Assembly (NCBI GenBank): GCA_029266635.1
Contig: JAQSWM010000013.1
Location: forward strand, 62,001-126,000
Source: Sphingobacteriaceae bacterium
GTDB taxonomy: Bacteria > Bacteroidota > Bacteroidia > Sphingobacteriales > Sphingobacteriaceae
Length of the DNA stretch: 64,000 nucleotides
Direction: 5' to 3'
Part shown: positions 1 through 64,000 of the stretch, in pieces
How positions within the stretch are numbered: the stretch's first letter is position 1
How the letters are laid out: the number at the start of each line of letters is the position of its first letter
Made by a program: the position numbers and the translations under genes
Notes under the pieces: model-generated
What the model was told of the DNA's origin: nothing
The model's database searches: none
What the model saw: only the letters and a program-made list of their open reading frames with translations

Positions 1-351
1 TTCAGCGCCGGAGACTACATATACGGCTCCAGGTATGAAGCCAACGGGCAAAACAAAGCTGATATGGACCCGTACGGCTATTTCTTTGCTGGCGGTCCGG
101 CAATTATGGCTAGCTACCTGCCAACTAATAAGTTTTGGATAGACGGGTATGTTAATTATGATATTGCTTTCGCGAAGGTCAATAATCGTGGAACAGCCGG
201 ATACCAAAAGCCGCACTTCCTGACACTTGGCGCAGACCTGTACACCAGCACGAAATTATTCGGCGGCATTCGTCTTAACAGGATGATAGACCGCGGAATT
301 AGCAATGACAAATCAACACGGCTTGATATTTCTGTTGGCTTCGGACTCTAA
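1..351 (+). CDS. C-terminal part of an outer-membrane beta-barrel-like protein (5' end outside window)
   Basis: The frame is open from base 1, so the window holds only the last 116 residues before a TAA stop. The visible part alternates short polar and aromatic stretches typical of amphipathic beta strands (FWIDGYVNYDIAFAKV, then FLTLGADLYTSTKLFGGIRL) and ends in DISVGFGL. This resembles the last strands of an outer-membrane barrel, with a terminal aromatic/hydrophobic residue pattern. No specific family is recognised. An in-frame ATG at base 64 exists but the reading frame and barrel-like pattern continue upstream of it, so it is not taken as the start. A strong terminator follows at 440-468. 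Confidence 0.75.
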   Translation, partial: FSAGDYIYGSRYEANGQNKADMDPYGYFFAGGPAIMASYLPTNKFWIDGYVNYDIAFAKVNNRGTAGYQKPHFLTLGADLYTSTKLFGGIRLNRMIDRGISNDKSTRLDISVGFGL

Positions 352-439
352 GCCATCCCGAAGCAAAGCCAGCCATTATTAACGAAACTGCAGTTCTACT
401 GTTGAGTGCAATGATGGTTGTTTTGTAGGCTGTTGTGCA

Positions 440-468
440 AGCCCCGGACTTTCCGGGGCTTTTTATTT
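440..468 (+). terminator. Rho-independent terminator after the first gene
   Basis: A perfect 8-bp stem, AGCCCCGG and CCGGGGCT, with a 5-base loop is followed by TTTTATTT. It lies about 90 bases after the stop of the gene cut by the window edge and before msrB. Confidence 0.85.
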
Positions 469-522
469 TAGCATCGGAAACTAAAATCCCGCATTTGCCG
501 TAATTTAGTGTAAACAAAAACA

Positions 523-993
523 ATGAAGAGCTACATACAGTTGATATTCTGGACCTGCATTGCATTTACAGCATGCGGGCAACAGAAAGAGAGCAATACA
601 TCGGCTCGCAAAAAAACCAAGGCAAACATGGAATGGAATAAATTAACTCCCGAAGAGGAACGCGTAATTGTTAACAAAGGCACCGAGTATCCCGGCACCG
701 GCAAACTGCTCAACAACAAAGAAAAGGGAACGTACGTTTGTCGCCGCTGTAACGCCCCGCTTTACCGTTCTGAAACTAAATTTGATTCGCACTGTGGCTG
801 GCCGAGCTTTGATGACGAAATAAAAGGAGCAGTGAAACGCCTTCCAGATCCGGATGGACAACGCACCGAAATTGAGTGCGCTAAGTGCGGGGCTCATTTG
901 GGGCACGTGTTTATCGGAGAGCGCTTCACAGACAAAAATACCAGGCACTGTGTGAATTCTGTTTCCATGGCATTTGTGCCGGATAAGAAGTAG
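523..993 (+). CDS. msrB: Peptide-methionine (R)-S-oxide reductase MsrB, predicted lipoprotein
   Basis: Reduces the R-epimer of methionine sulfoxide in proteins. Residues 1-18 form a lipoprotein signal with a lipobox ending at Cys18 (FTAC), so the enzyme is probably anchored in the periplasm or outer membrane rather than cytosolic. The MsrB domain runs from about residue 38. It has the two zinc-binding CxxC pairs (C73/C76 and C119/C122) and the catalytic Cys143 in RHCVNS. Length (156 aa) fits a signal plus one MsrB domain. It is a single-gene unit between terminators at 440-468 and 1026-1058. The family assignment is certain from the motifs; the location is inferred from the signal. Confidence 0.95.
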   Translation: MKSYIQLIFWTCIAFTACGQQKESNTSARKKTKANMEWNKLTPEEERVIVNKGTEYPGTGKLLNNKEKGTYVCRRCNAPLYRSETKFDSHCGWPSFDDEIKGAVKRLPDPDGQRTEIECAKCGAHLGHVFIGERFTDKNTRHCVNSVSMAFVPDKK

Positions 994-1025
994 GGCTAGA
1001 ATTTAGCGTAAAGAATTGAGAATTA

Positions 1026-1058
1026 AGAGTGAGCCCCTGTGCTCGCTCTTTTTTTTTG
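1026..1058 (+). terminator. Rho-independent terminator of msrB
   Basis: AGAGTGAGC and GCTCGCTCT pair over 9 bp with one G-U, around a 6-base loop, followed by a run of T. It ends the msrB transcript and argues against an rlpA start upstream at 1039, which would lie inside the hairpin. Confidence 0.85.
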
Positions 1059-1131
1059 GACGGTTATTCTTTGCTCTTTCTTCTTTGCTCTTTCAGCTTC
1101 ATCTTTCTCCTTTAAATCGGTATTTTCGTGG

Positions 1132-1494
1132 ATGTTCAAGTTAGCACCCATCACAGCCTTTATTTTGTTTTTTGTCCTGCAATGCTGTGCTCCCAAAATC
1201 TCCCAAACGGGAAAGGCTTCCTTCTACGCAGACAAATTCAATGGGCGTAAAACTGCGAGCGGTGAAACCTTCCGGAACTCAAAGAAGATAGCAGCGCACA
1301 AAACACTTCCGTTTGGCACCAAAGTAAAAGTTACAAACCTTCGGACTGGAAAGTCGGTGAAAGTTCGCATTGCCGACCGCGGGCCATTTGTTGCGGGGCG
1401 AATTATAGACCTCTCTAAAAAAGCCGCCCGAAGGATTGATATGGATAAAGAAGGGGTTGGGAATGTGAAGATTGAATATAGGAAGAAGAAATAA
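1132..1494 (+). CDS. RlpA-like double-psi beta-barrel lipoprotein
   Basis: Short (about 120 aa) septal-ring RlpA-type protein. From the ATG at 1132 it starts [19 protein letters not shown], a lipoprotein signal with a lipobox Cys; the longer frame from 1039 would run through the msrB terminator, so 1132 is preferred. The DPBB domain follows: [35 protein letters not shown], and [18 protein letters not shown], the family's diagnostic order. RlpA proteins bind or cleave denuded peptidoglycan; there is no SPOR domain here, so a binding role is only inferred. The 3' end matters for the neighbouring island: a diverged copy of its last codons occurs again at 5232-5292, consistent with integration at this gene end. 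Confidence 0.88.
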
Positions 1495-1612
1495 CGGTTA
1501 GTGTTTATATTGTGCTCGATTAAGAGCACTTCCGTGTCGAGCTGCACGAATGCTGCTAAAAAGCAGAAAACTTTCGAGAAGCACGTCACCCGGGCATAAT
1601 TTAAACATGTTG
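1495..1612. repeat. Left junction of the island: small inverted repeats and a GGGCATAA/TTATGCCC palindrome
   Basis: This gene-free stretch between rlpA and ariB is packed with short stems: GTGCTC/GAGCAC at 1512-1529 (6-base loop), CTGCT/AGCAG at 1553-1566, and an 8-bp palindrome GGGCATAA...TTATGCCC, which runs from about 1591 into the ariB stop codon (to 1620). The same GGGGCATAAC word recurs just upstream of ariA at 3809-3817. The region probably holds a recombination junction and the 3' end of the ari transcript; no U-rich terminator is seen. Confidence 0.55.
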
Positions 1613-2494
1613 TTATGCCCCGTTTTTTTTAAATTGTTGCTCATAGAAGTCATAGATAGCCCCGTTGTCAAAATGCTTTTCAAAATATTTTTTAATTCCC
1701 ATTCGGTATATAATGTCCCTTGGGATGTTCGATAATGAGTGCCTTTTTTTAATGTAGTGGGTAATTAATTGACAGCTATAATCGGACAAAAAGTGACCGA
1801 AACAAAATTTTAAAGTATCGATTGAATATCTATTTCCAAATAAAGTTGCTTTTCTTTTTGTTATTCCTTTCTCAACTATTTTTTTTTCAATTTCCGCATC
1901 TTTTATACTTGGTAAGTCAATAGGGTTACATTCTACACAAAACATGTAACCTGTTTGTCTTGGAAAGAATGAGGAGTTATATTTAGAGAGGTAAGCATCT
2001 GAATAAACAGCTAGTTTTATTTTTGATACAAACTCTGTCATATTAGCTTCTATATCACTATTGTCAATTTTTATAGCTGTTAACTCTTCAATTACTGATT
2101 TAATCACATTTTGATTCCATACATCGTTTTCCCAACTATAACCATAGGTGTAATACACATTTGGGTGGTTTATCCTTTGATTAAGAATCTCATCAAATTC
2201 ATTATCCATCGCAACCATAACGGTTGTTATTTTCCCGTCAATTATATCTACCGCAATTTCTTTTATTGTAGTTTTTGAACCAACGGATTTGAATTTGATT
2301 TTCTTCCCAGATTTAAACTTAGAAAATATATTTTTCCAAAAGATTATATCTTCAGTCTCTTTTGAATAGTTTCCAGCATAAACCTGGGTTTTATTATATG
2401 AGGTCTTCCCTCCTTCTAAAAAAACAATCAGGTCAACATCATAAAATAGGTGTTGGTTATTTAAACCACTATTTGTTCTCCTAAAGCTACTCAT
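1613..2494 (-). CDS. ariB: DUF4435 / TOPRIM-like effector, AriB of a PARIS-type anti-phage system
   Basis: 293 aa if started at the ATG at 2494, whose ATGA overlaps the ariA stop; a TTG three codons upstream is also open. The N-terminal part resembles DUF4435: DLIVFLEGG with Glu27, then the acidic pair in AMDNEFDEI (D97, D101), the pattern of a TOPRIM-type metal site. In described PARIS systems AriB is held by the AriA ATPase and released by a phage trigger to act as a toxic nuclease (reported to cut tRNA); the essential glutamate lies near residue 26, which agrees with Glu27 here. The C-terminal half (about 170-293) is Lys/Phe rich and unrecognised. Base composition is more AT-rich than the flanking genes. 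Assignment rests on motif, size, order and coupling; a generic DUF4435 protein of another system is the main alternative. Confidence 0.82.
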   Translation of the reverse strand: MSSFRRTNSGLNNQHLFYDVDLIVFLEGGKTSYNKTQVYAGNYSKETEDIIFWKNIFSKFKSGKKIKFKSVGSKTTIKEIAVDIIDGKITTVMVAMDNEFDEILNQRINHPNVYYTYGYSWENDVWNQNVIKSVIEELTAIKIDNSDIEANMTEFVSKIKLAVYSDAYLSKYNSSFFPRQTGYMFCVECNPIDLPSIKDAEIEKKIVEKGITKRKATLFGNRYSIDTLKFCFGHFLSDYSCQLITHYIKKRHSLSNIPRDIIYRMGIKKYFEKHFDNGAIYDFYEQQFKKNGA

Positions 2495-3777
2495 GCAATA
2501 CAAGTCTCCACTTTAATGACGCAATTTGAATAGGAGCCTACTATATCAGGGGAATGAGTAGCAAAGATAATCTGTGAATTTGGATTTACACCCTTTAAGC
2601 TTCCCACTAACTTTTCTTGCCATTCGACATGAAGAGATAGCTCTGGTTCATCTGCAATGTAAACGTGGCTTTTGTTTTCTTGGAGTAGACTTTCTCCTAA
2701 AATAATAAGGAGCTGCTTTTCTCCTGACGAAAGGTTGATTAAATTAAACTCTTTACCACTTTCTGTTCTTACACGTAATTCATTTTTTTCATTAATAAAC
2801 AATTGCTTACGCTGATAAAGCTTATTTAACTCTGCAATAAACGTCAACTTCGGTTTATTTATTAACGTCTTCTTTTCATTTAAATCAATCCACTCTTGAA
2901 CAATTGAATGAATTCTTCTCGTCCCGAGGATGTATGAAAGCTTATCCAGTTGTATAGTCTTTTTATCTTTAAGTAACGTTTTTGCTTCATCGAATCCTTT
3001 AAAATGTTTTTCAAGCTTGCTGCTAAATTCAACTTCTTCAAGTTTAAATAAAAGAAAAATTTGCTTGAGAGATTCCTGTTCCTTTTGAGAGTCTAAATCG
3101 TCAGTTTCTAAAAGATTAATCGGTTTTTCACCCTCAATCAATGAAAGGAAAACATTCTTTTGAAATTTTTCAGTCTCAATAGAATATTGCTTATCAAGTA
3201 CCCCAAAGTATTTAATAAGTTCGGTTGATAATTCTTTAACCTTTTGGTCAATACTTGATTCGAGGCTTTTCTCTTCTTGATGCATATTTCGACTAGCCCT
3301 ATGAATTGATAGCCAAGTCAAATTTACTATGCTTTGTAAAGATAAATTGATATCTCTTCCAATTTGAGCTCCCATCCTATGAATCCTTTGACGTAAGTAA
3401 TCTTTCGGGTATCTATAGTAAATTTCCTCTTCAAGCTCGTTTAACTTGAATGTTTTTGGTTTACTTTCCTTGGGAAGTTTTATAGTAAAAATGATATTTG
3501 GGTATGGAGAATCATTTTTTTCTTTTTTTACCACTTCTATGAAAGCAGAGTCGTTTTTGCTTTCATTATCTGAATGGAAGTCCACTTTAATTCTGTTAAA
3601 TTCAGCCTTGTCCAATGTTGTAAAGTCAGCATTTAAACTGGCTGCTATTAAATTAATTATGGTAGTCTTTCCTGAACCGTTAACCCCTATTAAAAAATTT
3701 ATATTATCGTTAAAGTCAAGAATGACCGTTTTGTCACCCCAAAAGCCTTCAATCCTTACTGATTTTATTTTACGCAT
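2491..3777 (-). CDS. ariA: AAA/ABC-type ATPase, AriA of a PARIS-type anti-phage system
   Basis: 428-aa SMC/RecF-like ATPase. It has Walker A GVNGSGKT at residues 31-38, a long helical middle (about 130-330), the ABC signature LSSGEKQ at 349-355, Walker B VYIADE at 372-377 and the switch His408 in ATHSPD. This architecture is AAA_15/AAA_21, the class of AriA, Septu PtuA and similar defence ATPases. The downstream partner being DUF4435, in a 4-base ATGA overlap, points to PARIS rather than OLD/Gabija or retron-Eco8. In PARIS the ATPase forms a large assembly that senses a phage anti-defence protein and frees AriB. A consensus promoter (3897-3928) and a leader with alternating hairpins (3824-3888) lie upstream. 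AT-rich codon use suggests transfer. Confidence 0.85.
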   Translation of the reverse strand: MRKIKSVRIEGFWGDKTVILDFNDNINFLIGVNGSGKTTIINLIAASLNADFTTLDKAEFNRIKVDFHSDNESKNDSAFIEVVKKEKNDSPYPNIIFTIKLPKESKPKTFKLNELEEEIYYRYPKDYLRQRIHRMGAQIGRDINLSLQSIVNLTWLSIHRASRNMHQEEKSLESSIDQKVKELSTELIKYFGVLDKQYSIETEKFQKNVFLSLIEGEKPINLLETDDLDSQKEQESLKQIFLLFKLEEVEFSSKLEKHFKGFDEAKTLLKDKKTIQLDKLSYILGTRRIHSIVQEWIDLNEKKTLINKPKLTFIAELNKLYQRKQLFINEKNELRVRTESGKEFNLINLSSGEKQLLIILGESLLQENKSHVYIADEPELSLHVEWQEKLVGSLKGVNPNSQIIFATHSPDIVGSYSNCVIKVETCIA

Positions 3778-3807
3778 TTATGATTTTGTTAGGTCGTTTT
3801 TTAAAAT

Positions 3808-3817
3808 GGGGCATAAC
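3808..3817. repeat. GGGGCATAAC word repeated at both ends of the ari gene pair
   Basis: GGGGCATAAC lies about 30 bases upstream of the ariA start. Its inverse, GTTATGCCCC, overlaps the ariB stop at 1612-1621, and a further GGGCATAA is at about 1592. Read on the minus strand, TTATGCCC therefore stands in direct orientation at the start and end of the two-gene block, with an inverted copy just inside the end. Confidence 0.55.
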
Positions 3818-3823
3818 TTGTAT

Positions 3824-3888
3824 ATATGGATGACTTTCTCATCCATATCTCCCCATATAAGGGTAGATATGGATGATTTCTATCATCC
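3824..3888 (-). promoter_or_regulatory. Four alternating complementary segments in the ariA-ariB leader
   Basis: Read on the minus strand the leader contains, in order, GGATGA (3888-3883), TCATCCATATCT (3876-3865), AGATATGGATGA (3850-3839) and TCATCCATAT (3833-3824). Segments 1:2 can pair (6 bp), 3:4 can pair (10 bp, 5-base loop), and 2:3 can pair instead (12 bp perfect, 14-base loop). Mutually exclusive pairings of this kind are the hallmark of attenuator or switch leaders. No U-tract follows 3:4, so simple termination is not supported; translational control, protein binding or a folded-DNA recombination site are alternatives. Confidence 0.6.
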
Positions 3889-3896
3889 TTTTCACT

Positions 3897-3928
3897 CAAA
3901 TATACAATCATATATCAAGGTCATCAAA
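3897..3928 (-). promoter_or_regulatory. Consensus Bacteroidota promoter for ariA-ariB
   Basis: On the minus strand TTTG (3928-3925), exactly 20 bases, then TATATTTG (3904-3897) match the Bacteroidota -33 TTTG and -7 TAnnTTTG elements fully. It overlaps the last codons of the recombinase gene. Transcription would start near 3890, giving a leader of about 110 bases before the ariA ATG at 3777, including the alternating hairpins. Confidence 0.75.
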
Positions 3929-4951
3929 CGGGCTTTTTATGAGTTTTATGCTCTGAGTGCTTACGTGTGTGTAAATCTCCGTTGTTTTACTGCTGCTATG
4001 GCCTAAGAGCTCCTGGATATAGCGCAGGTCAGTGCCTGCTTCTAAAAGGTGTGTCGCGTAGCTATGCCTCAACCAGTGAAGGGTGACAGGTTTATTTATT
4101 TTGGCTTTTGCTAAAGCCTGTTTCAGCACGCTTGCTAAACTCCGTTCGTCATATTGCACATTTGCCGTTTGCCCCTCAAAAAGCCAAACTTTGGGCTTAT
4201 AGGTTTTGTAATACGCCCTTAAAAGTTCTGTTATTTTCCCGGACAAGGGTACTATCCTGTCTTTTCGCCCCTTTGCTTGCCTGATAATCACAACAACGCG
4301 TTCGCTATCTATGTCGGCAAATTTTAAATTTAATAGTTCGCTGCGCCGTAAGCCGCAACTATACATTAAACATAGCATCGCCTGATGTTTCAAATTGCTG
4401 TGAGCATTCAATATCCTTTTAATTTCCTCTTTGCTCAACACGTTTGGCAGAAGGTGCTCCCGTTTGGGCCTATAGATCTTAGCCACCTCTATTGCCGTAT
4501 CCTTAATTATGCTGAAGTATAGTTTAACTGCATTAACAATCTGGTTCTGATACGAAGCTGATAGCCCGTTTGCTATAATGTAATTCTCATAGTAGGCTAC
4601 CACATCGGTATTGTTAAGGCTCTCTAGAGCTTTTGAATTATAGAAAAGCAGAAACGAGCGAAGTGCCTCACAGTATGTTTTCACAGTATTAGGGCTATAT
4701 CTTTTGGTAATCAGATATTGTTCAAATAGCGTTATCTGGGCAACTTTATCAGCAGCTAAAATAACCGGCTGCTGCAGCTTGAACCTTTTTCTATTCAATT
4801 CATTATCCGGCAGGTGCCAGGCATTTAGTGTAGCACTCCATAAAGCGCCATCTAACTTTTTAATTCTGGCAATAAGCGCCGGGTCTTTTTTAAACCATAC
4901 CGCTATTCGTTTTTGTTTTTTGTGAACAATGGCTTCCGCTTTCCAATCCAT
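3908..4951 (-). CDS. Tyrosine recombinase / integrase of the island
   Basis: 347 aa. The catalytic set is complete: Arg202 (GLRRSELL), a Lys in the AKGRKDR hairpin (about 227-230), His292 and Arg295 (HWLRHSYATHLLEAG), His318 (LLGHSSSKTT) and nucleophile Tyr327 (IYTHV). An N-terminal core-binding SAM-like domain occupies about 68-160, and a 60-residue N-terminal extension with WSATLNAWHLPDN precedes it. The catalytic region reads like XerC/D and integron IntI enzymes, but the IntI-specific extra helix before the HxxR box is not visible. It probably moves the adjacent ari genes. Upstream lie a 16-bp palindrome (4985-5000) and an imperfect inverted repeat (5131-5175) that could be its operator and binding sites. 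Confidence 0.93.
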   Translation of the reverse strand: MDWKAEAIVHKKQKRIAVWFKKDPALIARIKKLDGALWSATLNAWHLPDNELNRKRFKLQQPVILAADKVAQITLFEQYLITKRYSPNTVKTYCEALRSFLLFYNSKALESLNNTDVVAYYENYIIANGLSASYQNQIVNAVKLYFSIIKDTAIEVAKIYRPKREHLLPNVLSKEEIKRILNAHSNLKHQAMLCLMYSCGLRRSELLNLKFADIDSERVVVIIRQAKGRKDRIVPLSGKITELLRAYYKTYKPKVWLFEGQTANVQYDERSLASVLKQALAKAKINKPVTLHWLRHSYATHLLEAGTDLRYIQELLGHSSSKTTEIYTHVSTQSIKLIKSPFDDLDI

Positions 4952-4984
4952 TTATGAGGAGGTTAACAGCGTAAATTACTTAAA

Positions 4985-5000
4985 TATTTGCTCGCAAATA
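4985..5000. promoter_or_regulatory. 16-bp palindrome upstream of the recombinase gene
   Basis: TATTTGCTCGCAAATA is a perfect palindrome with 7-bp arms and a 2-base centre, 34-49 bases upstream of the recombinase ATG. The position suits an operator or an accessory recombinase site overlapping the promoter. The function is inferred. Confidence 0.5.
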
Positions 5001-5130
5001 ATTCTTCGGCTGGCGTATCTTCCTCGCCCGGTTCGTGTCTGCACAACCTATTTAAAGGCTTTTTTTCAACATTCTATCACCCATCTCGGGCACTGATGTC
5101 CCGCCACGTTATGCTTTACGGCACAGTCTC

Positions 5131-5175
5131 CAACCTCCATCAATTACCCCTCCATTGTATGTTGATTGGAGGTTG
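5131..5175. repeat. Imperfect inverted repeat with one bulged base
   Basis: CAACCTCCATCAA (5131-5143) pairs with TTGATTGGAGGTTG (5162-5175), leaving one extra base in the right arm and an 18-base loop. It is located between the recombinase gene and the displaced rlpA end. Extrahelical bases in an otherwise good stem are a feature of folded recombination sites such as integron attC, but the site does not match attC consensus well. Confidence 0.55.
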
Positions 5176-5231
5176 AGTGGATGATGATTGTATCATGGTG
5201 CTTTGTCAAGCACGCAAAGACACGTATGTAA

Positions 5232-5292
5232 AAGGATCAATATAGATAAAGAAGGAGTGGGACAGACCGCCGAAAACAAGAAGGAGAAGTAG
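5232..5292 (+). pseudogene. Displaced, diverged 3' end of an rlpA-type gene (candidate right attachment site)
   Basis: Bases 5232-5262 match the rlpA 3' end at 1431-1461 at 25 of 31 positions, including an 11-base identical core GATAAAGAAGG (1444-1454 and 5245-5255). In frame it reads RINIDKEGVGQTAENKKEK and a TAG stop, against [20 protein letters not shown] at the end of the intact gene. Nothing upstream of 5232 continues the gene. The simplest reading is that the island inserted into the 3' end of rlpA, supplied a replacement end for the intact copy and left the original end here. Confidence 0.6.
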
Positions 5293-5295
5293 GCT

Positions 5296-6216
5296 TTACT
5301 TTTTCCCGGTAGAGGGATATGGCTGCGGAGTGCTGGTTGGACCTTCAATGTAAAGCTCACCGTTCGGACGGAAACCCATTTTATCAATGTTGATCATCCT
5401 TCCGCCATCTTCGCTGCCTTTAATACGCGAATGGTAAACACAATATAATTCAGTGCCGTCTGGCGAGCTGACCACCGAATGGTGCCCCGGACCAGAAACT
5501 TCCGGGTTTGTTTTGCTGGAGAAAATAGGATTACCCTCATACTTGGTGAATGGGCTTGTAGGCGAACTCGCTGTAGCGTAGCCAATGCTATAATTGTCTG
5601 CGCAAAAGCAATTTGCCGAGTACATCAGGTAGTAAATGCCGTTGTGTTTCAGAACAGTGGCACCTTCGTTCCAGTACGATTTTGCATTTGGATTGTTCTC
5701 CCACGCTTGAGTTGGATAAATGAGCATTTGTGGTTTCCCGATAGGCTTTGACAAATCCGCTGCCAGCTCAACCACCCAAATCTCGCTTCTGTATTTATTT
5801 GTTTTCGGGATTTTGTTAGTGGACATGGCATTGGAATAATACATGAATGCACGCTTATCGTCATCTACAAAAATGTGCGAGTCTATGCAGCCCTGGTAAG
5901 AAGCATGTTCAAAATAGGGTTTGTTGCTTAAGTCCTTGAACGGGCCAAGCGGATTATCAGCCACTGCCATCCCGATCCGCTTCGGCTCGTCTTTGCCTTC
6001 TGCGCCTGTATAATGAAGATAGTATTTGCCGTTGTGCTTGATCACCTCCGGCGCCCAAAACGCCGATTTGCTCCATTTACAATCCTCCCGTTCAAGCACC
6101 TTGTTTTCAAATTTCCAGTTCACCAGGTCTTTTGACGAGAAAGCAGGAAATCCGGCTCCGGTAACGTAGAGGTAATAAGTGCCGTCATCATCTTTAAAAA
6201 CAAAGGGATCAGCCAC
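5296..6216 (-). CDS. GH43-family glycoside hydrolase, catalytic part (gene frameshifted near its 5' end)
   Basis: The 306-residue open frame carries a five-bladed-propeller GH43 fold: ADPFVFKDDDGTYYLY (general base Asp), FWAPEVIKHNGKYYLHYT, CIDSHIFVDDD (second Asp), YWNEGATVLKHNGIYYLMYS (general acid Glu) and GPGHHSVV. GH43 enzymes are mostly alpha-L-arabinofuranosidases, arabinanases or beta-xylosidases; the substrate cannot be read here. The frame's first usable codon is a GTG inside the conserved first blade, so it is not the true start. The real 5' end, with a signal peptide, lies in another frame at 6340-6251, separated by a single-base shift. The gene follows the alpha/beta hydrolase by 42 bases and may share its transcript. 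Confidence 0.85.
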   Translation of the reverse strand: MADPFVFKDDDGTYYLYVTGAGFPAFSSKDLVNWKFENKVLEREDCKWSKSAFWAPEVIKHNGKYYLHYTGAEGKDEPKRIGMAVADNPLGPFKDLSNKPYFEHASYQGCIDSHIFVDDDKRAFMYYSNAMSTNKIPKTNKYRSEIWVVELAADLSKPIGKPQMLIYPTQAWENNPNAKSYWNEGATVLKHNGIYYLMYSANCFCADNYSIGYATASSPTSPFTKYEGNPIFSSKTNPEVSGPGHHSVVSSPDGTELYCVYHSRIKGSEDGGRMINIDKMGFRPNGELYIEGPTSTPQPYPSTGKK

Positions 6217-6340
6217 GGCTCTTGAATCCGGTCGCCGGCAGTCGCCCGGGCTTTAGTATTGGGTTTGTGTATTGGCGGGTTTGAGCAAAGGCGCTGACAA
6301 ATGATAACAAAAACCCTATTGAAAGCAGTGTCCTTTTCAT
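6217..6340 (-). pseudogene. Frameshifted 5' end of the GH43 gene, encoding its signal peptide
   Basis: From the ATG at 6340 the minus strand encodes MKRTLLSIGFLLSFVSAFAQ, a clear signal peptide, then TRQYTNPILKPG, the usual N-terminus of GH43 enzymes. The frame then leaves the gene at GCCCGGGC (6244-6251). Removing one base of that run restores GDCRRPDSRAVADPFVF, continuous with the downstream domain. Either a recent inactivating insertion or a sequencing error in the C/G run explains this. If corrected, the protein is about 347 aa and secreted. Confidence 0.8.
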
Positions 6341-6382
6341 CAATCCAATGCTATGAAAAAAATAGCATTCTTTCGAGACGAT

Positions 6383-7384
6383 TTAGTTCAGGTGCTTCTT
6401 GAAGAAATCCACAAGATCGTTGTTGATCTTTAAATCTGTGCGGTGTCCCATGTTCGGGTAAGTTCTGAAATCTGCCTCCACCTGGCTGCTCTGATAAACC
6501 TGACGCATAAATTCCCATCGATGCGGAATCATTTGTTTTCCCATCAGCCCGTAGATCAATGCTCTTTCTTCTTCGCTGTAGGCATCGTCAAATGCTGCGG
6601 CGTCGTTTTCGTCCTTTTCTCCCATATAAAGCAGCTTTGGAAGCTTTTGAAATGCTTGAAGATTAGCTGTCTTGCCGGTGATTTCATATAAATCGGCTAT
6701 TCCCAGTGGATACTTTAGCGGTTTGCCCTGCAGCTCAGTCACGGGAAGAATGGCAATGGCGTTAATTCCGCCGGATGCAGTTGCCTGCACATTCTCCGGG
6801 TGCAAGAGGGAAAAGCGATTAGCAAACGTGCCCGATGCAGAGAAGCCAGTGATGAAGAAGCGGTCCTTTAAACGCACTTCCGCTTTGACCAACTGCTTCT
6901 TCGCGTCCGAGATCATCGCGAGCAGTTGCTGGTCGAGACGTTCAATGCCGAAGTCTTTGCACAGCAGCGCATCCCTATCGAGTGCGTGTGTGTAATACAT
7001 CCAGTTGGTTTCTGATCTTGGGAATATCGGTACTAACAAAGGGAGTTTAAGCTTACGCGATACATAGTTGCCTACCGAACTCTTAGCAGCCGAGTAGCGG
7101 GCGCCTTTTTCCTGGTACTCCATAGAATCATTTGCTCCGGAATTATTCGTTTCCACCAACAAGCGGGTTGTCTGCTTCAATGACAAGCCTTTCGGTAAAT
7201 ACACAAGATATTCAAAGTTGAAGCCCAGATCGCTGCGGGCGGCGAATTTGATAAGTGTATCTGTTGTGAGTGTATCTGAAGTTGTGTAAAGCGGGGCGTT
7301 TCGCATCACCTTTGCTGTGCTGGGCATGGGAGCAATGCATCCGAATATTGCAATAATTCCAGTTAAGATAAATAGTCGTCTCAT
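6383..7384 (-). CDS. Secreted alpha/beta hydrolase (esterase-like)
   Basis: 333 aa with an N-terminal hydrophobic signal (MRRLFILTGIIAIFGCIAP). The catalytic core has the nucleophile elbow GFSASG with Ser182, an acidic residue region MGEKDENDAAAF around 255, and a late His in YPNMGHRTD, arranged like PHB-depolymerase/feruloyl-esterase type hydrolases. An oxyanion-side motif VPIFPRSETNWMYYTHALDR precedes it. The substrate is unknown; its position directly upstream of a GH43 gene suggests work on acylated polysaccharide, but that is inference. ATG start at 7384. Confidence 0.85.
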   Translation of the reverse strand: MRRLFILTGIIAIFGCIAPMPSTAKVMRNAPLYTTSDTLTTDTLIKFAARSDLGFNFEYLVYLPKGLSLKQTTRLLVETNNSGANDSMEYQEKGARYSAAKSSVGNYVSRKLKLPLLVPIFPRSETNWMYYTHALDRDALLCKDFGIERLDQQLLAMISDAKKQLVKAEVRLKDRFFITGFSASGTFANRFSLLHPENVQATASGGINAIAILPVTELQGKPLKYPLGIADLYEITGKTANLQAFQKLPKLLYMGEKDENDAAAFDDAYSEEERALIYGLMGKQMIPHRWEFMRQVYQSSQVEADFRTYPNMGHRTDLKINNDLVDFFKKHLN

Positions 7385-7509
7385 GTATTTATGATAGTTA
7401 ACAGCTTTTAAGCTAAACCACCATTTGACTACGATCGAGGAGATTTGTTTCTGCGGGAGCTTAGAAATTAAAGCTGGTGCTGTAAAAGGAGCGTTGGCTT
7501 ACACAGTGT

Positions 7510-7863
7510 TCAGGATTCGGATTTCTTTTTAGAAGATTTAGCATATTTGTTATAATCCAGGCAAAGCTGTAAGATGTGTTGAAAGTCTTTCCCAGATCGA
7601 AAACCTTCCGGAGCGATGTAGCAATAGCCATTCAACTGCCTGCCCTTCATGATCATTGGCTCGAAGCCGCGAAGTTCGGCAACTTCTTCCTGCAGCGCAG
7701 GATCAAAGCGGCACATCAGGTTTTCGCCGCTTACCGAAATGCACATCTTGCCATTGATCATAAACGTGAGTCCACGGAACATTTCCTTTTCTTCAATTTG
7801 AAGATCAGGTAATTGGAGAAGGTGCTCTCGAATGCAGTTGGCTAAAGTGAGATTGTAAGGCAT
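7510..7863 (-). CDS. TfoX/Sxy N-terminal domain protein
   Basis: 117 aa, a stand-alone TfoX_N domain: EMFRGLTFMINGKMCISVSG and LMCRFDPALQEEVAELRGFEPM match the domain's usual order. The C-terminus is a short Lys/Ser tail. In gammaproteobacteria the full TfoX is a competence regulator, but the single N-terminal domain is widespread and of uncertain role, so no competence function is claimed. It sits 16 bases downstream of an exported unknown on the same strand. Confidence 0.85.
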   Translation of the reverse strand: MPYNLTLANCIREHLLQLPDLQIEEKEMFRGLTFMINGKMCISVSGENLMCRFDPALQEEVAELRGFEPMIMKGRQLNGYCYIAPEGFRSGKDFQHILQLCLDYNKYAKSSKKKSES

Positions 7864-7879
7864 GTAGCAAACTGCAGCC

Positions 7880-8413
7880 TTAATCTCGCAGGCTGTAAAG
7901 GATTTTCTGGAAGTCGGACTTAAATCTATCTTTGTTTTCTAACGCCGCCCAGGAAACTACCTTGTAAAAAGCTGACTTGGTCTCAACGACGCCAACTAAA
8001 TAGTAAATGCTCGCTTTAATTTCCTTGTCGTAATAACTTGCATCGCTTTCTGCAAACTTTATCCCCTCACTTTCGCTGTATTTAGCTGCGGAAACAGTTC
8101 TTTTTTCCTGATCCTTTAAAAAGTCTTTTATGAAGTTGTCATAAAATTCATTTATTGAGGTGAATTGCATGTCAGCCATAACCAAATCTTCCTTAGTGTC
8201 TTCTATAACGAAGCCATAAACGTCTTTAACAGCATTCTTAAACTGTATGGTTGATGCACTATTTAGACCTACAGTTTTGTTCATATACTCAGGTAAGCTA
8301 ATATAAAAGACATGTCCGGCTTTGAATTCTTTGAGAGTAGTAGGTTGAATTTGAGCAGCAGCTTTTAATGTAAAAAACCATGTCAATACAGACAATAATG
8401 CAATTTTCTTCAT
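7880..8413 (-). CDS. Exported protein of unknown function
   Basis: 177 aa. Residues 1-20 (MKKIALLSVLTWFFTLKAAA) form a signal peptide cut after AAA-Q. The mature part is mixed alpha/beta with VFYISLPEYMNKTVGLN near the start and a C-terminal AFYKVVSWAALENKDRFKSDFQKILYSLRD. This layout resembles small periplasmic lipocalin/PsbP-like proteins found in Bacteroidota, but no family is recognised. It is transcribed toward the TfoX-like gene and divergently from the cytosine deaminase. Confidence 0.75.
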   Translation of the reverse strand: MKKIALLSVLTWFFTLKAAAQIQPTTLKEFKAGHVFYISLPEYMNKTVGLNSASTIQFKNAVKDVYGFVIEDTKEDLVMADMQFTSINEFYDNFIKDFLKDQEKRTVSAAKYSESEGIKFAESDASYYDKEIKASIYYLVGVVETKSAFYKVVSWAALENKDRFKSDFQKILYSLRD

Positions 8414-8481
8414 ATGTTGTTACGGTTTAGATTTTTTAAACTTATCAATTTCCCCTAAAATATCCTATTTACCTTTACCGC

Positions 8482-8928
8482 ATGGAAAACGACATTCAAT
8501 TCTTGCAGGCCGCTTTCGCGGAAGCGCAAAAAGGCTATGACGAAGGTGGCATCCCGATAGGGTCGGTGCTGGTGCATAAGGGAAAGATCATTGGCAGTGG
8601 GCACAACAAGCGGGTTCAGGAAGGCAGTGTTATTTTACACGGCGAGATGGATGCGCTGCAAAATGCGGGCCGACAGCCGGCTTCTGTTTACAAAGAGTGT
8701 GTGATTTATACAACTCTTTCGCCTTGTCCGATGTGCTCGGGAACTATTTTGCTGTACGGCATCCCCCGGGTTGTTGTTGCCGAAAACAAAACCTTTATGG
8801 GCGATGAAGAGCATTTGCGCTCACGGGGAGTGGAAGTTGATGTGCTGGATCATGCCGGATGTTATGAACTGATGCAGAAATTCATCAAAGAAAAACCCGA
8901 GCTTTGGAACGAAGATATCGGAGTTTAG
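8482..8928 (+). CDS. Cytosine deaminase (fungal/bacterial zinc nucleoside-deaminase type)
   Basis: 148 aa CDA-fold enzyme with the zinc motif HGEMDAL (His and catalytic Glu) and SPCPMCSG (two Cys). Several stretches follow yeast cytosine deaminase Fcy1 rather than tRNA-adenosine deaminase TadA: GIPIGSVLVHKGKIIGSGHN, TLSPCPMCSGTILLYGIPR, SRGVEVDVLDHAGCYELM and a C-terminal LWNEDIG. It therefore probably deaminates cytosine to uracil in pyrimidine salvage. A TACCTTTA box sits only 12 bases before the ATG, so the message may be nearly leaderless. Guanine deaminase is a less likely alternative. Confidence 0.85.
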   Translation: MENDIQFLQAAFAEAQKGYDEGGIPIGSVLVHKGKIIGSGHNKRVQEGSVILHGEMDALQNAGRQPASVYKECVIYTTLSPCPMCSGTILLYGIPRVVVAENKTFMGDEEHLRSRGVEVDVLDHAGCYELMQKFIKEKPELWNEDIGV

Positions 8929-8962
8929 AACTGACAATTGACAATCAACAGTTAAAATTAGA

Positions 8963-9706
8963 ATGAAGTTACTTGAAGGAAAAACTGCGCTGGTTACCGG
9001 TGCATCTAAAGGAATAGGCAGGAAAATAGCCGAAAAATTTGCTGAGCATGGCGCCAACGTGGCATTTACGTACTTGTCGTCTGTGGAAAAAGGCCAGGCG
9101 CTTGAGCAGGAATTGCAAAGCTTTGGTACAAAAGTGAAAGGCTACCGCTCTGATGCTTCGCAGTTTGCGGAAGCTGAAAAGCTGGTGAATGATATTGTTG
9201 CGGATTTCGGAACTTTAGATATCGTGGTTAACAATGCGGGCATTACCAAAGACGGTTTGCTGATGCGCATGACCGAAGAGAACTGGGACGATGTGCTGAA
9301 CGTGAACCTGAAATCGATTTTCAACCTAACTAAAGCAGCTTCCAAGATTATGATGAAGAACCGGAAAGGCTCCATCATTAACATGAGCTCGGTTGTGGGC
9401 GTGCAGGGAAATGCCGGCCAGGCGAATTATGCCGCATCAAAGGCAGGAATAATAGGTTTTACTAAGTCGGTGGCTAAAGAACTAGGTTCCCGGAATATCC
9501 GCTCGAATGTAGTTGCTCCAGGCTTTATCAAAACTGAAATGACCGATGTGCTTGATCCGAAAGTGGTGGAAGGCTGGGAAGCCGGCATTCCGCTAAAACG
9601 TGGCGGCGAGCCGGAAGATGTTGCCAATGCTTGTTTGTTCCTTGCGTCGGATATGAGCTCGTACATTACAGGGCAGGTTATCCCGGTTTGCGGAGGAATG
9701 TTGTAA
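8963..9706 (+). CDS. fabG: 3-oxoacyl-[acyl-carrier-protein] reductase FabG
   Basis: 247-aa short-chain dehydrogenase. It shows the NADP-binding TGASKGIGR, NNAGITKDGLLMRM, the Ser in NMSSVVGVQGNAGQ, the Tyr-Lys pair in YAASKAG, and the C-terminal YITGQVIPVCGGML, the classic FabG sequence. It reduces beta-ketoacyl-ACP in fatty-acid elongation. It lies 34 bases after the cytosine deaminase on the same strand, and its transcript probably ends at the large inverted repeat at 9714-9786. Confidence 0.92.
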   Translation: MKLLEGKTALVTGASKGIGRKIAEKFAEHGANVAFTYLSSVEKGQALEQELQSFGTKVKGYRSDASQFAEAEKLVNDIVADFGTLDIVVNNAGITKDGLLMRMTEENWDDVLNVNLKSIFNLTKAASKIMMKNRKGSIINMSSVVGVQGNAGQANYAASKAGIIGFTKSVAKELGSRNIRSNVVAPGFIKTEMTDVLDPKVVEGWEAGIPLKRGGEPEDVANACLFLASDMSSYITGQVIPVCGGML

Positions 9707-9713
9707 AGGGTGG

Positions 9714-9786
9714 TGTCATCCCGACGCAGGAGGGAACCTGATTATTGTAACACTAAGTTCCTTCTTCGTACCGCCTCAGGATGACA
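9714..9786. repeat. Intergenic inverted-repeat element (TGTCATCC ends)
   Basis: The element starts TGTCATCCCGACGC and ends GCCTCAGGATGACA, forming an imperfect hairpin of about 25-bp arms with GGGAAC and GTTCC on the inner side. It follows fabG and could act as a terminator. Its arms resemble the shorter elements at 11973-11997 and 12413-12437, so it belongs to a dispersed extragenic family. Confidence 0.7.
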
Positions 9787-9840
9787 TGGAGCTTAGCTAT
9801 TCGCCAATTCCACCAAATCGATGGAAATAAAAGAATATTT

Positions 9841-11952
9841 ATGGCATATTTACGCTTAGTAGATATGCCATTACTTTTTAGCCTGCAATTTACCGCTTCG
9901 AGCTTTTTGTGGATGTTGGCCTGCCTGATTTTGGGTGCAGCCTATGCATTTCTGCTCTACCGTTCGTCGGCATACCTGGCTAAAAACCTACGCATGCTTT
10001 TGTTCGCCTTGCGCACGTTGGCCGTTGCGCTTCTTGCCTTTCTATTGTTTGCGCCCCTGCTCAAGCTCACCAATACCATTCTGGAGAAGCCGCTTATTAT
10101 CATTGCTCAGGACAACTCGGCTTCTATCGGCGTATCAGCACCAAAGGGATTTGATAAGGCAATCTATCAGCAGAAAATGCAGGATGTTGTTCGGGAGCTT
10201 TCATCATCGTACGACGTGCGCACCTTCCAGTTCGGTGATGCAGTTAAACCCGGATTAGCTTTCAAGTATGACAGAAAGCTAAGCGACATTTCTTCGGTGT
10301 TTAAAGAAGTTGGAGATCAGTTTACCAACCGGAACATTGGGGCAATCATCCTGGCAACAGACGGTATTTACAACCGCGGCGGCAATCCGCAGTATGAAGC
10401 CGAAAACATCAAAGCTCCTGTTTATACGGTTGCCTTGGGCGATACTGTGGCTAAACGCGATATCCTGATTGCCAATGTGAACTACAACAACATTGTTTAT
10501 CTCGATAATCAGTTCCAGATTGAGGTAGAAGTGGAGGGCTATCAAAGTGCAGGTGCCTCAAGCAGGTTGACAGTTTCTGGCAAGAGCGGAAGCCTGTTTT
10601 CGAAACCTGTTTCAATAATCTCAAATGAGTTCAAGCTTACAGCGCCGGTAACGTTACCGGCAAACAAAAAAGGTATTCAGCGGTACACTGTCACTCTTGC
10701 ACCGATTGAAAATGAACTGTCGGAGCGGAATAACTCCTTTACGTTCTTTGTGGAAGTTCTGGATGGAAAGCAGAAGATACTGATTGTTGCAAACTCCCCG
10801 CATCCGGACATTTCAGCCATCGAGCAGGCTGTAGAAAACAATAAGAATTATGAGGTGAAAACTGCCTACATCAACGACCTGAAAATGGCTGATGTGGAGC
10901 AAGCTGGATTGGTGATCCTGCATCAGTTGCCCTCAGCTACAAGTCCGGCGCAGGAATTATTGAAAGCTGTGGCAGCAAAGCCGGTTTGGTATATTTTGGG
11001 AGCGCAGAGCAGTGTTCCCGGCTTTTCCGCGGCGCAGGGCGCTTTGAGCATTTCGGCGGGCGGCTCGGTACAGGAAGCTACCGCGAAGGTGAATCCGGAT
11101 TTTTATTCGTTTACCCTGAGCGAAACCAGTAAAGCAAGGATCCAGAATTTTGCGCCATTGTTGTCACCTTTCGGGAGCTATGGGCTGAAAGGGCCGGGAG
11201 CCGTCTTGCTAAAGCAGCAGATTGGGAAAGTGGCTACGGAGAATCCATTGTTAATGTTTGCTGACGATCAGCAGCGAAAGATCGGGATTTTAGCAGGAGA
11301 GGGCATCTGGCGCTGGAGGCTGGAGGATTTTGAAGAAAACGGCAACCACGAAGCGGTTGATGAACTGCTGACTAAATCTGTTCAGTATCTGTCCGCCAAG
11401 GATGATAAACGAAAATTCAGGGCGTATCCGGCACGGAATGCTTTTGATGAAAATGAAAACATCGTTCTTAATGCCGAGCTCTATAATGATTCGTATGAAC
11501 TTGTGAACACACCCGATGTGAACCTGGCAGTGCGTAATGCGGCGGGGCGGAGTTACACCTTCCTTTTCTCCCGAACCGGGAAATCGTACGTGCTTGACGC
11601 AGGCATCCTCCCGCCGGGCGAGTACACCTTCACGGCAAATACACAGCTTGGCAAAAATAAGCACTCATCGTCTGGGCAATTTGTGATTGTACAACAGCAG
11701 GCCGAGTTTCAGCACACTACGGCTAATCACCAGTTGTTGTACGGCATGTCGCAGCAGAGCGGGGGAAAAATGATCTATCCTAGTCAGCTTGATGAGCTTG
11801 TAAAATTGGTGAAAGCCAACGAGCAGGTAAAAACTATTTCGTACGAAGAACGCAGATATGAAGACCTGATCAATTTAAAGCTGATCTTCTTTGTGATACT
11901 TGGGCTGCTTACCCTGGAATGGTTTGGCAGGAAGAGGAGCGGGGAGGTGTAA
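9841..11952 (+). CDS. Large membrane protein with VWA-like domain
   Basis: About 700 aa. ATGs at 9841 and 9865 are both plausible; 9781 lies in the repeat element and is rejected. Two N-terminal transmembrane segments (FLWMLACLILGAAYAFLLY and LLFALRTLAVALLAFLLFAP) precede a von Willebrand A-like domain: IIIAQDNSASIG (DxSxS metal site), then LATDGIYNRGGNP. A long extracytoplasmic beta-rich region follows, and a C-terminal helix, LKLIFFVILGLLTLEWFGR, anchors it. This is the BatA/BatD-like or glutamine-amidotransferase-like membrane protein architecture conserved in Bacteroidota, whose function is unsettled. No partner genes of a Bat operon are adjacent. Confidence 0.8.
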   Translation: MAYLRLVDMPLLFSLQFTASSFLWMLACLILGAAYAFLLYRSSAYLAKNLRMLLFALRTLAVALLAFLLFAPLLKLTNTILEKPLIIIAQDNSASIGVSAPKGFDKAIYQQKMQDVVRELSSSYDVRTFQFGDAVKPGLAFKYDRKLSDISSVFKEVGDQFTNRNIGAIILATDGIYNRGGNPQYEAENIKAPVYTVALGDTVAKRDILIANVNYNNIVYLDNQFQIEVEVEGYQSAGASSRLTVSGKSGSLFSKPVSIISNEFKLTAPVTLPANKKGIQRYTVTLAPIENELSERNNSFTFFVEVLDGKQKILIVANSPHPDISAIEQAVENNKNYEVKTAYINDLKMADVEQAGLVILHQLPSATSPAQELLKAVAAKPVWYILGAQSSVPGFSAAQGALSISAGGSVQEATAKVNPDFYSFTLSETSKARIQNFAPLLSPFGSYGLKGPGAVLLKQQIGKVATENPLLMFADDQQRKIGILAGEGIWRWRLEDFEENGNHEAVDELLTKSVQYLSAKDDKRKFRAYPARNAFDENENIVLNAELYNDSYELVNTPDVNLAVRNAAGRSYTFLFSRTGKSYVLDAGILPPGEYTFTANTQLGKNKHSSSGQFVIVQQQAEFQHTTANHQLLYGMSQQSGGKMIYPSQLDELVKLVKANEQVKTISYEERRYEDLINLKLIFFVILGLLTLEWFGRKRSGEV

Positions 11953-11972
11953 GTTTATAAGTAGATACAAAA

Positions 11973-11997
11973 TGCTTCGACTCCGCTCAGCATGACA
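11973..11997. repeat. Dispersed 25-bp extragenic repeat, copy 1
   Basis: Bases 11973-11997 are identical to 12413-12437; both begin TGCTTCGACTCCGC and end CAGCATGACA. The two copies flank the DivIC/FtsB-like gene in the same orientation. The complement begins TGTCATGCTGAG, related to the arms at 9714-9786. Confidence 0.85.
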
Positions 11998-12000
11998 GGT

Positions 12001-12312
12001 CTAAAAAATTGATTTCTCTTCTTTCTTCTCCGTGATGATCACATAAACATCTTCATTCTCTTTTTTCATGTGATATTTTTCCCGGGCAAATTTCTCCAAG
12101 CGGCTTCGATTGGTGGTAAGCTCTTCCAGATCGGTTTTTACCTGCTCAATTTCCTTCGTGTAGAACTCCTTTTCTTCGTTCAGTTTGTTCAGCTGGGTGC
12201 GATATTCATACTGCGACATGATGTCGTTGCGGTCGAAGAACATCATCCACACCAGGAAGGCTGCAGTAACAATAAAGTATTTGTTTTTGAGGATATTAAC
12301 GAAGCGGTTCAT
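12001..12312 (-). CDS. Septum-formation initiator, DivIC/FtsB family
   Basis: About 103 aa from the ATG at 12312 (a longer frame reaches 12369 but runs through a terminator hairpin). Layout: short cytoplasmic N-terminus (MNRFVNILKNKY), one transmembrane segment (FIVTAAFLVWMMFF), then a coiled coil (about 35-75: QLNKLNEEKEFYTKEIEQVKTDLEEL) and the conserved LEKFAREKYHMKKENEDVYVI tail. FtsB/DivIC links FtsQ/DivIB and FtsL in the division complex. It sits downstream of eno on the same strand, a common Bacteroidota order. Confidence 0.9.
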   Translation of the reverse strand: MNRFVNILKNKYFIVTAAFLVWMMFFDRNDIMSQYEYRTQLNKLNEEKEFYTKEIEQVKTDLEELTTNRSRLEKFAREKYHMKKENEDVYVIITEKKEEKSIF

Positions 12313-12331
12313 AGGGTTAAAAATAAACAAA

Positions 12332-12364
12332 AAACATCCGAAGATTTTAATTCTCCGGATGTTT
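12332..12364 (-). terminator. Rho-independent terminator after eno
   Basis: On the minus strand AAACATCCG pairs with CGGATGTTT over 9 bp around a 15-base loop and is followed by TTTTTGTTT. It lies between eno and the ftsB-like gene, so the latter is probably expressed by read-through or from its own weak promoter. Confidence 0.75.
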
Positions 12365-12412
12365 ATCAAATTGGGTTATTAACTTGTTAACATGATGGGG
12401 GTCGTTGGTTGA

Positions 12413-12437
12413 TGCTTCGACTCCGCTCAGCATGACA
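12413..12437. repeat. Dispersed 25-bp extragenic repeat, copy 2
   Basis: Identical to 11973-11997 and in the same orientation, just beyond the eno stop codon. The shared sequence exceeds what two short intergenic spacers would have by chance. Confidence 0.85.
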
Positions 12438-12443
12438 AGCACA

Positions 12444-13871
<1,428 letters not shown>

Positions 13872-14963
13872 CTACTCCCATTTAAACGTTTTTACCGCCA
13901 CCGCATAAATGATAATTCCCCAGATAAGCAAAATCAACACCTGGTGGCTAACGTCCATCAAAGTGGCACCTTCAAAAGCTACCTGCCGCAGTGCATCATT
14001 CAAATACGTTAATGGCAAAGCTCTGCTTATAGGCTGCAGCCATGTTGGAAAAGCCGTGATTGAAAAAAAAGTACCCGACAGCAGAAACTGCGGGAGTGTG
14101 ATGATGTTCGCGATTGGCGGAACGGAACTCTCGTTTTTAGCAATTCCCGACACCACGAATCCAAATCCCATAAACACAATTAATCCAAGTGCTGATAGGA
14201 AAAGCATTTCAAGCACCGTGACGAAACCATGAATCAGCGTAAAGCCAAAAAAGTAGTAGCCAATCAGGATAATGAACAAAGCGCCCAACAGAGAGAAAAC
14301 AATACGAGCGATCGCTTCGCCAAGCACAATGCTGTAGCGTTTCACCGGTGTGGCGAAGAAGCGCTTGATTACAAGTGTCATCCGCAGGCTTAAAAAAACA
14401 AAGGCAGTACCGAAAACGCCGCTGCTCAGCAGTGAGAATCCAAGCTGTCCCGGAAGGATGAAGTCGATAGTTTTATACACACGGGCTTCCACCGTTGATT
14501 CGCGTAACTCGGCTACAGGCGGAGGCGCATCGGGGGTTCTGTTGGCTTCGTAGAGGATGTTGTTGAGGACTGATTTTACAATATTCCCCTTTTCAAGAGA
14601 TGCCTTTGTATATCGGACATTGACGATGAATGGCGGGCGGGTCGCTTGTTTTTGGATGTTGATGATTGCATCTATACGCCCTTTGTCAAGATTCGATTTC
14701 ATTTCCGACTCGGTTTCATCTTCAACAAGGTGGACGATTTTACTGCTCTTTAGCGCCTGGTAAATTGGGTTTTGGCTGTCGCTTCCCTTATCAACCCCAA
14801 CGTCAACCGATACTCCGCCGCCGCCAATAAACCCAAACACAAGAATGAAGATGAGGGGAAACGCCAAGCTGAAAACCACTGCTGATGGGCTGCGCAGAAT
14901 GGAGCGGAAGCTGGCTTTGGCCATTGCCAAGGTAGCTTTTGTATTGCTATATTTTTTTGTCAT
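13872..14963 (-). CDS. ABC-2 type exporter, permease subunit
   Basis: 363 aa. One N-terminal transmembrane helix (AVVFSLAFPLIFILVFGFI) leads into an extracytoplasmic domain of about 150 residues, then five helices in the C-terminal half, including the ABC-2 signature region with LPQFLLSGTFFSITAFPTWLQPISRALPLTYLNDALRQ. That layout is typical of DrrB/YhhJ-type drug or lipid exporters. It works with the ATPase encoded 27 bases upstream on the same strand. The substrate cannot be told from sequence. Confidence 0.92.
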   Translation of the reverse strand: MTKKYSNTKATLAMAKASFRSILRSPSAVVFSLAFPLIFILVFGFIGGGGVSVDVGVDKGSDSQNPIYQALKSSKIVHLVEDETESEMKSNLDKGRIDAIINIQKQATRPPFIVNVRYTKASLEKGNIVKSVLNNILYEANRTPDAPPPVAELRESTVEARVYKTIDFILPGQLGFSLLSSGVFGTAFVFLSLRMTLVIKRFFATPVKRYSIVLGEAIARIVFSLLGALFIILIGYYFFGFTLIHGFVTVLEMLFLSALGLIVFMGFGFVVSGIAKNESSVPPIANIITLPQFLLSGTFFSITAFPTWLQPISRALPLTYLNDALRQVAFEGATLMDVSHQVLILLIWGIIIYAVAVKTFKWE

Positions 14964-14990
14964 GAGAGGTGGTCTAGTGGTAATGCTGGG

Positions 14991-15752
14991 CTAATCCTCC
15001 CGCCATTCTTTTCCGGTCAGGTTGATGAACACATCTTCCAAATTTGCCTGCTTCACTTGCTTTTTGCGCTCGAAGCCTGAAGCCACAAGATTGTCTATAA
15101 ACTTGTCGGGAGTGTCAATGCCGATAATCTTGCCAGCATCAATGAAGGCTACGCGATCGCAGAGAACTTCCGCTTCATCCATGTAATGGGTAGTTAACAC
15201 GATTGTAGTTCCTGCATTCCTAATCTCAAGTATGAGGTCCCAGAGGTTGCGCCGTGCCTGCGGATCAAGGCCCGTGGTTGGCTCGTCAAGAAAAATGATT
15301 TTTGGCTGGTTGATGAGCGTGGTAGCGATCGAAAAACGCTGTTTTTGTCCGCCGGAAAGCTCTTTGTACCTGGCTTTGGCTTTATCGGTGAGGGCCACTT
15401 TCGCCAACAGTTCCATCGGCTGTACAGATATCCCATAAAGACCGGAGAAAAGCTCAATAAGTTCGCTAAGATTAAGATTGGGGTAATATCCTGCCGCCTG
15501 CAACTGAACTCCGATGATGTGCTTGATTGCGTCAGGACTTTTGTCAAGATCAAAATCGTGAATGATAACCTTGCCGGAAGTTTTGTCCCGCAAGGTTTCC
15601 ATAATCTCAAGAGTGGTGGTTTTGCCGGCACCGTTTGGTCCAAGCAACCCGAAGATCTCGCCCTCAAAAACCTCGAAGCTGATGTTGTTTACAGCAGTAA
15701 AGCTGTCGTACTTCTTTATCAGGTTCTCAACGGTAATAATTGCTTTTGACAT
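14991..15752 (-). CDS. ABC transporter ATP-binding protein
   Basis: 253 aa. It has Walker A GPNGAGKTT, Q-loop VQLQAAGYY, signature LSGGQKQR, Walker B IIFLDEPTTGLD and the switch His in LTTHYMDEAE. It belongs to the DrrA/CcmA-like group paired with ABC-2 permeases. It forms an exporter with the permease gene directly downstream and is preceded by carA (55-base gap), so the three may share a transcript. Confidence 0.95.
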   Translation of the reverse strand: MSKAIITVENLIKKYDSFTAVNNISFEVFEGEIFGLLGPNGAGKTTTLEIMETLRDKTSGKVIIHDFDLDKSPDAIKHIIGVQLQAAGYYPNLNLSELIELFSGLYGISVQPMELLAKVALTDKAKARYKELSGGQKQRFSIATTLINQPKIIFLDEPTTGLDPQARRNLWDLILEIRNAGTTIVLTTHYMDEAEVLCDRVAFIDAGKIIGIDTPDKFIDNLVASGFERKKQVKQANLEDVFINLTGKEWRED

Positions 15753-15807
15753 CCGGTAAAAATCGCTGAATGGAATGGTAATTCAATGAGGTTTACCGAG
15801 AAAAGCA

Positions 15808-16911
15808 TTAATCTTTCTTCATCACGTCCACAAACTGGTCAAACAGGTAGCGTGAATCATGCGGGCCAGGAGAAGATTCAGGGTGATATTGTACCGAAAA
15901 TGCATTTTTGCCCTTCACACGGATGCCTTCAATCGAATTGTCATTCAGGTTTACGTGCGTAATTTCCACCTTGTCCGATTTGCGGATATCCTCTTCCACC
16001 ACTCCAAAACCGTGATTCTGAGAAGTAACTTCGCAATGGTCAAGAATGATGTTCTTTACAGGATGGTTCAGCCCGCGATGGCCGTTGAACATCTTGCGGG
16101 TGCGCACGTCGTTAGCCAAAGCCAGCAGCTGGTGCCCAAGGCAAATCCCGAACAACGGCTTATCCGCTTCCAATATTTCCTTCACAGTTTCTACAGCGTA
16201 AGGCATGGCTGCAGGGTCGCCGGGACCGTTGGAAATGAAATAACCATCGGGCTTCCATTCTTCCATTTCCTTGAAAGTAGTTTTTGCCGGGAAAACCTTC
16301 GCATACACATCGCGATGGTCAAAGTTGCGGAGGATATTTTTCTTCACACCAAGGTCTAAAACCGCAATGCGGTGCTCACCGTCTTCCTTGCCGTAGTAAT
16401 AAGGCTCTTTTGTTGAAACCTGCGATGAAAGTTCAAGCCCATCCATCGAAGGTACTTCAGCTAATTTTTTCTTTAATTCTTCTACATCCAGGATCTCAGA
16501 AGAAATGATCGCATTCATGGCACCTTTGTCGCGAATGTGGCGGACGAGTGACCTGGTATCCACATCAGAGATTCCAACAATATTTTCTTCCTGGAAATAG
16601 TCCTGAATAGATTCATCAGCCATTTTGCGGCTGTACGCGATGTTGAAATTCTTACAAACCAACCCCGCGATCTTTATATCGCCCGACTCAATTTCTTCGC
16701 TGCTAATACCATAGTTGCCAATGTGCGCATTAGTGGTCACCATGATTTGCCCGAAGTAAGAAGGATCTGTGAAAATCTCCTGATATCCAGTCATCCCGGT
16801 ATTAAAACAGATCTCGCCGGTTGTAGTTCCAATCTTTCCGGCAGCTTTACCGTGGTAAACTGTTCCGTCTGCTAAGAGCAAAATAGCGGGTAGCTTGATG
16901 TAATTAGTCAT
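15808..16911 (-). CDS. carA: Carbamoyl-phosphate synthase small (glutaminase) subunit
   Basis: 367 aa. The N-terminal CPSase-small domain is recognisable from LADGTVYHGKAAG, GEICFNTGMTGYQEIFTDPSY and TTNAHIGNYG. The class I glutaminase domain carries the nucleophile Cys in FGICLGHQLLALA and the His/Glu pair in QYHPESSPGPHDS. It supplies ammonia to CarB for carbamoyl phosphate (arginine and pyrimidine synthesis). carB is not adjacent in this window. A perfect TACCTTTG -7 box lies about 110 bases upstream, leaving a leader of about 100 bases. Confidence 0.97.
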   Translation of the reverse strand: MTNYIKLPAILLLADGTVYHGKAAGKIGTTTGEICFNTGMTGYQEIFTDPSYFGQIMVTTNAHIGNYGISSEEIESGDIKIAGLVCKNFNIAYSRKMADESIQDYFQEENIVGISDVDTRSLVRHIRDKGAMNAIISSEILDVEELKKKLAEVPSMDGLELSSQVSTKEPYYYGKEDGEHRIAVLDLGVKKNILRNFDHRDVYAKVFPAKTTFKEMEEWKPDGYFISNGPGDPAAMPYAVETVKEILEADKPLFGICLGHQLLALANDVRTRKMFNGHRGLNHPVKNIILDHCEVTSQNHGFGVVEEDIRKSDKVEITHVNLNDNSIEGIRVKGKNAFSVQYHPESSPGPHDSRYLFDQFVDVMKKD

Positions 16912-17019
16912 TTCTATTTCTGGAATTAAAAAGATTCAAAAAAAGTGGGTGGTTTCCGAAAAGGATCTCGGTTAGATGGGATGTTTGAATGAAGTGGGAA
17001 ACTTCAATTTTCACTGCCG

Positions 17020-17027
17020 CAAAGGTA
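17020..17027 (-). promoter_or_regulatory. -7 box of the carA promoter
   Basis: TACCTTTG on the minus strand matches the Bacteroidota -7 element TAnnTTTG at all fixed positions. The -33 element is not clear. The leader to carA contains GAAGT/ACTTC and CCGA/TCGG short stems followed by a T run, which could be an attenuator, though weakly supported. Confidence 0.5.
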
Positions 17028-17139
17028 TGTTTTTTAGCTGAATCCTCTAAATGATAAATAGGCATGCAACCAAAATGTTAAAGTTCTATTACATTTACTT
17101 TCTACCTTTATAGGGTTAAACCGTAGCACCTGCAACAAC

Positions 17140-17955
17140 ATGTCTGTAAACAAGGAGATCAAACGCGTTACCACTCATACACTTCAGGAAATGAAGCTGA
17201 GAGGCGAGAAAATCGCCATGCTCACGTCGTATGATTTTTCTATGGCAACCATTGTTGAGGATGCGGGTATTGATGTGATCCTGGTAGGCGATTCTGCCTC
17301 GAATGTAATGGCCGGGCACGAAACCACGCTGCCAATCACGCTCGACCAGATGATCTATCATGCATCGTCTGTTGTGCGGGCAGCTAAAAAAGCGCTGGTG
17401 ATTGTGGATTTGCCCTTCGGTTCTTACCAGGGAAATTCAAAGGAAGCGCTTAATTCTGCGATCCGGATTATGAAAGAATCCGGCGCACATGCAGTGAAGC
17501 TGGAAGGCGGAGCTGAAATCAGGGAATCAGTTGAGCGGATCATTACGGCAGGAATTCCAGTGATGGGGCACTTGGGCTTAACGCCGCAGTCCATTTATAA
17601 ATTTGGAACTTACACCGTTCGGGCGAAGGAAGAAGCAGAGGCAGCTAAGCTGATGGAGGATGTGTTGGTGCTTCAGGAGGCGGGATGTTTTTCAATCGTG
17701 TTGGAAAAAATTCCTGCAAAACTTGCTTTCAATGCTACCGCGAGCCTTAAAATACCTACAATTGGGATTGGCGCAGGATCGGGTTGCGATGGGCAGGTTC
17801 TCGTGATAAACGATCTTCTCGGCTTGACCAAAGGCTTTAAGCCACGCTTCCTGAGGCAGTACCTCAGTCTTTATGATGATATAAAGGGAGCAGTGAGCAA
17901 TTACATCAAGGACGTAAAGAGCGTGGATTTCCCCAGCGATAAGGAGCAGTATTAA
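17140..17955 (+). CDS. panB: 3-methyl-2-oxobutanoate hydroxymethyltransferase PanB
   Basis: 271 aa TIM-barrel enzyme making ketopantoate for pantothenate/CoA. Family signatures: [61 protein letters not shown], and the C-terminal [31 protein letters not shown] near-consensus -7 box is at 17104-17111. The next gene, a pseudouridine synthase, begins two bases after the stop, so they are co-transcribed. Confidence 0.97.
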
Positions 17956-17956
17956 T

Positions 17957-18661
17957 ATGCCGGTTTCCGACATCACCGACAAAGACATTCTTTATGAAGA
18001 CAATCATCTTATTGCTGTTAACAAGCGAGCCGGAGATATCGTGCAGGTTGATGATACCGGCGACGAACCTTTGGATGAGAAGGTAAAGCGCTACATCGCT
18101 GCCAAGTACAACAAACCGAACGGCGCTTTTCTAGGGGTTGTCCACCGCATAGACCGACCAGTCAGCGGAATTGTTCTATTTGCAAAGACCAGCAAAGCTC
18201 TTGAACGTGTTAATTTGATGTTCAAGAACCGGGAAATGAAGAAAACTTACTGGGCGGTAGTGCGAAAGCGCCCTGCAGTTGAGCAAGGCAATATGGTTCA
18301 CTGGCTGATTAAAAATCCTCAGAAGAACGTAACCAAAGCGTACGAAAAGGAAGTTCCCGGCAGCCAGCGTGCCGAATTGAATTATAAACTAATTGGTGAA
18401 TTAAACGGGTATTATCTCATCGAAGTTGATCCCATCACCGGCCGACCGCACCAGATCCGCGTACAATTATCCACCCTCGGCTGTCCCATCGTTGGCGATA
18501 ACAAGTACGGCTATCCTCGCGGAAGCCTGAAAAAAAGCATCTGCCTTCACGCACGTAAACTCAGCTTCATTCATCCTGTCAAGAAAGAACCTGTAAACAT
18601 CTTTGCCGCTTTGCCTAAAGACGGTTTTTGGGAAAAATTTGAAGTTTTTGCCGACAAGTAG
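17957..18661 (+). CDS. RluA-family RNA pseudouridine synthase
   Basis: 234 aa. It contains the RluA catalytic motif GVVHRIDRPVSGIVLFAKT (Asp of HRID) and the binding signature ITGRPHQIRVQLSTLGCPIVGDNKYG. There is no S4 domain, so it is nearer the RluA/RluC-like single-domain group. It isomerises uridine in rRNA or tRNA; the target base is unknown. Its start overlaps nothing but abuts the panB stop, indicating translational coupling. Confidence 0.92.
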   Translation: MPVSDITDKDILYEDNHLIAVNKRAGDIVQVDDTGDEPLDEKVKRYIAAKYNKPNGAFLGVVHRIDRPVSGIVLFAKTSKALERVNLMFKNREMKKTYWAVVRKRPAVEQGNMVHWLIKNPQKNVTKAYEKEVPGSQRAELNYKLIGELNGYYLIEVDPITGRPHQIRVQLSTLGCPIVGDNKYGYPRGSLKKSICLHARKLSFIHPVKKEPVNIFAALPKDGFWEKFEVFADK

Positions 18662-18747
18662 TGCCTTGGCTCTTCCTCTGAGCAGTTAAAACATAATCTA
18701 CTGATTTTTAGTTTAAAAGATAGCTGACTAAAAGCCACCTATCTTCT

Positions 18748-20355
18748 ATGGAACAAAATCAATTCTCCGCCAAAAGCAATGGCGATAACAAAGATGCAAG
18801 TGTAACCTCCGGAAGCAATCTGAGCTACTGGCTGGATTCTGTAGGCCCGATTCAATTTGAGCCACTCCGAAAAGACTTAACCGCCGATGTTCTTGTTATC
18901 GGCGCCGGAATATCCGGGATAACTACGGCTTACTCGCTTGCCAAAGAAGGCCGTCATGTAGTAGTAGTTGATGATGGATTTGTGGGCAGTGGCGAAACCG
19001 GTCGGACAACCGCACACGTTGTAAATGCACTTGACGATTTTTATCACGAAATTGAAAAATATCACGGCGAAGAAGGTGCAAGGTACGCCGCTGAGAGCCA
19101 TACTGCGGCGATCGACTTTGTTGAGCGGGTTGTAAATGAGGAGAACATTGACTGTGATTTTGTCCGGCTGAACGGCTACCTTTTTCTGCACCAAACCGAC
19201 AAGCCAAAAACCATTGAAGATGAGTATGCAGCAACCAGGAAATACGGAATACCAACGGAACTTTTAAACGATGTTCCTGGCCTTGCAGGCGAAAGCGGCC
19301 CTTGCATGAAGTACCCGAACCAGGCTCAGTTCCATCCCTTAAAATACTTAAAATGCCTCACCGATGCCATTATCCGCATGGGCAGTGAGGTCTATACCCA
19401 AAGCAAAGCATCCGATATCAAGGAAGGATCCGCGAAAGTAAATGGACATGAAGTTATCGCCAAGCACATCGTGGTAGCAACAAACACCCCTGTGAACGAT
19501 CTTGTGACCATGCATACCAAGCAGTTTCCTTATCGCACGTATGTGGTTGCATTCACCATCCCGAAGGCGAACAGGGAGCCATCTTTGTGGTGGGATACTG
19601 GCGATCATGAGTCTGAGTGGATCACCATGCCGTATAATTACGTGCGGCTGCAGGAATATAATGATGAAGATTATCTGCTGATTTGCGGAGGTGCGGATCA
19701 TAAGACGGGGCAAGCAGATAAGGAAAGTACGCCAGAGGAGGACAGATATCCAATTTTGGAAGACTGGGCTCGGAAGCGTTTCCCGGATGTGAAAGAGGTG
19801 GTTTATCGCTGGTCGGGACAAGTGATGGAGCCGATTGATACCATGGGCTACATTGGGCGAAACCCTGGTGACAAGAATGTTTATATCGTCACCGGAGATT
19901 CAGGAAACGGGATGACGCACGGAACCATCGCGGGCATTTTGTTGCCGGACTTAATTGCAGGTCGGTCAAATCCATGGGAAAAACTGTATGATCCGGCGAG
20001 GATTACTTTCCGGGCAACGCCAGACTACCTGATAGAAAACAGCAACACGTTCAAACAATACGGCGACCTTATTGCGGCGGGAGATGTTTCAAAGCTGGAG
20101 GAAATCCCGGCAGGCGAGGGTTCTGTAATAAGCTCCGGGCTGAAAAAATATGCAGTTTATAAAGACGAAGCCGGAGGCATCCACGCGTACTCCGCTTTTT
20201 GCACCCACTTGGGCTGTGTGGTGCATTGGAATGGCGAAGAGAAATCTTTCGATTGCCCTTGCCACGGCTCACGTTTTAGCCGCGAAGGCAAGGTGATGAA
20301 TGGGCCTGCACTCAGCAATTTGCCGGAAGTGGAGGTTGGGAAGGTGGAGAAGTGA
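18748..20355 (+). CDS. FAD-dependent oxidoreductase fused to a Rieske [2Fe-2S] domain
   Basis: 535 aa. The N-terminal DAO-type FAD domain starts at about residue 48 (DVLVIGAGISGITTAYSLA, then GSGETGRTTAHV) and runs to about 430, with the FAD-closing VTGDSGNGMTHGTIAG. The C-terminal Rieske domain has the ligands C485-x-H487 and C503-xx-H506, with C490 and C505 placed for the usual disulfide. Such fusions resemble gamma-glutamylputrescine-oxidase-like enzymes with a plant-type Rieske tail in Bacteroidota and cyanobacteria; the substrate is unknown. It stands alone, converging on manA with 4 bases between stops. Confidence 0.93.
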   Translation: MEQNQFSAKSNGDNKDASVTSGSNLSYWLDSVGPIQFEPLRKDLTADVLVIGAGISGITTAYSLAKEGRHVVVVDDGFVGSGETGRTTAHVVNALDDFYHEIEKYHGEEGARYAAESHTAAIDFVERVVNEENIDCDFVRLNGYLFLHQTDKPKTIEDEYAATRKYGIPTELLNDVPGLAGESGPCMKYPNQAQFHPLKYLKCLTDAIIRMGSEVYTQSKASDIKEGSAKVNGHEVIAKHIVVATNTPVNDLVTMHTKQFPYRTYVVAFTIPKANREPSLWWDTGDHESEWITMPYNYVRLQEYNDEDYLLICGGADHKTGQADKESTPEEDRYPILEDWARKRFPDVKEVVYRWSGQVMEPIDTMGYIGRNPGDKNVYIVTGDSGNGMTHGTIAGILLPDLIAGRSNPWEKLYDPARITFRATPDYLIENSNTFKQYGDLIAAGDVSKLEEIPAGEGSVISSGLKKYAVYKDEAGGIHAYSAFCTHLGCVVHWNGEEKSFDCPCHGSRFSREGKVMNGPALSNLPEVEVGKVEK

Positions 20356-20359
20356 CCTG

Positions 20360-21334
20360 TTATTCGATGTAGCTTTCTAGGATTTTAAAACCGGACGTTG
20401 TATCCAATTCCACGTTTTTTATAGTGGCTGGTAGCAGCACGCAATCGCCTATTTTTACCTCTGTTGTTGTTCCATTAGCGATTAGTGTGTAAGATCCGGA
20501 AACGCAAACATGGATTATGAAAGAATCGAAAGCTGAGTAGTCTCTGCTAGTTGAGCCAGTAAAATCAAGCACGTTTGTGGTAAAGTAATCGCATCGTACG
20601 GCTTCAGCAACCTCATTTTTCGTTTTAGAATATTGGGTTTTGTAATCCGGATAAACCTCGTAATCCAGTGCTGCTAAAGCTTCTTCGGTGTGCAGCTCAC
20701 GGGCTTTGCCTTTATCGTCAACCCTGTCGAAATCGTAAATACGGTAGGTGATATCTGATGTTTGCTGAATTTCGGCGATAAGGAGCCCTTTCCCGATTGT
20801 GTGTACGCGGCCAGCGGGAAGGAAGTAAATGTCGCCCGCTTGTACCTGTTCCTGGTTTAAGATATCAGTGAGCTTGCCGCCATTTAATTTGTCAAGATAA
20901 ACCTGTTCATCAACTTTTTGGTTGAAGCCTGTGATCAGGGTGGAGCCGGGATCAGCTTGAATGACATACCACATTTCCGTTTTACCGAAGCTGTTATGCC
21001 GTTCTTTTGCCAGTCTATCATCGGGATGAACCTGGATAGAAAGGTCGTCGTTTGCATCAATAAACTTAACCAGCAGCGGAAACTCGTTTCCGAAACGCGA
21101 ATAAACTGTGTTGCCCACAAGCTCGCCTTTGCGGTTTTCTAAGACTGATGCAAGAGATTGCCCGGCTAATTCGCCGTCGGCAATAATCGAAACATCGCTT
21201 TTTACACCAGAAATCTCCCAGGTTTCACCACAGTTTGGAAGCGGGGAGAAATTTTTGCCGAGGTATGTTTTGATCTTTTCGCCGCCCCAGATTTTGTCTT
21301 TGAAAATTGTGCGGAATTTTAATGGATAGAGCAT
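20360..21334 (-). CDS. manA: Mannose-6-phosphate isomerase, class I
   Basis: 324 aa cupin-type zinc enzyme interconverting mannose-6-P and fructose-6-P. Zinc ligands are visible in IQVHPDDRLAK (His), FGKTEMWYVI (Glu) and LPAGRVHTIGKG (His). The N-terminal LKFRTIFKDKIWGGEKIKTYLG and GETWEISGV match the short bacterial form (about 320 aa). It is the last gene of a leftward series starting at the SDR gene, but the 56-base gap leaves independent expression possible. Confidence 0.95.
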   Translation of the reverse strand: MLYPLKFRTIFKDKIWGGEKIKTYLGKNFSPLPNCGETWEISGVKSDVSIIADGELAGQSLASVLENRKGELVGNTVYSRFGNEFPLLVKFIDANDDLSIQVHPDDRLAKERHNSFGKTEMWYVIQADPGSTLITGFNQKVDEQVYLDKLNGGKLTDILNQEQVQAGDIYFLPAGRVHTIGKGLLIAEIQQTSDITYRIYDFDRVDDKGKARELHTEEALAALDYEVYPDYKTQYSKTKNEVAEAVRCDYFTTNVLDFTGSTSRDYSAFDSFIIHVCVSGSYTLIANGTTTEVKIGDCVLLPATIKNVELDTTSGFKILESYIE

Positions 21335-21390
21335 ATATTTAAGAATATCTGGTATTTTGATTGGTAACTTCTCCGGGAATATCCAAAGAG

Positions 21391-22233
21391 CTATTTCTCT
21401 TTTTTGATATTCCAGCTTATACAGTTCAGTATTCCACCGTCGTTAGCAACCTCATTGCTGTCAATAGTAACAATGTGCTGGTCTGTAAATATCTTTTCGA
21501 GTTGCGTTACTGCTATGTCGTCTTCTTTTTTGTTAAAAGTGGGAACAATAACTATGTTTTCCAATTGGAGGTAGTTTATGTAGTCTCCATTGGCTTGATT
21601 GATACTTTTGTTATCATACACTGCATACGGAATCTTAATGTAATCCAGTCCGATATTGTGTATTGCAATTTCGAAAGCTCTGCCAAACCATTCTTCTTCC
21701 TGTTTATAGTCGTTGATTAAGATGGTGTTTTCATCTATAAAACGTATCATGCCATCCGAATGTCCGGTAAAGTCGTCGGGTTGTTCAGGGACAAAATAAA
21801 GCTGGTCAATTTGTAAAAGTTCGTGAAGCTTTGCTATTAACGCTTTGCGCTCGTAGGCAGGATTATCTACAAACACACGATCTGTCATGATAACCTTGTT
21901 CGACCAACGTGTTACATTTCCACCGTCAATAACAATGTCTGTTCTGATCGTGTCAACGCCAATTTCTGAACAGATCGAATCGACATCGGATATGGTTTTT
22001 AAATATTTTTTGCTTTGTAAATATGAGGGGTTGTAAACAAAGCGGACGAACCGATTTAAATCTGTTTGTATCGGCATGTAGTCGACAGCCCAGACATCTT
22101 TTGTATTTGGCAACAAAGAAAATTCAATGTCGCAGTTTGCCAATAAAGCTTCGAAACGTTTATAGAACTCGGGATAATTCTGAGCTAATGTGTCGGCTAA
22201 GTACAGAAAGTTGGTTTGCTTATCAATAATCAT
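21391..22233 (-). CDS. Agmatine deiminase / peptidyl-arginine deiminase family protein
   Basis: 280 aa, short for the family (about 340-370). Guanidino-group-modifying motifs are in place: VWAVDYMPI, VIDGGNVTRW, FTGHSDGMIRF (catalytic His and Asp), and the C-terminal NDGGILNCISWN with the nucleophile Cys. It should hydrolyse a guanidino compound such as agmatine to a ureido product and ammonia, but the first substrate-binding Arg of WxRD is Val here, so substrate choice is open. Its start codon overlaps the stop of the upstream unknown gene (ATGA), which suggests a functional pair. Confidence 0.85.
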   Translation of the reverse strand: MIIDKQTNFLYLADTLAQNYPEFYKRFEALLANCDIEFSLLPNTKDVWAVDYMPIQTDLNRFVRFVYNPSYLQSKKYLKTISDVDSICSEIGVDTIRTDIVIDGGNVTRWSNKVIMTDRVFVDNPAYERKALIAKLHELLQIDQLYFVPEQPDDFTGHSDGMIRFIDENTILINDYKQEEEWFGRAFEIAIHNIGLDYIKIPYAVYDNKSINQANGDYINYLQLENIVIVPTFNKKEDDIAVTQLEKIFTDQHIVTIDSNEVANDGGILNCISWNIKKEK

Positions 22234-22742
22234 ACATGCGGATTAATCAAGAAAGCGTAATTTAATTGATCAGCTCCGTTTTCTTTCGCGTTTTGACCTA
22301 ACCCAATGCGAACCCCTTTTTCAATTTTCGATTCAGGAAATACATTAGGAATGATTTGTGTGTTTATGGCTCGAGTGAACGCATTATTTTCGCTGAAAAG
22401 TTTCATTGCACAGACCATAGGGCCTTTGGTAATTACTTTCTTGTCAACATCATAAATACCTCGGATTAATATGCCTCCGTAACCTCCTGTTTGGTCATTT
22501 TTTAAAGCAATGTCAACACCTGAGTAATGAAAAAACCACTCTCCTGATTTGGGATCAACGTGTTTACGTTTATATGTACTGTTGTCAACATGATGAGGTG
22601 AGTTCCAGTAAAATTCAATCTCTGTTAACCTGTATAAAGCTTTATGTGTCCGGATTGCATACTTATCAAATAGAATTTGGGCTATGTTCTGGAATTCGTC
22701 TTCCGTTTCGTTTTTAATTGTAAGAAATTCCAGGGACTGCAT
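22230..22742 (-). CDS. Unrecognised protein coupled to the deiminase-family gene
   Basis: 170 aa from the ATG at 22742; a TTG five codons upstream is less likely. It has no signal or membrane segment. Notable stretches are YAIRTHKALYRLTEIEFYWN, HHVDNSTYKRKHVDP, GEWFFHYSGVDIALKN and GGYGGILIRGIYDV. The run 'small hydrophobics-LIRG' and a following GP are faintly like 3-methyladenine DNA glycosylase (Mpg), but this is not convincing by eye. The stop overlaps the deiminase start by 4 bases, and the SDR gene ends 21 bases upstream. Function unknown. Confidence 0.75.
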   Translation of the reverse strand: MQSLEFLTIKNETEDEFQNIAQILFDKYAIRTHKALYRLTEIEFYWNSPHHVDNSTYKRKHVDPKSGEWFFHYSGVDIALKNDQTGGYGGILIRGIYDVDKKVITKGPMVCAMKLFSENNAFTRAINTQIIPNVFPESKIEKGVRIGLGQNAKENGADQLNYAFLINPHV

Positions 22743-22763
22743 ACACAAATATAGCAATTAGCG

Positions 22764-23612
22764 CTATCGATTATCATCAAACGAAGTATCCAAAATCACG
22801 TCCTCCCACTCCGATAGGTTCTTCTCTAGTCTTTGCATTTTGTCTTTAATCCCATCAAAAGCAATTTTGCCCAACGGCAGTCGCAATGGTGGATGGGGGT
22901 CGTTTATTGCCTTTATGATAGCCTTTGCACCTTTTGCCGGATCGCCGGGCTGTTGGCCGCTATAGCCGTTGATGGTGTTGATCAGTTTGCCTGCAGTTGA
23001 GCTGTAATCTTCAATGATCTTCGCCGATCTCGAAGACGATGGCCCCGCCCACTCGGTGCGGAACGGTCCCGGCTCTACGATGGTTACTTGGATGTTTAGG
23101 TCTGCCGTTTCTAAAGCCAGCGCTTCACTGAAGCCTTCTAACGCATACTTGCTGGCGTTGTACAAGCCCATTCCTGGACTTGAGCGCAACCCAGCCACCG
23201 AAGAGATTTGCACAACATGCCCGGAGCCTTGCCTGCGCATGATCGGAAGCACAGCCTGTGTAAGTGCAAGTGCACCGAAGAAATTGGTTTCCATCTGCTT
23301 TCGGGCTTCATCCAGGCTCACCTCTTCAATGGCGCCGAACAATCCATATCCGGCATTATTCACCAATACATCAATTCGCCTAAACTCAGAAATAACCTTA
23401 TCAAGTACAGGTTGTAAATTCTCGTATTGGGTAACATCAAGCTGAACGCCATGAGTTTTTCCAGGTACAAGCTGATTGAAACGCTCTATTTGTTCAGCTT
23501 TTCGTAGTGTACCGATAACAATGTCGCCGTTGCTTGCCGCTTCAATAGCCAGTGCTTTTCCTAAGCCGCCGGAAACGCCGGTAATAAACCAAATTTTAGA
23601 ACTTGCTTCCAT
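22764..23612 (-). CDS. Short-chain dehydrogenase/reductase (classical SDR)
   Basis: About 282 aa from the ATG at 23612, placed just before the Rossmann strand (KIWFITGVSGGLGKALA); an ATG 14 codons upstream (23654) is also open. Motifs: TGxxxGLG, NNAGYGLFGAIEE, catalytic Ser in VQISSVAG, and YNASKYALEG (Tyr/Lys). The VEPGPFRTEWAG segment and length place it with the SDR-type oxidoreductases often annotated as retinol/ketoreductase-like. Substrate unknown. First gene of a leftward series and divergent from the 23709 gene. Confidence 0.9.
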   Translation of the reverse strand: MEASSKIWFITGVSGGLGKALAIEAASNGDIVIGTLRKAEQIERFNQLVPGKTHGVQLDVTQYENLQPVLDKVISEFRRIDVLVNNAGYGLFGAIEEVSLDEARKQMETNFFGALALTQAVLPIMRRQGSGHVVQISSVAGLRSSPGMGLYNASKYALEGFSEALALETADLNIQVTIVEPGPFRTEWAGPSSSRSAKIIEDYSSTAGKLINTINGYSGQQPGDPAKGAKAIIKAINDPHPPLRLPLGKIAFDGIKDKMQRLEKNLSEWEDVILDTSFDDNR

Positions 23613-23708
23613 GTTTGGATTAACAGGGAGCACATCATTTTTGTTGCAGTTCATTTTTTTGGAGGGGTTTCTTTATGTTAGTTCTTTCGGTCATTTAATA
23701 GCTGTTTT

Positions 23709-24800
23709 ATGATGCTTCGCTCTCTAATACTGTTCTTGCTGTTGTCTGCAAATTACGCTGTAGCTCAGATGAAGCCGTTGCCGGAAGGAATTGTACGGGC
23801 AATAAACTTCACAAAGCGGCCCGTGCTACCTGATGATTACTTCAAGCAGGACCCTTGGGTTCAGGGTTTGGTGATCAGAGAACTATGGGCGGACCTTGAG
23901 CCGGAAGAAGGAAAATTTGACTGGAGCTACCTCGATGAGATGCTTGCCTACGGGCAAAAGCATCAGAGATCAATTGTATTTCTGATACTTACAGGTGGGT
24001 TCAATAAGATAAGCACACCCGCGTGGCTCACCTCCGAGAATGGCTACAATCGCCCAACTATGAGTTTTGTTACCGGAATCGGTCCGGCTACGTCGGTGGT
24101 GCCTTGGGACAAAATAATTAATGAGAAATGGATCAATACCGCACGTAAAATTGCTGAACGTTACGATAAGCAAAAGAGTTTCTCAGCAATATACCTGGCA
24201 GGTGTTCAGGCGAGGTATCCTGAGATGCTGATACCAAACACAGAAGTTTTCCTCCACCCTGAACTGTACCTCAACGAGGGATATAAGTCAAGAAGAGAGC
24301 CGTTCAATGAAGCGCTTGATCTTCCCCACGCTCGTGTTTACACCAAAGCATGGAACACTGTTTTAGATTCTATGCTGAAGTATTTTAAGCACACTACAAT
24401 CATTAACATGGTTGATGAGTTCAGCATTAAGCAATACAAAAATGTGGAAGAACCTATGTATGAAATTGTAAGAAGGTGCGATAGTCTTGGAAATCGAGTG
24501 ACAGTTGGAACTGCTAATCTGGGTTATCGAACCGTGATAGAGCCTCAGCCCGACATACATCCAAAGTATAAAACAATTGTGACGAAAAAACTAAGATGCC
24601 CGGTTGTTTACGAGCTTGGCCCGCGAAAGCAAATTATTGATGGACCTGACAATCAGGTTTATGATGCACTCAGGTTTGCTAAACAAGAAGTGGGCTGCCG
24701 CTTTGTGATCGTGTGGGGAGGGACGCCTAACGGTACATTTGGTGTGCCACGATTTGAAGCTGAGCTAAAAAAAGCGAGTGCGGATTTCTGGAAAAAGTAA
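23709..24800 (+). CDS. Secreted TIM-barrel-like protein, probable glycoside hydrolase
   Basis: 363 aa. The signal peptide is MLRSLILFLLLSANYAVAQ. The mature protein looks like a GH42/GH-A-type barrel: GLVIRELWADLEPEEGKFDWSYLDEML is the 'W..lEp.eG.ydw..ld' beta-2 signature, followed by GQKHQRSIVFLILTGG and IYLAGVQARYPEM where the acid/base strand of clan A enzymes lies, but the usual NE dipeptide is not evident. C-terminal FVIVWGGTPNGTFGVP. A catalytically unusual or non-enzymatic member cannot be excluded. It ends at a strong bidirectional terminator shared with icd. Confidence 0.72.
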   Translation: MMLRSLILFLLLSANYAVAQMKPLPEGIVRAINFTKRPVLPDDYFKQDPWVQGLVIRELWADLEPEEGKFDWSYLDEMLAYGQKHQRSIVFLILTGGFNKISTPAWLTSENGYNRPTMSFVTGIGPATSVVPWDKIINEKWINTARKIAERYDKQKSFSAIYLAGVQARYPEMLIPNTEVFLHPELYLNEGYKSRREPFNEALDLPHARVYTKAWNTVLDSMLKYFKHTTIINMVDEFSIKQYKNVEEPMYEIVRRCDSLGNRVTVGTANLGYRTVIEPQPDIHPKYKTIVTKKLRCPVVYELGPRKQIIDGPDNQVYDALRFAKQEVGCRFVIVWGGTPNGTFGVPRFEAELKKASADFWKK

Positions 24801-24802
24801 CC

Positions 24803-24834
24803 AAAAAGCCCTGAGCGAGAACTCAGGGCTTTTA
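24803..24834. terminator. Bidirectional terminator between the 23709 gene and icd
   Basis: AAAAGCCCTGAG and CTCAGGGCTTTT form a perfect 12-bp stem with a 6-base loop, with A and T runs on either side, 3 bases past one stop codon and a few bases from the icd stop. Confidence 0.9.
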
Positions 24835-24838
24835 GCTG

Positions 24839-26065
24839 TTAACCTAGTTTAGCTTTCAGATTTTGATCTATAGCATCAAGGAATTCCTCAGTGTACAGGT
24901 AATCTGTTCCATGTTCCACTTTGGGTTTAATGGTGATCGCCAAATCTTTGGTCATCTTTCCGCTTTCCACAGTCTCGATACAAACCTGCTCTAAGGTATG
25001 GCAGAACTTGATCAAAGCCTGGTTGTTGTCAAGCTTTCCGCGGAACTCCAAACCTCTTGTCCAGGCGAAGATAGAAGCGATAGGGTTTGTTGAAGTTGGA
25101 TTTCCTTTCTGGTGTTCGCGGTAGTGGCGGGTTACCGTTCCGTGAGCTGCTTCCGCTTCCATCACCGTTCCATCGGGAGTGATGAGGGTTGAAGTCATCA
25201 AACCTAAAGAGCCAAAGCCTTGCGCCACGGTATCCGACTGAACATCGCCATCGTAATTTTTACAAGCCCAAACAAAGTTGCCGTTCCATTTTAAGGCAGA
25301 AGCAACCATGTCGTCGATCAAGCGGTGCTCGTAAACAATTCCGGCAGCGTCAAACTCGGCCTTAAATTCTTTTTGGTAAACCTCTTCAAAGATATCTTTA
25401 AAGCGGCCATCGTATTTTTTAAGGATCGTGTTTTTGGTCGATAAGTATAAAGGCCATTTTTTGCTTAATGCCTGGTTAAAGCAAGCACGTGCAAAGCCGA
25501 AAATACTTTCATCTGTATTGTACATAGCTAATGCCACGCCATCACCTTTGAAGTTGAATACTTCGAAAGATTGCTCTTCGCCGCCATCTTCAGGAGTGAA
25601 AGTGATTTTCAGTTTACCTTTTCCTTTGGTTACAAAGTCAGTAGCACGATACTGATCGCCAAAAGCGTGACGGCCGATGCAGATAGGAGCAGTCCAGTTT
25701 GGAACTAAGCGTGGTACATTGCTCATCACGATGGGCTCGCGGAAAACAGTTCCATCCAGGATGTTCCGGATTGTGCCATTCGGCGATTTCCACATTTGCT
25801 TCAGATTGAATTCCTTTACGCGTGCTTCATCGGGAGTGATGGTGGCGCACTTGATCCCTACGCCGTATTCTTTTATCGCGTTAGCAGCATCTATAGTAAC
25901 CTGGTCGTCGGTTTCGTCCCGGTGCTCCATCCCAAGGTCGTAGTACTTGATATCCACATCCAAATACGGAGTAATAAGCTTGTCTTTGATGAACTTCCAG
26001 ATGATGCGTGTCATTTCGTCGCCATCCAGCTCTACTACAGGGTTGGCTACCTTTATTTTTTCCAT
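24839..26065 (-). CDS. icd: NADP-dependent isocitrate dehydrogenase, eukaryote-type (class II)
   Basis: 408 aa. The sequence follows the homodimeric IDH1/IDH2-like class: [64 protein letters not shown], and [23 protein letters not shown]. Substrate-binding SPNGTIRN and metal-binding DD/D residues are intact. It oxidatively decarboxylates isocitrate to 2-oxoglutarate in the TCA cycle. Two 11-bp direct repeats lie in its upstream region (26096-26136). Confidence 0.96.
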
Positions 26066-26095
26066 ATTTTACAGTTGTGGTTAACTATTTCTGAT

Positions 26096-26136
26096 TGAGC
26101 GGTAAAAATAGCAACATCAGTTAAATGAGCGGTAAA
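26096..26136. promoter_or_regulatory. Two direct repeats TGAGCGGTAAA between icd and mscS
   Basis: TGAGCGGTAAA occurs at 26096-26106 and 26126-26136, 30 bases apart (about three helical turns), in the divergent intergenic space. Spacing and position suit an operator for one or both genes. No protein is proposed. Confidence 0.4.
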
Positions 26137-26195
26137 GAAATTGAGATAATATGCCGCCATTAAACAAAAGGAATTGCGGCTTTGTTAAAATTCAG

Positions 26196-27032
26196 ATGAT
26201 GATAGCCACTGTTGAACCAGATACGGTCAAAATAATCCAGAAACAAACTCCACGATCCCTCTACGACCAATCTTATAACTGGCTGACGCAGCACGGGCCC
26301 GGGATAATCCTGGGAATTGTCATCCTAATTGTGGGATTATGGGCGATCAGCCTACTTTCCAAATGGCTCCACAGGGGAATGCAGAAGCGGAATATAGACG
26401 CATCCTTAAAGCCATTCTTGCTCAGCCTCACTATTACATCTTTACGGATTTTGCTGGTGCTGGGGGTGATGCAAATTGTCGGAATTGAGATGACGATGTT
26501 TGCAACCATCATCGGGGGTATGACCGTTGCGCTTGGGCTGGCGCTCTCGGGTACCTTGCAAAACTTCGCGAGCGGCGTACTCATTCTGTTGCTCAAGCCC
26601 TTCCGCGTAGGCGATAATATTGTTGCTCAAGGGCAGGAGGGAACCGTTACCGCCATCCAGCTGTTTTTTACAATCGTAACCACATATGATAACCGAACCG
26701 TGATAGTACCGAATAGCAAATTATCAAACGAGATCATTATCAACATCAGCCATGTGGGAAGCCGAAGGTTGGATATTGAGCTGAAGTTTGGCTATGGGAT
26801 GGATTTTGAACAGATTAAAACGATTTTGAACAAGGCTATTGATGACTCCAAAGATTGCCTTAAAAGCCCCGAAAGGAGCATTGGTATCTCCAGTCTCGAA
26901 AGTGATGGATACAAGGTTCAGGTAAATGTGTGGGTGGCAGCGCATGGCTTTAAAGACAGCAAGTTGAAGCTGCAGGAAGCCATCATGCGGGATTTAAAAG
27001 GCGCAGGGATTAAGCTGCCGGGAATGACGTGA
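26196..27032 (+). CDS. MscS-family mechanosensitive channel
   Basis: About 278 aa from the ATG at 26196 (an ATG at 26151 is also open but adds non-conserved residues). Three transmembrane helices: ILGIVILIVGLWAISLL, FLLSLTITSLRILLVLGVM, and the pore-lining TM3 FATIIGGMTVALGLALSGTL with Gly/Ala packing, then QNFASGVLILLLKPFRVGD. The cytoplasmic beta and alpha/beta domains follow (GTVTAIQLFFTIVTTYDNRTVIVPNSKL). It releases osmolytes on hypo-osmotic shock. The stop is directly adjacent to the stop of the convergent giant gene. Confidence 0.95.
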   Translation: MMIATVEPDTVKIIQKQTPRSLYDQSYNWLTQHGPGIILGIVILIVGLWAISLLSKWLHRGMQKRNIDASLKPFLLSLTITSLRILLVLGVMQIVGIEMTMFATIIGGMTVALGLALSGTLQNFASGVLILLLKPFRVGDNIVAQGQEGTVTAIQLFFTIVTTYDNRTVIVPNSKLSNEIIINISHVGSRRLDIELKFGYGMDFEQIKTILNKAIDDSKDCLKSPERSIGISSLESDGYKVQVNVWVAAHGFKDSKLKLQEAIMRDLKGAGIKLPGMT

Positions 27033-30000
27033 TTATTTCAAGATAGTAATTTGCCCGGCAATTACCTTCCTGCCCATACCGGGGCTGATCTTGTAATAGT
27101 AAGTTCCAGCGGGCAAGTCGGCACCATTCATCTTTCCGTCCCAAGGCTTCAAAAACCCTCTGGCGGTATAAACCTGCGTTCCAAACCTATTGAAAATTTC
27201 CACCGATGCGTTCGGATAGGAATCGAGATTCTTAACTATCCAGGTGTCGTTTACGCCGTCGCCATTTGGCGTAAATGTGTTTGGTACTTCCGGGAGTTTC
27301 AGGACTTTTATAAACAGATCATCGGAAGCAGTACAGCCATCGCTTGACGTAATAGTGAGTGTGTAAGTGATATCATCCTTCGGCGAAGCGACTGGATTTC
27401 TTACATCATCCTTGTCGAGCCCTGTTGAAGGCGTCCACTTGTACGAAAGGTTATTGCCCGACGCGGTGGGATTCAATTGTATATAATCGTCTAACAAAAT
27501 CCTTTCGTCAGGTCCTGCACCCACAAGTGGTGTAGCAAACACTGATATTGTCTCGCTTTTCTGGCCGATGCACCCGTTCGTGCAGGCAAATGTATAGGTG
27601 ATGGTATGTATCCCAACTCCCGCGACCTGAGGCTGAAAAAGCCCTGAAGCGCTTACGCCATTGCCCGAGTACTCGCCTGTCCCGGGGAGCCCGCCCGCCA
27701 CATAGGCTTGAGTGAGCTGGATGGGAGCTTTTTCCGAACAGATATCCGGAATGGGATCGAAAACGATGTCCGGAACAGCTTTCAACGTAAGCGGCTTAAT
27801 AATTTCTCCCACACAAGTTGCGCCCGAAAAGGCACGCATCTTCACATTCACAGTTTTAGTTGAAGGCATGTGGAATATGGGATAGGCAAAACTGTATTGT
27901 TTACCGCCGCTGGCCCGCGGATTTGGATTGTTGTCAACCAATTGGAACAGTGGATCGGCAGGATGGTTGTTAATGTCAAAATGCCATTCAATTCTGGTTA
28001 TTTCGCCGAACGATAGAGTTGCCTTGTCTTCAAATAGAACGGGCTGATCGCTACAAAGCGTATTGGTGCTTAGGATAGTGAAATCTGCTTTAGGAACGCT
28101 GGCCGATACAGTATAAGTCTTAGTGGTGCTAGCCGAGCATCCGTTTGCTGCAGTAGCTGTTAGCGTTACCTGGTAAATGCCAGAGGCTGAGTAGATATGA
28201 ATAGGATCTTTGTCTGTGCTGGTATTCGGGCGTTGAGGGTTGGCGTTGTTATCGCCAAAGCTCCAGGCGTAAGTTAAGGCTCCGGCATCACTTAAGCTGG
28301 AGGTATTGGTGAATTGTGCAACTCCATCCGTGAGGCAAGCATCCGGTAAATTAAAATCTACTATCGGCAGAGGCTTAACTGTCACGGTTTCGGCAGCAGA
28401 GTTTGTTGAGAGCCCACAGATGTTGCTAACCTTTACGGAGTAGTTTCCTCCAGTAGTGACAATGATAGATTTAGTGGTTGCCCCTGTATTCCACAGGTAG
28501 GTATCGAGCTTGCCGTCAGAGATTGCTACTAATTCAACCGAATTTCCCGAACAGAACGTAGTTGGTCCCAACGCAGTTATGCTTGCAGCGGGAGCTTTTG
28601 TGATGAGCAATGGAGCAGAAGTAGTGGTGCCGCAGATGTTGGTAACGGTCACTGTATAGTTTCCCGCTGTAGTCGCGATAATGGAAGGGCTTGTGGCACC
28701 TGTGCTCCATAGGTATGAATCGATCGGACTGTCGGATGTTGCTGTAAGAGTCACCCTCCCATCTTCGCAAAAGGATGTTGAGCCGTCAGCGGTAATCTCG
28801 GAAGTGGGTTTATGATAGACGGATACGGCAACTGGTGTTGAGGTGATCGAGCCACAAGGCGTAGTGATGGTGCAGGAGTAGCTGCCGCTTGTGCTTACCG
28901 TTATTGATCGCCCTGTTGCACCATTGCTCCATAAATAAGAAGTTGAAGAGTTCAATAAGTTTGCCGACAGTACAACGGATTGCCCTTCGCAAAATGTAAT
29001 AGGGCCGGACGCCATGATTGTGGCGGTAGGGTTAGGCTGGATGTCGACATCAAAAGCGTTGTCAGATCCGTTCGTAGCGACATCTGTTGAAACAACCCTC
29101 ATCCTATAATTGCTTCCGAACGCAATAGTTGCTGGAATCTCAACATTTATCGAGCCGGTCCTTGCTGCTGAAGCAATTGTGCCAATAATTTGTGGGCTCG
29201 CAAAACTGCGGTTGGCATCACTTAGCTGAACAACAAATTGGTTCGAGCTATTCACGTTTAGTCCGGTCATGGAGTAGTTCACAGTTCCTGTTGTTCCGGG
29301 GCAGTATGTATGCCCGACTTGCGAAATGGTAAGGCCGGCTAGTAGATCGCCGTACACATTTAAATAAATTTTCCCGTCGGTGCCTCTGTACACCACATCA
29401 ATGTCTTGGGTGGAACTGTTACGGGCGATGTTGTGAGACGTTGCGTTATCAATTGTTATTGGAGTTCCAAAACTTGCACCCAGGTCGTTGCTTACCTTGA
29501 ATGCCATTGTTGATCCGCTCTGAGCATAACCATCAATGAAGTTTCCGAATTCATCCGAAGCAAGAGTACGGCCCTCGCTCACTGAGTTGGTTCCCACAGG
29601 TATTGAGGTGCTTGCGCCCGTGGTAAAATCTACTCTGTATCCAGCGGTTGGCGCCCCGGCAACGTATATGTATTTGCCCAGCGGACCGGTAGTTATTGAG
29701 TAGGATGAGTAATTTACTGACCCATTGATAGGTACAGAGCTGAAAGTAGCTCCATTATCGGTGCTACGGAACATATAAAGCCTCGGATCGTCCTGGATTA
29801 GGTAAACATATCCGTTAGCCTTATCAATGCGAATGTCGGCGTATACTTTGGTTGGGAAAGTTACAGTGGAGAAAGTACCGACCCCGTTATTACTGTTTCG
29901 ATAAACTGGCGAGCCCACCTTTGGCACCACGTATACATTCGATCCATAACTTGCAATGTGCGGAATTGCGCCAGGGCCTAAAACATTTGGGCCCGAGAAA

Positions 30001-30437
30001 GTAGCTCCTCCGTCTAAACTAACAAATAAGGATATTTGAGAACCATTTGAATAGATCACATATACGTTGCCGTTATCGGCTACCTCTACCTCGCAATCGC
30101 CGGTTGTAGCAGTGCTTAGTTGAACACTCGGCAAAAACGATTGTCCCCTGTTAACGCTTTTTGCAAACCTCAGCCCTGCTGAACCCACGTACACTACACC
30201 GATGTTTCCCTGTGCGTCTACAGCAAGATTTCTGCTGGTATTGGCCGAACCGATGCTGTTGCTGCTCCCAACATCGCTGATAAGAACTTGCGAATAAAGA
30301 GGTGTTTGTCCATTAGCCGACAGGCTGCTCCACACGAGCAAAACCGCAACAGCTAATTGCTTTTTAGCCTTTCTGAGCAGGCAAAGAAGATTCAGTATGT
30401 AGCTTAGCGCCACACAAAACACACTAGTAAATAACAT
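27033..30437 (-). CDS. Large secreted protein: propeller-like N-terminus, Ig/PKD repeats, type B T9SS sorting domain
   Basis: 1134 aa. Signal peptide with VLLVWSSLSANGQ. About residues 45-370 show repeated sialidase/BNR-like strands (NRGQSF, SLDGGATF, STDNGATF), suggesting a beta-propeller. Three Ig-like repeats of about 85 aa each follow (ITFCEGQSVVLSA..., STSFCEDGRVTLTA..., PTTFCSGNSVELVA..., each with YLWSNGAT-type core). Two PKD domains come next (TYAWSFGDNNANPQ), then the gliding-motility C-terminal module: VPNTFTPNGDGVNDTW, FNRFGTQVY, LPAGTYYYKI. It should be exported by type IX secretion and attached to or released from the surface. The last 400 residues parallel the next gene. Ligand unknown. 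Confidence 0.9.
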   Translation of the reverse strand: MLFTSVFCVALSYILNLLCLLRKAKKQLAVAVLLVWSSLSANGQTPLYSQVLISDVGSSNSIGSANTSRNLAVDAQGNIGVVYVGSAGLRFAKSVNRGQSFLPSVQLSTATTGDCEVEVADNGNVYVIYSNGSQISLFVSLDGGATFSGPNVLGPGAIPHIASYGSNVYVVPKVGSPVYRNSNNGVGTFSTVTFPTKVYADIRIDKANGYVYLIQDDPRLYMFRSTDNGATFSSVPINGSVNYSSYSITTGPLGKYIYVAGAPTAGYRVDFTTGASTSIPVGTNSVSEGRTLASDEFGNFIDGYAQSGSTMAFKVSNDLGASFGTPITIDNATSHNIARNSSTQDIDVVYRGTDGKIYLNVYGDLLAGLTISQVGHTYCPGTTGTVNYSMTGLNVNSSNQFVVQLSDANRSFASPQIIGTIASAARTGSINVEIPATIAFGSNYRMRVVSTDVATNGSDNAFDVDIQPNPTATIMASGPITFCEGQSVVLSANLLNSSTSYLWSNGATGRSITVSTSGSYSCTITTPCGSITSTPVAVSVYHKPTSEITADGSTSFCEDGRVTLTATSDSPIDSYLWSTGATSPSIIATTAGNYTVTVTNICGTTTSAPLLITKAPAASITALGPTTFCSGNSVELVAISDGKLDTYLWNTGATTKSIIVTTGGNYSVKVSNICGLSTNSAAETVTVKPLPIVDFNLPDACLTDGVAQFTNTSSLSDAGALTYAWSFGDNNANPQRPNTSTDKDPIHIYSASGIYQVTLTATAANGCSASTTKTYTVSASVPKADFTILSTNTLCSDQPVLFEDKATLSFGEITRIEWHFDINNHPADPLFQLVDNNPNPRASGGKQYSFAYPIFHMPSTKTVNVKMRAFSGATCVGEIIKPLTLKAVPDIVFDPIPDICSEKAPIQLTQAYVAGGLPGTGEYSGNGVSASGLFQPQVAGVGIHTITYTFACTNGCIGQKSETISVFATPLVGAGPDERILLDDYIQLNPTASGNNLSYKWTPSTGLDKDDVRNPVASPKDDITYTLTITSSDGCTASDDLFIKVLKLPEVPNTFTPNGDGVNDTWIVKNLDSYPNASVEIFNRFGTQVYTARGFLKPWDGKMNGADLPAGTYYYKISPGMGRKVIAGQITILK

Positions 30438-30519
30438 TTCCCTTTTCTACTGCTATCGGCATTGAGAGTGCTTAAGCAGCCGATAAAAATACTCAAAAGG
30501 TTGCATATTATGCCTTGAA

Positions 30520-33500
30520 CTAACGGATTATTGTAAGTTGTCCGGACATTATCTTCTTCCCATTCTTGGGGTTGATGATATAGTAATAGGTGCCGGCGGG
30601 CAAAGCTTCCCCATTTACAGTACCATCCCAGGGCTGTGAATAGCCAGTGATATTGGTATAAACCTTAGTGCCATAACGGTTGAAGATATCAACCGTGGCT
30701 CCCGGGTAGCTTTCCAGGTATTTGATGTTCCAGGTATCATTTACGCCATCATTATTAGGGGTAAATGTGTTTGGCACCTCCGGCGATTTGAGGACTTTTA
30801 TGAAGATATCGTCCGTCGCGGTGCAGCCTTCGCCCGTGGTTATGGTTACGGAGTAGGTGATATCGTCATCGGGTTTAGCTATTGGATTTGCAACATCGTC
30901 TCTGGTAAGTCCGGTTGCCGGCGACCATTTATAAGTGAGATTGTCGCCGGTTGTGGTTGGGCTTAGCGTGAACTGGCCTCCTAATAAAATCACCTGATCA
31001 GTGCCCGCGTTTACAGTTGGCGTTTTGTAAACCGACACATCCTGGCTTTGGCTATTCACACAGCCATTGCTTCCCGTAAAGGTGTAAGTGATTGTGTGGG
31101 TGCCAACACCCGCTATTTCAGGGTCGAAAATACCTGAACTACTAACGCCATCTCCGCTGTAAATTCCGCTGCCCGGGAAGGAGGTCGTCTCGGAAGCTTC
31201 GGTTAATTGAATCGCATCAAGTTCTTCGCAGATGCCGGGAATCGGGTTGAACACCACAAGCGGCACAGCTTTGAGCGTAATAATTTTGGTAACCTCGCCT
31301 GCGCAAACCTGTCCTGAATAGGCTTTCATCCTCACGTTAACTGTTTTGGTCATCGGCGAGTGAAACGCCGGGTACGAAAAGGAGTATTGCTTTACCGTGC
31401 CAGCCCTGAGGTTTGGCGTGTTATCCGTTTGAATGTAACTCGGATCTGACGGATAGTTAGAATTATCAAAGTACCACTCAATTTTAGTGATTTCCCCAAA
31501 AGCAAGCGTGGCCTTGTCCTCGAAGATTACAGGTTCATCGCTGCAAAGCTGGTTGGCACTTAATACATTAAAATCTGCTTTCGGGATACTTCCCAATATC
31601 GTAAGCGGCTTTACCAAAGTTGCCGAACATCCGTTTGCAGCAGTTACAGTGAGGGAAATCTGGTATGCTCCCGAAGCTGCGAAGGTGTGAGAGGCATCCT
31701 GATCTGTTGAGGTATTTGGGTGGGATGAATTGGCATTTCTGTCTCCAAAATCCCATAAATAAGTAAATGGCGTGCCCCCCGCAGCAATCGAAGATTTATC
31801 TTTAAACTGAGCGATGCCGTCGACAAGGCAAACGTCCGGAATGTCGAAATCTACACTTGGAATAGACTTCAACGTAATGTCCTTGCTTATTTCTGCCACA
31901 CAGGTGTTCCCGGAATAAGCAACCATCTTAACGGTATAGGTTTTGGTGAGCGGATTCGTGAAGGTTGGATAAATATGAGAATATGCCTTCGCGGTTGCAG
32001 CTCTCTGTGCCGGACTGTTATCGGTTTCAACGGCTGTTGGATTATTTGCGAAGTCATAATACCAGTCGATCCGGGTGATTTCGCCGAAAGCAATCGTGGC
32101 TTTATCTTCAATTACCACCGGCTGATTGCTGCAAAGCTGGGCGGCGTTTATCACATTAAATTCCGGATTCGGAATGCTTGCGGAAATGGTGAAAGGTTTT
32201 ACAATTGTTTCCTGGCAGCCGTCGGCGGAGGTCGCGGTAAGCCGCACCTGGTAAGTTCCGGGAGCAGAATAGGCATGTACAGGGTTTTTATCTGTTGAGG
32301 TGTTGGGATGTTGTGCGTTGGCATTCGCATCTCCGAAATCCCATACGTAGGTAAAAGGCTCGCCGCTGGGAGCAATCGTGGTTTTATCAGTAAACTGAGC
32401 TTCGCCGTTTGGCAAGCAGGCATCTGGCAGGGTGAAATCCGGTGCAGGGACAGCCTTGACGGTGATTGTTTGTGTAACTTCATTTACACAACTGGTGCTG
32501 GAGCCGCTTCCGGAAAAAGCCACCATTTTCACTGTGTAAGTTTTTGTTAAAGGCGTGCTAAAAGCGGAATAGGTGTGCGGGTAAATGCGTGCTGCGCCTC
32601 CGCGGAGTGCGGGCGAGTTGTCAGTTTCCTTTAAGGTTGGGTTATTTCCGAAATCATAGTACCAGTCAATACGGGTAATTTCCCCGAAGTCCACTGTGCC
32701 TTTATCCTCAAACTGTACAGGCTGATTGCTGCACAAAGCCGCCGGATTCAATACATTGAAAGCAGCTTTTGGCGTACTTCCGTTAACGGTGAATTGTCTG
32801 GTTATTGTGTTTGAACAGCCTGCGGCCGAAGTGGCTGTTAGTGTAACGGTGTAAACTCCAACCCGTGTGTAGGCGTGCGAAGGATTTGCCGATGTTGATG
32901 TATTCGGGCGTTGGGCGTTGGCAAACTGATCGCCAAAATCCCACAGGTAAGTCATACCTGTCGTGCCATTTGCGATGGAAGATTTGTTGGTGAAGGGAGC
33001 AGCGCCATCGCTCAGGCAAAAATCCGGCATGCTGAAATCTGCCACTGGCACAGCTTGTAAAATGATAGTCTTGATCTCGTCGTCCACGCAATCAGCTCCC
33101 GAATAGGCAAGCATCCGCACCGTGTAGGATTTCGTAAGCGGAGCAGTAAAAGTGGGATAGGTATGGCTATACTGTTTCGCTGTAGCAGCCCTCAATGCCG
33201 GACTGTTGTCGGTTTCAAAAGTCGTGGGGTTATTCGCGTAATCATAATACCAGTCGATCCTCGTGATTTCTCCGAAGGCAAGGGTGCTTTTATCTTCAAA
33301 AACTACCGGCTGATCACTGCAAAGTTTAGCTGAATTTAAAGTGTTAAAGACAACAAGTGGGGTGCTTCCGCTGATGGTGAATTGCTTTGATGCTAATGTT
33401 TGGCAACCGTTCACGGATTTGGCTATAAGGGCGATGGTGTAGGTGCCGGCTTTGCTGTAGGTGTGAGATGGGCTTAGCTGAGTAGAAGTGTTTGGGTTTT

Positions 33501-35886
33501 GAGTAGTGGCAAATTGATCGCCGAAATCCCACAAATAAGTAAGCTGCGATGTTGTGCCATCGGCAATTGTGCTTTTGTTAGTGAATGAAGCTGTGCCGTT
33601 GTTGAGGCAAATCGCCGGAAGGTCAAAGTCAGCAACAGGTAACTCGTGGATTATGATGCTTTGGGAAACCACTGTACTTGTGCAGCCTTTATCAGTTTCT
33701 ACAAATAACTTTACCGTATAAGTGCCCGGGAGCGTGTAGATGTGGGTTGGATTCTGATCGGTTGAAGTGTTCGGATTACTGGCTGTGGCGTTGGCATCGC
33801 CGAAATCCCAGGTCCATTTAGCAATAGTGCCTTCATTCGCCACCGATGCATCGGTAAACGCTGTAGGCTGATCCTTGCAGGTGATGGCCTGATAGCTGAA
33901 TTGAGCATCGGGCGATTTGTTGACGTGAATTGTGAGGGGAGAGGTGAGTGCTGATTGGCATCCGCTTGCGCCTTCAACCATCAGTGTAACGTTGTAATCG
34001 CCGGGCTGTGCGTAGGCGTGTGTAAATGGAGTGCCATCGGTTCTTACTTCAGTGTTGCCATCGCCGTAATCCCAATACCATTTCACTATTGTGTTGCCGC
34101 CGTCGTTGCTGGTACTTGTAAGTGTAACCTGAGAGGCGATGCAGGGCTGTTGAGTGCTCGCCGTGAAGGATGGCGATGGAATGGCAAAAACCTGGAAGCT
34201 GGTAGAAATATCCTCGTCAACACTGCAACTGGTTGGTGCGGGATTGGTGACGGTTGCCTTGAGGTCGTAAATTCCAGGCGTGGAAATATCAGAAGCTAGA
34301 ATGTTGTTGTATTCATAAAAGTAGGCGGGCTGGCCATTAACGGTTGTTGTGTTATCGGGAGCGGTGGGATTAAGAGTCTCAGTTTTTATAACAGTAGATC
34401 CTAGTTTTAATTCCCAAACAATCTTAGACGTTTGATAAGGCAATTGGAGTTTTACCTGGTAGCTCTCGCCCGAACACAGGGAGCTTGTAGAACTTGTTTT
34501 TCCGGGTTCGTAGATCTGAACGTTGGCGTTGAGGTTCTTAAGGTCAGCACCTGCGAGGTAGGCGTAGGATTCGGTTTGCCCATAGCCGTAAGCAATTGCG
34601 GTAAACCCATTGTTGCACACGATGCGATGTGCCGGGTTTACTGTAATTGAAGAGGTGGTAACATCAACGGTAATATAACTATATTGAGAATCAATTGCTC
34701 TAAAAGTTCCCATTGGCACAACTCCGTCCACCCTTAGGCTTGAAATATCCGCCGTTTTTAAGATAATGTTTAGATAGTGTTTGGAGATGTTGGTTGGAGC
34801 TGCTGTAGTACTAATAGCAGAATACAGTGTGATGTCTGTAAGTGTCTGCTCAATTGGATTAAGTATAGTCATCTCGGGATCCCCGATTGAAGTGCTCGTG
34901 CTACAGCCTACTGTAACTTGATATTGCGAAACAGCTATCGGCTGGTCTGCTTCTATAACGTTAGGTGTTTTGGATGCGAACGTAATAACCGCTCCGGCCT
35001 GATAAACTGTAGCACTGCCGTTTACTTTTAGTGTGGTGTTATTGGCAGATACTTGAATCCTAATAATATCCGATGATCCTATTTGGGCATTATAGAAGGG
35101 TGCTGTTACAAAGTTTTTCCCCCATGATGAAAGTGGAAAAAGCTGCTGATATAAATTGTCTCCACTCCCAGGAGTTTTCGTATTCCCGGGTTCACAGAAA
35201 TAAACAAATGAGCTCCCTGAAAAAGCAGCCACAGGTTTGCAGGTTCCAATGGTTTTTATTTTCGAGCCAGTGACATCAGACGTGGACTGAAATTGATAAA
35301 CCTCGCCTTTATTTAATGTAATCTGATACGGTACGTTTGCAAGGCGGGTTGAATTCAAGCTGTTAACTTTAGGAGTGATTTCTACTACTGTTGCATCTTC
35401 AACGCCAACCAATGTAAATTCAGAATAGTTGTTTGGTGTTTGAGTATAGGCGATAGCGTAATATTCGTTGCCAAGCGCTTTTGTAGGTAAAACTAGCGTG
35501 GCAGCCGATCTAGCACTACGCGAAATATGGGAATACACTACAATTGGTTGGGTTGACGCAATGTGAATTCCTTTTTTTGCTGGAGGTGCGTCAGATCCAG
35601 AAATATATGTGTTAGTATAGACCGTTGGATCGATATAAACCGGAACGGCCTGATTCGCAGTTACATTGATGGGAGGTAAAACTGTTCCCCCTGCATCGAC
35701 TGTCACCACGGTATTAAAGGTTGAGGTAACAAATAGGGTCAGCCTAGATCCAGTACCATCAATGTGCCCGGTGTACGCCACCCAAAAATCCGTTCCCTTA
35801 TTGGAAGTACCCTGTGCTGATGTACGAGAAGTATAAAAAGAAAAAACGCAGCATAAAACTGCAAGCAGCACCCTTTTGTAGAACAT
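30520..35886 (-). CDS. Giant secreted PKD-repeat protein with IgGFc-binding-like N-terminus and type B T9SS sorting domain
   Basis: 1788 aa. Signal peptide MFYKRVLLAVLCCVFSFYT...AQ. An IgGFc-binding-type N-terminal domain spans about 25-430 (NKGTDFWVAYTGH; QPIVVYSHISRSARSAATLVLP). PKD domains follow (WYWDYGDGNTEV, WTWDFGDANATA), then four tandem units of about 200 aa, each a PKD domain (TYLWDFGD...PNTST) plus a second module (LCS-QPV-FEDK...GEITRIDWYYD). The C-terminal sorting module is VPNTFTPNNDGVNDTW...LPAGTYYYII. Likely a surface adhesin or extended filament exported by T9SS; the binding partner is unknown. It lies upstream of its shorter paralogue on the same strand with an 82-base gap. 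Confidence 0.92.
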   Translation of the reverse strand: MFYKRVLLAVLCCVFSFYTSRTSAQGTSNKGTDFWVAYTGHIDGTGSRLTLFVTSTFNTVVTVDAGGTVLPPINVTANQAVPVYIDPTVYTNTYISGSDAPPAKKGIHIASTQPIVVYSHISRSARSAATLVLPTKALGNEYYAIAYTQTPNNYSEFTLVGVEDATVVEITPKVNSLNSTRLANVPYQITLNKGEVYQFQSTSDVTGSKIKTIGTCKPVAAFSGSSFVYFCEPGNTKTPGSGDNLYQQLFPLSSWGKNFVTAPFYNAQIGSSDIIRIQVSANNTTLKVNGSATVYQAGAVITFASKTPNVIEADQPIAVSQYQVTVGCSTSTSIGDPEMTILNPIEQTLTDITLYSAISTTAAPTNISKHYLNIILKTADISSLRVDGVVPMGTFRAIDSQYSYITVDVTTSSITVNPAHRIVCNNGFTAIAYGYGQTESYAYLAGADLKNLNANVQIYEPGKTSSTSSLCSGESYQVKLQLPYQTSKIVWELKLGSTVIKTETLNPTAPDNTTTVNGQPAYFYEYNNILASDISTPGIYDLKATVTNPAPTSCSVDEDISTSFQVFAIPSPSFTASTQQPCIASQVTLTSTSNDGGNTIVKWYWDYGDGNTEVRTDGTPFTHAYAQPGDYNVTLMVEGASGCQSALTSPLTIHVNKSPDAQFSYQAITCKDQPTAFTDASVANEGTIAKWTWDFGDANATASNPNTSTDQNPTHIYTLPGTYTVKLFVETDKGCTSTVVSQSIIIHELPVADFDLPAICLNNGTASFTNKSTIADGTTSQLTYLWDFGDQFATTQNPNTSTQLSPSHTYSKAGTYTIALIAKSVNGCQTLASKQFTISGSTPLVVFNTLNSAKLCSDQPVVFEDKSTLAFGEITRIDWYYDYANNPTTFETDNSPALRAATAKQYSHTYPTFTAPLTKSYTVRMLAYSGADCVDDEIKTIILQAVPVADFSMPDFCLSDGAAPFTNKSSIANGTTGMTYLWDFGDQFANAQRPNTSTSANPSHAYTRVGVYTVTLTATSAAGCSNTITRQFTVNGSTPKAAFNVLNPAALCSNQPVQFEDKGTVDFGEITRIDWYYDFGNNPTLKETDNSPALRGGAARIYPHTYSAFSTPLTKTYTVKMVAFSGSGSSTSCVNEVTQTITVKAVPAPDFTLPDACLPNGEAQFTDKTTIAPSGEPFTYVWDFGDANANAQHPNTSTDKNPVHAYSAPGTYQVRLTATSADGCQETIVKPFTISASIPNPEFNVINAAQLCSNQPVVIEDKATIAFGEITRIDWYYDFANNPTAVETDNSPAQRAATAKAYSHIYPTFTNPLTKTYTVKMVAYSGNTCVAEISKDITLKSIPSVDFDIPDVCLVDGIAQFKDKSSIAAGGTPFTYLWDFGDRNANSSHPNTSTDQDASHTFAASGAYQISLTVTAANGCSATLVKPLTILGSIPKADFNVLSANQLCSDEPVIFEDKATLAFGEITKIEWYFDNSNYPSDPSYIQTDNTPNLRAGTVKQYSFSYPAFHSPMTKTVNVRMKAYSGQVCAGEVTKIITLKAVPLVVFNPIPGICEELDAIQLTEASETTSFPGSGIYSGDGVSSSGIFDPEIAGVGTHTITYTFTGSNGCVNSQSQDVSVYKTPTVNAGTDQVILLGGQFTLSPTTTGDNLTYKWSPATGLTRDDVANPIAKPDDDITYSVTITTGEGCTATDDIFIKVLKSPEVPNTFTPNNDGVNDTWNIKYLESYPGATVDIFNRYGTKVYTNITGYSQPWDGTVNGEALPAGTYYYIINPKNGKKIMSGQLTIIR
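31267..33645 (-). repeat. Four tandem units of about 590-600 bp inside the giant PKD gene
   Basis: Unit starts, read from the DNA, are near 33645, 33055, 32450 and 31860, and the array ends near 31267. Each encodes a motif like DFDLP-CL--G, a PKD core and LCS-QPV-FEDK. Copies differ at many codons, so they are old duplications maintained by selection rather than a recent expansion. Confidence 0.8.
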
Positions 35887-36158
35887 CCCCTTTATTAATC
35901 CGTGTGCGTTAGAGCTAGCTTATAATGAAAGGTTTAAATCTACGCAATATTTGAGGTGACTACAAGAGCACGACTCAGTTGCTAATTCACTATTACAACG
36001 TGTTCTGAAATTGTTTTGAAAAAGTGAACTTAAAAATATGCAGAGTTTCCAGGAATGTATAGCATTTGAAACGCTTTAGATGAAGGAATATGCAAAAAGG
36101 ACGTACTTCAGGTTTTGGCATAATAATAGCATTATACAATTCACCAAAACATACTGTT
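35887..36158. other. Intergenic stretch upstream of the giant PKD gene
   Basis: No gene or strong hairpin was found in these 272 bases. It presumably holds the promoters of the leftward PKD gene and the rightward small peptide gene. TTTTG followed 17 bases later by TACAATTC (about 36113-36142) is a weak promoter match for the latter. Confidence 0.35.
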
Positions 36159-36296
36159 ATGAAAGTTATCAAACTATATACCCGCAACACTAATCAAGCA
36201 GTAGTTCGTGAATTAAAAGCTCATAAATCAGGTAATAGCATATTCATCAGCGAAGAAGAGCTGAAAAATATGGATACTAACATGATGATTGCTTAA
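36159..36296 (+). CDS. Possible 45-residue peptide of unknown function
   Basis: From the ATG at 36159: MKVIKLYTRNTNQAVVRELKA... ending in SEEELKNMDTNMMIA. It is a basic N-terminal half followed by an acidic C-terminal half, with no signal or membrane segment. An ATG 23 codons upstream is open but gives an unconserved-looking extension. Support comes from a free-standing location and a hairpin with a T run just downstream (36336-36378). No family is recognised; it could also be a chance frame. Confidence 0.45.
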   Translation: MKVIKLYTRNTNQAVVRELKAHKSGNSIFISEEELKNMDTNMMIA

Positions 36297-36335
36297 CAAC
36301 TACTTGAAACTGTATACACATCTGTACACCACTGC

Positions 36336-36378
36336 ATGCCAGCTTAATCTTAAGCCGGCATTTACTTGTCTGTTTTTT
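36336..36378 (+). terminator. Probable terminator after the small peptide gene
   Basis: ATGCCAGCTTAA pairs with TTAAGCCGGCAT with one mismatch and a very short centre, followed by TTTACTTGTCTG and a run of seven T. It is the only transcript-end signal in this gap. Confidence 0.5.
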
Positions 36379-36435
36379 TCGGATAATTAAAATATCTCTT
36401 CCGAAACGTAGTATTCTCGAATTATTCCTGCGATC

Positions 36436-38736
36436 CTAGAAAGGATAGCCAATTGCCAGGTTGAATATCAGGTTTTCTTTTCTCCAGCTTTTACTTCCGA
36501 AGTTAACTTCGTCTAATACCCAACGCTCACCTTCAGGAAGCCATGGTTTTCTGAGTGGGAATGCAAGATCGGTACGCAACACCAGGAAAGATAGATCGAA
36601 CCTGAGCCCGGCACCGGTGCCAACAGCCAACTCCTTCATGAAATTTTTGCTGAATACACCGCCCGCCTTTGGATATTTCGGGTCATTGTTCATCAGCCAG
36701 ATATTTCCGGCATCTATAAATAAAGCTCCTTTTACAATACCGGTGATTGTGGGCCTGTATTCGGTATTGAGCTCAAGTTTTATATCGCCCGCCTGATCCG
36801 TTGTTAACCGGGTAGTGCCGATGTTCGGGTCGTGATAGGTGCCCGGACCAAGCGAACGTGCCCGGAATGCCCGGATGCTGTTACTTCCGCCGATGAAGAA
36901 CTGCTTGATATATGGCAGATTGAGGGAGTTGCCATAAGGCAAACCGATGCCCGCAACAATCCGGCTGGCTAAAGTCGCTTTTCTGCCCACTTTCATGTAG
37001 TGCCTGAAATCATTGTCGAATCTCACATATTGAGAGAATTCTGCTCCAAATAAAGTTTTCGGATCTCCGGCTTTTTTATTTGCGCCCATTGCCAGCCCGA
37101 GGATGTTGCCGGAGGTTGCCGCGTTAAAATTGAAGTAAAACGTATTCTTTTTAAATGTTTCAGCCGTATTAGTGAAGTTGAAGTTATAGTCTGGACCGAA
37201 AATAAACTGCTTCTCTATCGCTTTGCGCAAGCTTAAATTAGTTGCGGCCGCACTATCATACTCATATGAAACCTTAAACGGTTGTACATAGTTAATATTA
37301 ACCACGTTCAATTGATGTTCACGCTTAGCATCCTGCCGCCACACGTATCCCAAGGAAGTGCGGAACGAGTTCAGGATGTAGCTGTTTTGCCGTGTCAGAT
37401 CATCAAAGCCAAGCACCATTTTGGTGCGGGGAATGTAAGCACTGTTGTTTTTAACTTTGAATGGAGTGATAAAGCGTGGGATATTCAGGCTGGTCTCTGC
37501 ACCGAAGCGGAAAAGGTTATCATTCCCTTTACTCGCAGCGGATACCTGCACATCAGTGCCTATATAAGCTGAAAAAGTCAATAGTTCAGCGCCTCTGAAC
37601 GCGTTCCTGTTCCTCCAGCTCAAGCTAAATTCGGAACCTGTGAAGTTAGCCGAGTTCGTGTGCCCGCCTACTTCTGCCTTGATCGACTTCTTAGGATAGG
37701 GAGTGAGCTGATAGAAAGCATCGAGCATCGGTCGGCCTGCGCTGTCTGCTTCTTCGAACCGGTTTTTAACGAATCTGAAAGTGCCGAGGCTCATCAGCCT
37801 GTTGAGCGATAGGTTGTGGTCTGTCCGGTTGTACACATCGCCCTTATCGAAAAACATCGTACTGCTAAAAACCGAAGGTTTAAACAGGTTCGCAGAATCG
37901 ATCACATAAAAATCATCGTAATACTTTGCATACTGGAGCCTGCTTTGGCTGGTGTCGCGGAGTTTGTAATTCGGGTAGATGTAGATATTCCTGATGGTGT
38001 AAATGTCCATGGCTTTCGCCGGAGTGGTGTTTTTCACGGTAACAAGCAGGTCTACACGCTGTTTATTGTTCGTGCTATCTACCTGCACAATCAGGTAGTC
38101 TGAGCCGAAATAGTAAAAGCCCTGTTCTTTTAGCTTCGCATCAATGCGTTCTCGTTCTAACTTTATTACATCAAGATCATACGGATTGCCAACCTTTAGC
38201 AGGCTTTGCGGTGCAGTAGCCGAAATCGCTCTCCCCAAGTCGGAACTATCTGTAGTGAAGCCTACGCTGCTAATCATGTATTGCGGTCCCGCCTGAATGT
38301 GGTAAGTTAAGCTGGCTTTTTTGTTTCTGATGTTTGAATCTACCGTATCTGTTGCCCGGAAATAGCCTTTGTTTTCCATGCGGTTGGCCAGAAGCTTGAG
38401 GTTGAAATCAACTTTCACGGTGCTGTAAAGCACTGGAGGCTCGCCAAACTTTCTGCTGAAGTAGCTGCCGATGCCTTTCCCGGACTTGCTTTTCATGTTG
38501 TAAAAAAGCAGTTTAATCGGGATGCCGAGTATTCGGGTGTTAGGCTTGGGGCGGGTCAGGCTTCCTAAGTCTTCCTCCAGGTCTTTGCGCTCGTTGCGCT
38601 TCATATCCTTATCGTCGATCTTTACCTTCGCTCCCAAATACAGATGATCATTGTCTGGCACGTACTTGGTGCTGCTGCACGCCGCCAGCAGTACCGTAAA
38701 CACCATCAGAATACAATATTTATATAGCTTTATCAT
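36436..38736 (-). CDS. tamA: TamA/BamA-family outer-membrane protein (lipoprotein-type signal)
   Basis: 766 aa. The signal MIKLYKYCILMVFTVLLAAC is of lipoprotein type, usual for Bacteroidota TamA (TamL). POTRA-like domains occupy about 30-360 (PKPNTRILGIPIKLLFYN; LKEQGFYYFGSDYLIVQVD). The Omp85 barrel follows, ending with the family signature FIGGSNSIRAFRARSLGPGT and a C-terminal FNLAIGYPF with a terminal Phe. With TamB, encoded directly upstream and overlapping by ATGA, it forms the translocation and assembly module linking inner and outer membranes. Confidence 0.93.
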   Translation of the reverse strand: MIKLYKYCILMVFTVLLAACSSTKYVPDNDHLYLGAKVKIDDKDMKRNERKDLEEDLGSLTRPKPNTRILGIPIKLLFYNMKSKSGKGIGSYFSRKFGEPPVLYSTVKVDFNLKLLANRMENKGYFRATDTVDSNIRNKKASLTYHIQAGPQYMISSVGFTTDSSDLGRAISATAPQSLLKVGNPYDLDVIKLERERIDAKLKEQGFYYFGSDYLIVQVDSTNNKQRVDLLVTVKNTTPAKAMDIYTIRNIYIYPNYKLRDTSQSRLQYAKYYDDFYVIDSANLFKPSVFSSTMFFDKGDVYNRTDHNLSLNRLMSLGTFRFVKNRFEEADSAGRPMLDAFYQLTPYPKKSIKAEVGGHTNSANFTGSEFSLSWRNRNAFRGAELLTFSAYIGTDVQVSAASKGNDNLFRFGAETSLNIPRFITPFKVKNNSAYIPRTKMVLGFDDLTRQNSYILNSFRTSLGYVWRQDAKREHQLNVVNINYVQPFKVSYEYDSAAATNLSLRKAIEKQFIFGPDYNFNFTNTAETFKKNTFYFNFNAATSGNILGLAMGANKKAGDPKTLFGAEFSQYVRFDNDFRHYMKVGRKATLASRIVAGIGLPYGNSLNLPYIKQFFIGGSNSIRAFRARSLGPGTYHDPNIGTTRLTTDQAGDIKLELNTEYRPTITGIVKGALFIDAGNIWLMNNDPKYPKAGGVFSKNFMKELAVGTGAGLRFDLSFLVLRTDLAFPLRKPWLPEGERWVLDEVNFGSKSWRKENLIFNLAIGYPF

Positions 38737-41700
38737 TTTGCTTTGCGTGCTGCTTTTTTCTCTGCCCTTGCCTGGCGTTTACGCTGTTTTTCATCAGGGC
38801 TTGCTTTGGCGAACAGTTCCCTGAACTTGTTGTAATCCATCACCAGCATAAAGCTGAGCCCCGTTTCTACCACCTGCCCCTGAACTGCAACCTGGTATTC
38901 GTTCTTCTTGTAGAACCTCAATCTGTAGCGCCCATCTCGCGAAAGCTGATACTGTACAGAAATGTCTCCGGCAAAGTTGCTGGTGCGTGCGCCGGCCTGG
39001 CGTGGCCCTTCAAGCTCAAAGGTGCTTCCCACGTTTACAGTTAAGCGGTCGTTGAGCAGCCGTTTGGACAAGCCAACATTCAGGTCGGTGCGGTTTAGGC
39101 GCTCTCCGGTAGTATAATCGTCAGTGGCTTGCAAGTCGAAGTTTAAGTCAACTCCTCCAAGCAGGTCTCCCGCCAGGTTATTAAGCTGTTGCGATAGAAT
39201 TTTGCTCACGCTTTCGCGAACCAGCGACTCGGCGCCTATTCCCCCCGCATCGCTAGAGAACGGATTCTCTCCAACAAACCGATTTAACAGCAGCAAGGCG
39301 AACACCTGCTTGTTGAGCTCTGACGGTTCCTGTTCTAATTGGTCGAGACGGGCATTTACGGTTGTGACAACTTCGCTGGCCACATTGTAATTTTTTTCAG
39401 GAAGCACAATGCCGAATGTGATGTCAGGCTTCAGCAATTCGCCTTTCATCATAAGGTCCACTTCAAAAGGCAGCTTTTGTTTGTAGATGTTAAGCTGCGA
39501 CTGAGGCGCATTTCCTAAATAATTTTCTACCAAATCCAAAGGAGCGGTGTTGGCGATGTAAACAGCCGTAACATCCAGGTCGGCGCTTGTAGGTTCGCCA
39601 TTCCAGGTTATAGAACTTCCTTTTCTGATTTCGAAACGCCTTTTGATGAAGTTAAACGACAGTTCGTAGGCTCCTTCTTCAACCACGTAACTTCCGGTAA
39701 GCGTGATCTTGCCGCTCGGATCTATCCCTCCGTTTAATTGCGCCTGCCCACGCATGTGAACGAAATCGCCGTTGGCTTCATCAATAACCAGGTTAAATTC
39801 GGCTTCTTTGTCCACCTCGATATTAACAGACACATCCATTCCTGTTATATCAGACTTGTTGAGCGAATCAACCTGAGCTCTGAGAGCGGTGGTAAACTCC
39901 GGATCGTCCATGTTCACAAATTCTACTATTCCTTTTCGTTCTTCTATGGCCGGGTCGTCCTGCGGCAGCACAATACTGAGGTTGGTGCCTTCATTTACTT
40001 TTAGCCTTCCGTCAACTGTCGGGCTCGCCATAGTACCGCTGATTGTAAGTTTGGTATCCACGTAAAGTTGCCCGTAATACAGTTCGTTATCTTTGGCTGT
40101 AGAGTTTAACACCCGAAAGTTGTCGGCATCTACGTTGAGGCCGAATCGGAAATCTGTAAAGTTTGTGGTATAGATCTTTCCATCAACGGTGGCGGTATTG
40201 CCGGCCGAGTCCAGAAGCGTAAAGTCGTCGAAGGCTATTCCATCGCTGTCAAAGCCAATCCTGCTGTCGTCTATACTGAAATGCGAGTTGAGCATGGCAA
40301 TTGTGAAGGCGGCGTTATTGAAGTTCAGTCCGCCCCGTACTTTTGGCGCATCTACCGTTCCCGTGATGTCAAGCTGCCCGTTCACGCTTCCGCTTGATTC
40401 TTTCAGATTCCCAAGCGTAAAACCTTCAATGCTTTTCAAATTCAGATTTACCACATTCAACTTCATATCGAAACTGCTGGTGTTGATGTAGTAAAAGCCA
40501 TTTAAATCAACCTGATTGCCCTTGCCGGTGATGCTTGCATTTGCAGCGAGTGTGTTGGCCCTCGAGTTATTTACCTTCAAGGCGACATTGCCAATGGTAT
40601 CTCCGCGGAAGTTAAAATCGCCGATGTTCATGTCGGCAGTGAAGATTGGCGAAGTTTGGAAATTGCTCACAGTTGCAGTTCCGTTCATGGTTCCACCAAC
40701 CAGGAGCGAATCTTTTTTAACAATCTGAGTAAGCGTTTCTATTTTGAAATTGCTGAAGTCAATCTTTAATGGGTTGTTAAATCCAGGCGGCGTTGTGTTG
40801 ATGCTCATCCGCTGATTGTTGTTCGATAAGGTAAAATTACTTGCCTGAATGCCGCTGTTTCCAAATCGGATGGAGTTGCCGGGACTAACTGCCCATCGCT
40901 GATAATCAAGTAAGACATTCGGACTTAAAGAAAACTCATAATCTTTTTTGAACGACCTGAATGATCCCGCAAGGCGATAATGATCCTTTTTATTTTTGTC
41001 TTTAACCAGGATGTCGGTTGTGAGCACATTGTTTTGAGCGTAGCCGGATATGCTGGTGTTTTGAATCTGCAACTGCGGAGAGCCTGCCTGTGCCAGAGTC
41101 AGCGAATAGTTTAGTTTATTGTTGTCAGTGTTTGCTCCAAAAGCAAGATTGTTGATGTTGTAAGTTCCATACAAAATATGCGGAGCATTCCCGTTCACCA
41201 CTAGCTCGCCCGCGGCACTGTTGAACCTGCCCGAAAGTGTCACGGAGGAAAGTTCTTTTAGCTCGGGCACAAATTGTGCGATCAGCGGCCCGTTTATGAT
41301 GGTTGCATCAAACCGCATCCTTTGTGCCGCATATTTTACTCTCGATGGAGGTACACCCCCAGTATCAAAATATTTGTTGATCAGAGCCTGCATGGCAGTG
41401 CCCACCTGAGTAAGCTGGTATTTTCCTGCCACGTGTGCCCGAAGTACTTCCGATTCGATATCAAGTGTATTGCTGTCGGCGTTGGCGGTAGAAACAAGGC
41501 TAACGGTATCGAGCGCATAGCGCTCGCCAGCCCGGGCAATGAGAGCATTGGTGAGCAGGATGGAACCGTTCAGGTAATCAGGATCGGCAGTTTGAAGGTC
41601 GGCAACGATCTTCCCGCGAAAGCGCAAATCATCTTTCATAAGACCGAGCTTCTGGAAGTTGGCACTGTCCATATCCAGCGTCATTTTTATGCGAGGATAT

Positions 41701-43769
41701 TTCCCGTTGAAATTTGCAGTAGTTACCAGATCAAAATCTAAGTTACGGTCAGCCATGTTGGCTTTTGCATTGATGGTGCCACGGCGGGTGGTGCCGGCTA
41801 CGTTTAAATTTCTGTAGCTGTAGCCGTTGTAATCTGCCCGGATAACACGTGCATCAAACTTGGCATTCATGGTTTTTGGATCCATGCCACTGCCGGCAAT
41901 GTTGGCGGCGAGCGTTACTTTGCCAATAGTTTTTTCCTGCTTGATCAGCCTCCCAACATTGAAATTGAAAAGGCGCACATTTGCTTTATAACTTTCTCTG
42001 CCTTTATTGTAGGAGCCAATGGCTTTTGCACTGCCGAAACTTGATGCGAGATTCAGATCGGTTGAAAAGCTCGACATCCCACCTTTAAACAAGCCATTCA
42101 GGCGGATTGATTCCGGCAAGCGGATGTTGGATGGAATGGTCCCTTTGGGCACAAGCGCAGCCAAGTCTCGCCCGCCGATAGAAAAGTCGCCGATTTTTAA
42201 ATCGAAATAGGCTCGGTTTGGATCGGGCAGGCCAGTCACTTTTCCAGACAGCTTTATGTGTGCATTCCGCAAGCCTGAGACTTCAAGGTTCGGGATGTTG
42301 AGGTTGCTGAGTTGTCCGTTCACACGGGCATTTACATTCAGCACGGCATTAGGATTGCTCTTAAACGGCTCTGTGCCAGCCATTGTTGGCATAAAGACTA
42401 AGATGTCTTTGAAGCCTACCCGACTACCATCAAGATTTGCATCAACACGCACCCGTTCGGGATGTTCAGTGAGGCTTTCAATAGACGGATAACTCATGCG
42501 TATCCGGTCTTTGATGACGCTATGATTGGTCTGAACGTACAAGTTGTTGAAGTAAGCCTGCTTAGATCCGTAAAAGAAATTTGTTTTTAGCTGGTTAAGC
42601 ACAAAGCCGCTTTTTTCGCGGAAGCTGCCTTTATTGATGTTCCCTGATATGGTATCAACAGCATAAACAAACTTGGTCGCACCTAAGCTGAGCGCTTTAA
42701 TGTCCAGGTGCCCGAAGTCGATTCCACGGCTCATTACGGGCATGTTGAAGTTGTCAAACTTGATATCGTTGTTATTGAGGTTAAGGTTGCCCACTGTGGC
42801 AATCCAGAACTTTGATTGTGCCTCCACCTCCTGTTTGATTTCTTTAGCCACTATTTTGGCTTGCACCTTTTTGCCGAGTTGGAAAAGTATCTTGGAATTC
42901 GCTAGGGTGATGTTATTCAGGTCTGCCCGCTGATTACGCATGTCGATGTGTTCAGGCTGGATATTCAGCGAGCCTATTTTTAAATCGGCCAACACGGCAG
43001 AAATGTCGTTTTTGTAGTAGAAGCCAGACTGGGCGACGTCGATCTCACCCAAAGTAAGGTCCATGTTTAGTGGCTGGGCAGCATCGGCAACATCTTTAGC
43101 CTTCGATTCAGGCTGCGCTGCGGGCTTAGACTGGATCATTCTCGCATTCATCCCCCTAAGGGTTATCTTAGGGATGTTGAACTTCATCTTATCGAGATCA
43201 AATTCTTTTACCCGGGTGTCAAAGTGCGAGAGATAAACAGTCATATTGCTGGCAGCAACTGCGTCAGAATAGGTAGCATGAATCCGGTCTAAGTTGATCT
43301 TATCCAGTGAGAATTTCAGGGCAGAAACGCTATCGGCAGGGTTCGGCGTTTTATTTTGTTCCTTAAGGAATGCCTTTAAAATATAATTGTAATTGAATGA
43401 GCTATCAGCGTAGCGTTTCACGTTTGCTGTTACGCCACGAAGGTCAATTTCATTGATCTCCACCGTGTTGCTCAACAGCTTCATCATGCTGATGTCTACT
43501 TTGAGCGTATCGCCCGCCAGGAGGGTGTCTTTTTTCTGATCTTCGAAATATACATCTTCCAGCACCACCAGTTTGGGCCAGTCGATGGTTACTTTATTGA
43601 TCTCTACTTTCGTCCCTAACTTATTTTGTAAGTAGCTAACTGTTTTTCTTCGGGCAAAATCCTGCACAGCAGGAACTCTTATTAGGAAGAATACCAGTGC
43701 CACCAGGAAAATTAAAATTCCCAGGATCCAAAGGATAATCTTTAAGGAAAGTAAACCGTATTGTTTCAA
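38733..43769 (-). CDS. tamB: TamB-like translocation/assembly module protein (DUF490, AsmA-like)
   Basis: 1678 aa. One N-terminal transmembrane helix (LKIILWILGILIFLVALVFFLI) precedes a very long repetitive beta-rich region of the AsmA/bridge-like lipid-transfer kind, ending in the DUF490 domain (about 1200-1650; FNFIKRRFEIRKGSSITWNGEPT... and GLSKRLLNDRLTVNVGSTFE). The tail is Lys/Arg/Ala rich. It would span the periplasm and act with TamA on outer-membrane protein or phospholipid delivery. The only sensible start is a TTG at 43769; no in-frame ATG precedes the helix. Its stop overlaps the tamA start by 4 bases. Confidence 0.93.
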   Translation of the reverse strand: MKQYGLLSLKIILWILGILIFLVALVFFLIRVPAVQDFARRKTVSYLQNKLGTKVEINKVTIDWPKLVVLEDVYFEDQKKDTLLAGDTLKVDISMMKLLSNTVEINEIDLRGVTANVKRYADSSFNYNYILKAFLKEQNKTPNPADSVSALKFSLDKINLDRIHATYSDAVAASNMTVYLSHFDTRVKEFDLDKMKFNIPKITLRGMNARMIQSKPAAQPESKAKDVADAAQPLNMDLTLGEIDVAQSGFYYKNDISAVLADLKIGSLNIQPEHIDMRNQRADLNNITLANSKILFQLGKKVQAKIVAKEIKQEVEAQSKFWIATVGNLNLNNNDIKFDNFNMPVMSRGIDFGHLDIKALSLGATKFVYAVDTISGNINKGSFREKSGFVLNQLKTNFFYGSKQAYFNNLYVQTNHSVIKDRIRMSYPSIESLTEHPERVRVDANLDGSRVGFKDILVFMPTMAGTEPFKSNPNAVLNVNARVNGQLSNLNIPNLEVSGLRNAHIKLSGKVTGLPDPNRAYFDLKIGDFSIGGRDLAALVPKGTIPSNIRLPESIRLNGLFKGGMSSFSTDLNLASSFGSAKAIGSYNKGRESYKANVRLFNFNVGRLIKQEKTIGKVTLAANIAGSGMDPKTMNAKFDARVIRADYNGYSYRNLNVAGTTRRGTINAKANMADRNLDFDLVTTANFNGKYPRIKMTLDMDSANFQKLGLMKDDLRFRGKIVADLQTADPDYLNGSILLTNALIARAGERYALDTVSLVSTANADSNTLDIESEVLRAHVAGKYQLTQVGTAMQALINKYFDTGGVPPSRVKYAAQRMRFDATIINGPLIAQFVPELKELSSVTLSGRFNSAAGELVVNGNAPHILYGTYNINNLAFGANTDNNKLNYSLTLAQAGSPQLQIQNTSISGYAQNNVLTTDILVKDKNKKDHYRLAGSFRSFKKDYEFSLSPNVLLDYQRWAVSPGNSIRFGNSGIQASNFTLSNNNQRMSINTTPPGFNNPLKIDFSNFKIETLTQIVKKDSLLVGGTMNGTATVSNFQTSPIFTADMNIGDFNFRGDTIGNVALKVNNSRANTLAANASITGKGNQVDLNGFYYINTSSFDMKLNVVNLNLKSIEGFTLGNLKESSGSVNGQLDITGTVDAPKVRGGLNFNNAAFTIAMLNSHFSIDDSRIGFDSDGIAFDDFTLLDSAGNTATVDGKIYTTNFTDFRFGLNVDADNFRVLNSTAKDNELYYGQLYVDTKLTISGTMASPTVDGRLKVNEGTNLSIVLPQDDPAIEERKGIVEFVNMDDPEFTTALRAQVDSLNKSDITGMDVSVNIEVDKEAEFNLVIDEANGDFVHMRGQAQLNGGIDPSGKITLTGSYVVEEGAYELSFNFIKRRFEIRKGSSITWNGEPTSADLDVTAVYIANTAPLDLVENYLGNAPQSQLNIYKQKLPFEVDLMMKGELLKPDITFGIVLPEKNYNVASEVVTTVNARLDQLEQEPSELNKQVFALLLLNRFVGENPFSSDAGGIGAESLVRESVSKILSQQLNNLAGDLLGGVDLNFDLQATDDYTTGERLNRTDLNVGLSKRLLNDRLTVNVGSTFELEGPRQAGARTSNFAGDISVQYQLSRDGRYRLRFYKKNEYQVAVQGQVVETGLSFMLVMDYNKFRELFAKASPDEKQRKRQARAEKKAARKAK

Positions 43770-43893
43770 ATTTGAGGCAGAATTTGTTGTACATATAAAT
43801 TCTTTTCTGCATTAAATGTTTGAAATAATCGAGAATACGATGAATGTAAAATGATTTGTCCGCCGACGGCAGTTTGTCCGGTTTCATTTAAAC

Positions 43894-43926
43894 AGAAAAG
43901 GCAGCCTGTTTTGAGGCTGCCTTTTC
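43894..43926 (-). terminator. Rho-independent terminator of the histone-like gene
   Basis: AGAAAAGGCAGCC and GGCTGCCTTTTCT form a perfect 13-bp stem around an 8-base loop, 20 bases beyond the stop of the 43946-44125 gene on the minus strand. Confidence 0.9.
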
Positions 43927-43945
43927 TGGGAATGTCTGAATATGA

Positions 43946-44125
43946 TTATTTGGCTTTATTTTTCATTTCAGTTACTTCGGTACGGATGCTTTGAGCCAGG
44001 TTTTTTGCTTCCTGCAAAGCTTTTCTCACGCGTGTGCCTGCGGCTTTGCTGTTTTTTCCATAAAATTTTTCTGCATCTACTTCTGCAGAAGCAAGTAACT
44101 CTTTTAGCTGATTAAATTTTTCCAT
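43946..44125 (-). CDS. Histone H1-like DNA-binding protein (Hc1 family)
   Basis: 59 aa: MEKFNQLKELLASAEVDAEK..., then SKAAGTRVRKALQEAKNLAQ and a Lys-rich end TEMKNKAK. This is the conserved small histone H1-like protein of Bacteroidota (Hc1-like domain): an acidic helix, then a basic AGTRVRKxLQE helix. It probably helps compact the nucleoid. Its own promoter (44171-44200) and terminator (43894-43926) make it a single-gene unit. Confidence 0.88.
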   Translation of the reverse strand: MEKFNQLKELLASAEVDAEKFYGKNSKAAGTRVRKALQEAKNLAQSIRTEVTEMKNKAK

Positions 44126-44170
44126 GATTTAGTTTAATTGGTTATAGTTTAAATTGAAGTACTAAGTGTA

Positions 44171-44200
44171 CGAATGTATTAATTTATTGACGACAGCAAA
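44171..44200 (-). promoter_or_regulatory. Promoter of the histone-like gene
   Basis: On the minus strand TTTG (44200-44197), 18 bases, then TACATTCG (44178-44171), one mismatch from TAnnTTTG. It is about 45 bases upstream of the start codon. Confidence 0.6.
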
Positions 44201-44257
44201 ACAGCTTATGCCTAAATTGATAGAAAAATTATCAACAGTTTTTTGATTATCAAGAGT

Positions 44258-44710
44258 TCAGGATTTATTAGTGTTCCTGAAAGTGATCACGATGGCGCCC
44301 TTGCTTCCTTTATTTCCAAACTGTGCGATGGCTTCGGTATTGCTGAGCACGGTTACGCTTTCTATTTCATCGGCCTTAATTTCATTCAAAAGCATTTCCG
44401 CTTCTTTTACTTTGCAGGGAGTGCCATTGATCACATATAAAGGCTTGGTTTTTCGGTTGATATCTTCAGGAGAGCGGGTGAGTTTGCTAGCAATGAAGGC
44501 TGCGGTGCTGCCACCGAAAGCAGCTCCAATGGTAGCGCCAATCGCAGGATTGCCAGCCTTTTTTCCAACCATTGCACCAATTGCACCTCCCGCCGCTGCG
44601 CCCAGGGCAGTGCCTTTTTCGGCTTTGTTGATTGTACCACACGATTGAAACGTCATGCATAAAGCCATCAATGCGGCAAATAAAGAAAGGAACAAGCTCC
44701 TCTTTTTCAT
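44258..44710 (-). CDS. Lipoprotein with glycine-zipper domain and TonB-plug-like C-terminal segment
   Basis: 150 aa from the ATG at 44710 (a longer open frame starts at 44740). The lipoprotein signal MKKRSLFLSLFAALMALCMTFQSC is followed by a glycine zipper (about 33-80: GTALGAAAGGAIGAMVGKKAG, GATIGAAFGGSTAAFIA), as in Rick_17kDa/OmpA-like lipoproteins. The last 55 residues are unexpected: LYVINGTPCKVKEAEMLLNE, ADEIESVTVLSN, AIAQFGNKGSKGAIVITF. That is the plug-domain pattern of SusC/TonB receptors (V-x-G-x-P, IESIxVLxD, YGxxGxxGVIxIT). The protein may sit at the outer membrane and contact a receptor or peptidoglycan. Family names are known; the combined role is not. Confidence 0.85.
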   Translation of the reverse strand: MKKRSLFLSLFAALMALCMTFQSCGTINKAEKGTALGAAAGGAIGAMVGKKAGNPAIGATIGAAFGGSTAAFIASKLTRSPEDINRKTKPLYVINGTPCKVKEAEMLLNEIKADEIESVTVLSNTEAIAQFGNKGSKGAIVITFRNTNKS

Positions 44711-44969
44711 TTTGGTTTCCTTTAAGGCTAATTGGTTCACCTAAGTTAATGATTATTAATACGTAAATACAAAAAGCTTGCCATCAAGTTTATTTTAAAC
44801 GGCATTTGCATCTAAATGGTTACCAAGCGAGTTACCTGTGTTGTAATCGAATACTTACCGCTTACATGCTTATAGAACCTCTGCATGGTAATGCCCCCGA
44901 CTTTTCAACACCGCTTAAACTCAACGGGATTTTTGATAAATTCGGCTTTGCCTTTTTGAACGATCAGCG

Positions 44970-47900
44970 ATGCCGGAATTTTCTCATTTACACGTACATA
45001 CCCAATTTTCTCTGCTTGACGGAGCTGCAGATATTTCCCGCCTGTTCAAAAAAGCCGCCGCCGATGGCATGAAGGCGATGGCCATCACCGATCACGGAAA
45101 CATGTTCGGTGCGTTTAAGTTTGTAGCCGAGGCGGGGAAGCATGGCGTAAAGCCGATTGTAGGATGCGAGTTTTACGTAGTTGAGGATCGGCATAAGAAG
45201 CAGTTCACCAAGGAGAATAAGGATGTGCGCTGCCATCAGCTTTTCCTTGCGAAAAATGCGCAGGGCTACAAAAACCTGATCAAGCTCTGTTCTTTGGGCT
45301 ATATCGAAGGTCTTTACAGCAAATGGCCGCGAATAGATAAGGAGCTCATCCTAAAGTATCATGAGGGGCTTATTGCCACCACTTGCTGTATCGGTGCCTC
45401 TGTTCCGCAGACCATCCTGAAGAAGGGAGAAGCAGATGCTGAAGAAGAATTCAAATGGTGGCTGGATATTTTCGGCGAGGATTACTATATCGAGCTACAG
45501 CGGCATGAGATTGACGATCAGCAAACCGTCAATAATGTTCTTCTGAAATTCGCTCAGAAATACAATGTGAAGGTGATTTGCTCCAATGACTCACACTATG
45601 TCGATCAGGCAGATTCCAACGCTCACGATATTTTGCTTTGCGTAAACACCGGCGATATGCAAAGCACGCCCATCGCTACCGACGAGGAAGGCGGTAAGGG
45701 CTATCGCTTCGGTTTCCCGAACGATCAGTTCTATTTTAAATCTCAGCAGGAGATGGCTTACCTTTTCAGGGATTTGCCCGAATCGCTGGACAATACGAAC
45801 GAAATTGTTGACAAGGTTGAGCATCTTCAGCTTAAACGAGATATCCTCCTCCCCAACTTCCCGATTCCTCCCGAGTTTAAGATCCATGCCGATGATACGC
45901 TGAACCAGTGGGAATACCTGAAGCATTTAACGATGATCGGGGCTAAGGAACGCTACATCGACATTTCGCCCGAACAAGAAGAGCGTATCAACTTTGAGCT
46001 GAATACCATCCGGATCATGGGTTTTGCCGGGTATTTTTTGATCGTGTCAGATTTCATCAAAGCTGGCCGCGATATGGGCGTGTTCATTGGTCCGGGGCGT
46101 GGCTCGGCGGCGGGCTCTGTGGTGGCTTACTGCACGGGTATTACCAACATTGACCCGATGAAGTACAACCTCCTGTTCGAGCGTTTCCTCAATCCCGACA
46201 GGAAGTCGATGCCCGATATTGATACGGATTTTGATGATGAGGGCAGGCAGAAAGTTATCGACTACGTAGTTGATAAATACGGCAAAAACCAGGTCGCCCA
46301 GATCATCACCTACGGCTCAATGGCAGCCCGAACCAGTATTCAGGATGTGGCACGTGTGCTGGATGTGCCTTTGGCTGAGGTAGCCAAACTCAAGAAGCTG
46401 GTTCCCGAAACCCTCGGCATCACGCTCAAAGATGCCTTCGACCAGGTTCCCGAACTGAATACAATCCTCAAGGGCGATGATATTCTAGCCAAAGTTTTGC
46501 AGGAAGCCGGCAAGCTTGAAGGCTCTGTACGCAACACCGGCGTTCACGCTGCGGGAATTATCATCGCACCATACGATTTAACAGACATTCTTCCTGTAGC
46601 TACATCCAAGGAATCTGACCTTTTGGTTACCCAGTTCGATGGACGTGTGGTGGAAGATGCCGGCGTAATCAAGATGGACTTTCTGGGTTTAAAAACCCTA
46701 ACCATTATCAAAGATGCGCTTCGGCTGATAAAACAAAATCACGGGGTTGAGATCGATATAGATTATATTCCGCTCGACGATCAGAAAACATTTGAACTTT
46801 ACCAGCGAGGCGATACCAACGGAACGTTTCAGTTTGAAAGTGACGGGATGCAGATGTATCTGCGTGAGCTGAAGCCGGATAAGTTCGAGGATTTGATTGC
46901 CATGAACGCCCTCTACCGTCCGGGGCCAATCGAATACATTCCAAAGTTTATTGCCCGTAAGCACGGTAGAGAATTGGTTGAGTTTGATCTTCCCGATATG
47001 GAAGAATACCTGGCTGATACGTTCGGGATCACCGTTTACCAGGAGCAGGTGATGCTTCTTTCGCAAAAGCTGGCAGACTTCACCAAAGGTGATGCCGACG
47101 TGTTGCGAAAGGCGATGGGTAAGAAGGACCGGAAGATGCTTGATAAACTGAAACCACAGTTTATTGAGGGTGCAAAAAAGCACGGCCACGACGAGAAGAA
47201 GCTTGAGAAGATCTGGGTAGACTGGGAAGCTTTCGCATCGTATGCATTCAACAAATCGCATTCAACCTGTTATGCTTTTGTAGCGTACCAAACCGCTTAC
47301 CTGAAGGCGCATTATCCCGGCGAGTACATGGCTGCGGTTTTGAACAACCAGAACAACATCGAGAAGATTTCTTTCTTCATGGAAGAAAGCCGCAGGATGG
47401 GTATTCCGGTGTTGGGACCAGATATCAATGAATCTGACCTGAGTTTTACCGTGAACAAGAAAGGAGAAGTGCGCTTTGGGATGTCGGGCATTAAAGGCGT
47501 GGGCGAGAAGGCGATCGAAAGCATTATTGAAGAACGCCGGGAAAACGGGCCTTATACAAGTATTTACGATTTTGCCCGTCGCACAAACTCGCGGGCAGTA
47601 AGTAAAAAAGTGTATGAAAACCTAGTGCATGCCGGTGCTTTTGATCAGTTTGGATTTAATCGTTCACAGTTTTTCTGCAAGCCGGAAGGAACACCGTACA
47701 ACGGGATTGAGCGCCTGATCAAGTACACCAATGATTTTCAGAATAATGCCAATTCATCACAAGCTTCGCTATTCGGAGGCACAAGCGATGCCAACATCAT
47801 AGAACCCCAACTGCCGGAATGCCAGGAATGGGGACTGATTGAGCGGTTGAAATATGAGAAGGACGTCATCGGGATTTACCTGACCGGGCATCCATTAGAT

Positions 47901-48542
47901 AATTACAGGTTTGAAATGGACAACTTCTGTAGCCACAAGGTAAAAGATCTGATCCTTGTCAACAAAGCCAAGAGCGGGGAGTTGCCCGAGGAAGAGCAGG
48001 AGGAGTTCGGAAAGATCAAGAACCGGGAGATTGTTGTGGGCGGGCTGGTGTCAAACGCTCAGCATCGAACAACCAAAACCGGAAAGCCGTTTGGCTCGAT
48101 GGTGCTGGAAGATTACAGCGATTCGGTAGAAATAGTACTGTTCGGCGAAGACTACGTGAAACTACAGCAATATTTCAGAGATGGGTTTTTCCTGCAGGTC
48201 CGCGGCTCCGTGGGCGAGCGCTTTAAGCAAAAAGATAACTGGGAATTCAAAGTCACCAGCATAACCTTGCTTTCAGATCTTCGCGATAAGCTGGTAAAAT
48301 GCCTCACCATCCAGCTCCCGTTAACTGAAGTTTCGGATGAGTTTATTGTGCGAATGGATGAGATTATCCGTGACAACGAAGAAAGCAATCCGCAGCGGAA
48401 TTGCCAGTTGAAGTTCAATCTTCTAGACTATGACGAGACAGTTGCTCTGGAGATGCCGTCAAAAAATGTTAAAATTTTCCCCAGTAATGAGTTTTTAGCG
48501 CATCTTCGGGAGCTGAATAATATCAGCTACAAACTTAATTAG
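44970..48542 (+). CDS. dnaE: DNA polymerase III alpha subunit
   Basis: 1190 aa. The N-terminal PHP domain is clear (FSHLHVHTQFSLLDGAADI, AITDHGNMFGAFKF, GCEFYV). The palm holds the catalytic Asp triad region PDIDTDFDDEGRQ (D416, D418, D420), with GPGRGSAAGSVVAYCTGIT just before it. Fingers and the tandem HhH region follow (YRPGPIEYIPKFIARKHGR; GIKGVGEKAIESI). An OB-fold domain near 1000-1080 ends with beta-clamp-region sequence. It is the replicative polymerase catalytic subunit; no exonuclease domain is fused. ATG start at 44970 begins directly at the PHP strand. Confidence 0.98.
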   Translation: MPEFSHLHVHTQFSLLDGAADISRLFKKAAADGMKAMAITDHGNMFGAFKFVAEAGKHGVKPIVGCEFYVVEDRHKKQFTKENKDVRCHQLFLAKNAQGYKNLIKLCSLGYIEGLYSKWPRIDKELILKYHEGLIATTCCIGASVPQTILKKGEADAEEEFKWWLDIFGEDYYIELQRHEIDDQQTVNNVLLKFAQKYNVKVICSNDSHYVDQADSNAHDILLCVNTGDMQSTPIATDEEGGKGYRFGFPNDQFYFKSQQEMAYLFRDLPESLDNTNEIVDKVEHLQLKRDILLPNFPIPPEFKIHADDTLNQWEYLKHLTMIGAKERYIDISPEQEERINFELNTIRIMGFAGYFLIVSDFIKAGRDMGVFIGPGRGSAAGSVVAYCTGITNIDPMKYNLLFERFLNPDRKSMPDIDTDFDDEGRQKVIDYVVDKYGKNQVAQIITYGSMAARTSIQDVARVLDVPLAEVAKLKKLVPETLGITLKDAFDQVPELNTILKGDDILAKVLQEAGKLEGSVRNTGVHAAGIIIAPYDLTDILPVATSKESDLLVTQFDGRVVEDAGVIKMDFLGLKTLTIIKDALRLIKQNHGVEIDIDYIPLDDQKTFELYQRGDTNGTFQFESDGMQMYLRELKPDKFEDLIAMNALYRPGPIEYIPKFIARKHGRELVEFDLPDMEEYLADTFGITVYQEQVMLLSQKLADFTKGDADVLRKAMGKKDRKMLDKLKPQFIEGAKKHGHDEKKLEKIWVDWEAFASYAFNKSHSTCYAFVAYQTAYLKAHYPGEYMAAVLNNQNNIEKISFFMEESRRMGIPVLGPDINESDLSFTVNKKGEVRFGMSGIKGVGEKAIESIIEERRENGPYTSIYDFARRTNSRAVSKKVYENLVHAGAFDQFGFNRSQFFCKPEGTPYNGIERLIKYTNDFQNNANSSQASLFGGTSDANIIEPQLPECQEWGLIERLKYEKDVIGIYLTGHPLDNYRFEMDNFCSHKVKDLILVNKAKSGELPEEEQEEFGKIKNREIVVGGLVSNAQHRTTKTGKPFGSMVLEDYSDSVEIVLFGEDYVKLQQYFRDGFFLQVRGSVGERFKQKDNWEFKVTSITLLSDLRDKLVKCLTIQLPLTEVSDEFIVRMDEIIRDNEESNPQRNCQLKFNLLDYDETVALEMPSKNVKIFPSNEFLAHLRELNNISYKLN

Positions 48543-48586
48543 AGTGCTGGTTCTAAGTTTATCGAGTGTCATTTTGTCAAAACTTC

Positions 48587-48618
48587 TTTGTGGCAGGATA
48601 GTTGATTATATACATTTG
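48587..48618 (+). promoter_or_regulatory. Consensus promoter of trxA
   Basis: TTTG (48587-48590), exactly 20 bases, then TACATTTG (48611-48618) match the Bacteroidota -33/-7 pair fully. The expected transcript start is about 10 bases before the trxA ATG. Confidence 0.8.
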
Positions 48619-48635
48619 ACGTAAATATTTTAATT

Positions 48636-48956
48636 ATGGCTTTAGAAATAACCGATGCTAACTTCGAAGAAGTAGTATTAAAATCAGACAAACCTGTTCT
48701 TGTTGACTTTTGGGCAGAATGGTGTGGCCCATGCCGCATGGTTGGCCCGGTGGTTGAAGAATTGTCTAAAGAATACGACGGCAAAGCCGTTGTTGGAAAA
48801 GTGAATGTAGATCACAACCCCGGTATTTCAATGAAGTACGGGATCCGCAATATACCTGCTCTCTTGTTCTTCAAGAACGGCGAAATAGTTGACAAGCAAA
48901 TTGGCGCTGTGCCAAAGTCTGTTTTAGCAGGCAAGCTTGCCAATCAATTGGCTTAA
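48636..48956 (+). CDS. trxA: Thioredoxin
   Basis: 106 aa, the normal length. Active site WCGPC with Cys30 and Cys33 in PVLVDFWAEWCGPCRM, the buried Asp24, and the cis-Pro in GIRNIPALLFFKNGE. It reduces protein disulfides in the cytoplasm. A perfect promoter is at 48587-48618 and a terminator at 48973-49001, so it is a single-gene unit independent of dnaE. Confidence 0.98.
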   Translation: MALEITDANFEEVVLKSDKPVLVDFWAEWCGPCRMVGPVVEELSKEYDGKAVVGKVNVDHNPGISMKYGIRNIPALLFFKNGEIVDKQIGAVPKSVLAGKLANQLA

Positions 48957-48972
48957 GATAAACTTGTAAAAC

Positions 48973-49001
48973 GCCCCACCTGTTCAGGTGGGGCTTTTTT
49001 G
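48973..49001 (+). terminator. Rho-independent terminator of trxA
   Basis: GCCCCACCTG and CAGGTGGGGC form a 10-bp stem followed by TTTTTTG. The convergent serine-hydrolase gene ends immediately after. Confidence 0.9.
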
Positions 49002-50531
49002 TTATTTGGGGAGTACGTTAAGGCGATATTCCTGTATCAAAGCTGGATTCTGTGGTGTGAGTGTAAATGAAACTAGCAGGTTTGCTTTTTCGCCTTCCAT
49101 GACAAAAGATCCCCGCAACTGATTCTCAGCCGATAACTCTCCAACGCTCCTGATCTTGCCGGCTTTAGCAAAACCTTCAATAGCATCTTTTTGCAGCTTT
49201 TCGACGGAGTAATCGAGGAAGAAGTTGTCGGCAAAAATTCCCGAGCTCTCTGCACCGTTCCAGTTTGGAAGGAGCTTTATCAATTCATTTTTCCTGCGAT
49301 TCAGGATCCCGGAAGCAGGCAGTTGCCTCGGCTTCAAGCCAGCGACAGCCACAATGCTGTCTAAAACAAGCGAGTTGACGGTGCTTGTGCGGGCGTAAGT
49401 GAGGTTGGCAAACGACACAACCCCGATGCCGTACTCAGGCATAATGTTCCACTGGCTCCCGAAGCCCGGCAAGCCACCGGTATGCCCAACATACACGCGA
49501 TCATTGCAATCCTTCAACCACCGTATGCCATAGGCGTACGCACTTACAGTTGGGCACAAAACTCCGTTTGATGTTTTGGCGTTCTCGTTCAAAGCTGAAA
49601 CATTCCAGGGATATTGCATCTCACGAATAGAGCTCCGTTTCACAGGCCCATTCTCAACATCATCCCGCGGAGGCCAGGCGCCGTTGTGCAAAGCCATATA
49701 TTTGCTGAAATCTTCTACAGTAGTAATCAACCCTCCCATAGCCCCGTAAGCGCCATCGTGCAGAAGCGGCTGTTCAACCCATTGGTTGTTGAGCCATCGG
49801 TAACCGTGAGCCAGCTGCTCTTTAGGCACATCGTTATACTCCCAATAAGTATGCGTCATGCCCAGAGGCTTTAAAATGTTTTCCGTGATGTATTGCTGAT
49901 ACGGCTTGCCGGATACTCTTTTAATGATGTAGCCGAGAGTGGCAAAGCCGAGGTTGCTGTATTCATAAACCAGTCCGGGGGCATTGGAAAAAGAAAGTCC
50001 GTTCTTGTAGATGGCTAACAATTCTTCGTCAGTCGCCGCGAGTTGTCTGTCTCCCCAGGGATTGTCTTCGGGCAAGCCCGCGGAATGGGTGAGCAGATGC
50101 CTGATGGTGATTGCCGGCGCATCTTTGGTGAGGAGCGGGCTGTTCTTCATTTCAGGAATGTAGAGGCTTGCCGGATCGTCGAGCTTTAATTTGCCCTCAT
50201 CCCGGAGCTTCAAAATTGCCATCGCTGTAAAGCTCTTCGACATGGATGCAATCCGAAAATCGGACTTGGATGTGGCGGGTATTTTAGCTGGTAAGTCTGT
50301 AAAGCCATACCCTCCTGAGTGCACCAGTTTGCCATCCACAACAATGCCATACGCCAAACCGGGAAAATGGTTCCTCTCGGCGTATTCTTTATACATCTGG
50401 TCAACCACCGGGAACATGCTCGCGATCTTTTTCAGCCGATCCTGGTCCTGAAAGACCGGTGGCTTATAGCTTTGGGCGAAGCAGAACAATGGCTGAACTG
50501 CTATTAACAGCCTGAGGAGAGTTTTTTTCAT
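49002..50531 (-). CDS. Secreted serine hydrolase, beta-lactamase class C / PBP4-like
   Basis: 509 aa. Signal peptide MKKTLLRLLIAVQPLFCFAQ. The beta-lactamase-type domain (about 45-380) has SxxK as S96-M-S-K99, YxN in VYEYSNLGFATLGY, and HTGG in YVGHTGGLPGFG in place of KTG. A C-terminal lipocalin-like beta domain (about 390-509) follows. Such proteins are esterases, D-aminopeptidases or peptidoglycan hydrolases more often than true beta-lactamases, so resistance is not inferred. Confidence 0.92.
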   Translation of the reverse strand: MKKTLLRLLIAVQPLFCFAQSYKPPVFQDQDRLKKIASMFPVVDQMYKEYAERNHFPGLAYGIVVDGKLVHSGGYGFTDLPAKIPATSKSDFRIASMSKSFTAMAILKLRDEGKLKLDDPASLYIPEMKNSPLLTKDAPAITIRHLLTHSAGLPEDNPWGDRQLAATDEELLAIYKNGLSFSNAPGLVYEYSNLGFATLGYIIKRVSGKPYQQYITENILKPLGMTHTYWEYNDVPKEQLAHGYRWLNNQWVEQPLLHDGAYGAMGGLITTVEDFSKYMALHNGAWPPRDDVENGPVKRSSIREMQYPWNVSALNENAKTSNGVLCPTVSAYAYGIRWLKDCNDRVYVGHTGGLPGFGSQWNIMPEYGIGVVSFANLTYARTSTVNSLVLDSIVAVAGLKPRQLPASGILNRRKNELIKLLPNWNGAESSGIFADNFFLDYSVEKLQKDAIEGFAKAGKIRSVGELSAENQLRGSFVMEGEKANLLVSFTLTPQNPALIQEYRLNVLPK

Positions 50532-50609
50532 ATTATTCCAACAAATTTAATACTTATCGGAAATGGTTTTTTGGATAGATTGGCGCCGCCATCAAAACTA
50601 TCGGCTACT

Positions 50610-51845
50610 ATGACTGATGAACAGGTAAAATCTATGAACCGGCGCAAATTTATTTCCGCTGTAGGTATTTTAGGTGCTGCGGCAAGCTTGATCCCTGTCC
50701 CGGGTTTTGCAAAATCCGGCGCAAGCCAGACGGAAAATGGACTGATTAAATGCTCGCCCTATTTACAGGCAGCATTTGGCAATCACACTTCGGTAAGATG
50801 GGTGACTAACACGAAATGTTTTGGTTGGGTGGAGTATGGAGAATCGCCGGATAAATTGAATTTGAAGGCTCACAGGGTAATTGATGGCATGCGCCAGGCA
50901 AACAACACCATCCATGACATTCCGCTCAGCAACCTGATTCCCGGAAAGAAGTATTACTACAAAGCAGTATCTAAACCCATCGAAAAGTTTACTGCCGGGA
51001 AGGTCAGCTATGGCGAAGCGGTTTCAAGTAATGTCTATTCCTTCATTCAGCCTTCTGCAAAGAGCGCTGCAGTACATTTCTCTGTATTTAACGATATTCA
51101 TGATCGCCCGGAAACTTTTGCCCATATGTGGAAGTTTAAAGGACTAAGCTCCTTAGATTTTGTGGTGCTCAACGGCGATATATTCAGTTCGCTGAAAGAT
51201 GGCGAAGATCAGATTGTTGATCATTTACTTAAGCCGGTTTCTGAGCTTTGGGCTACCCACACTCCTTTCATTTATTCACGCGGCAACCATGAGGCCCGGG
51301 GCGAGTATGCCCGCCAACTTCCGGATTACGTGAATGGGAGAGAACACAAGTTCTACTATTCATTCGAATCTGGTCCGGTTTATTTCATAATTATGGATAC
51401 TGGTGAAGATAAAGAAGACAATCACCCGGTTTACGGGGACTTACTTGATTTTGATTCTTATCGCCTTGAGCAAAAAGCATGGTTGGAAAAGGAGGTGCAG
51501 AAGGATGCGTTTAAGCGAGCAAAATACAGGGTAGTAATAGCACACATTCCGCCCTTTTACACGCCAAACAAAGATGCGCATGGCACCAGCTTCTTCAACG
51601 ATCACTGGGTTCCGATAATGAATAGGGTGAAAATAAGCCTGCTGATTTCCGGGCATACGCATGTCCGTAAGATGCATGATCCAGTGAAAGGCAAACACGA
51701 TTTTCCGATCGTAGTAGGCGGCGGCCCGCTCGATGGGCAACGCACCATAATTAACGTGGCTGCAACCAACGAGAATTTAAAATTAGAGATGATTGATGAT
51801 TCCGGGAAATCCGTTGGCAGCCTTAAAATAGATCCAGTTTCTTAA
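50610..51845 (+). CDS. Metallophosphoesterase with N-terminal fibronectin-like domain (purple acid phosphatase-like)
   Basis: 411 aa from the ATG at 50610; 50634 is also possible, and a TTG at 50571 is rejected. The N-terminus has a twin-arginine-like signal, MNRRKFISAVGILGAAASLI. A fibronectin-III-like domain follows (YLQAAFGNHTSVRWVTNTK...; LSNLIPGKKYYYKAVS). The calcineurin-type catalytic domain shows SVFNDIHDR, VLNGDIFS, SRGNHEARGE, VIAHIPPFYTPN and ISGHTHVRKMHD, giving a full two-metal site. It should hydrolyse phosphoesters outside the cytoplasm. It is followed after a short gap by the alpha-galactosidase gene. Confidence 0.92.
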   Translation: MTDEQVKSMNRRKFISAVGILGAAASLIPVPGFAKSGASQTENGLIKCSPYLQAAFGNHTSVRWVTNTKCFGWVEYGESPDKLNLKAHRVIDGMRQANNTIHDIPLSNLIPGKKYYYKAVSKPIEKFTAGKVSYGEAVSSNVYSFIQPSAKSAAVHFSVFNDIHDRPETFAHMWKFKGLSSLDFVVLNGDIFSSLKDGEDQIVDHLLKPVSELWATHTPFIYSRGNHEARGEYARQLPDYVNGREHKFYYSFESGPVYFIIMDTGEDKEDNHPVYGDLLDFDSYRLEQKAWLEKEVQKDAFKRAKYRVVIAHIPPFYTPNKDAHGTSFFNDHWVPIMNRVKISLLISGHTHVRKMHDPVKGKHDFPIVVGGGPLDGQRTIINVAATNENLKLEMIDDSGKSVGSLKIDPVS

Positions 51846-51911
51846 ACATACGCCCTATTGGCGGGTTCCGGCAAAGGGCTATTTACTATCTTTAGGGCGA
51901 AATATTACTCC

Positions 51912-54068
51912 ATGAAAAGTTTTCTAACCTTACTTGTTTGTTCCGTTCTAACATTAAATATTCAGGCTCAAACCAAACAGCCAATAACAATCTCTACCAA
52001 AAATTCGCAGCTTATTTTTACAGTCGGCGCTAACAAACGCTTGTATCAAAATTACTTCGGGCAAAAAATAACCGGAGGTGTTGCGCCGCTGCCGAAAGCT
52101 TTTGAAGCTTATCCGGGAGGAGGGATGGACTTCGAATTTGAGCCTTCCATGCGTATCGTTCATGCGGATGGGAATCCTTCGCTTGAGCTAAAGTATCAGT
52201 CATCTAAATCGTCCACTCACGCTGACGGCACTCAGCAGACAGATATATTTCTTCGGGATGAGGTGTACAACACCGATGTGGTTGCGCACTTTGTGACTTA
52301 TCCGGACCAGGATGTAATCAAAACCTGGACAGAGATCAGCAACGGCGAAAAGAAAACTATAACCCTCACGAATTACGCATCTTCTATGCTGCATTTTGAC
52401 GGTGGCGATTACTGGCTAACGCAATTCCACGGCGACTGGGCTCAGGAAATGCAGATCGAAGAAAGCAAGCTCACCAGCGGCAGCAAAGTGATTGATAGCA
52501 AGTTGGGCACACGTGCCAGCAAGTTCCGCTTCCCTGGTTTTTACCTCACGGTCGGCGAGAGGGCGGCTACAGAAACTTCGGGCAGCCTTGTGGCAGGCAC
52601 ACTAGCCTGGACAGGTAATTTCAGGTTCTCCTTTGAACTGGATAACAAAAACGCACTTCACATTCTGTCGGGCATCAACAACTACGCTTCCGAATATCAT
52701 CTGGAGCCTGGCAAAACCTTCAAAACCCCGGAGTTTATCTTTACTTACAGCAATGAGGGCAAAGGATTAGCCAGCCGTAACCTGCATGAATGGGCTCGCA
52801 AGTTTGCAGTGCTGGATGGTGAGAAGCCACGCCTCACCCTGCTGAACAATTGGGAAGCTACCGGGATGAAATTCAACCAGGATAAACTGGTTTCACTGTT
52901 CGATGATGCAAAGAAATTAGGTGTTGATCTCTTCCTTCTGGACGATGGCTGGTTTGGCGAAAAATATCCTCGTGACAACGATAAAACTTCTTTAGGCGAT
53001 TGGATGACCGACAAGAAAAAGCTTCCGAGCGGGGTGCCGTTTCTTGTTGATGCGGCTGCTAAGAAAGATTTAAAGTTCGGTATCTGGATAGAACCTGAAA
53101 TGGTGAATCCAAAAAGTGAGCTTTACGAAAAGCATCCTGAGTGGGTGCTTCAGCTTCCAAACCGCGACCCGGCGTACCAGCGCAACCAGCTCGTACTTGA
53201 TCTTACCAATCCAAAAGTCCAGGACTTCGTCTTCAAAATTGTTGATGACTTGTTTAGGGAAAATCCCTCCCTGGCATTTATCAAATGGGATTGCAACCGC
53301 ACTATGACCAACGCGTATTCGCAGTACCTGAAAGGGAATCAGTCGCATCTGTACATAGATTATACGCTTGGCCTTTATAAGGTTTTAGAGAGAGTGAGAG
53401 CAAAGTATCCGCACGTACCTATGATGCTCTGCTCAGGCGGTGGCGGCCGGGCAGATTATGAAGCAATGAAGTACTTCACCGAATTTTGGCCAAGCGATGA
53501 TACCGATGGTTTAGAGCGGATCTACATCCAGTGGGGTTATTCTTACTTTTTTCCCGCGAATACAATTTCTGCACACGTAACGCACTGGGGCAAGCAGTCG
53601 CTGAAGTTCCGCATGGATGTTGCGATGATGGATAAGCTCGGTTTTGATATCGACATGAAAGATTTCACTGCTGATGAGGTGAAGTTCAGCCATGATGCGG
53701 TTGCCAATTACAAGCGCCTCAGCAACGTAATCTGGCAGGGCGATCTGTACAGGCTTGCATCTCCGTACGAAGGCAACCGGGCAGTGCTGATGTATGTGGA
53801 CCAGCCGAAAGCTAAGTCAGTCTTATTCGCTTATAACTTACAAGACCGCTACCGCGAAGCCTTTGACCCAATCCGCCTGCAGGGGCTTGATCCGACAAAG
53901 AAATATCGGATCAAAGAGATCAACCTCATGCCCGGCGCTAAATCAACCCTTGCTGCTAATGATAAAACGTATACTGGCGACTACCTGATGAACATCGGCA
54001 TCACGGTGAACAACAACATAAAGTATAGCGCACTAACAAGCGTAATGTTGGAGATTACGGCAGAGTAA
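51912..54068 (+). CDS. Alpha-galactosidase, GH36 family
   Basis: 718 aa from the ATG at 51912, which begins a signal peptide (MKSFLTLLVCSVLTLNIQAQ). The N-terminal beta-supersandwich spans about 25-310 and the TIM barrel about 315-640. Catalytic residues: nucleophile Asp in FIKWDCNRTM and acid/base Asp in FWPSDDTDGLERIYIQWG, with LLDDGWFGEKYPRDND and LCSGGGGRADYEAMKYF nearby. The C-terminal beta domain includes RYREAFDPIRLQGL. It removes terminal alpha-galactosyl residues from oligosaccharides such as raffinose-type or galactomannan fragments in the periplasm or outside the cell. Confidence 0.95.
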   Translation: MKSFLTLLVCSVLTLNIQAQTKQPITISTKNSQLIFTVGANKRLYQNYFGQKITGGVAPLPKAFEAYPGGGMDFEFEPSMRIVHADGNPSLELKYQSSKSSTHADGTQQTDIFLRDEVYNTDVVAHFVTYPDQDVIKTWTEISNGEKKTITLTNYASSMLHFDGGDYWLTQFHGDWAQEMQIEESKLTSGSKVIDSKLGTRASKFRFPGFYLTVGERAATETSGSLVAGTLAWTGNFRFSFELDNKNALHILSGINNYASEYHLEPGKTFKTPEFIFTYSNEGKGLASRNLHEWARKFAVLDGEKPRLTLLNNWEATGMKFNQDKLVSLFDDAKKLGVDLFLLDDGWFGEKYPRDNDKTSLGDWMTDKKKLPSGVPFLVDAAAKKDLKFGIWIEPEMVNPKSELYEKHPEWVLQLPNRDPAYQRNQLVLDLTNPKVQDFVFKIVDDLFRENPSLAFIKWDCNRTMTNAYSQYLKGNQSHLYIDYTLGLYKVLERVRAKYPHVPMMLCSGGGGRADYEAMKYFTEFWPSDDTDGLERIYIQWGYSYFFPANTISAHVTHWGKQSLKFRMDVAMMDKLGFDIDMKDFTADEVKFSHDAVANYKRLSNVIWQGDLYRLASPYEGNRAVLMYVDQPKAKSVLFAYNLQDRYREAFDPIRLQGLDPTKKYRIKEINLMPGAKSTLAANDKTYTGDYLMNIGITVNNNIKYSALTSVMLEITAE

Positions 54069-54076
54069 GCTACCGC

Positions 54077-55216
54077 CTACTGAATTTTACAGCCACATTC
54101 CCAACGATAGTTGTCGTTGAAGTTAATCGTAATTTGCCCGTAACCACTTGAAATTTTGTAAGTGGTCAGCTGGGCCTTTTGACCTGCCAGATGCCCGCTG
54201 AGCCACGTGACTTTTCCTGTGCTGCTGTCGTAAGAATATTTGCCTTCGCCACCATCATCAAGCCAGCGGTATGTGCCGTTTGCTCTTAACACAAAATACC
54301 CTTTGTACTGATTGCTGAATGCGGGCGTTGCGTTCGGGCCGTTGTAGATCGTTTGGTGGCAGGTATAATTTCCAAATACCAGTTTGCCACCGAATGGGAT
54401 TTTTTCCGCCGGGGTGGTTTTTATCTCTTTCGCTTTAACGATTTTCTGCCAGGCTTCGGAAGCCCTAATAACATCGTTGTTGTAGCGGGTGGTTAAGAGC
54501 GCATCGCCGGTTACAGCTTTTTGCAGATAAATTTTTGCTTCAGAACTTTTGCCCTGAGCTGCCAGCGATACAGCCAGCAAGTAGTTGGCGTAAGTGTTGT
54601 TAGCATCTTTTCCCACTGCCAGCCTGAAGCCCATCTCTGCGCTATCAAAGTTGTTCCCATCGAAGTATTCAACCGCGTACAGAATATCTCTGCCCACAGA
54701 ATTCATAGAAGTTTCTGCGCCGCCGGCTGCTCTTGATTCCTTAAGTTTTTGAATATAAGCCTCTACTCCGGTAACGGCTGCTTCTGTTATCGCGGGCTTC
54801 GGTGTAGTTTCAATATTGATTGTTGTTGTCTTTTCGGTCGGAAAATCAGCGGCAAACCTCGCCTTCAAAGCAGGAAGAGCCTGAAAAGCCTTGTTCAGGT
54901 ATTGATCAGCTTCTTTTTTCTTGTTTGGATCGTTTTGCCTCAACATCGCCACAGCTAACTGGTAATTGGCAAATGGATGGTTGGCATCTCTATAAAGTAC
55001 GTTTTTAAAATAGCTTTCGGAAGATGAATAATTCTTACTCTCAAAGTATTCCTGTCCGTAAAGAAAGTCGCTGCCGGCGCTCATAAAAGCAGTCTCGCTG
55101 CCGCCGCTCGCTTTAGATTGTTTAAGCTTGGCCACGTATAGATCAAGTTCATCTTGTGCAAGGGCAGTAGAGCTCAATGTGAAACAGAAGGCGACGAAAA
55201 GGAGATGTTTAAGCAT
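54077..55216 (-). CDS. Exported protein with duplicated TPR module and a novel C-terminal beta domain
   Basis: 379 aa. Signal peptide ends at TALAQ. Two TPR-like modules repeat almost in register: residues about 22-95 (YVAKLKQSKASGGSETAFMS, GQEYFESKNYSSSESYF) and about 150-220 (YIQKLKESRAAGGAETSMNS, AVEYFDGNNFDSAEMGF). The last 110 residues are different: FGNYTCHQTIYNGPNATP, YFVLRANGTYRW, YSYDSSTGKVTWLSGHLAG, and a Cys-rich end RWECGCKIQ. The C-terminal part looks like a small beta-sandwich with paired cysteines. Function unknown; end of the marR-led gene series. Confidence 0.8.
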   Translation of the reverse strand: MLKHLLFVAFCFTLSSTALAQDELDLYVAKLKQSKASGGSETAFMSAGSDFLYGQEYFESKNYSSSESYFKNVLYRDANHPFANYQLAVAMLRQNDPNKKKEADQYLNKAFQALPALKARFAADFPTEKTTTINIETTPKPAITEAAVTGVEAYIQKLKESRAAGGAETSMNSVGRDILYAVEYFDGNNFDSAEMGFRLAVGKDANNTYANYLLAVSLAAQGKSSEAKIYLQKAVTGDALLTTRYNNDVIRASEAWQKIVKAKEIKTTPAEKIPFGGKLVFGNYTCHQTIYNGPNATPAFSNQYKGYFVLRANGTYRWLDDGGEGKYSYDSSTGKVTWLSGHLAGQKAQLTTYKISSGYGQITINFNDNYRWECGCKIQ

Positions 55217-55269
55217 ACTTAAATTCTAAATAAATCAAATATCAGGTTTTTAGTTAATGAGAGCAAAGG

Positions 55270-55752
55270 CTAAGGCTTATCTCGCCCAACAAATCTCTCT
55301 TTGCCCATCAAAAAACGAACAGCTTTGTCAACGTTCCGCTCTACTGCATCTGCCGATTTCAGCGACGTAATATATCTCACAATCTCTTTGCGCCGTGAGG
55401 GGGGAAGGCTGTCAAAAACCGCCTTTGCGTCCGGAGTTTGCTCCAGGGCCGCTTCGAGTTTCGGGTGCATCGGGATTGAGCGGTCAATGCCGTCAAATTC
55501 TATTTCTATTCGTGTTTCATCTCCCACTTTCCTGTTGGCGGCTTTGAGCATAGGCGTGTTGATGTACAGCCTCCAGGCACCGCTATATTTCACCAGTGTT
55601 TGAATGTATGGATGTCCGTCTATCAGGCCGTGGACAGGGATGGGGCCTTTATCTCTCTCAGCCTGCTTAAACAAATTCGCCAGCACTTCATCGGGCAACA
55701 GAACGAAAGGGTTGATGCCAATAATATCAATAACCGCGTTGAACTTGTCCAT
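55270..55752 (-). CDS. YdeI/OmpD-associated family protein (DUF1905 + OmdA)
   Basis: 160 aa from the ATG at 55752 (the codon before it is TTG). DUF1905 covers about 1-90 (NAVIDIIGINPFVLLPDEVL, then GAWRLYINTPMLKAANRKVGD). The OmdA helical tail includes LEAALEQTPDAKAVFDSLPPSRRKEIVRYITSLKSADAVERNVDKAVRFL. Family members are called bacteriocin-protection proteins, but the biochemical role is not known. The stop of the pentapeptide gene and this ATG share one base (TGATG), a coupled arrangement. Confidence 0.88.
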   Translation of the reverse strand: MDKFNAVIDIIGINPFVLLPDEVLANLFKQAERDKGPIPVHGLIDGHPYIQTLVKYSGAWRLYINTPMLKAANRKVGDETRIEIEFDGIDRSIPMHPKLEAALEQTPDAKAVFDSLPPSRRKEIVRYITSLKSADAVERNVDKAVRFLMGKERFVGRDKP

Positions 55753-56327
55753 CAATGCTCTATCTGAATATCGTATTTGTACAAGAGCCCCGCGATTCCA
55801 GCCATAGAGAACCTGGCTTTTTTGATCCGATTCTGCTGCGGGTCTATTGCATAGTTGAATGCCGAGCGAAGATCCGCCTTTTCAAGAATGGTGTTATCGA
55901 AGATGGCTCCTGCTAAGTCGCTGTTCTCGAATACAGCATTGCTTAGATCCGCTTCTGTAAAGTCCACCTCCAGAAGTGCACAATCTTTAAACTTTGTATT
56001 CTTCAGCTTTACACGATAAAAAGATGACAAGTTCAGGGTGCAGTTATCGAGTGAAATGGCGAAAAGGAAAGGATTGCAATTCTCAAAATGCAGTCCAAGC
56101 ATCTTGCAATCTTTGAACTGAATGTCTTTCAAAGCAGTGTGATCGAGCTTTGCTCCGCTTAAATTGCAACTTGTAAACTGGCAATCCGTGAAGTGGATCT
56201 CCAGAAGGTTTGCACCTGAGAAATTGCAGTTTATAAAAGTGCAATTTTCGTATTCAGCAAGCGGGAGCGGGCTTACGGTAAAATCCTGTTTTTCATAAGA
56301 TTTATCTTCTATGAAAGTTTTCTCCAT
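55752..56327 (-). CDS. Pentapeptide-repeat protein, Qnr/MfpA-like
   Basis: 191 aa. Repeats of the A(D/N)LXX type run from about residue 27 to 160 (CTFINCNFSGANLLEIHFTDCQF, NLSGAKLDH, VDFTEADLSNAVFENSDLAGA). They form a right-handed quadrilateral beta-helix. The C-terminal YAIDPQQNRIKKARFSMAGIAGLL matches the ending of the Bacteroidota/Gram-positive group that includes quinolone-protection proteins. Protection of gyrase is possible but not shown. Coupled to the YdeI-like gene downstream. Confidence 0.9.
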   Translation of the reverse strand: MEKTFIEDKSYEKQDFTVSPLPLAEYENCTFINCNFSGANLLEIHFTDCQFTSCNLSGAKLDHTALKDIQFKDCKMLGLHFENCNPFLFAISLDNCTLNLSSFYRVKLKNTKFKDCALLEVDFTEADLSNAVFENSDLAGAIFDNTILEKADLRSAFNYAIDPQQNRIKKARFSMAGIAGLLYKYDIQIEH

Positions 56328-56365
56328 GCCACCAAAATTAAATATTCAACTGGCTTTTGGAAGGG

Positions 56366-57208
56366 CTAATCTCCTGATTTAAGGAAATCTATAGTGCGGT
56401 CCGCCAGGGTTTGCAGTTGCGGGGGAAGATAGCTTTTCATGTATGGGTGCGATGAGCCAAAGACGTGGTTTGCGCCGGGAATAATGTAGAGCTCAGCAGC
56501 TTCATTTGGTTCCTTAAGTTCGTAAACCTTCGTAACCGGAACTGCCGGGTCTGCGTCGCCGTGTGCAATTAAACAGGGTTGCCAAATGCGGCCGGCAGTA
56601 CCCAGTATATCCAGCGCTTCCTTGTTCTCTTCATAATCCTGGAGGAGGCTGAGGTTTAAAGGCATGTGTTGTTTGGTGCGTGCGTTTTCTGTATAAATTA
56701 CACCATTCTGCCTCCACTCTGCCTCTTTTGTTTTATCCCAGAGATTGTCAAAACGATTTATAGCGGCCCAGGTAACCAGCTTTGCTACACGATCATCTTC
56801 TGCGGCTTTTATTATGCTTATCCCGCCTCCGCGGCTGTGCCCGATCAGGCAAACTTTTGTGGCTGCTGCGAATCCATCGCCGCTACAGGCATAATCTATT
56901 ACTGCGTTCAAGTCGAATAGTTCCTTGCTGAACGTGTTCTCGCCAAATGCTTCGAGATCATCAAAGTCGAGCGGGTTAGCAGCCGTGGTTCCGTTATGGG
57001 AAAAATTGAATTTCAGATATCGAAATCCATTATCAGCAAAGTAATTGGCTAAAAGATTATGAGAGCCCCAGTCTTTAAACCCTTTAAAGCCATGCACAAA
57101 GATCACCATGGGTGCATCGGCTTCCCGGTAGGTGAGGTCAATTAAGATATTCCGGCCTGATGAGCCCGGTATTGAATTGGTTTTCTGGTCACGTAAATTG
57201 CTTAGCAC
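56366..57208 (-). CDS. Alpha/beta hydrolase, cytoplasmic
   Basis: 280 aa, GTG start at 57208, overlapping the marR stop by 7 bases. Motifs: oxyanion side FVHGFKGFKDWGSHN, nucleophile CLIGHSRGGG, acid in IAHGDADPAVPVTKV, and His in IPGANHVFGSSHPYM. It resembles dienelactone hydrolase/YqiA-like esterases. With a MarR regulator upstream in the same unit, it may detoxify a phenolic or ester compound sensed by the regulator. That link is inferred from the overlap alone. Confidence 0.88.
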   Translation of the reverse strand: MLSNLRDQKTNSIPGSSGRNILIDLTYREADAPMVIFVHGFKGFKDWGSHNLLANYFADNGFRYLKFNFSHNGTTAANPLDFDDLEAFGENTFSKELFDLNAVIDYACSGDGFAAATKVCLIGHSRGGGISIIKAAEDDRVAKLVTWAAINRFDNLWDKTKEAEWRQNGVIYTENARTKQHMPLNLSLLQDYEENKEALDILGTAGRIWQPCLIAHGDADPAVPVTKVYELKEPNEAAELYIIPGANHVFGSSHPYMKSYLPPQLQTLADRTIDFLKSGD

Positions 57209-57660
57209 TCGGGCAAAAGCTTTTGCATATATTTTATAAACTCAGGACCAAGCACGTTTGAAGGATCAAAGAAATTATGTTCAGCATCAGTAGCTGCCTT
57301 TAAAGCTTTAACGAGTGTTGTTTCGCCAAGGTCTGTCAATTCAACAATATTGGTGCGGGCATCATCCGATTGCTTTAAACGCTTTACTAGTTTCTTCCGC
57401 TCCAGGCTTGCCAAAACCCGCGAAGTCATCATCCGGTCTATCCTGGATACTTTGGCTATGTGGTGTTGATATGTTTTGGCGTCTTGTTGCTTCAGCCAAC
57501 CAATTATAACCAGTAGAACGTACTGCGTATAAGTAAGCCCGTTTGCAGCAAGCACTTTATTGATATGCCTCTGCCAGCACATAGAACTCTGCCAGAGTAA
57601 AAAGCCTACAGAGCCGTCGGGAATTTCGTAAGGAAAATTTAGAGCGGTGTTTTTGTCCAT
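57202..57660 (-). CDS. MarR-family transcriptional regulator
   Basis: 152 aa winged helix protein. The HTH region reads LTYTQYVLLVIIGWLKQQDAKTYQHHIAKVSRIDRMMTSRVLASLERKKLVKRLKQSDDARTNIVELTDLG, with the wing in the DDAR-T segment. MarR proteins are usually repressors released by a small aromatic ligand and often control the adjacent gene, here the alpha/beta hydrolase it overlaps. No operator-like palindrome stood out in the short space upstream. Confidence 0.92.
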   Translation of the reverse strand: MDKNTALNFPYEIPDGSVGFLLWQSSMCWQRHINKVLAANGLTYTQYVLLVIIGWLKQQDAKTYQHHIAKVSRIDRMMTSRVLASLERKKLVKRLKQSDDARTNIVELTDLGETTLVKALKAATDAEHNFFDPSNVLGPEFIKYMQKLLPEC

Positions 57661-57884
57661 TTAGAGTTTTGCGCACTTAAAACCGGTTAAAGATGCTAAT
57701 TTTTCTCGCTTCCTGAAACTTCAATTTATTCTTATAGGATAATTTTTTTATTTCTGGTTTCTCCAATGAACTTATATCCCTTACGACATTTGGAAGTTAA
57801 TACAGGTTTAATCGCTTCAATTTATATGCGTTCTAAATTCCGGCCCTTTTACAAAGAGGTGACAGACACCCTGAGTCATATATT

Positions 57885-57892
57885 TACTTTTG
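57885..57892 (+). promoter_or_regulatory. -7 box of the hemA promoter
   Basis: TACTTTTG matches TAnnTTTG at all fixed positions and lies 28 bases before the hemA TTG start. The -33 position does not show TTTG. Confidence 0.55.
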
Positions 57893-57920
57893 TTCGGTTA
57901 ATTTTACTACACGGCAGATT

Positions 57921-59147
57921 TTGAAGTCTTTAAAAGTTATCGCGTTTACGCATAAGAATATTGAGCTGAAGGATTTAGGTAAGTTCGTAATTTGCAATGA
58001 GACTTTAGAGGACAGGTTAAGTAATCTTCGTTCAAAATTTAGCATTCCTGAAATCTTCTACGTTGGAACCTGTAACCGGGTTGAGTTTGTTTTTCATATC
58101 GAGCAAGATGTTACAAACGCTTTTGTGATGGACTTCGTTCGGGCTCTCAACTTCTGCATACCAGATGATAAGCTTGAAGATTTTTCCTCACGGATTGCAG
58201 TTTATGAGGATGTTGAAGCGCTAAACCATCTTCTCCGCATTTCATGTTCCTTAGAGAGCCTGGTGGTGGGCGAAAAGGAAATCCTTGCCCAGGTGCGCAA
58301 GGCTTATGACAGCTGTCGCGAAGCCGGGTTTACGGGAGATTACCTGCGGCTGGTGATGAACCTTGTAGTAAAGACAGCCAAGGAAGTTTACACGCACACC
58401 AATATTTCAAGGAAGCCTATTTCTGTGGTTTCTCTGGCTTACCGAAAACTTCGCGATTTGAAATTGTGCTCCAACGCACGCATCCTGATCATCGGTGCAG
58501 GCGAAACCAACCGCAACATTTCCAAATACCTTCAGAAACATAAATATTCCAATTTTGCCATCTTCAACCGCACGCTTTCAAAAGCTCAGGAGATGGCAGC
58601 AGATTTAAATGGGGAAGCTTTTGCGCTTGAAGACCTGAAGAATTATTCGAAGGGTTTTGATGTGATAATAACATGCACAAGTGCCTCCGAGCCTATCATT
58701 ACCAACGAAGTTTATCAGTTATTGCTTAACGGCGAAACAGATAAAAAGACAATTGTAGATCTGGCGGTGCCGAATGATACTGCAACTGAGGTTCTGGAAA
58801 ATAATCAGGTACATTACATTGAAGTGAGCAGCTTGCAGGAAGTTGCAAATCAGAATATTCAGGAACGTTACCAGGAACTGATCCACGCAGAGCGGATTAT
58901 TGAACAGAATATTCAGGATTTTAAGCCTATGCTGCGTCAGCGCCGTGTAGAAATTGCAATGCGTCAGGTGCCTGAAAAAATTAAAGAGATCAAAAAGACA
59001 GCCTTAGATTCTGTTTTTGCCGACGAATTGCAGGGGCTTGATCCAAATTCCCGCGAGGTTCTTGAAAAGGTCATCAGTTACATGGAAAAGAAATATATCA
59101 GTGTCCCGATGATCATTGCCAAAGACATACTGGTAAACAATTGCTAA
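57921..59147 (+). CDS. hemA: Glutamyl-tRNA reductase
   Basis: 408 aa with a TTG start. It converts glutamyl-tRNA to glutamate-1-semialdehyde, the first committed step of C5 tetrapyrrole synthesis. The nucleophile Cys51 is in FYVGTCNRVEFVF, and SCSLESLVVGEKEILAQVRKAY and ARILIIGAGETNRNISKYL (NADPH site) follow. The C-terminal dimerisation helices are present. It is the first gene of the hemA-hemCD-hemB-hemL cluster. The rare start codon may limit its expression. Confidence 0.97.
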   Translation: MKSLKVIAFTHKNIELKDLGKFVICNETLEDRLSNLRSKFSIPEIFYVGTCNRVEFVFHIEQDVTNAFVMDFVRALNFCIPDDKLEDFSSRIAVYEDVEALNHLLRISCSLESLVVGEKEILAQVRKAYDSCREAGFTGDYLRLVMNLVVKTAKEVYTHTNISRKPISVVSLAYRKLRDLKLCSNARILIIGAGETNRNISKYLQKHKYSNFAIFNRTLSKAQEMAADLNGEAFALEDLKNYSKGFDVIITCTSASEPIITNEVYQLLLNGETDKKTIVDLAVPNDTATEVLENNQVHYIEVSSLQEVANQNIQERYQELIHAERIIEQNIQDFKPMLRQRRVEIAMRQVPEKIKEIKKTALDSVFADELQGLDPNSREVLEKVISYMEKKYISVPMIIAKDILVNNC

Positions 59148-59216
59148 CCTTTATTCAGCAAATTGGTTATTCTATTTTGTGGCTTTAAATTAACTTTACT
59201 GCTCTAACTTCATTTT

Positions 59217-60803
59217 GTGAACAGGAAAATTACTATAGGTACCCGTGGCAGCGACCTGGCTTTATGGCAGGCTAACTTTGTTAAAGATCGCCTGGCGGAA
59301 AACGGGATAGAAACAGAAATCAAGATTATCAAAACTCAGGGCGACAGTATTCTGAACCTGCGCCTTGATAAACTGGAAGGAAAAGGCTTTTTCACCAAAG
59401 AACTTGAAGAAGAACTTCTTACAGGCGGAATTGATATTGCAGTCCACTCACACAAAGATCTGCCCACCCAAAATCCCGTTGGCCTTACAATAGCTGCGGT
59501 GTCAAAACGTGAGAATCCGGCTGATGTTCTCCTGATCCTGAAAGAATGTGCCGATGTGCGCCAGAAGCTTAGCGTGAAGTTTGGCGGCACAGTTGGAACG
59601 TCCTCAAATCGCCGAAAGGCCCAGCTTTTGGCAATTCGCCCCGATCTGGAAATAGAAGATCTTCGCGGAAACGTGCCAACCCGCATAGAAAAGCTCCGTG
59701 ATGAAGATTACGACGCTATTATGCTCGCAAAAGCAGGAGTGAGCCGCCTCAACATTGACCTAAGCGAATTTTATGTAGAGGAATTGGAGCCAATGGAATT
59801 TATTCCTGCACCGGCACAGGGCGTTTTAGCAATTCAGATCCGTGAAAACGATAAAGAGCTTTTCGAAAAGCTTCAGGCTATTCATGACCCGGAAGTTGCG
59901 GAGCAGATCGCGGTAGAACGCAAAGTATTGAACTTGTTTGAAGGTGGGTGCCATATGCCGTTGGGTTGCTACTGTCGCCACGACGAGGGCAAGTTTCAGG
60001 TTTGGGCGTCTAAAGCCAAGGACTCAGAAGATTTCCCTGACCGGGTATTTCTCGAAGCTGAGTCTACTGAAGGGCTGGCTGAAAAAGTTGTATCAAGGTT
60101 CGCTGCTGAACGTAAGTTTCCAAGCCATATATTTATAAGCAGGCATTTGCCGGAAGATAGTTACTTCAGGAAATCATTAGCGAAACGAAATATTGAAGTT
60201 GATGCACGCTCGCTTATCCGCACGTTCCCAACCATCCACAAGCTCGATCCTTTCATCCTTAAAAATGTAGATTGGGTGTTTTTCAGTAGCAAGAGTGCAA
60301 TTGAATATCTGTTCGCCTTGCAGCCTGTGTTTACAAAGCATACTAAGTTTGGCGTGTTGGGCAGAGCGTCAGAAGACGTGCTGAGGCATTTCGGCTATAT
60401 GCCGGATTTTAACGGCGAGCAGGAAGGGATAGACACTTCAGACATCGCTGAAAAGTTCGCGGAAAAAGCGGATGGTTCAATGGTCTTATTCCCATGTGCG
60501 AAAGATTCCCTGCGCACCGTGCAAAAGGCAATGTCTGCAGATACGAAGATTGTGGACCTTCCTATCTACGAGACCGTTTTCGAAGAGCAGGTTGAGCCAT
60601 CACACGCCGATGTAGTAATTTTTACAAGCCCTTCAAATGTCGACGCATACTTCCAGGACAATTTGCTTGAACCGGGACAAAAAGTAGTTTGTATCGGCAA
60701 ATCAACCGGAGCCAGGTTTGATGAGATGGGAGTACCATATGCACTTCCTTATTCGCCCGACGAAGTGGGGCTTGCTGAAGCTGTATTCAGCTTAGATTTT
60801 TAG
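59217..60803 (+). CDS. hemCD: Fused porphobilinogen deaminase - uroporphyrinogen-III synthase
   Basis: 528 aa with a GTG start, about 200 longer than HemC alone. Residues 1-310 are HemC: IGTRGSDLALWQANFV, VHSHKDLPTQNP, LRGNVPTRIEKLRD, and EGGCHMPLGCYC with Cys245 as the dipyrromethane cofactor site. From about 320 to the end is a HemD-type domain: WVFFSSKSAIEYLF, FGVLGRASEDVLRHFG, ADVVIFTSPSNVDAYFQDN and VVCIGKSTGARFDEMGVPYALP. One polypeptide would thus take porphobilinogen to uroporphyrinogen III and channel the unstable hydroxymethylbilane. Confidence 0.93.
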   Translation: MNRKITIGTRGSDLALWQANFVKDRLAENGIETEIKIIKTQGDSILNLRLDKLEGKGFFTKELEEELLTGGIDIAVHSHKDLPTQNPVGLTIAAVSKRENPADVLLILKECADVRQKLSVKFGGTVGTSSNRRKAQLLAIRPDLEIEDLRGNVPTRIEKLRDEDYDAIMLAKAGVSRLNIDLSEFYVEELEPMEFIPAPAQGVLAIQIRENDKELFEKLQAIHDPEVAEQIAVERKVLNLFEGGCHMPLGCYCRHDEGKFQVWASKAKDSEDFPDRVFLEAESTEGLAEKVVSRFAAERKFPSHIFISRHLPEDSYFRKSLAKRNIEVDARSLIRTFPTIHKLDPFILKNVDWVFFSSKSAIEYLFALQPVFTKHTKFGVLGRASEDVLRHFGYMPDFNGEQEGIDTSDIAEKFAEKADGSMVLFPCAKDSLRTVQKAMSADTKIVDLPIYETVFEEQVEPSHADVVIFTSPSNVDAYFQDNLLEPGQKVVCIGKSTGARFDEMGVPYALPYSPDEVGLAEAVFSLDF

Positions 60804-60809
60804 ATCAGC

Positions 60810-60838
60810 CTGTCGCCGACGCTAAACATCGGCGACAG
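60810..60838. repeat. Perfect 10-bp hairpin between hemCD and hemB
   Basis: CTGTCGCCGA and TCGGCGACAG pair without mismatch around a 9-base loop. No T run follows on the plus strand, so it is more likely an mRNA-stabilising or attenuating stem than a full terminator. Confidence 0.7.
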
Positions 60839-60855
60839 CACTATAAAATATTCCC

Positions 60856-61824
60856 ATGTTAAATCGCCCAAGAAGATTACGAAAGAACCCTTTGGTGAGA
60901 GAGATGGTTGCCGAAACCCGCCTCTCAAAGGATATGTTTATTTACCCGCATTTCGTGGTGCCGGGCAGTGGTGTGAGCAATCCTATCGCTGCGATGCCGG
61001 GCGTAAGCCATTTCTCCATAGACAACCTGATCAAAGACGTGGAAGCCGGGCTGAAACTTGGGCTGAACAAGATCATGCTTTTTGGCGTTGGCGAAGAGAA
61101 AAGCGAAGACGCTCACACAGCTTACGCGGATAACTCTCTGGTGGTAAACGCAGTTAAAGAGTTGAAGAAGGCTTTCGCCGATGACTTGTATGTAGTTACT
61201 GACGTTTGTGTTTGCTCGTACACTACTCACGGGCACTGCGGCATTTTGCATGATGATTACGTGCAGAATGATCAAACTGTAGAAGTGATCGCCAAAATGG
61301 CTCTCGCTCATGCCAACGCCGGTGCCGATATGCTCGCCCCTTCAGACATGATGGACGGTAGGATCCAGGCGATCCGTGAACTGCTTGATCAGAACGGGCA
61401 AGTGAACACGGCAATTATGTCGCATGCCACCAAGTTTGCATCTTCCTACTATGGTCCTTTTCGGGAGGCTGCAGATTGCGCCCCGGGCAAAGGCGACCGT
61501 AAAGCCTACCAGATGGATTTCAGAAATCCCACAGAAGCCATTCGCGAAGCTTTGCTGGATGCAGAACAGGGCGCTGATGTGCTGATGGTTAAGCCGGGGC
61601 TTGCCTATCTGGATATTATCAGCAAACTAAAGCAAAATACCAACACACCTGTTGCTGTTTATAATGTATCTGGCGAATATTCGATGGTAAAAGCTGCCGC
61701 CGAAAAGGGCTGGATAGATGAACAAAAAGTGGTGATGGAAACCATGCATGCATTTGCCCGTGCGGGTGCCAGCATCATCACAACCTATCACATAAAAGAT
61801 ATTTTAACAAAAAACTGGATGTAA
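60856..61824 (+). CDS. hemB: Porphobilinogen synthase (delta-aminolevulinate dehydratase)
   Basis: 322 aa, full length. Zinc-cysteine motif in VVTDVCVCSYTTHGHCGIL, the Schiff-base lysines near MSHATKFASSYYGPFREAA and ADVLMVKPGLAYLDII, and YNVSGEYSMVKAAAEKGWID at the C-terminus. It condenses two 5-aminolevulinate molecules to porphobilinogen. It supplies the substrate of the fused HemCD encoded just upstream. Confidence 0.98.
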   Translation: MLNRPRRLRKNPLVREMVAETRLSKDMFIYPHFVVPGSGVSNPIAAMPGVSHFSIDNLIKDVEAGLKLGLNKIMLFGVGEEKSEDAHTAYADNSLVVNAVKELKKAFADDLYVVTDVCVCSYTTHGHCGILHDDYVQNDQTVEVIAKMALAHANAGADMLAPSDMMDGRIQAIRELLDQNGQVNTAIMSHATKFASSYYGPFREAADCAPGKGDRKAYQMDFRNPTEAIREALLDAEQGADVLMVKPGLAYLDIISKLKQNTNTPVAVYNVSGEYSMVKAAAEKGWIDEQKVVMETMHAFARAGASIITTYHIKDILTKNWM

Positions 61825-61861
61825 TTTGAGGCGAAAGGCATAGGGTTGAAGGTGTAAGGCA

Positions 61862-61889
61862 CCTTAGGCCCTAAACCTTAGGCCCTAAA
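61862..61889 (+). repeat. Two tandem 14-bp units just upstream of hemL
   Basis: CCTTAGGCCCTAAA is repeated head to tail at 61862-61875 and 61876-61889, ending 9 bases before the hemL ATG, so it lies in the hemL leader. A partial CACCTTAGG-like word precedes it. Confidence 0.7.
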
Positions 61890-61898
61890 CCTTTCAAA

Positions 61899-63266
61899 AT
61901 GCTCGACTCTCTCAAAAAAATATTCTCCGGTTCTGAAGAGGAAATGCCTCTTACAACCAGCAGCAAGCCCGACATTTCCCGTGAAAAATCTGTTGAACTG
62001 TATGAAAAAGCGAAGAACTATTTTCCCGGAGGTGTAAACTCTCCGGTGCGGGCTTTCAGGTCGGTGTACGGAACCCCCTTGTTCATTGAAAAAGGAGATG
62101 GATGCCATTTGTGGGATGCCGACGGCAATCAGTTTATAGATTTCTGTTGCTCCTGGGGACCGCTGATTTTGGGGCACAACAATCCCAAGATCAAAGAAAA
62201 GGTTACGGAAGTGATGCAGAACGGGATGAGCTTTGGCGCACCGACGGCTCTGGAAAATGAATTGGCAGAACTGATCCTGAAACATAACTCGCTGATTGAA
62301 AAACTTCGTTTCGTAAGCTCGGGTACAGAAGCTGTGATGTCGGCGATCAGGCTGGCGAGAGGGTACACCAAACGAGATAAGATTTTAAAATTCGAAGGCT
62401 GCTACCACGGGCATGTGGATGCGCTGCTGGTAAAGGCCGGCTCAGGGCTGGTGACTTTTGGTGAGACTTCATCGGCGGGCGTGCCTAAATCGTTTGCTGA
62501 TGAAACCATTGTAGTTTCGTTGAATGATCGTGCGGCAGTTGAACAAGCTTTTGATCAGTTTAAAGATCAGATAGCTGCTGTTATCATTGAAGGGATTCCT
62601 GCCAACAACGGCTTGTTAATCCAGGATAAAGAGTTTGTTCAATTTCTGCGGGATATTACTGCAAACAACAAGTCCCTGTTGATTTTTGATGAAGTGATTA
62701 CAGGATTTCGCCTGGGATTTGAAGGGGCAGCAAAATATTATGACATTAAACCAGACATTGTTACCTACGGAAAAATAATTGGTGGCGGAATGCCGGTTGG
62801 TGCTTATGGTGCCTCTGCTGAGATTATGGGCAGCATTTCGCCGGAAGGACCGGTGTATCAGGCTGGTACACTGTCCGGAAACCCGGTGGCCATGGCGGCG
62901 GGCATCGCTCAGCTTACCGAGCTATCGCGTTCCGGTTTTTACAAGGACCTCAACAGCAAAGCACAGGAGTTTGCAGAGTCTATCCAGCGCTTTGCAACTT
63001 CACGAAGCTACAAGTTCAAGGTGTTTACTATCGGCTCAATTTTCTGGTTCGCATTTACGGATCAGAACATCAAAAAAGCTGAGGATATTGACGCAGCAAG
63101 CATGGAGAAATTTAAGATCATGCACCGCGAATTGCTGAACCGCGGCATTTACCTGGGCCCGTCGGGTTACGAAGTGGGTTTTGTCTCCGCGGCGCACTCC
63201 AAAACCGATCTCGAGAAAGCTAAAAGGGCAATTTTTGAGAGTTTGGATATTGTGTTTAAGAAATAA
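61899..63266 (+). CDS. hemL: Glutamate-1-semialdehyde 2,1-aminomutase
   Basis: 455 aa, about 25 residues longer at the N-terminus than usual. PLP-dependent class III fold: YFPGGVNSPVRAFRSV, SSGTEAVMSAIRLARGYT, EGCYHGHVDALLVKAG, IFDEVITGFRLGFEGA and the PLP lysine in VTYGKIIGGGMPVGAYG. It makes 5-aminolevulinate from the HemA product. It completes the path from glutamyl-tRNA to uroporphyrinogen III within this cluster. Confidence 0.97.
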   Translation: MLDSLKKIFSGSEEEMPLTTSSKPDISREKSVELYEKAKNYFPGGVNSPVRAFRSVYGTPLFIEKGDGCHLWDADGNQFIDFCCSWGPLILGHNNPKIKEKVTEVMQNGMSFGAPTALENELAELILKHNSLIEKLRFVSSGTEAVMSAIRLARGYTKRDKILKFEGCYHGHVDALLVKAGSGLVTFGETSSAGVPKSFADETIVVSLNDRAAVEQAFDQFKDQIAAVIIEGIPANNGLLIQDKEFVQFLRDITANNKSLLIFDEVITGFRLGFEGAAKYYDIKPDIVTYGKIIGGGMPVGAYGASAEIMGSISPEGPVYQAGTLSGNPVAMAAGIAQLTELSRSGFYKDLNSKAQEFAESIQRFATSRSYKFKVFTIGSIFWFAFTDQNIKKAEDIDAASMEKFKIMHRELLNRGIYLGPSGYEVGFVSAAHSKTDLEKAKRAIFESLDIVFKK

Positions 63267-63274
63267 TTCGGTTC

Positions 63275-64000
63275 ATGAAAAAATCCCTCGTCATATTTTA
63301 CTTCCTCATCCTCTACGCACTTGCCGAGCTGGTGTGGTGGGGCTGTTTGCTGATCCGAATTCAACCTGAGAAAAAGAGCATGATAATGGGCGAGGGGATG
63401 GTGTTTATCCTTTTGTTTTTGGTCGGCGCTTTTTATCTGCACAGGGCTTTGCGCAAGGAGGACAAGCTTCATGATCAGCAAAAGAATTTTCTTCTCTCTG
63501 TTACACACGAGCTGAAATCGCCTTTGGCTTCTATCAAGCTGTATCTCGAAACCATTTTGAAACGTGATCTCGATAAGAAGCAACTCCAGGGTTTTCTGAA
63601 GAATTCATTGAAAGACATTGAGCGGCTGGACGATTTGGTGGAGAATATGCTGATTGCCACCAAGATTGAGAATAAATCATATTCATTTCCAAAAGAAGAA
63701 TTCGATTTTTCTGGTTTGGTAGAAAAGATATGTGAAAGGTTGCAGGGGCATGTGTGCGATACCAAAACTTTGAAAACAAGCATTAAGCCCGGCATCCGCC
63801 TCAACGGCGATAAATTTGCACTTACATCGGTAGTTACAAATCTGATTGAGAATGCGGTCAAATACTCTCCGCCCTGCGAAGAAGTAGCTGTGCGGCTCTT
63901 TAGGAACGCTGATTGTGTGGTGCTGGAGGTTGCGGATAAGGGAATAGGTATAGGCGATGAAGAAAAACTTCGCATATTTGACAAGTTTTACCGGGTGGGC
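63275..64000 (+). CDS. Sensor histidine kinase (3' end outside window)
   Basis: 242 residues are visible and the frame stays open at base 64000. There are two N-terminal transmembrane segments (LVIFYFLILYALAELVWWGCLL and GMVFILLFLVGAFYL) with a very short periplasmic loop, so no large sensor domain. HisKA follows with the phospho-acceptor in SVTHELKSPLASIKLYLE, then HATPase_c with N box NLIENAVKYS, G1 box ADKGIGIGD and F box IFDKFYRVG. It starts 8 bases after the hemL stop, so it is likely in the same transcript; a response regulator may follow. Confidence 0.93.
   Translation, partial: MKKSLVIFYFLILYALAELVWWGCLLIRIQPEKKSMIMGEGMVFILLFLVGAFYLHRALRKEDKLHDQQKNFLLSVTHELKSPLASIKLYLETILKRDLDKKQLQGFLKNSLKDIERLDDLVENMLIATKIENKSYSFPKEEFDFSGLVEKICERLQGHVCDTKTLKTSIKPGIRLNGDKFALTSVVTNLIENAVKYSPPCEEVAVRLFRNADCVVLEVADKGIGIGDEEKLRIFDKFYRVG

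Follow-up and report, generated by a model that had tools for sequence, protein, structure and literature searches.

The question raised by this locus is what four alternating complementary segments are doing between a tyrosine recombinase gene and a pair of putative defense genes, ariA-ariB. The segments lie on the minus strand (3888 to 3824) of the window, by which we mean the whole 64,000-nucleotide stretch of a Sphingobacteriaceae contig that was analyzed. A first-pass annotation had placed them in the "leader of the ari genes" and likened them to attenuator-type switches, naming a recombination site as a second option given the adjoining recombinase. We consider it highly probable that positions 3907 to 3815 are the attI-like primary insertion site of a chromosomal integron-like platform, with the ari cassette docked in it. 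The features of the locus are as follows.

3908 to 4951, minus strand: tyrosine recombinase of 347 aa, with an XerA/IntI-like catalytic domain and an extra N-terminal domain, without the IntI-specific insertion
3815 to 3907, minus strand: attI-like insertion site, spanning the interval between the recombinase stop codon and the crossover G3817^T3816; about 75 loci, breakpoints at GTT
3882 to 3888, minus strand: segment 1 (box 1), GGATGAT, an inverted copy of the word TCATCC that covaries with boxes 2 to 4 across 61 sites
3865 to 3876, minus strand: segment 2 (box 2), TCATCCATATCT, a direct copy
3839 to 3850, minus strand: segment 3 (box 3), AGATATGGATGA, an inverted copy
3818 to 3833, minus strand: segment 4 (box 4), TCATCCATATATACAA, abutting the crossover
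1495 to 3816, minus strand: gene cassette, TTATGCCCC...ariA-ariB...GGGGCATAAC-attC...G, with complementary ends GTTATGCCCC / GGGGCATAAC and a match to the attC model
2491 to 3777, minus strand: ariA-like ABC ATPase (Pfam AAA_15/AAA_21; PADLOC AriA, 1.9e-38)
1613 to 2503, minus strand: ariB-like DUF4435 protein (Pfam DUF4435, 2.2e-9; PADLOC AriB, 6e-9)
1492 to 1621, minus strand: attC-like site of the ari cassette, crossover G1495^T1494 (model R1, E = 2.5e-15)

The segmented stretch starts directly after the stop codon of the recombinase gene. As RNA, positions 3824 to 3888 fold at −34.9 kcal/mol (z = −7.38), and none of 200 shuffles was equally good; as single-stranded DNA, positions 3808 to 3908 give a z of about −5 on each strand. 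In the predicted minimum fold, a perfect 12-bp stem of segments 2 and 3 is nested within the pairing of 1 with 4, and the alternative is 1 with 2 plus 3 with 4; the 12-bp stem and its alternative had both been described in the first-pass annotation. An outer arm (TTGTATAT/ATATACAA) extends the inverted repeats back to the recombinase stop codon at 3908. Because of these fold scores, and because the inverted repeats reach further than first noted, we confirm that the four complementary segments are real and go beyond chance.

Searches for the recombinase covered 100 related genomes plus a set of named genomes. The same site lies behind it in about 75 Bacteroidota loci, and was seen in 22 loci of the relatives and about 65 of the 80 named loci. 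It sits 60 to 130 nt past the recombinase stop codon and ends in TATAnACnAG^TTR, which in the window reads ATACAAG^TT. Separately, 31 of 80 contigs (L051 to L130) stop within 1,300 nt past the recombinase stop codon, as if the site or array breaks assemblies. Mutual information across 61 nonredundant sites picks out four short boxes. Boxes 2 (−58 to −55) and 3 (−26 to −23) are complementary in 77 to 90% of sites (43 to 50% expected), boxes 3 and 4 (−15 to −12) in 75 to 84%, and boxes 2 and 4 have the same orientation and the same letters. All four window boxes are the 6-bp word TCATCC, alternately inverted; other loci carry GTAGCG, TTCGCC, TCAGAC, or TCATAC, and the word tracks recombinase identity at each of the four boxes (Mantel r, 0.18 to 0.26; P ≤ 0.001). 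The simplest reading is that the segments represent four alternately oriented copies of the recombinase's recognition sequence, and the attI boxes would then be a directly testable code linking recombinase and site. The first-pass annotation had looked to homologous islands for conservation of the arms; they are conserved and do covary, presumably because they are copies of the recombinase's recognition word, and not as the arms of a switch.

How much the fold itself contributes can be judged from the same sites. It is possible, though in our estimation unlikely, that the site recombines as folded single-stranded DNA in the manner of attC, with the hairpin (1:4, 2:3) as substrate and hairpin joined to hairpin. 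The 85 nt before GTT in the 22 sites average −20.7 kcal/mol, compared with −11.7 in 427 control windows (P = 5e-9), and the window's stem extends to the crossover in the single-stranded DNA fold. Full 6-mers are common to pairing partners 2 and 3 in 38 of 61 sites and to 1 and 4 in 22 of 61, these partners being somewhat more similar than most other box pairs. However, boxes 2 and 4, in direct orientation, are nearly as similar as 2 and 3, no covariation is seen in the spacers within the possible stem (z, −0.6 to 1.7), and several sites barely fold: hairpin strength ranges from z = −7.6 to −0.2, so that some sites have a strong fold and others none. Hairpin pairing as the sole cause of the covariation is weakened, since same-orientation boxes covary equally and spacers do not, and the variable hairpin strength together with the lack of spacer covariation means that the fold as such need not matter. 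We regard the hairpin as mainly a by-product of the box arrangement, with a role for the fold still conceivable.

A leader RNA of the attenuator or riboswitch type, in which pairing of 1:2 plus 3:4 versus 2:3 would control ariA-ariB expression, is far harder to sustain. Its topology exists, ariA begins 40 nt past the crossover, and a 36-aa open reading frame (ORF) overlaps the attI-like region, but the element stays with the recombinase. The 51 first ORFs behind the site fall into 49 families and are thus almost always different genes; therefore, the element belongs to the recombinase and not to the ari genes, which leaves the earlier "leader" label a purely positional one. A terminator-like hairpin is absent from the leader strand, the sole one being on the plus strand, and no Rfam family attains its gathering score in a search of the segment. 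The covariation, moreover, joins all four segments, even same-orientation ones that are unable to pair. Given the variety of downstream genes and the lack of a leader-strand terminator, we set the switch aside as very improbable.

The recombination site fares differently, being strongly supported: it is kept with the recombinase, and breakpoints fall at GTT. Loci L082 and L100 are 100% identical up to GTT and 37% identical past it, and L088 and L090 are 99% and 35% identical, respectively; 35 to 37% is chance level, and the downstream sequences are unrelated. Two Chryseobacterium plasmids (L152 and L153) break at the same GTT; both carry the platform, and their attI sites are almost alike although their first cassettes differ. 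Such a break is what an exchange of cassettes at G^TT would leave. One cassette (93 to 99% identical) occupies the insertion site of Flavobacterium denitrificans and lies within Pelobium and Paenimyroides arrays, starting at GTT each time, a 716-bp cassette is 99.7% identical between the unrelated arrays L063 and L102, and L049 is a clean array with cassettes separated by attC sites. Compared in this way, the loci reveal cassette mobility with exact boundaries. L063 (labeled Rhizobium sp. Q54 MAG) and L083 (labeled Ignavibacteria) carry a Bacteroidota-type recombinase and cassettes; the L063 contig is likely misbinned, and possibly L083 too. Cassette starts in many genera (L001 to L130; window 3817 to 3795, minus strand) share a loose GTTRnnnGCAATTnTAAAACGAC just before the first ATG, which lies a median of 36 nt from the crossover across loci; candidate roles for this motif are ribosome binding, a promoter, or a second recombinase arm.

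The ari cassette itself reads GTTATGCCCC behind the crossover and GGGGCATAAC at the end of ariB, a complementary pair that, by sequence and placement, is the split R′/R″ of an integron cassette. Its attC is a 130-nt imperfect palindrome with a final GTTA at 1492, contains the ariB stop codon, and is the sole match reported by the covariance model in the 64-kb window. An AriA ABC ATPase and an AriB TOPRIM/DUF4435 partner in one operon are the hallmark of PARIS, and we interpret ariA-ariB as a PARIS-like cassette of putative defense genes. Of 200 related genomes, only 2 have a relative of ariB; therefore, the cassette looks like a sporadic acquisition, as for exchanged cargo. At the other end, an RlpA-like ORF (window 1039 to 1494) has its stop codon exactly where attC ends on its outer side, so that on the right the platform directly abuts a chromosomal gene.

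This attC belongs to a family. Seventeen attC-like sites from many loci share a common 17-pair stem (89.5% paired) in which 16 of 17 pairs have changed on both sides in a compensated manner, and covariation is 0.776 compared with 0.205 when shuffled and at most 0.151 when slid. Among 100 related genomes from the window's own class, 70 contain a match to the covariance model made from these 17 sites (R1); the window's own genome has 8 matches, and the richest genome has at least 33. Around the 80 named recombinases the model gives 164 matches; all 164 share the strand of the recombinase, and every one except a single match lies downstream. Where a locus has at least 1.5 kb downstream, an attC was found in 42 of 48 cases, and 6 of 48 had no match to the model. 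An ordinary single defense-island insertion beside a phage-type integrase, in which the hairpin would have arisen by chance or serve as a terminator, would suit a common recombinase family and the tyrosine recombinases that flank many islands. However, cassettes stand in ordered arrays whose attC sites all lie on one strand, their ends are complementary, and the same cassette occurs with exact boundaries in different genera, which makes this the most remote of the readings.

The recombinase is integron-like without being a canonical IntI. Its Pfam matches are PF00589 and SAM_4; the IntI model TIGR02249 scores 203.9 bits (cutoff, 265) in a match split into two pieces, and an alignment with Vibrio cholerae IntI (PDB 2a3v) likewise breaks in two around the IntI insertion, of which about 30 to 40 aa are absent. 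In an alignment with the two canonical IntI of relative G028, both of which have the insertion, no window-type sequence has it, and its absence rules out a canonical IntI identity. Among 100 relatives, a recombinase above the IntI cutoff turned up in just 1, and window-type recombinases form a supported clade separate from IntI and Xer. The G028 IntI genes lie at C1:2095261-2096199 and 2766556-2767482; G028 is the sole relative with canonical IntI that also has window-type attC matches and a subfamily C recombinase. The extra N-terminal domain (∼60 residues; predicted strand-strand-helix-strand-strand-helix) gave only weak DUF5710 matches in Pfam (7 of 16 members; best, 5.7e-5) and no convincing match in a PDB sequence search, and the only structures returned by Foldseek were tyrosine recombinases, of the Xer/IntI type and others, whose TM was low owing to the placement of domains; we dropped its assignment to a known fold. 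In another subfamily (L027, L028, L030, L044, L045, L047, and L050) the attI-like site is upstream and divergent, as in classical integrons, and these loci also have attC matches to the same model on the opposite strand. The window recombinase appears to work like that of an integron yet lacks what defines IntI, an additional domain around patch III (PMC9668308).

We therefore read 3907 to 3815 as an attI-like site in the following terms. The recombinase encoded just upstream would recognize a 6-bp word present in four copies of alternating orientation (boxes 1 to 4), and because these protein-binding boxes alternate in orientation, they would produce both the hairpin and its complementary segments. 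The recombinase would link the site, at the G^TT next to box 4, with the attC at the end of a circular cassette, attC probably taking part as a folded single strand, as in integrons. ariA-ariB would be the cassette presently at the site, and attC (1621 to 1492) its exit for excision or exchange. Comparison of loci shows the architecture and its boundaries, the coupling of word and recombinase, and the exchange of cassettes between genera; binding of the boxes by the recombinase and the use of attC in single-stranded form are inferred. Counting against the explanation, the recombinase is without the domain deemed necessary for IntI attC recombination, and the 6 loci that have room downstream yet no attC match weigh in the same direction.

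The same attC family accompanies known resistance genes. An Empedobacter plasmid carries lnu(H) and tet(X), both terminated by attC sites of the window's family (L159, NZ_CP040909.1; 18164 to 19497 and 8806 to 8937), and the two ends of the tet(X) cassette, GTTATGTGCC / GGCACATAAC, are complementary. On the Acinetobacter plasmid p34AB, a "xerD" gene 68% identical to the recombinases of L039 and L041 is followed by an attI-like hairpin and then by the tet(X) cassette, starting exactly from GTT (L160, 5236 to 5431). The same cassette start stands behind unrelated attC ends in Riemerella and Empedobacter, and in the Empedobacter and Bacteroides records listed, the match starts exactly at GTT (query base 62). 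Judged by sequence, the integron-like system appears to have moved tet(X). It would offer an origin for the arrangement of recombinase and tet(X3) in Acinetobacter, which we take to be the one named the "xerD-tet(X3) unit," with its junction exactly at the GTT crossover. In Riemerella, one report describes how a resistance gene with an attC-like end of 140 bp was gained by homology-free insertion, without settling the mechanism; the present system may offer one (PMC13148043).

Among known systems, the closest parallel is the integron. Its attI1 has boxes L, R, DR1, and DR2 and a crossover G^TT beside AAAG/CAAG. Like attI1 of class 1, the site here is a multibox site beside an integrase gene at which cassettes are inserted; attI is recognized by its own integrase, and here we infer such binding (PMC4792948, PMC8946536). 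Unlike attI, it consists of four alternately inverted copies of one word, giving a long perfect hairpin, and lies downstream of the recombinase gene, both pointing the same way. The attC resembles integron attC in its complementary R″ and R′ split by an insertion, its AAC...GTT ends, and its imperfect palindrome conserved in structure, but has a near-constant length of ∼132 nt and its own recognizable sequence family. The recombinase shares with IntI (TIGR02249, PDB 2a3v) the tyrosine recombinase class, similar N- and C-terminal parts, and an SPxD C terminus, whereas the window type has no IntI-specific insertion, an extra N-terminal domain, and a separate clade. An attI beside the integrase gene with a G^TT crossover and a structured attC with complementary R″/R′ are thus present, and the IntI-specific domain around patch III is absent from the window recombinase. 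As for a Pc promoter reading into the first cassette, a sigma-70-type pattern gave a single match on the minus strand, a yield not above that of shuffled sequence. The "xerD-tet(X3)" unit matches in its recombinase (68% identical to those of L039 and L041), attI-like hairpin, GTT, and tet(X) cassette, but it is carried by IS91-like (ISCR2-type flanking) elements in Acinetobacter plasmids, and its recombinase is N-terminally truncated and of subfamily C. In Riemerella anatipestifer, aph(3′)-IVb has a 27-bp 5′ region and a 140-bp attC-like 3′ region and inserts independently of homology; that account names lnu(H), which has an attC of the window's family, as a parallel case, but the section consulted names no recombinase and no attI (PMC13148043). 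IntegronFinder 2.0 reported one complete integron in Bacteroidota, in Salinibacter (PMC9024848), and by the open literature searched, complete integrons are almost absent from this phylum. In the open-access literature we found no published description of an integron-like gene-capture system of this kind, which is widespread in Bacteroidota and apparently undescribed: 70 of 100 genomes contain attC-like sites, and the recombinase next to them would escape tools built on IntI. We see an even chance that this is a parallel Bacteroidota integron class in which folded single-stranded attC is handled without the IntI domain, perhaps via the N-terminal domain, and that it is the native gene-capture system of the phylum and the source of mobile tet(X), lnu(H), and other resistance genes and also stores PARIS-type phage-defense cassettes.
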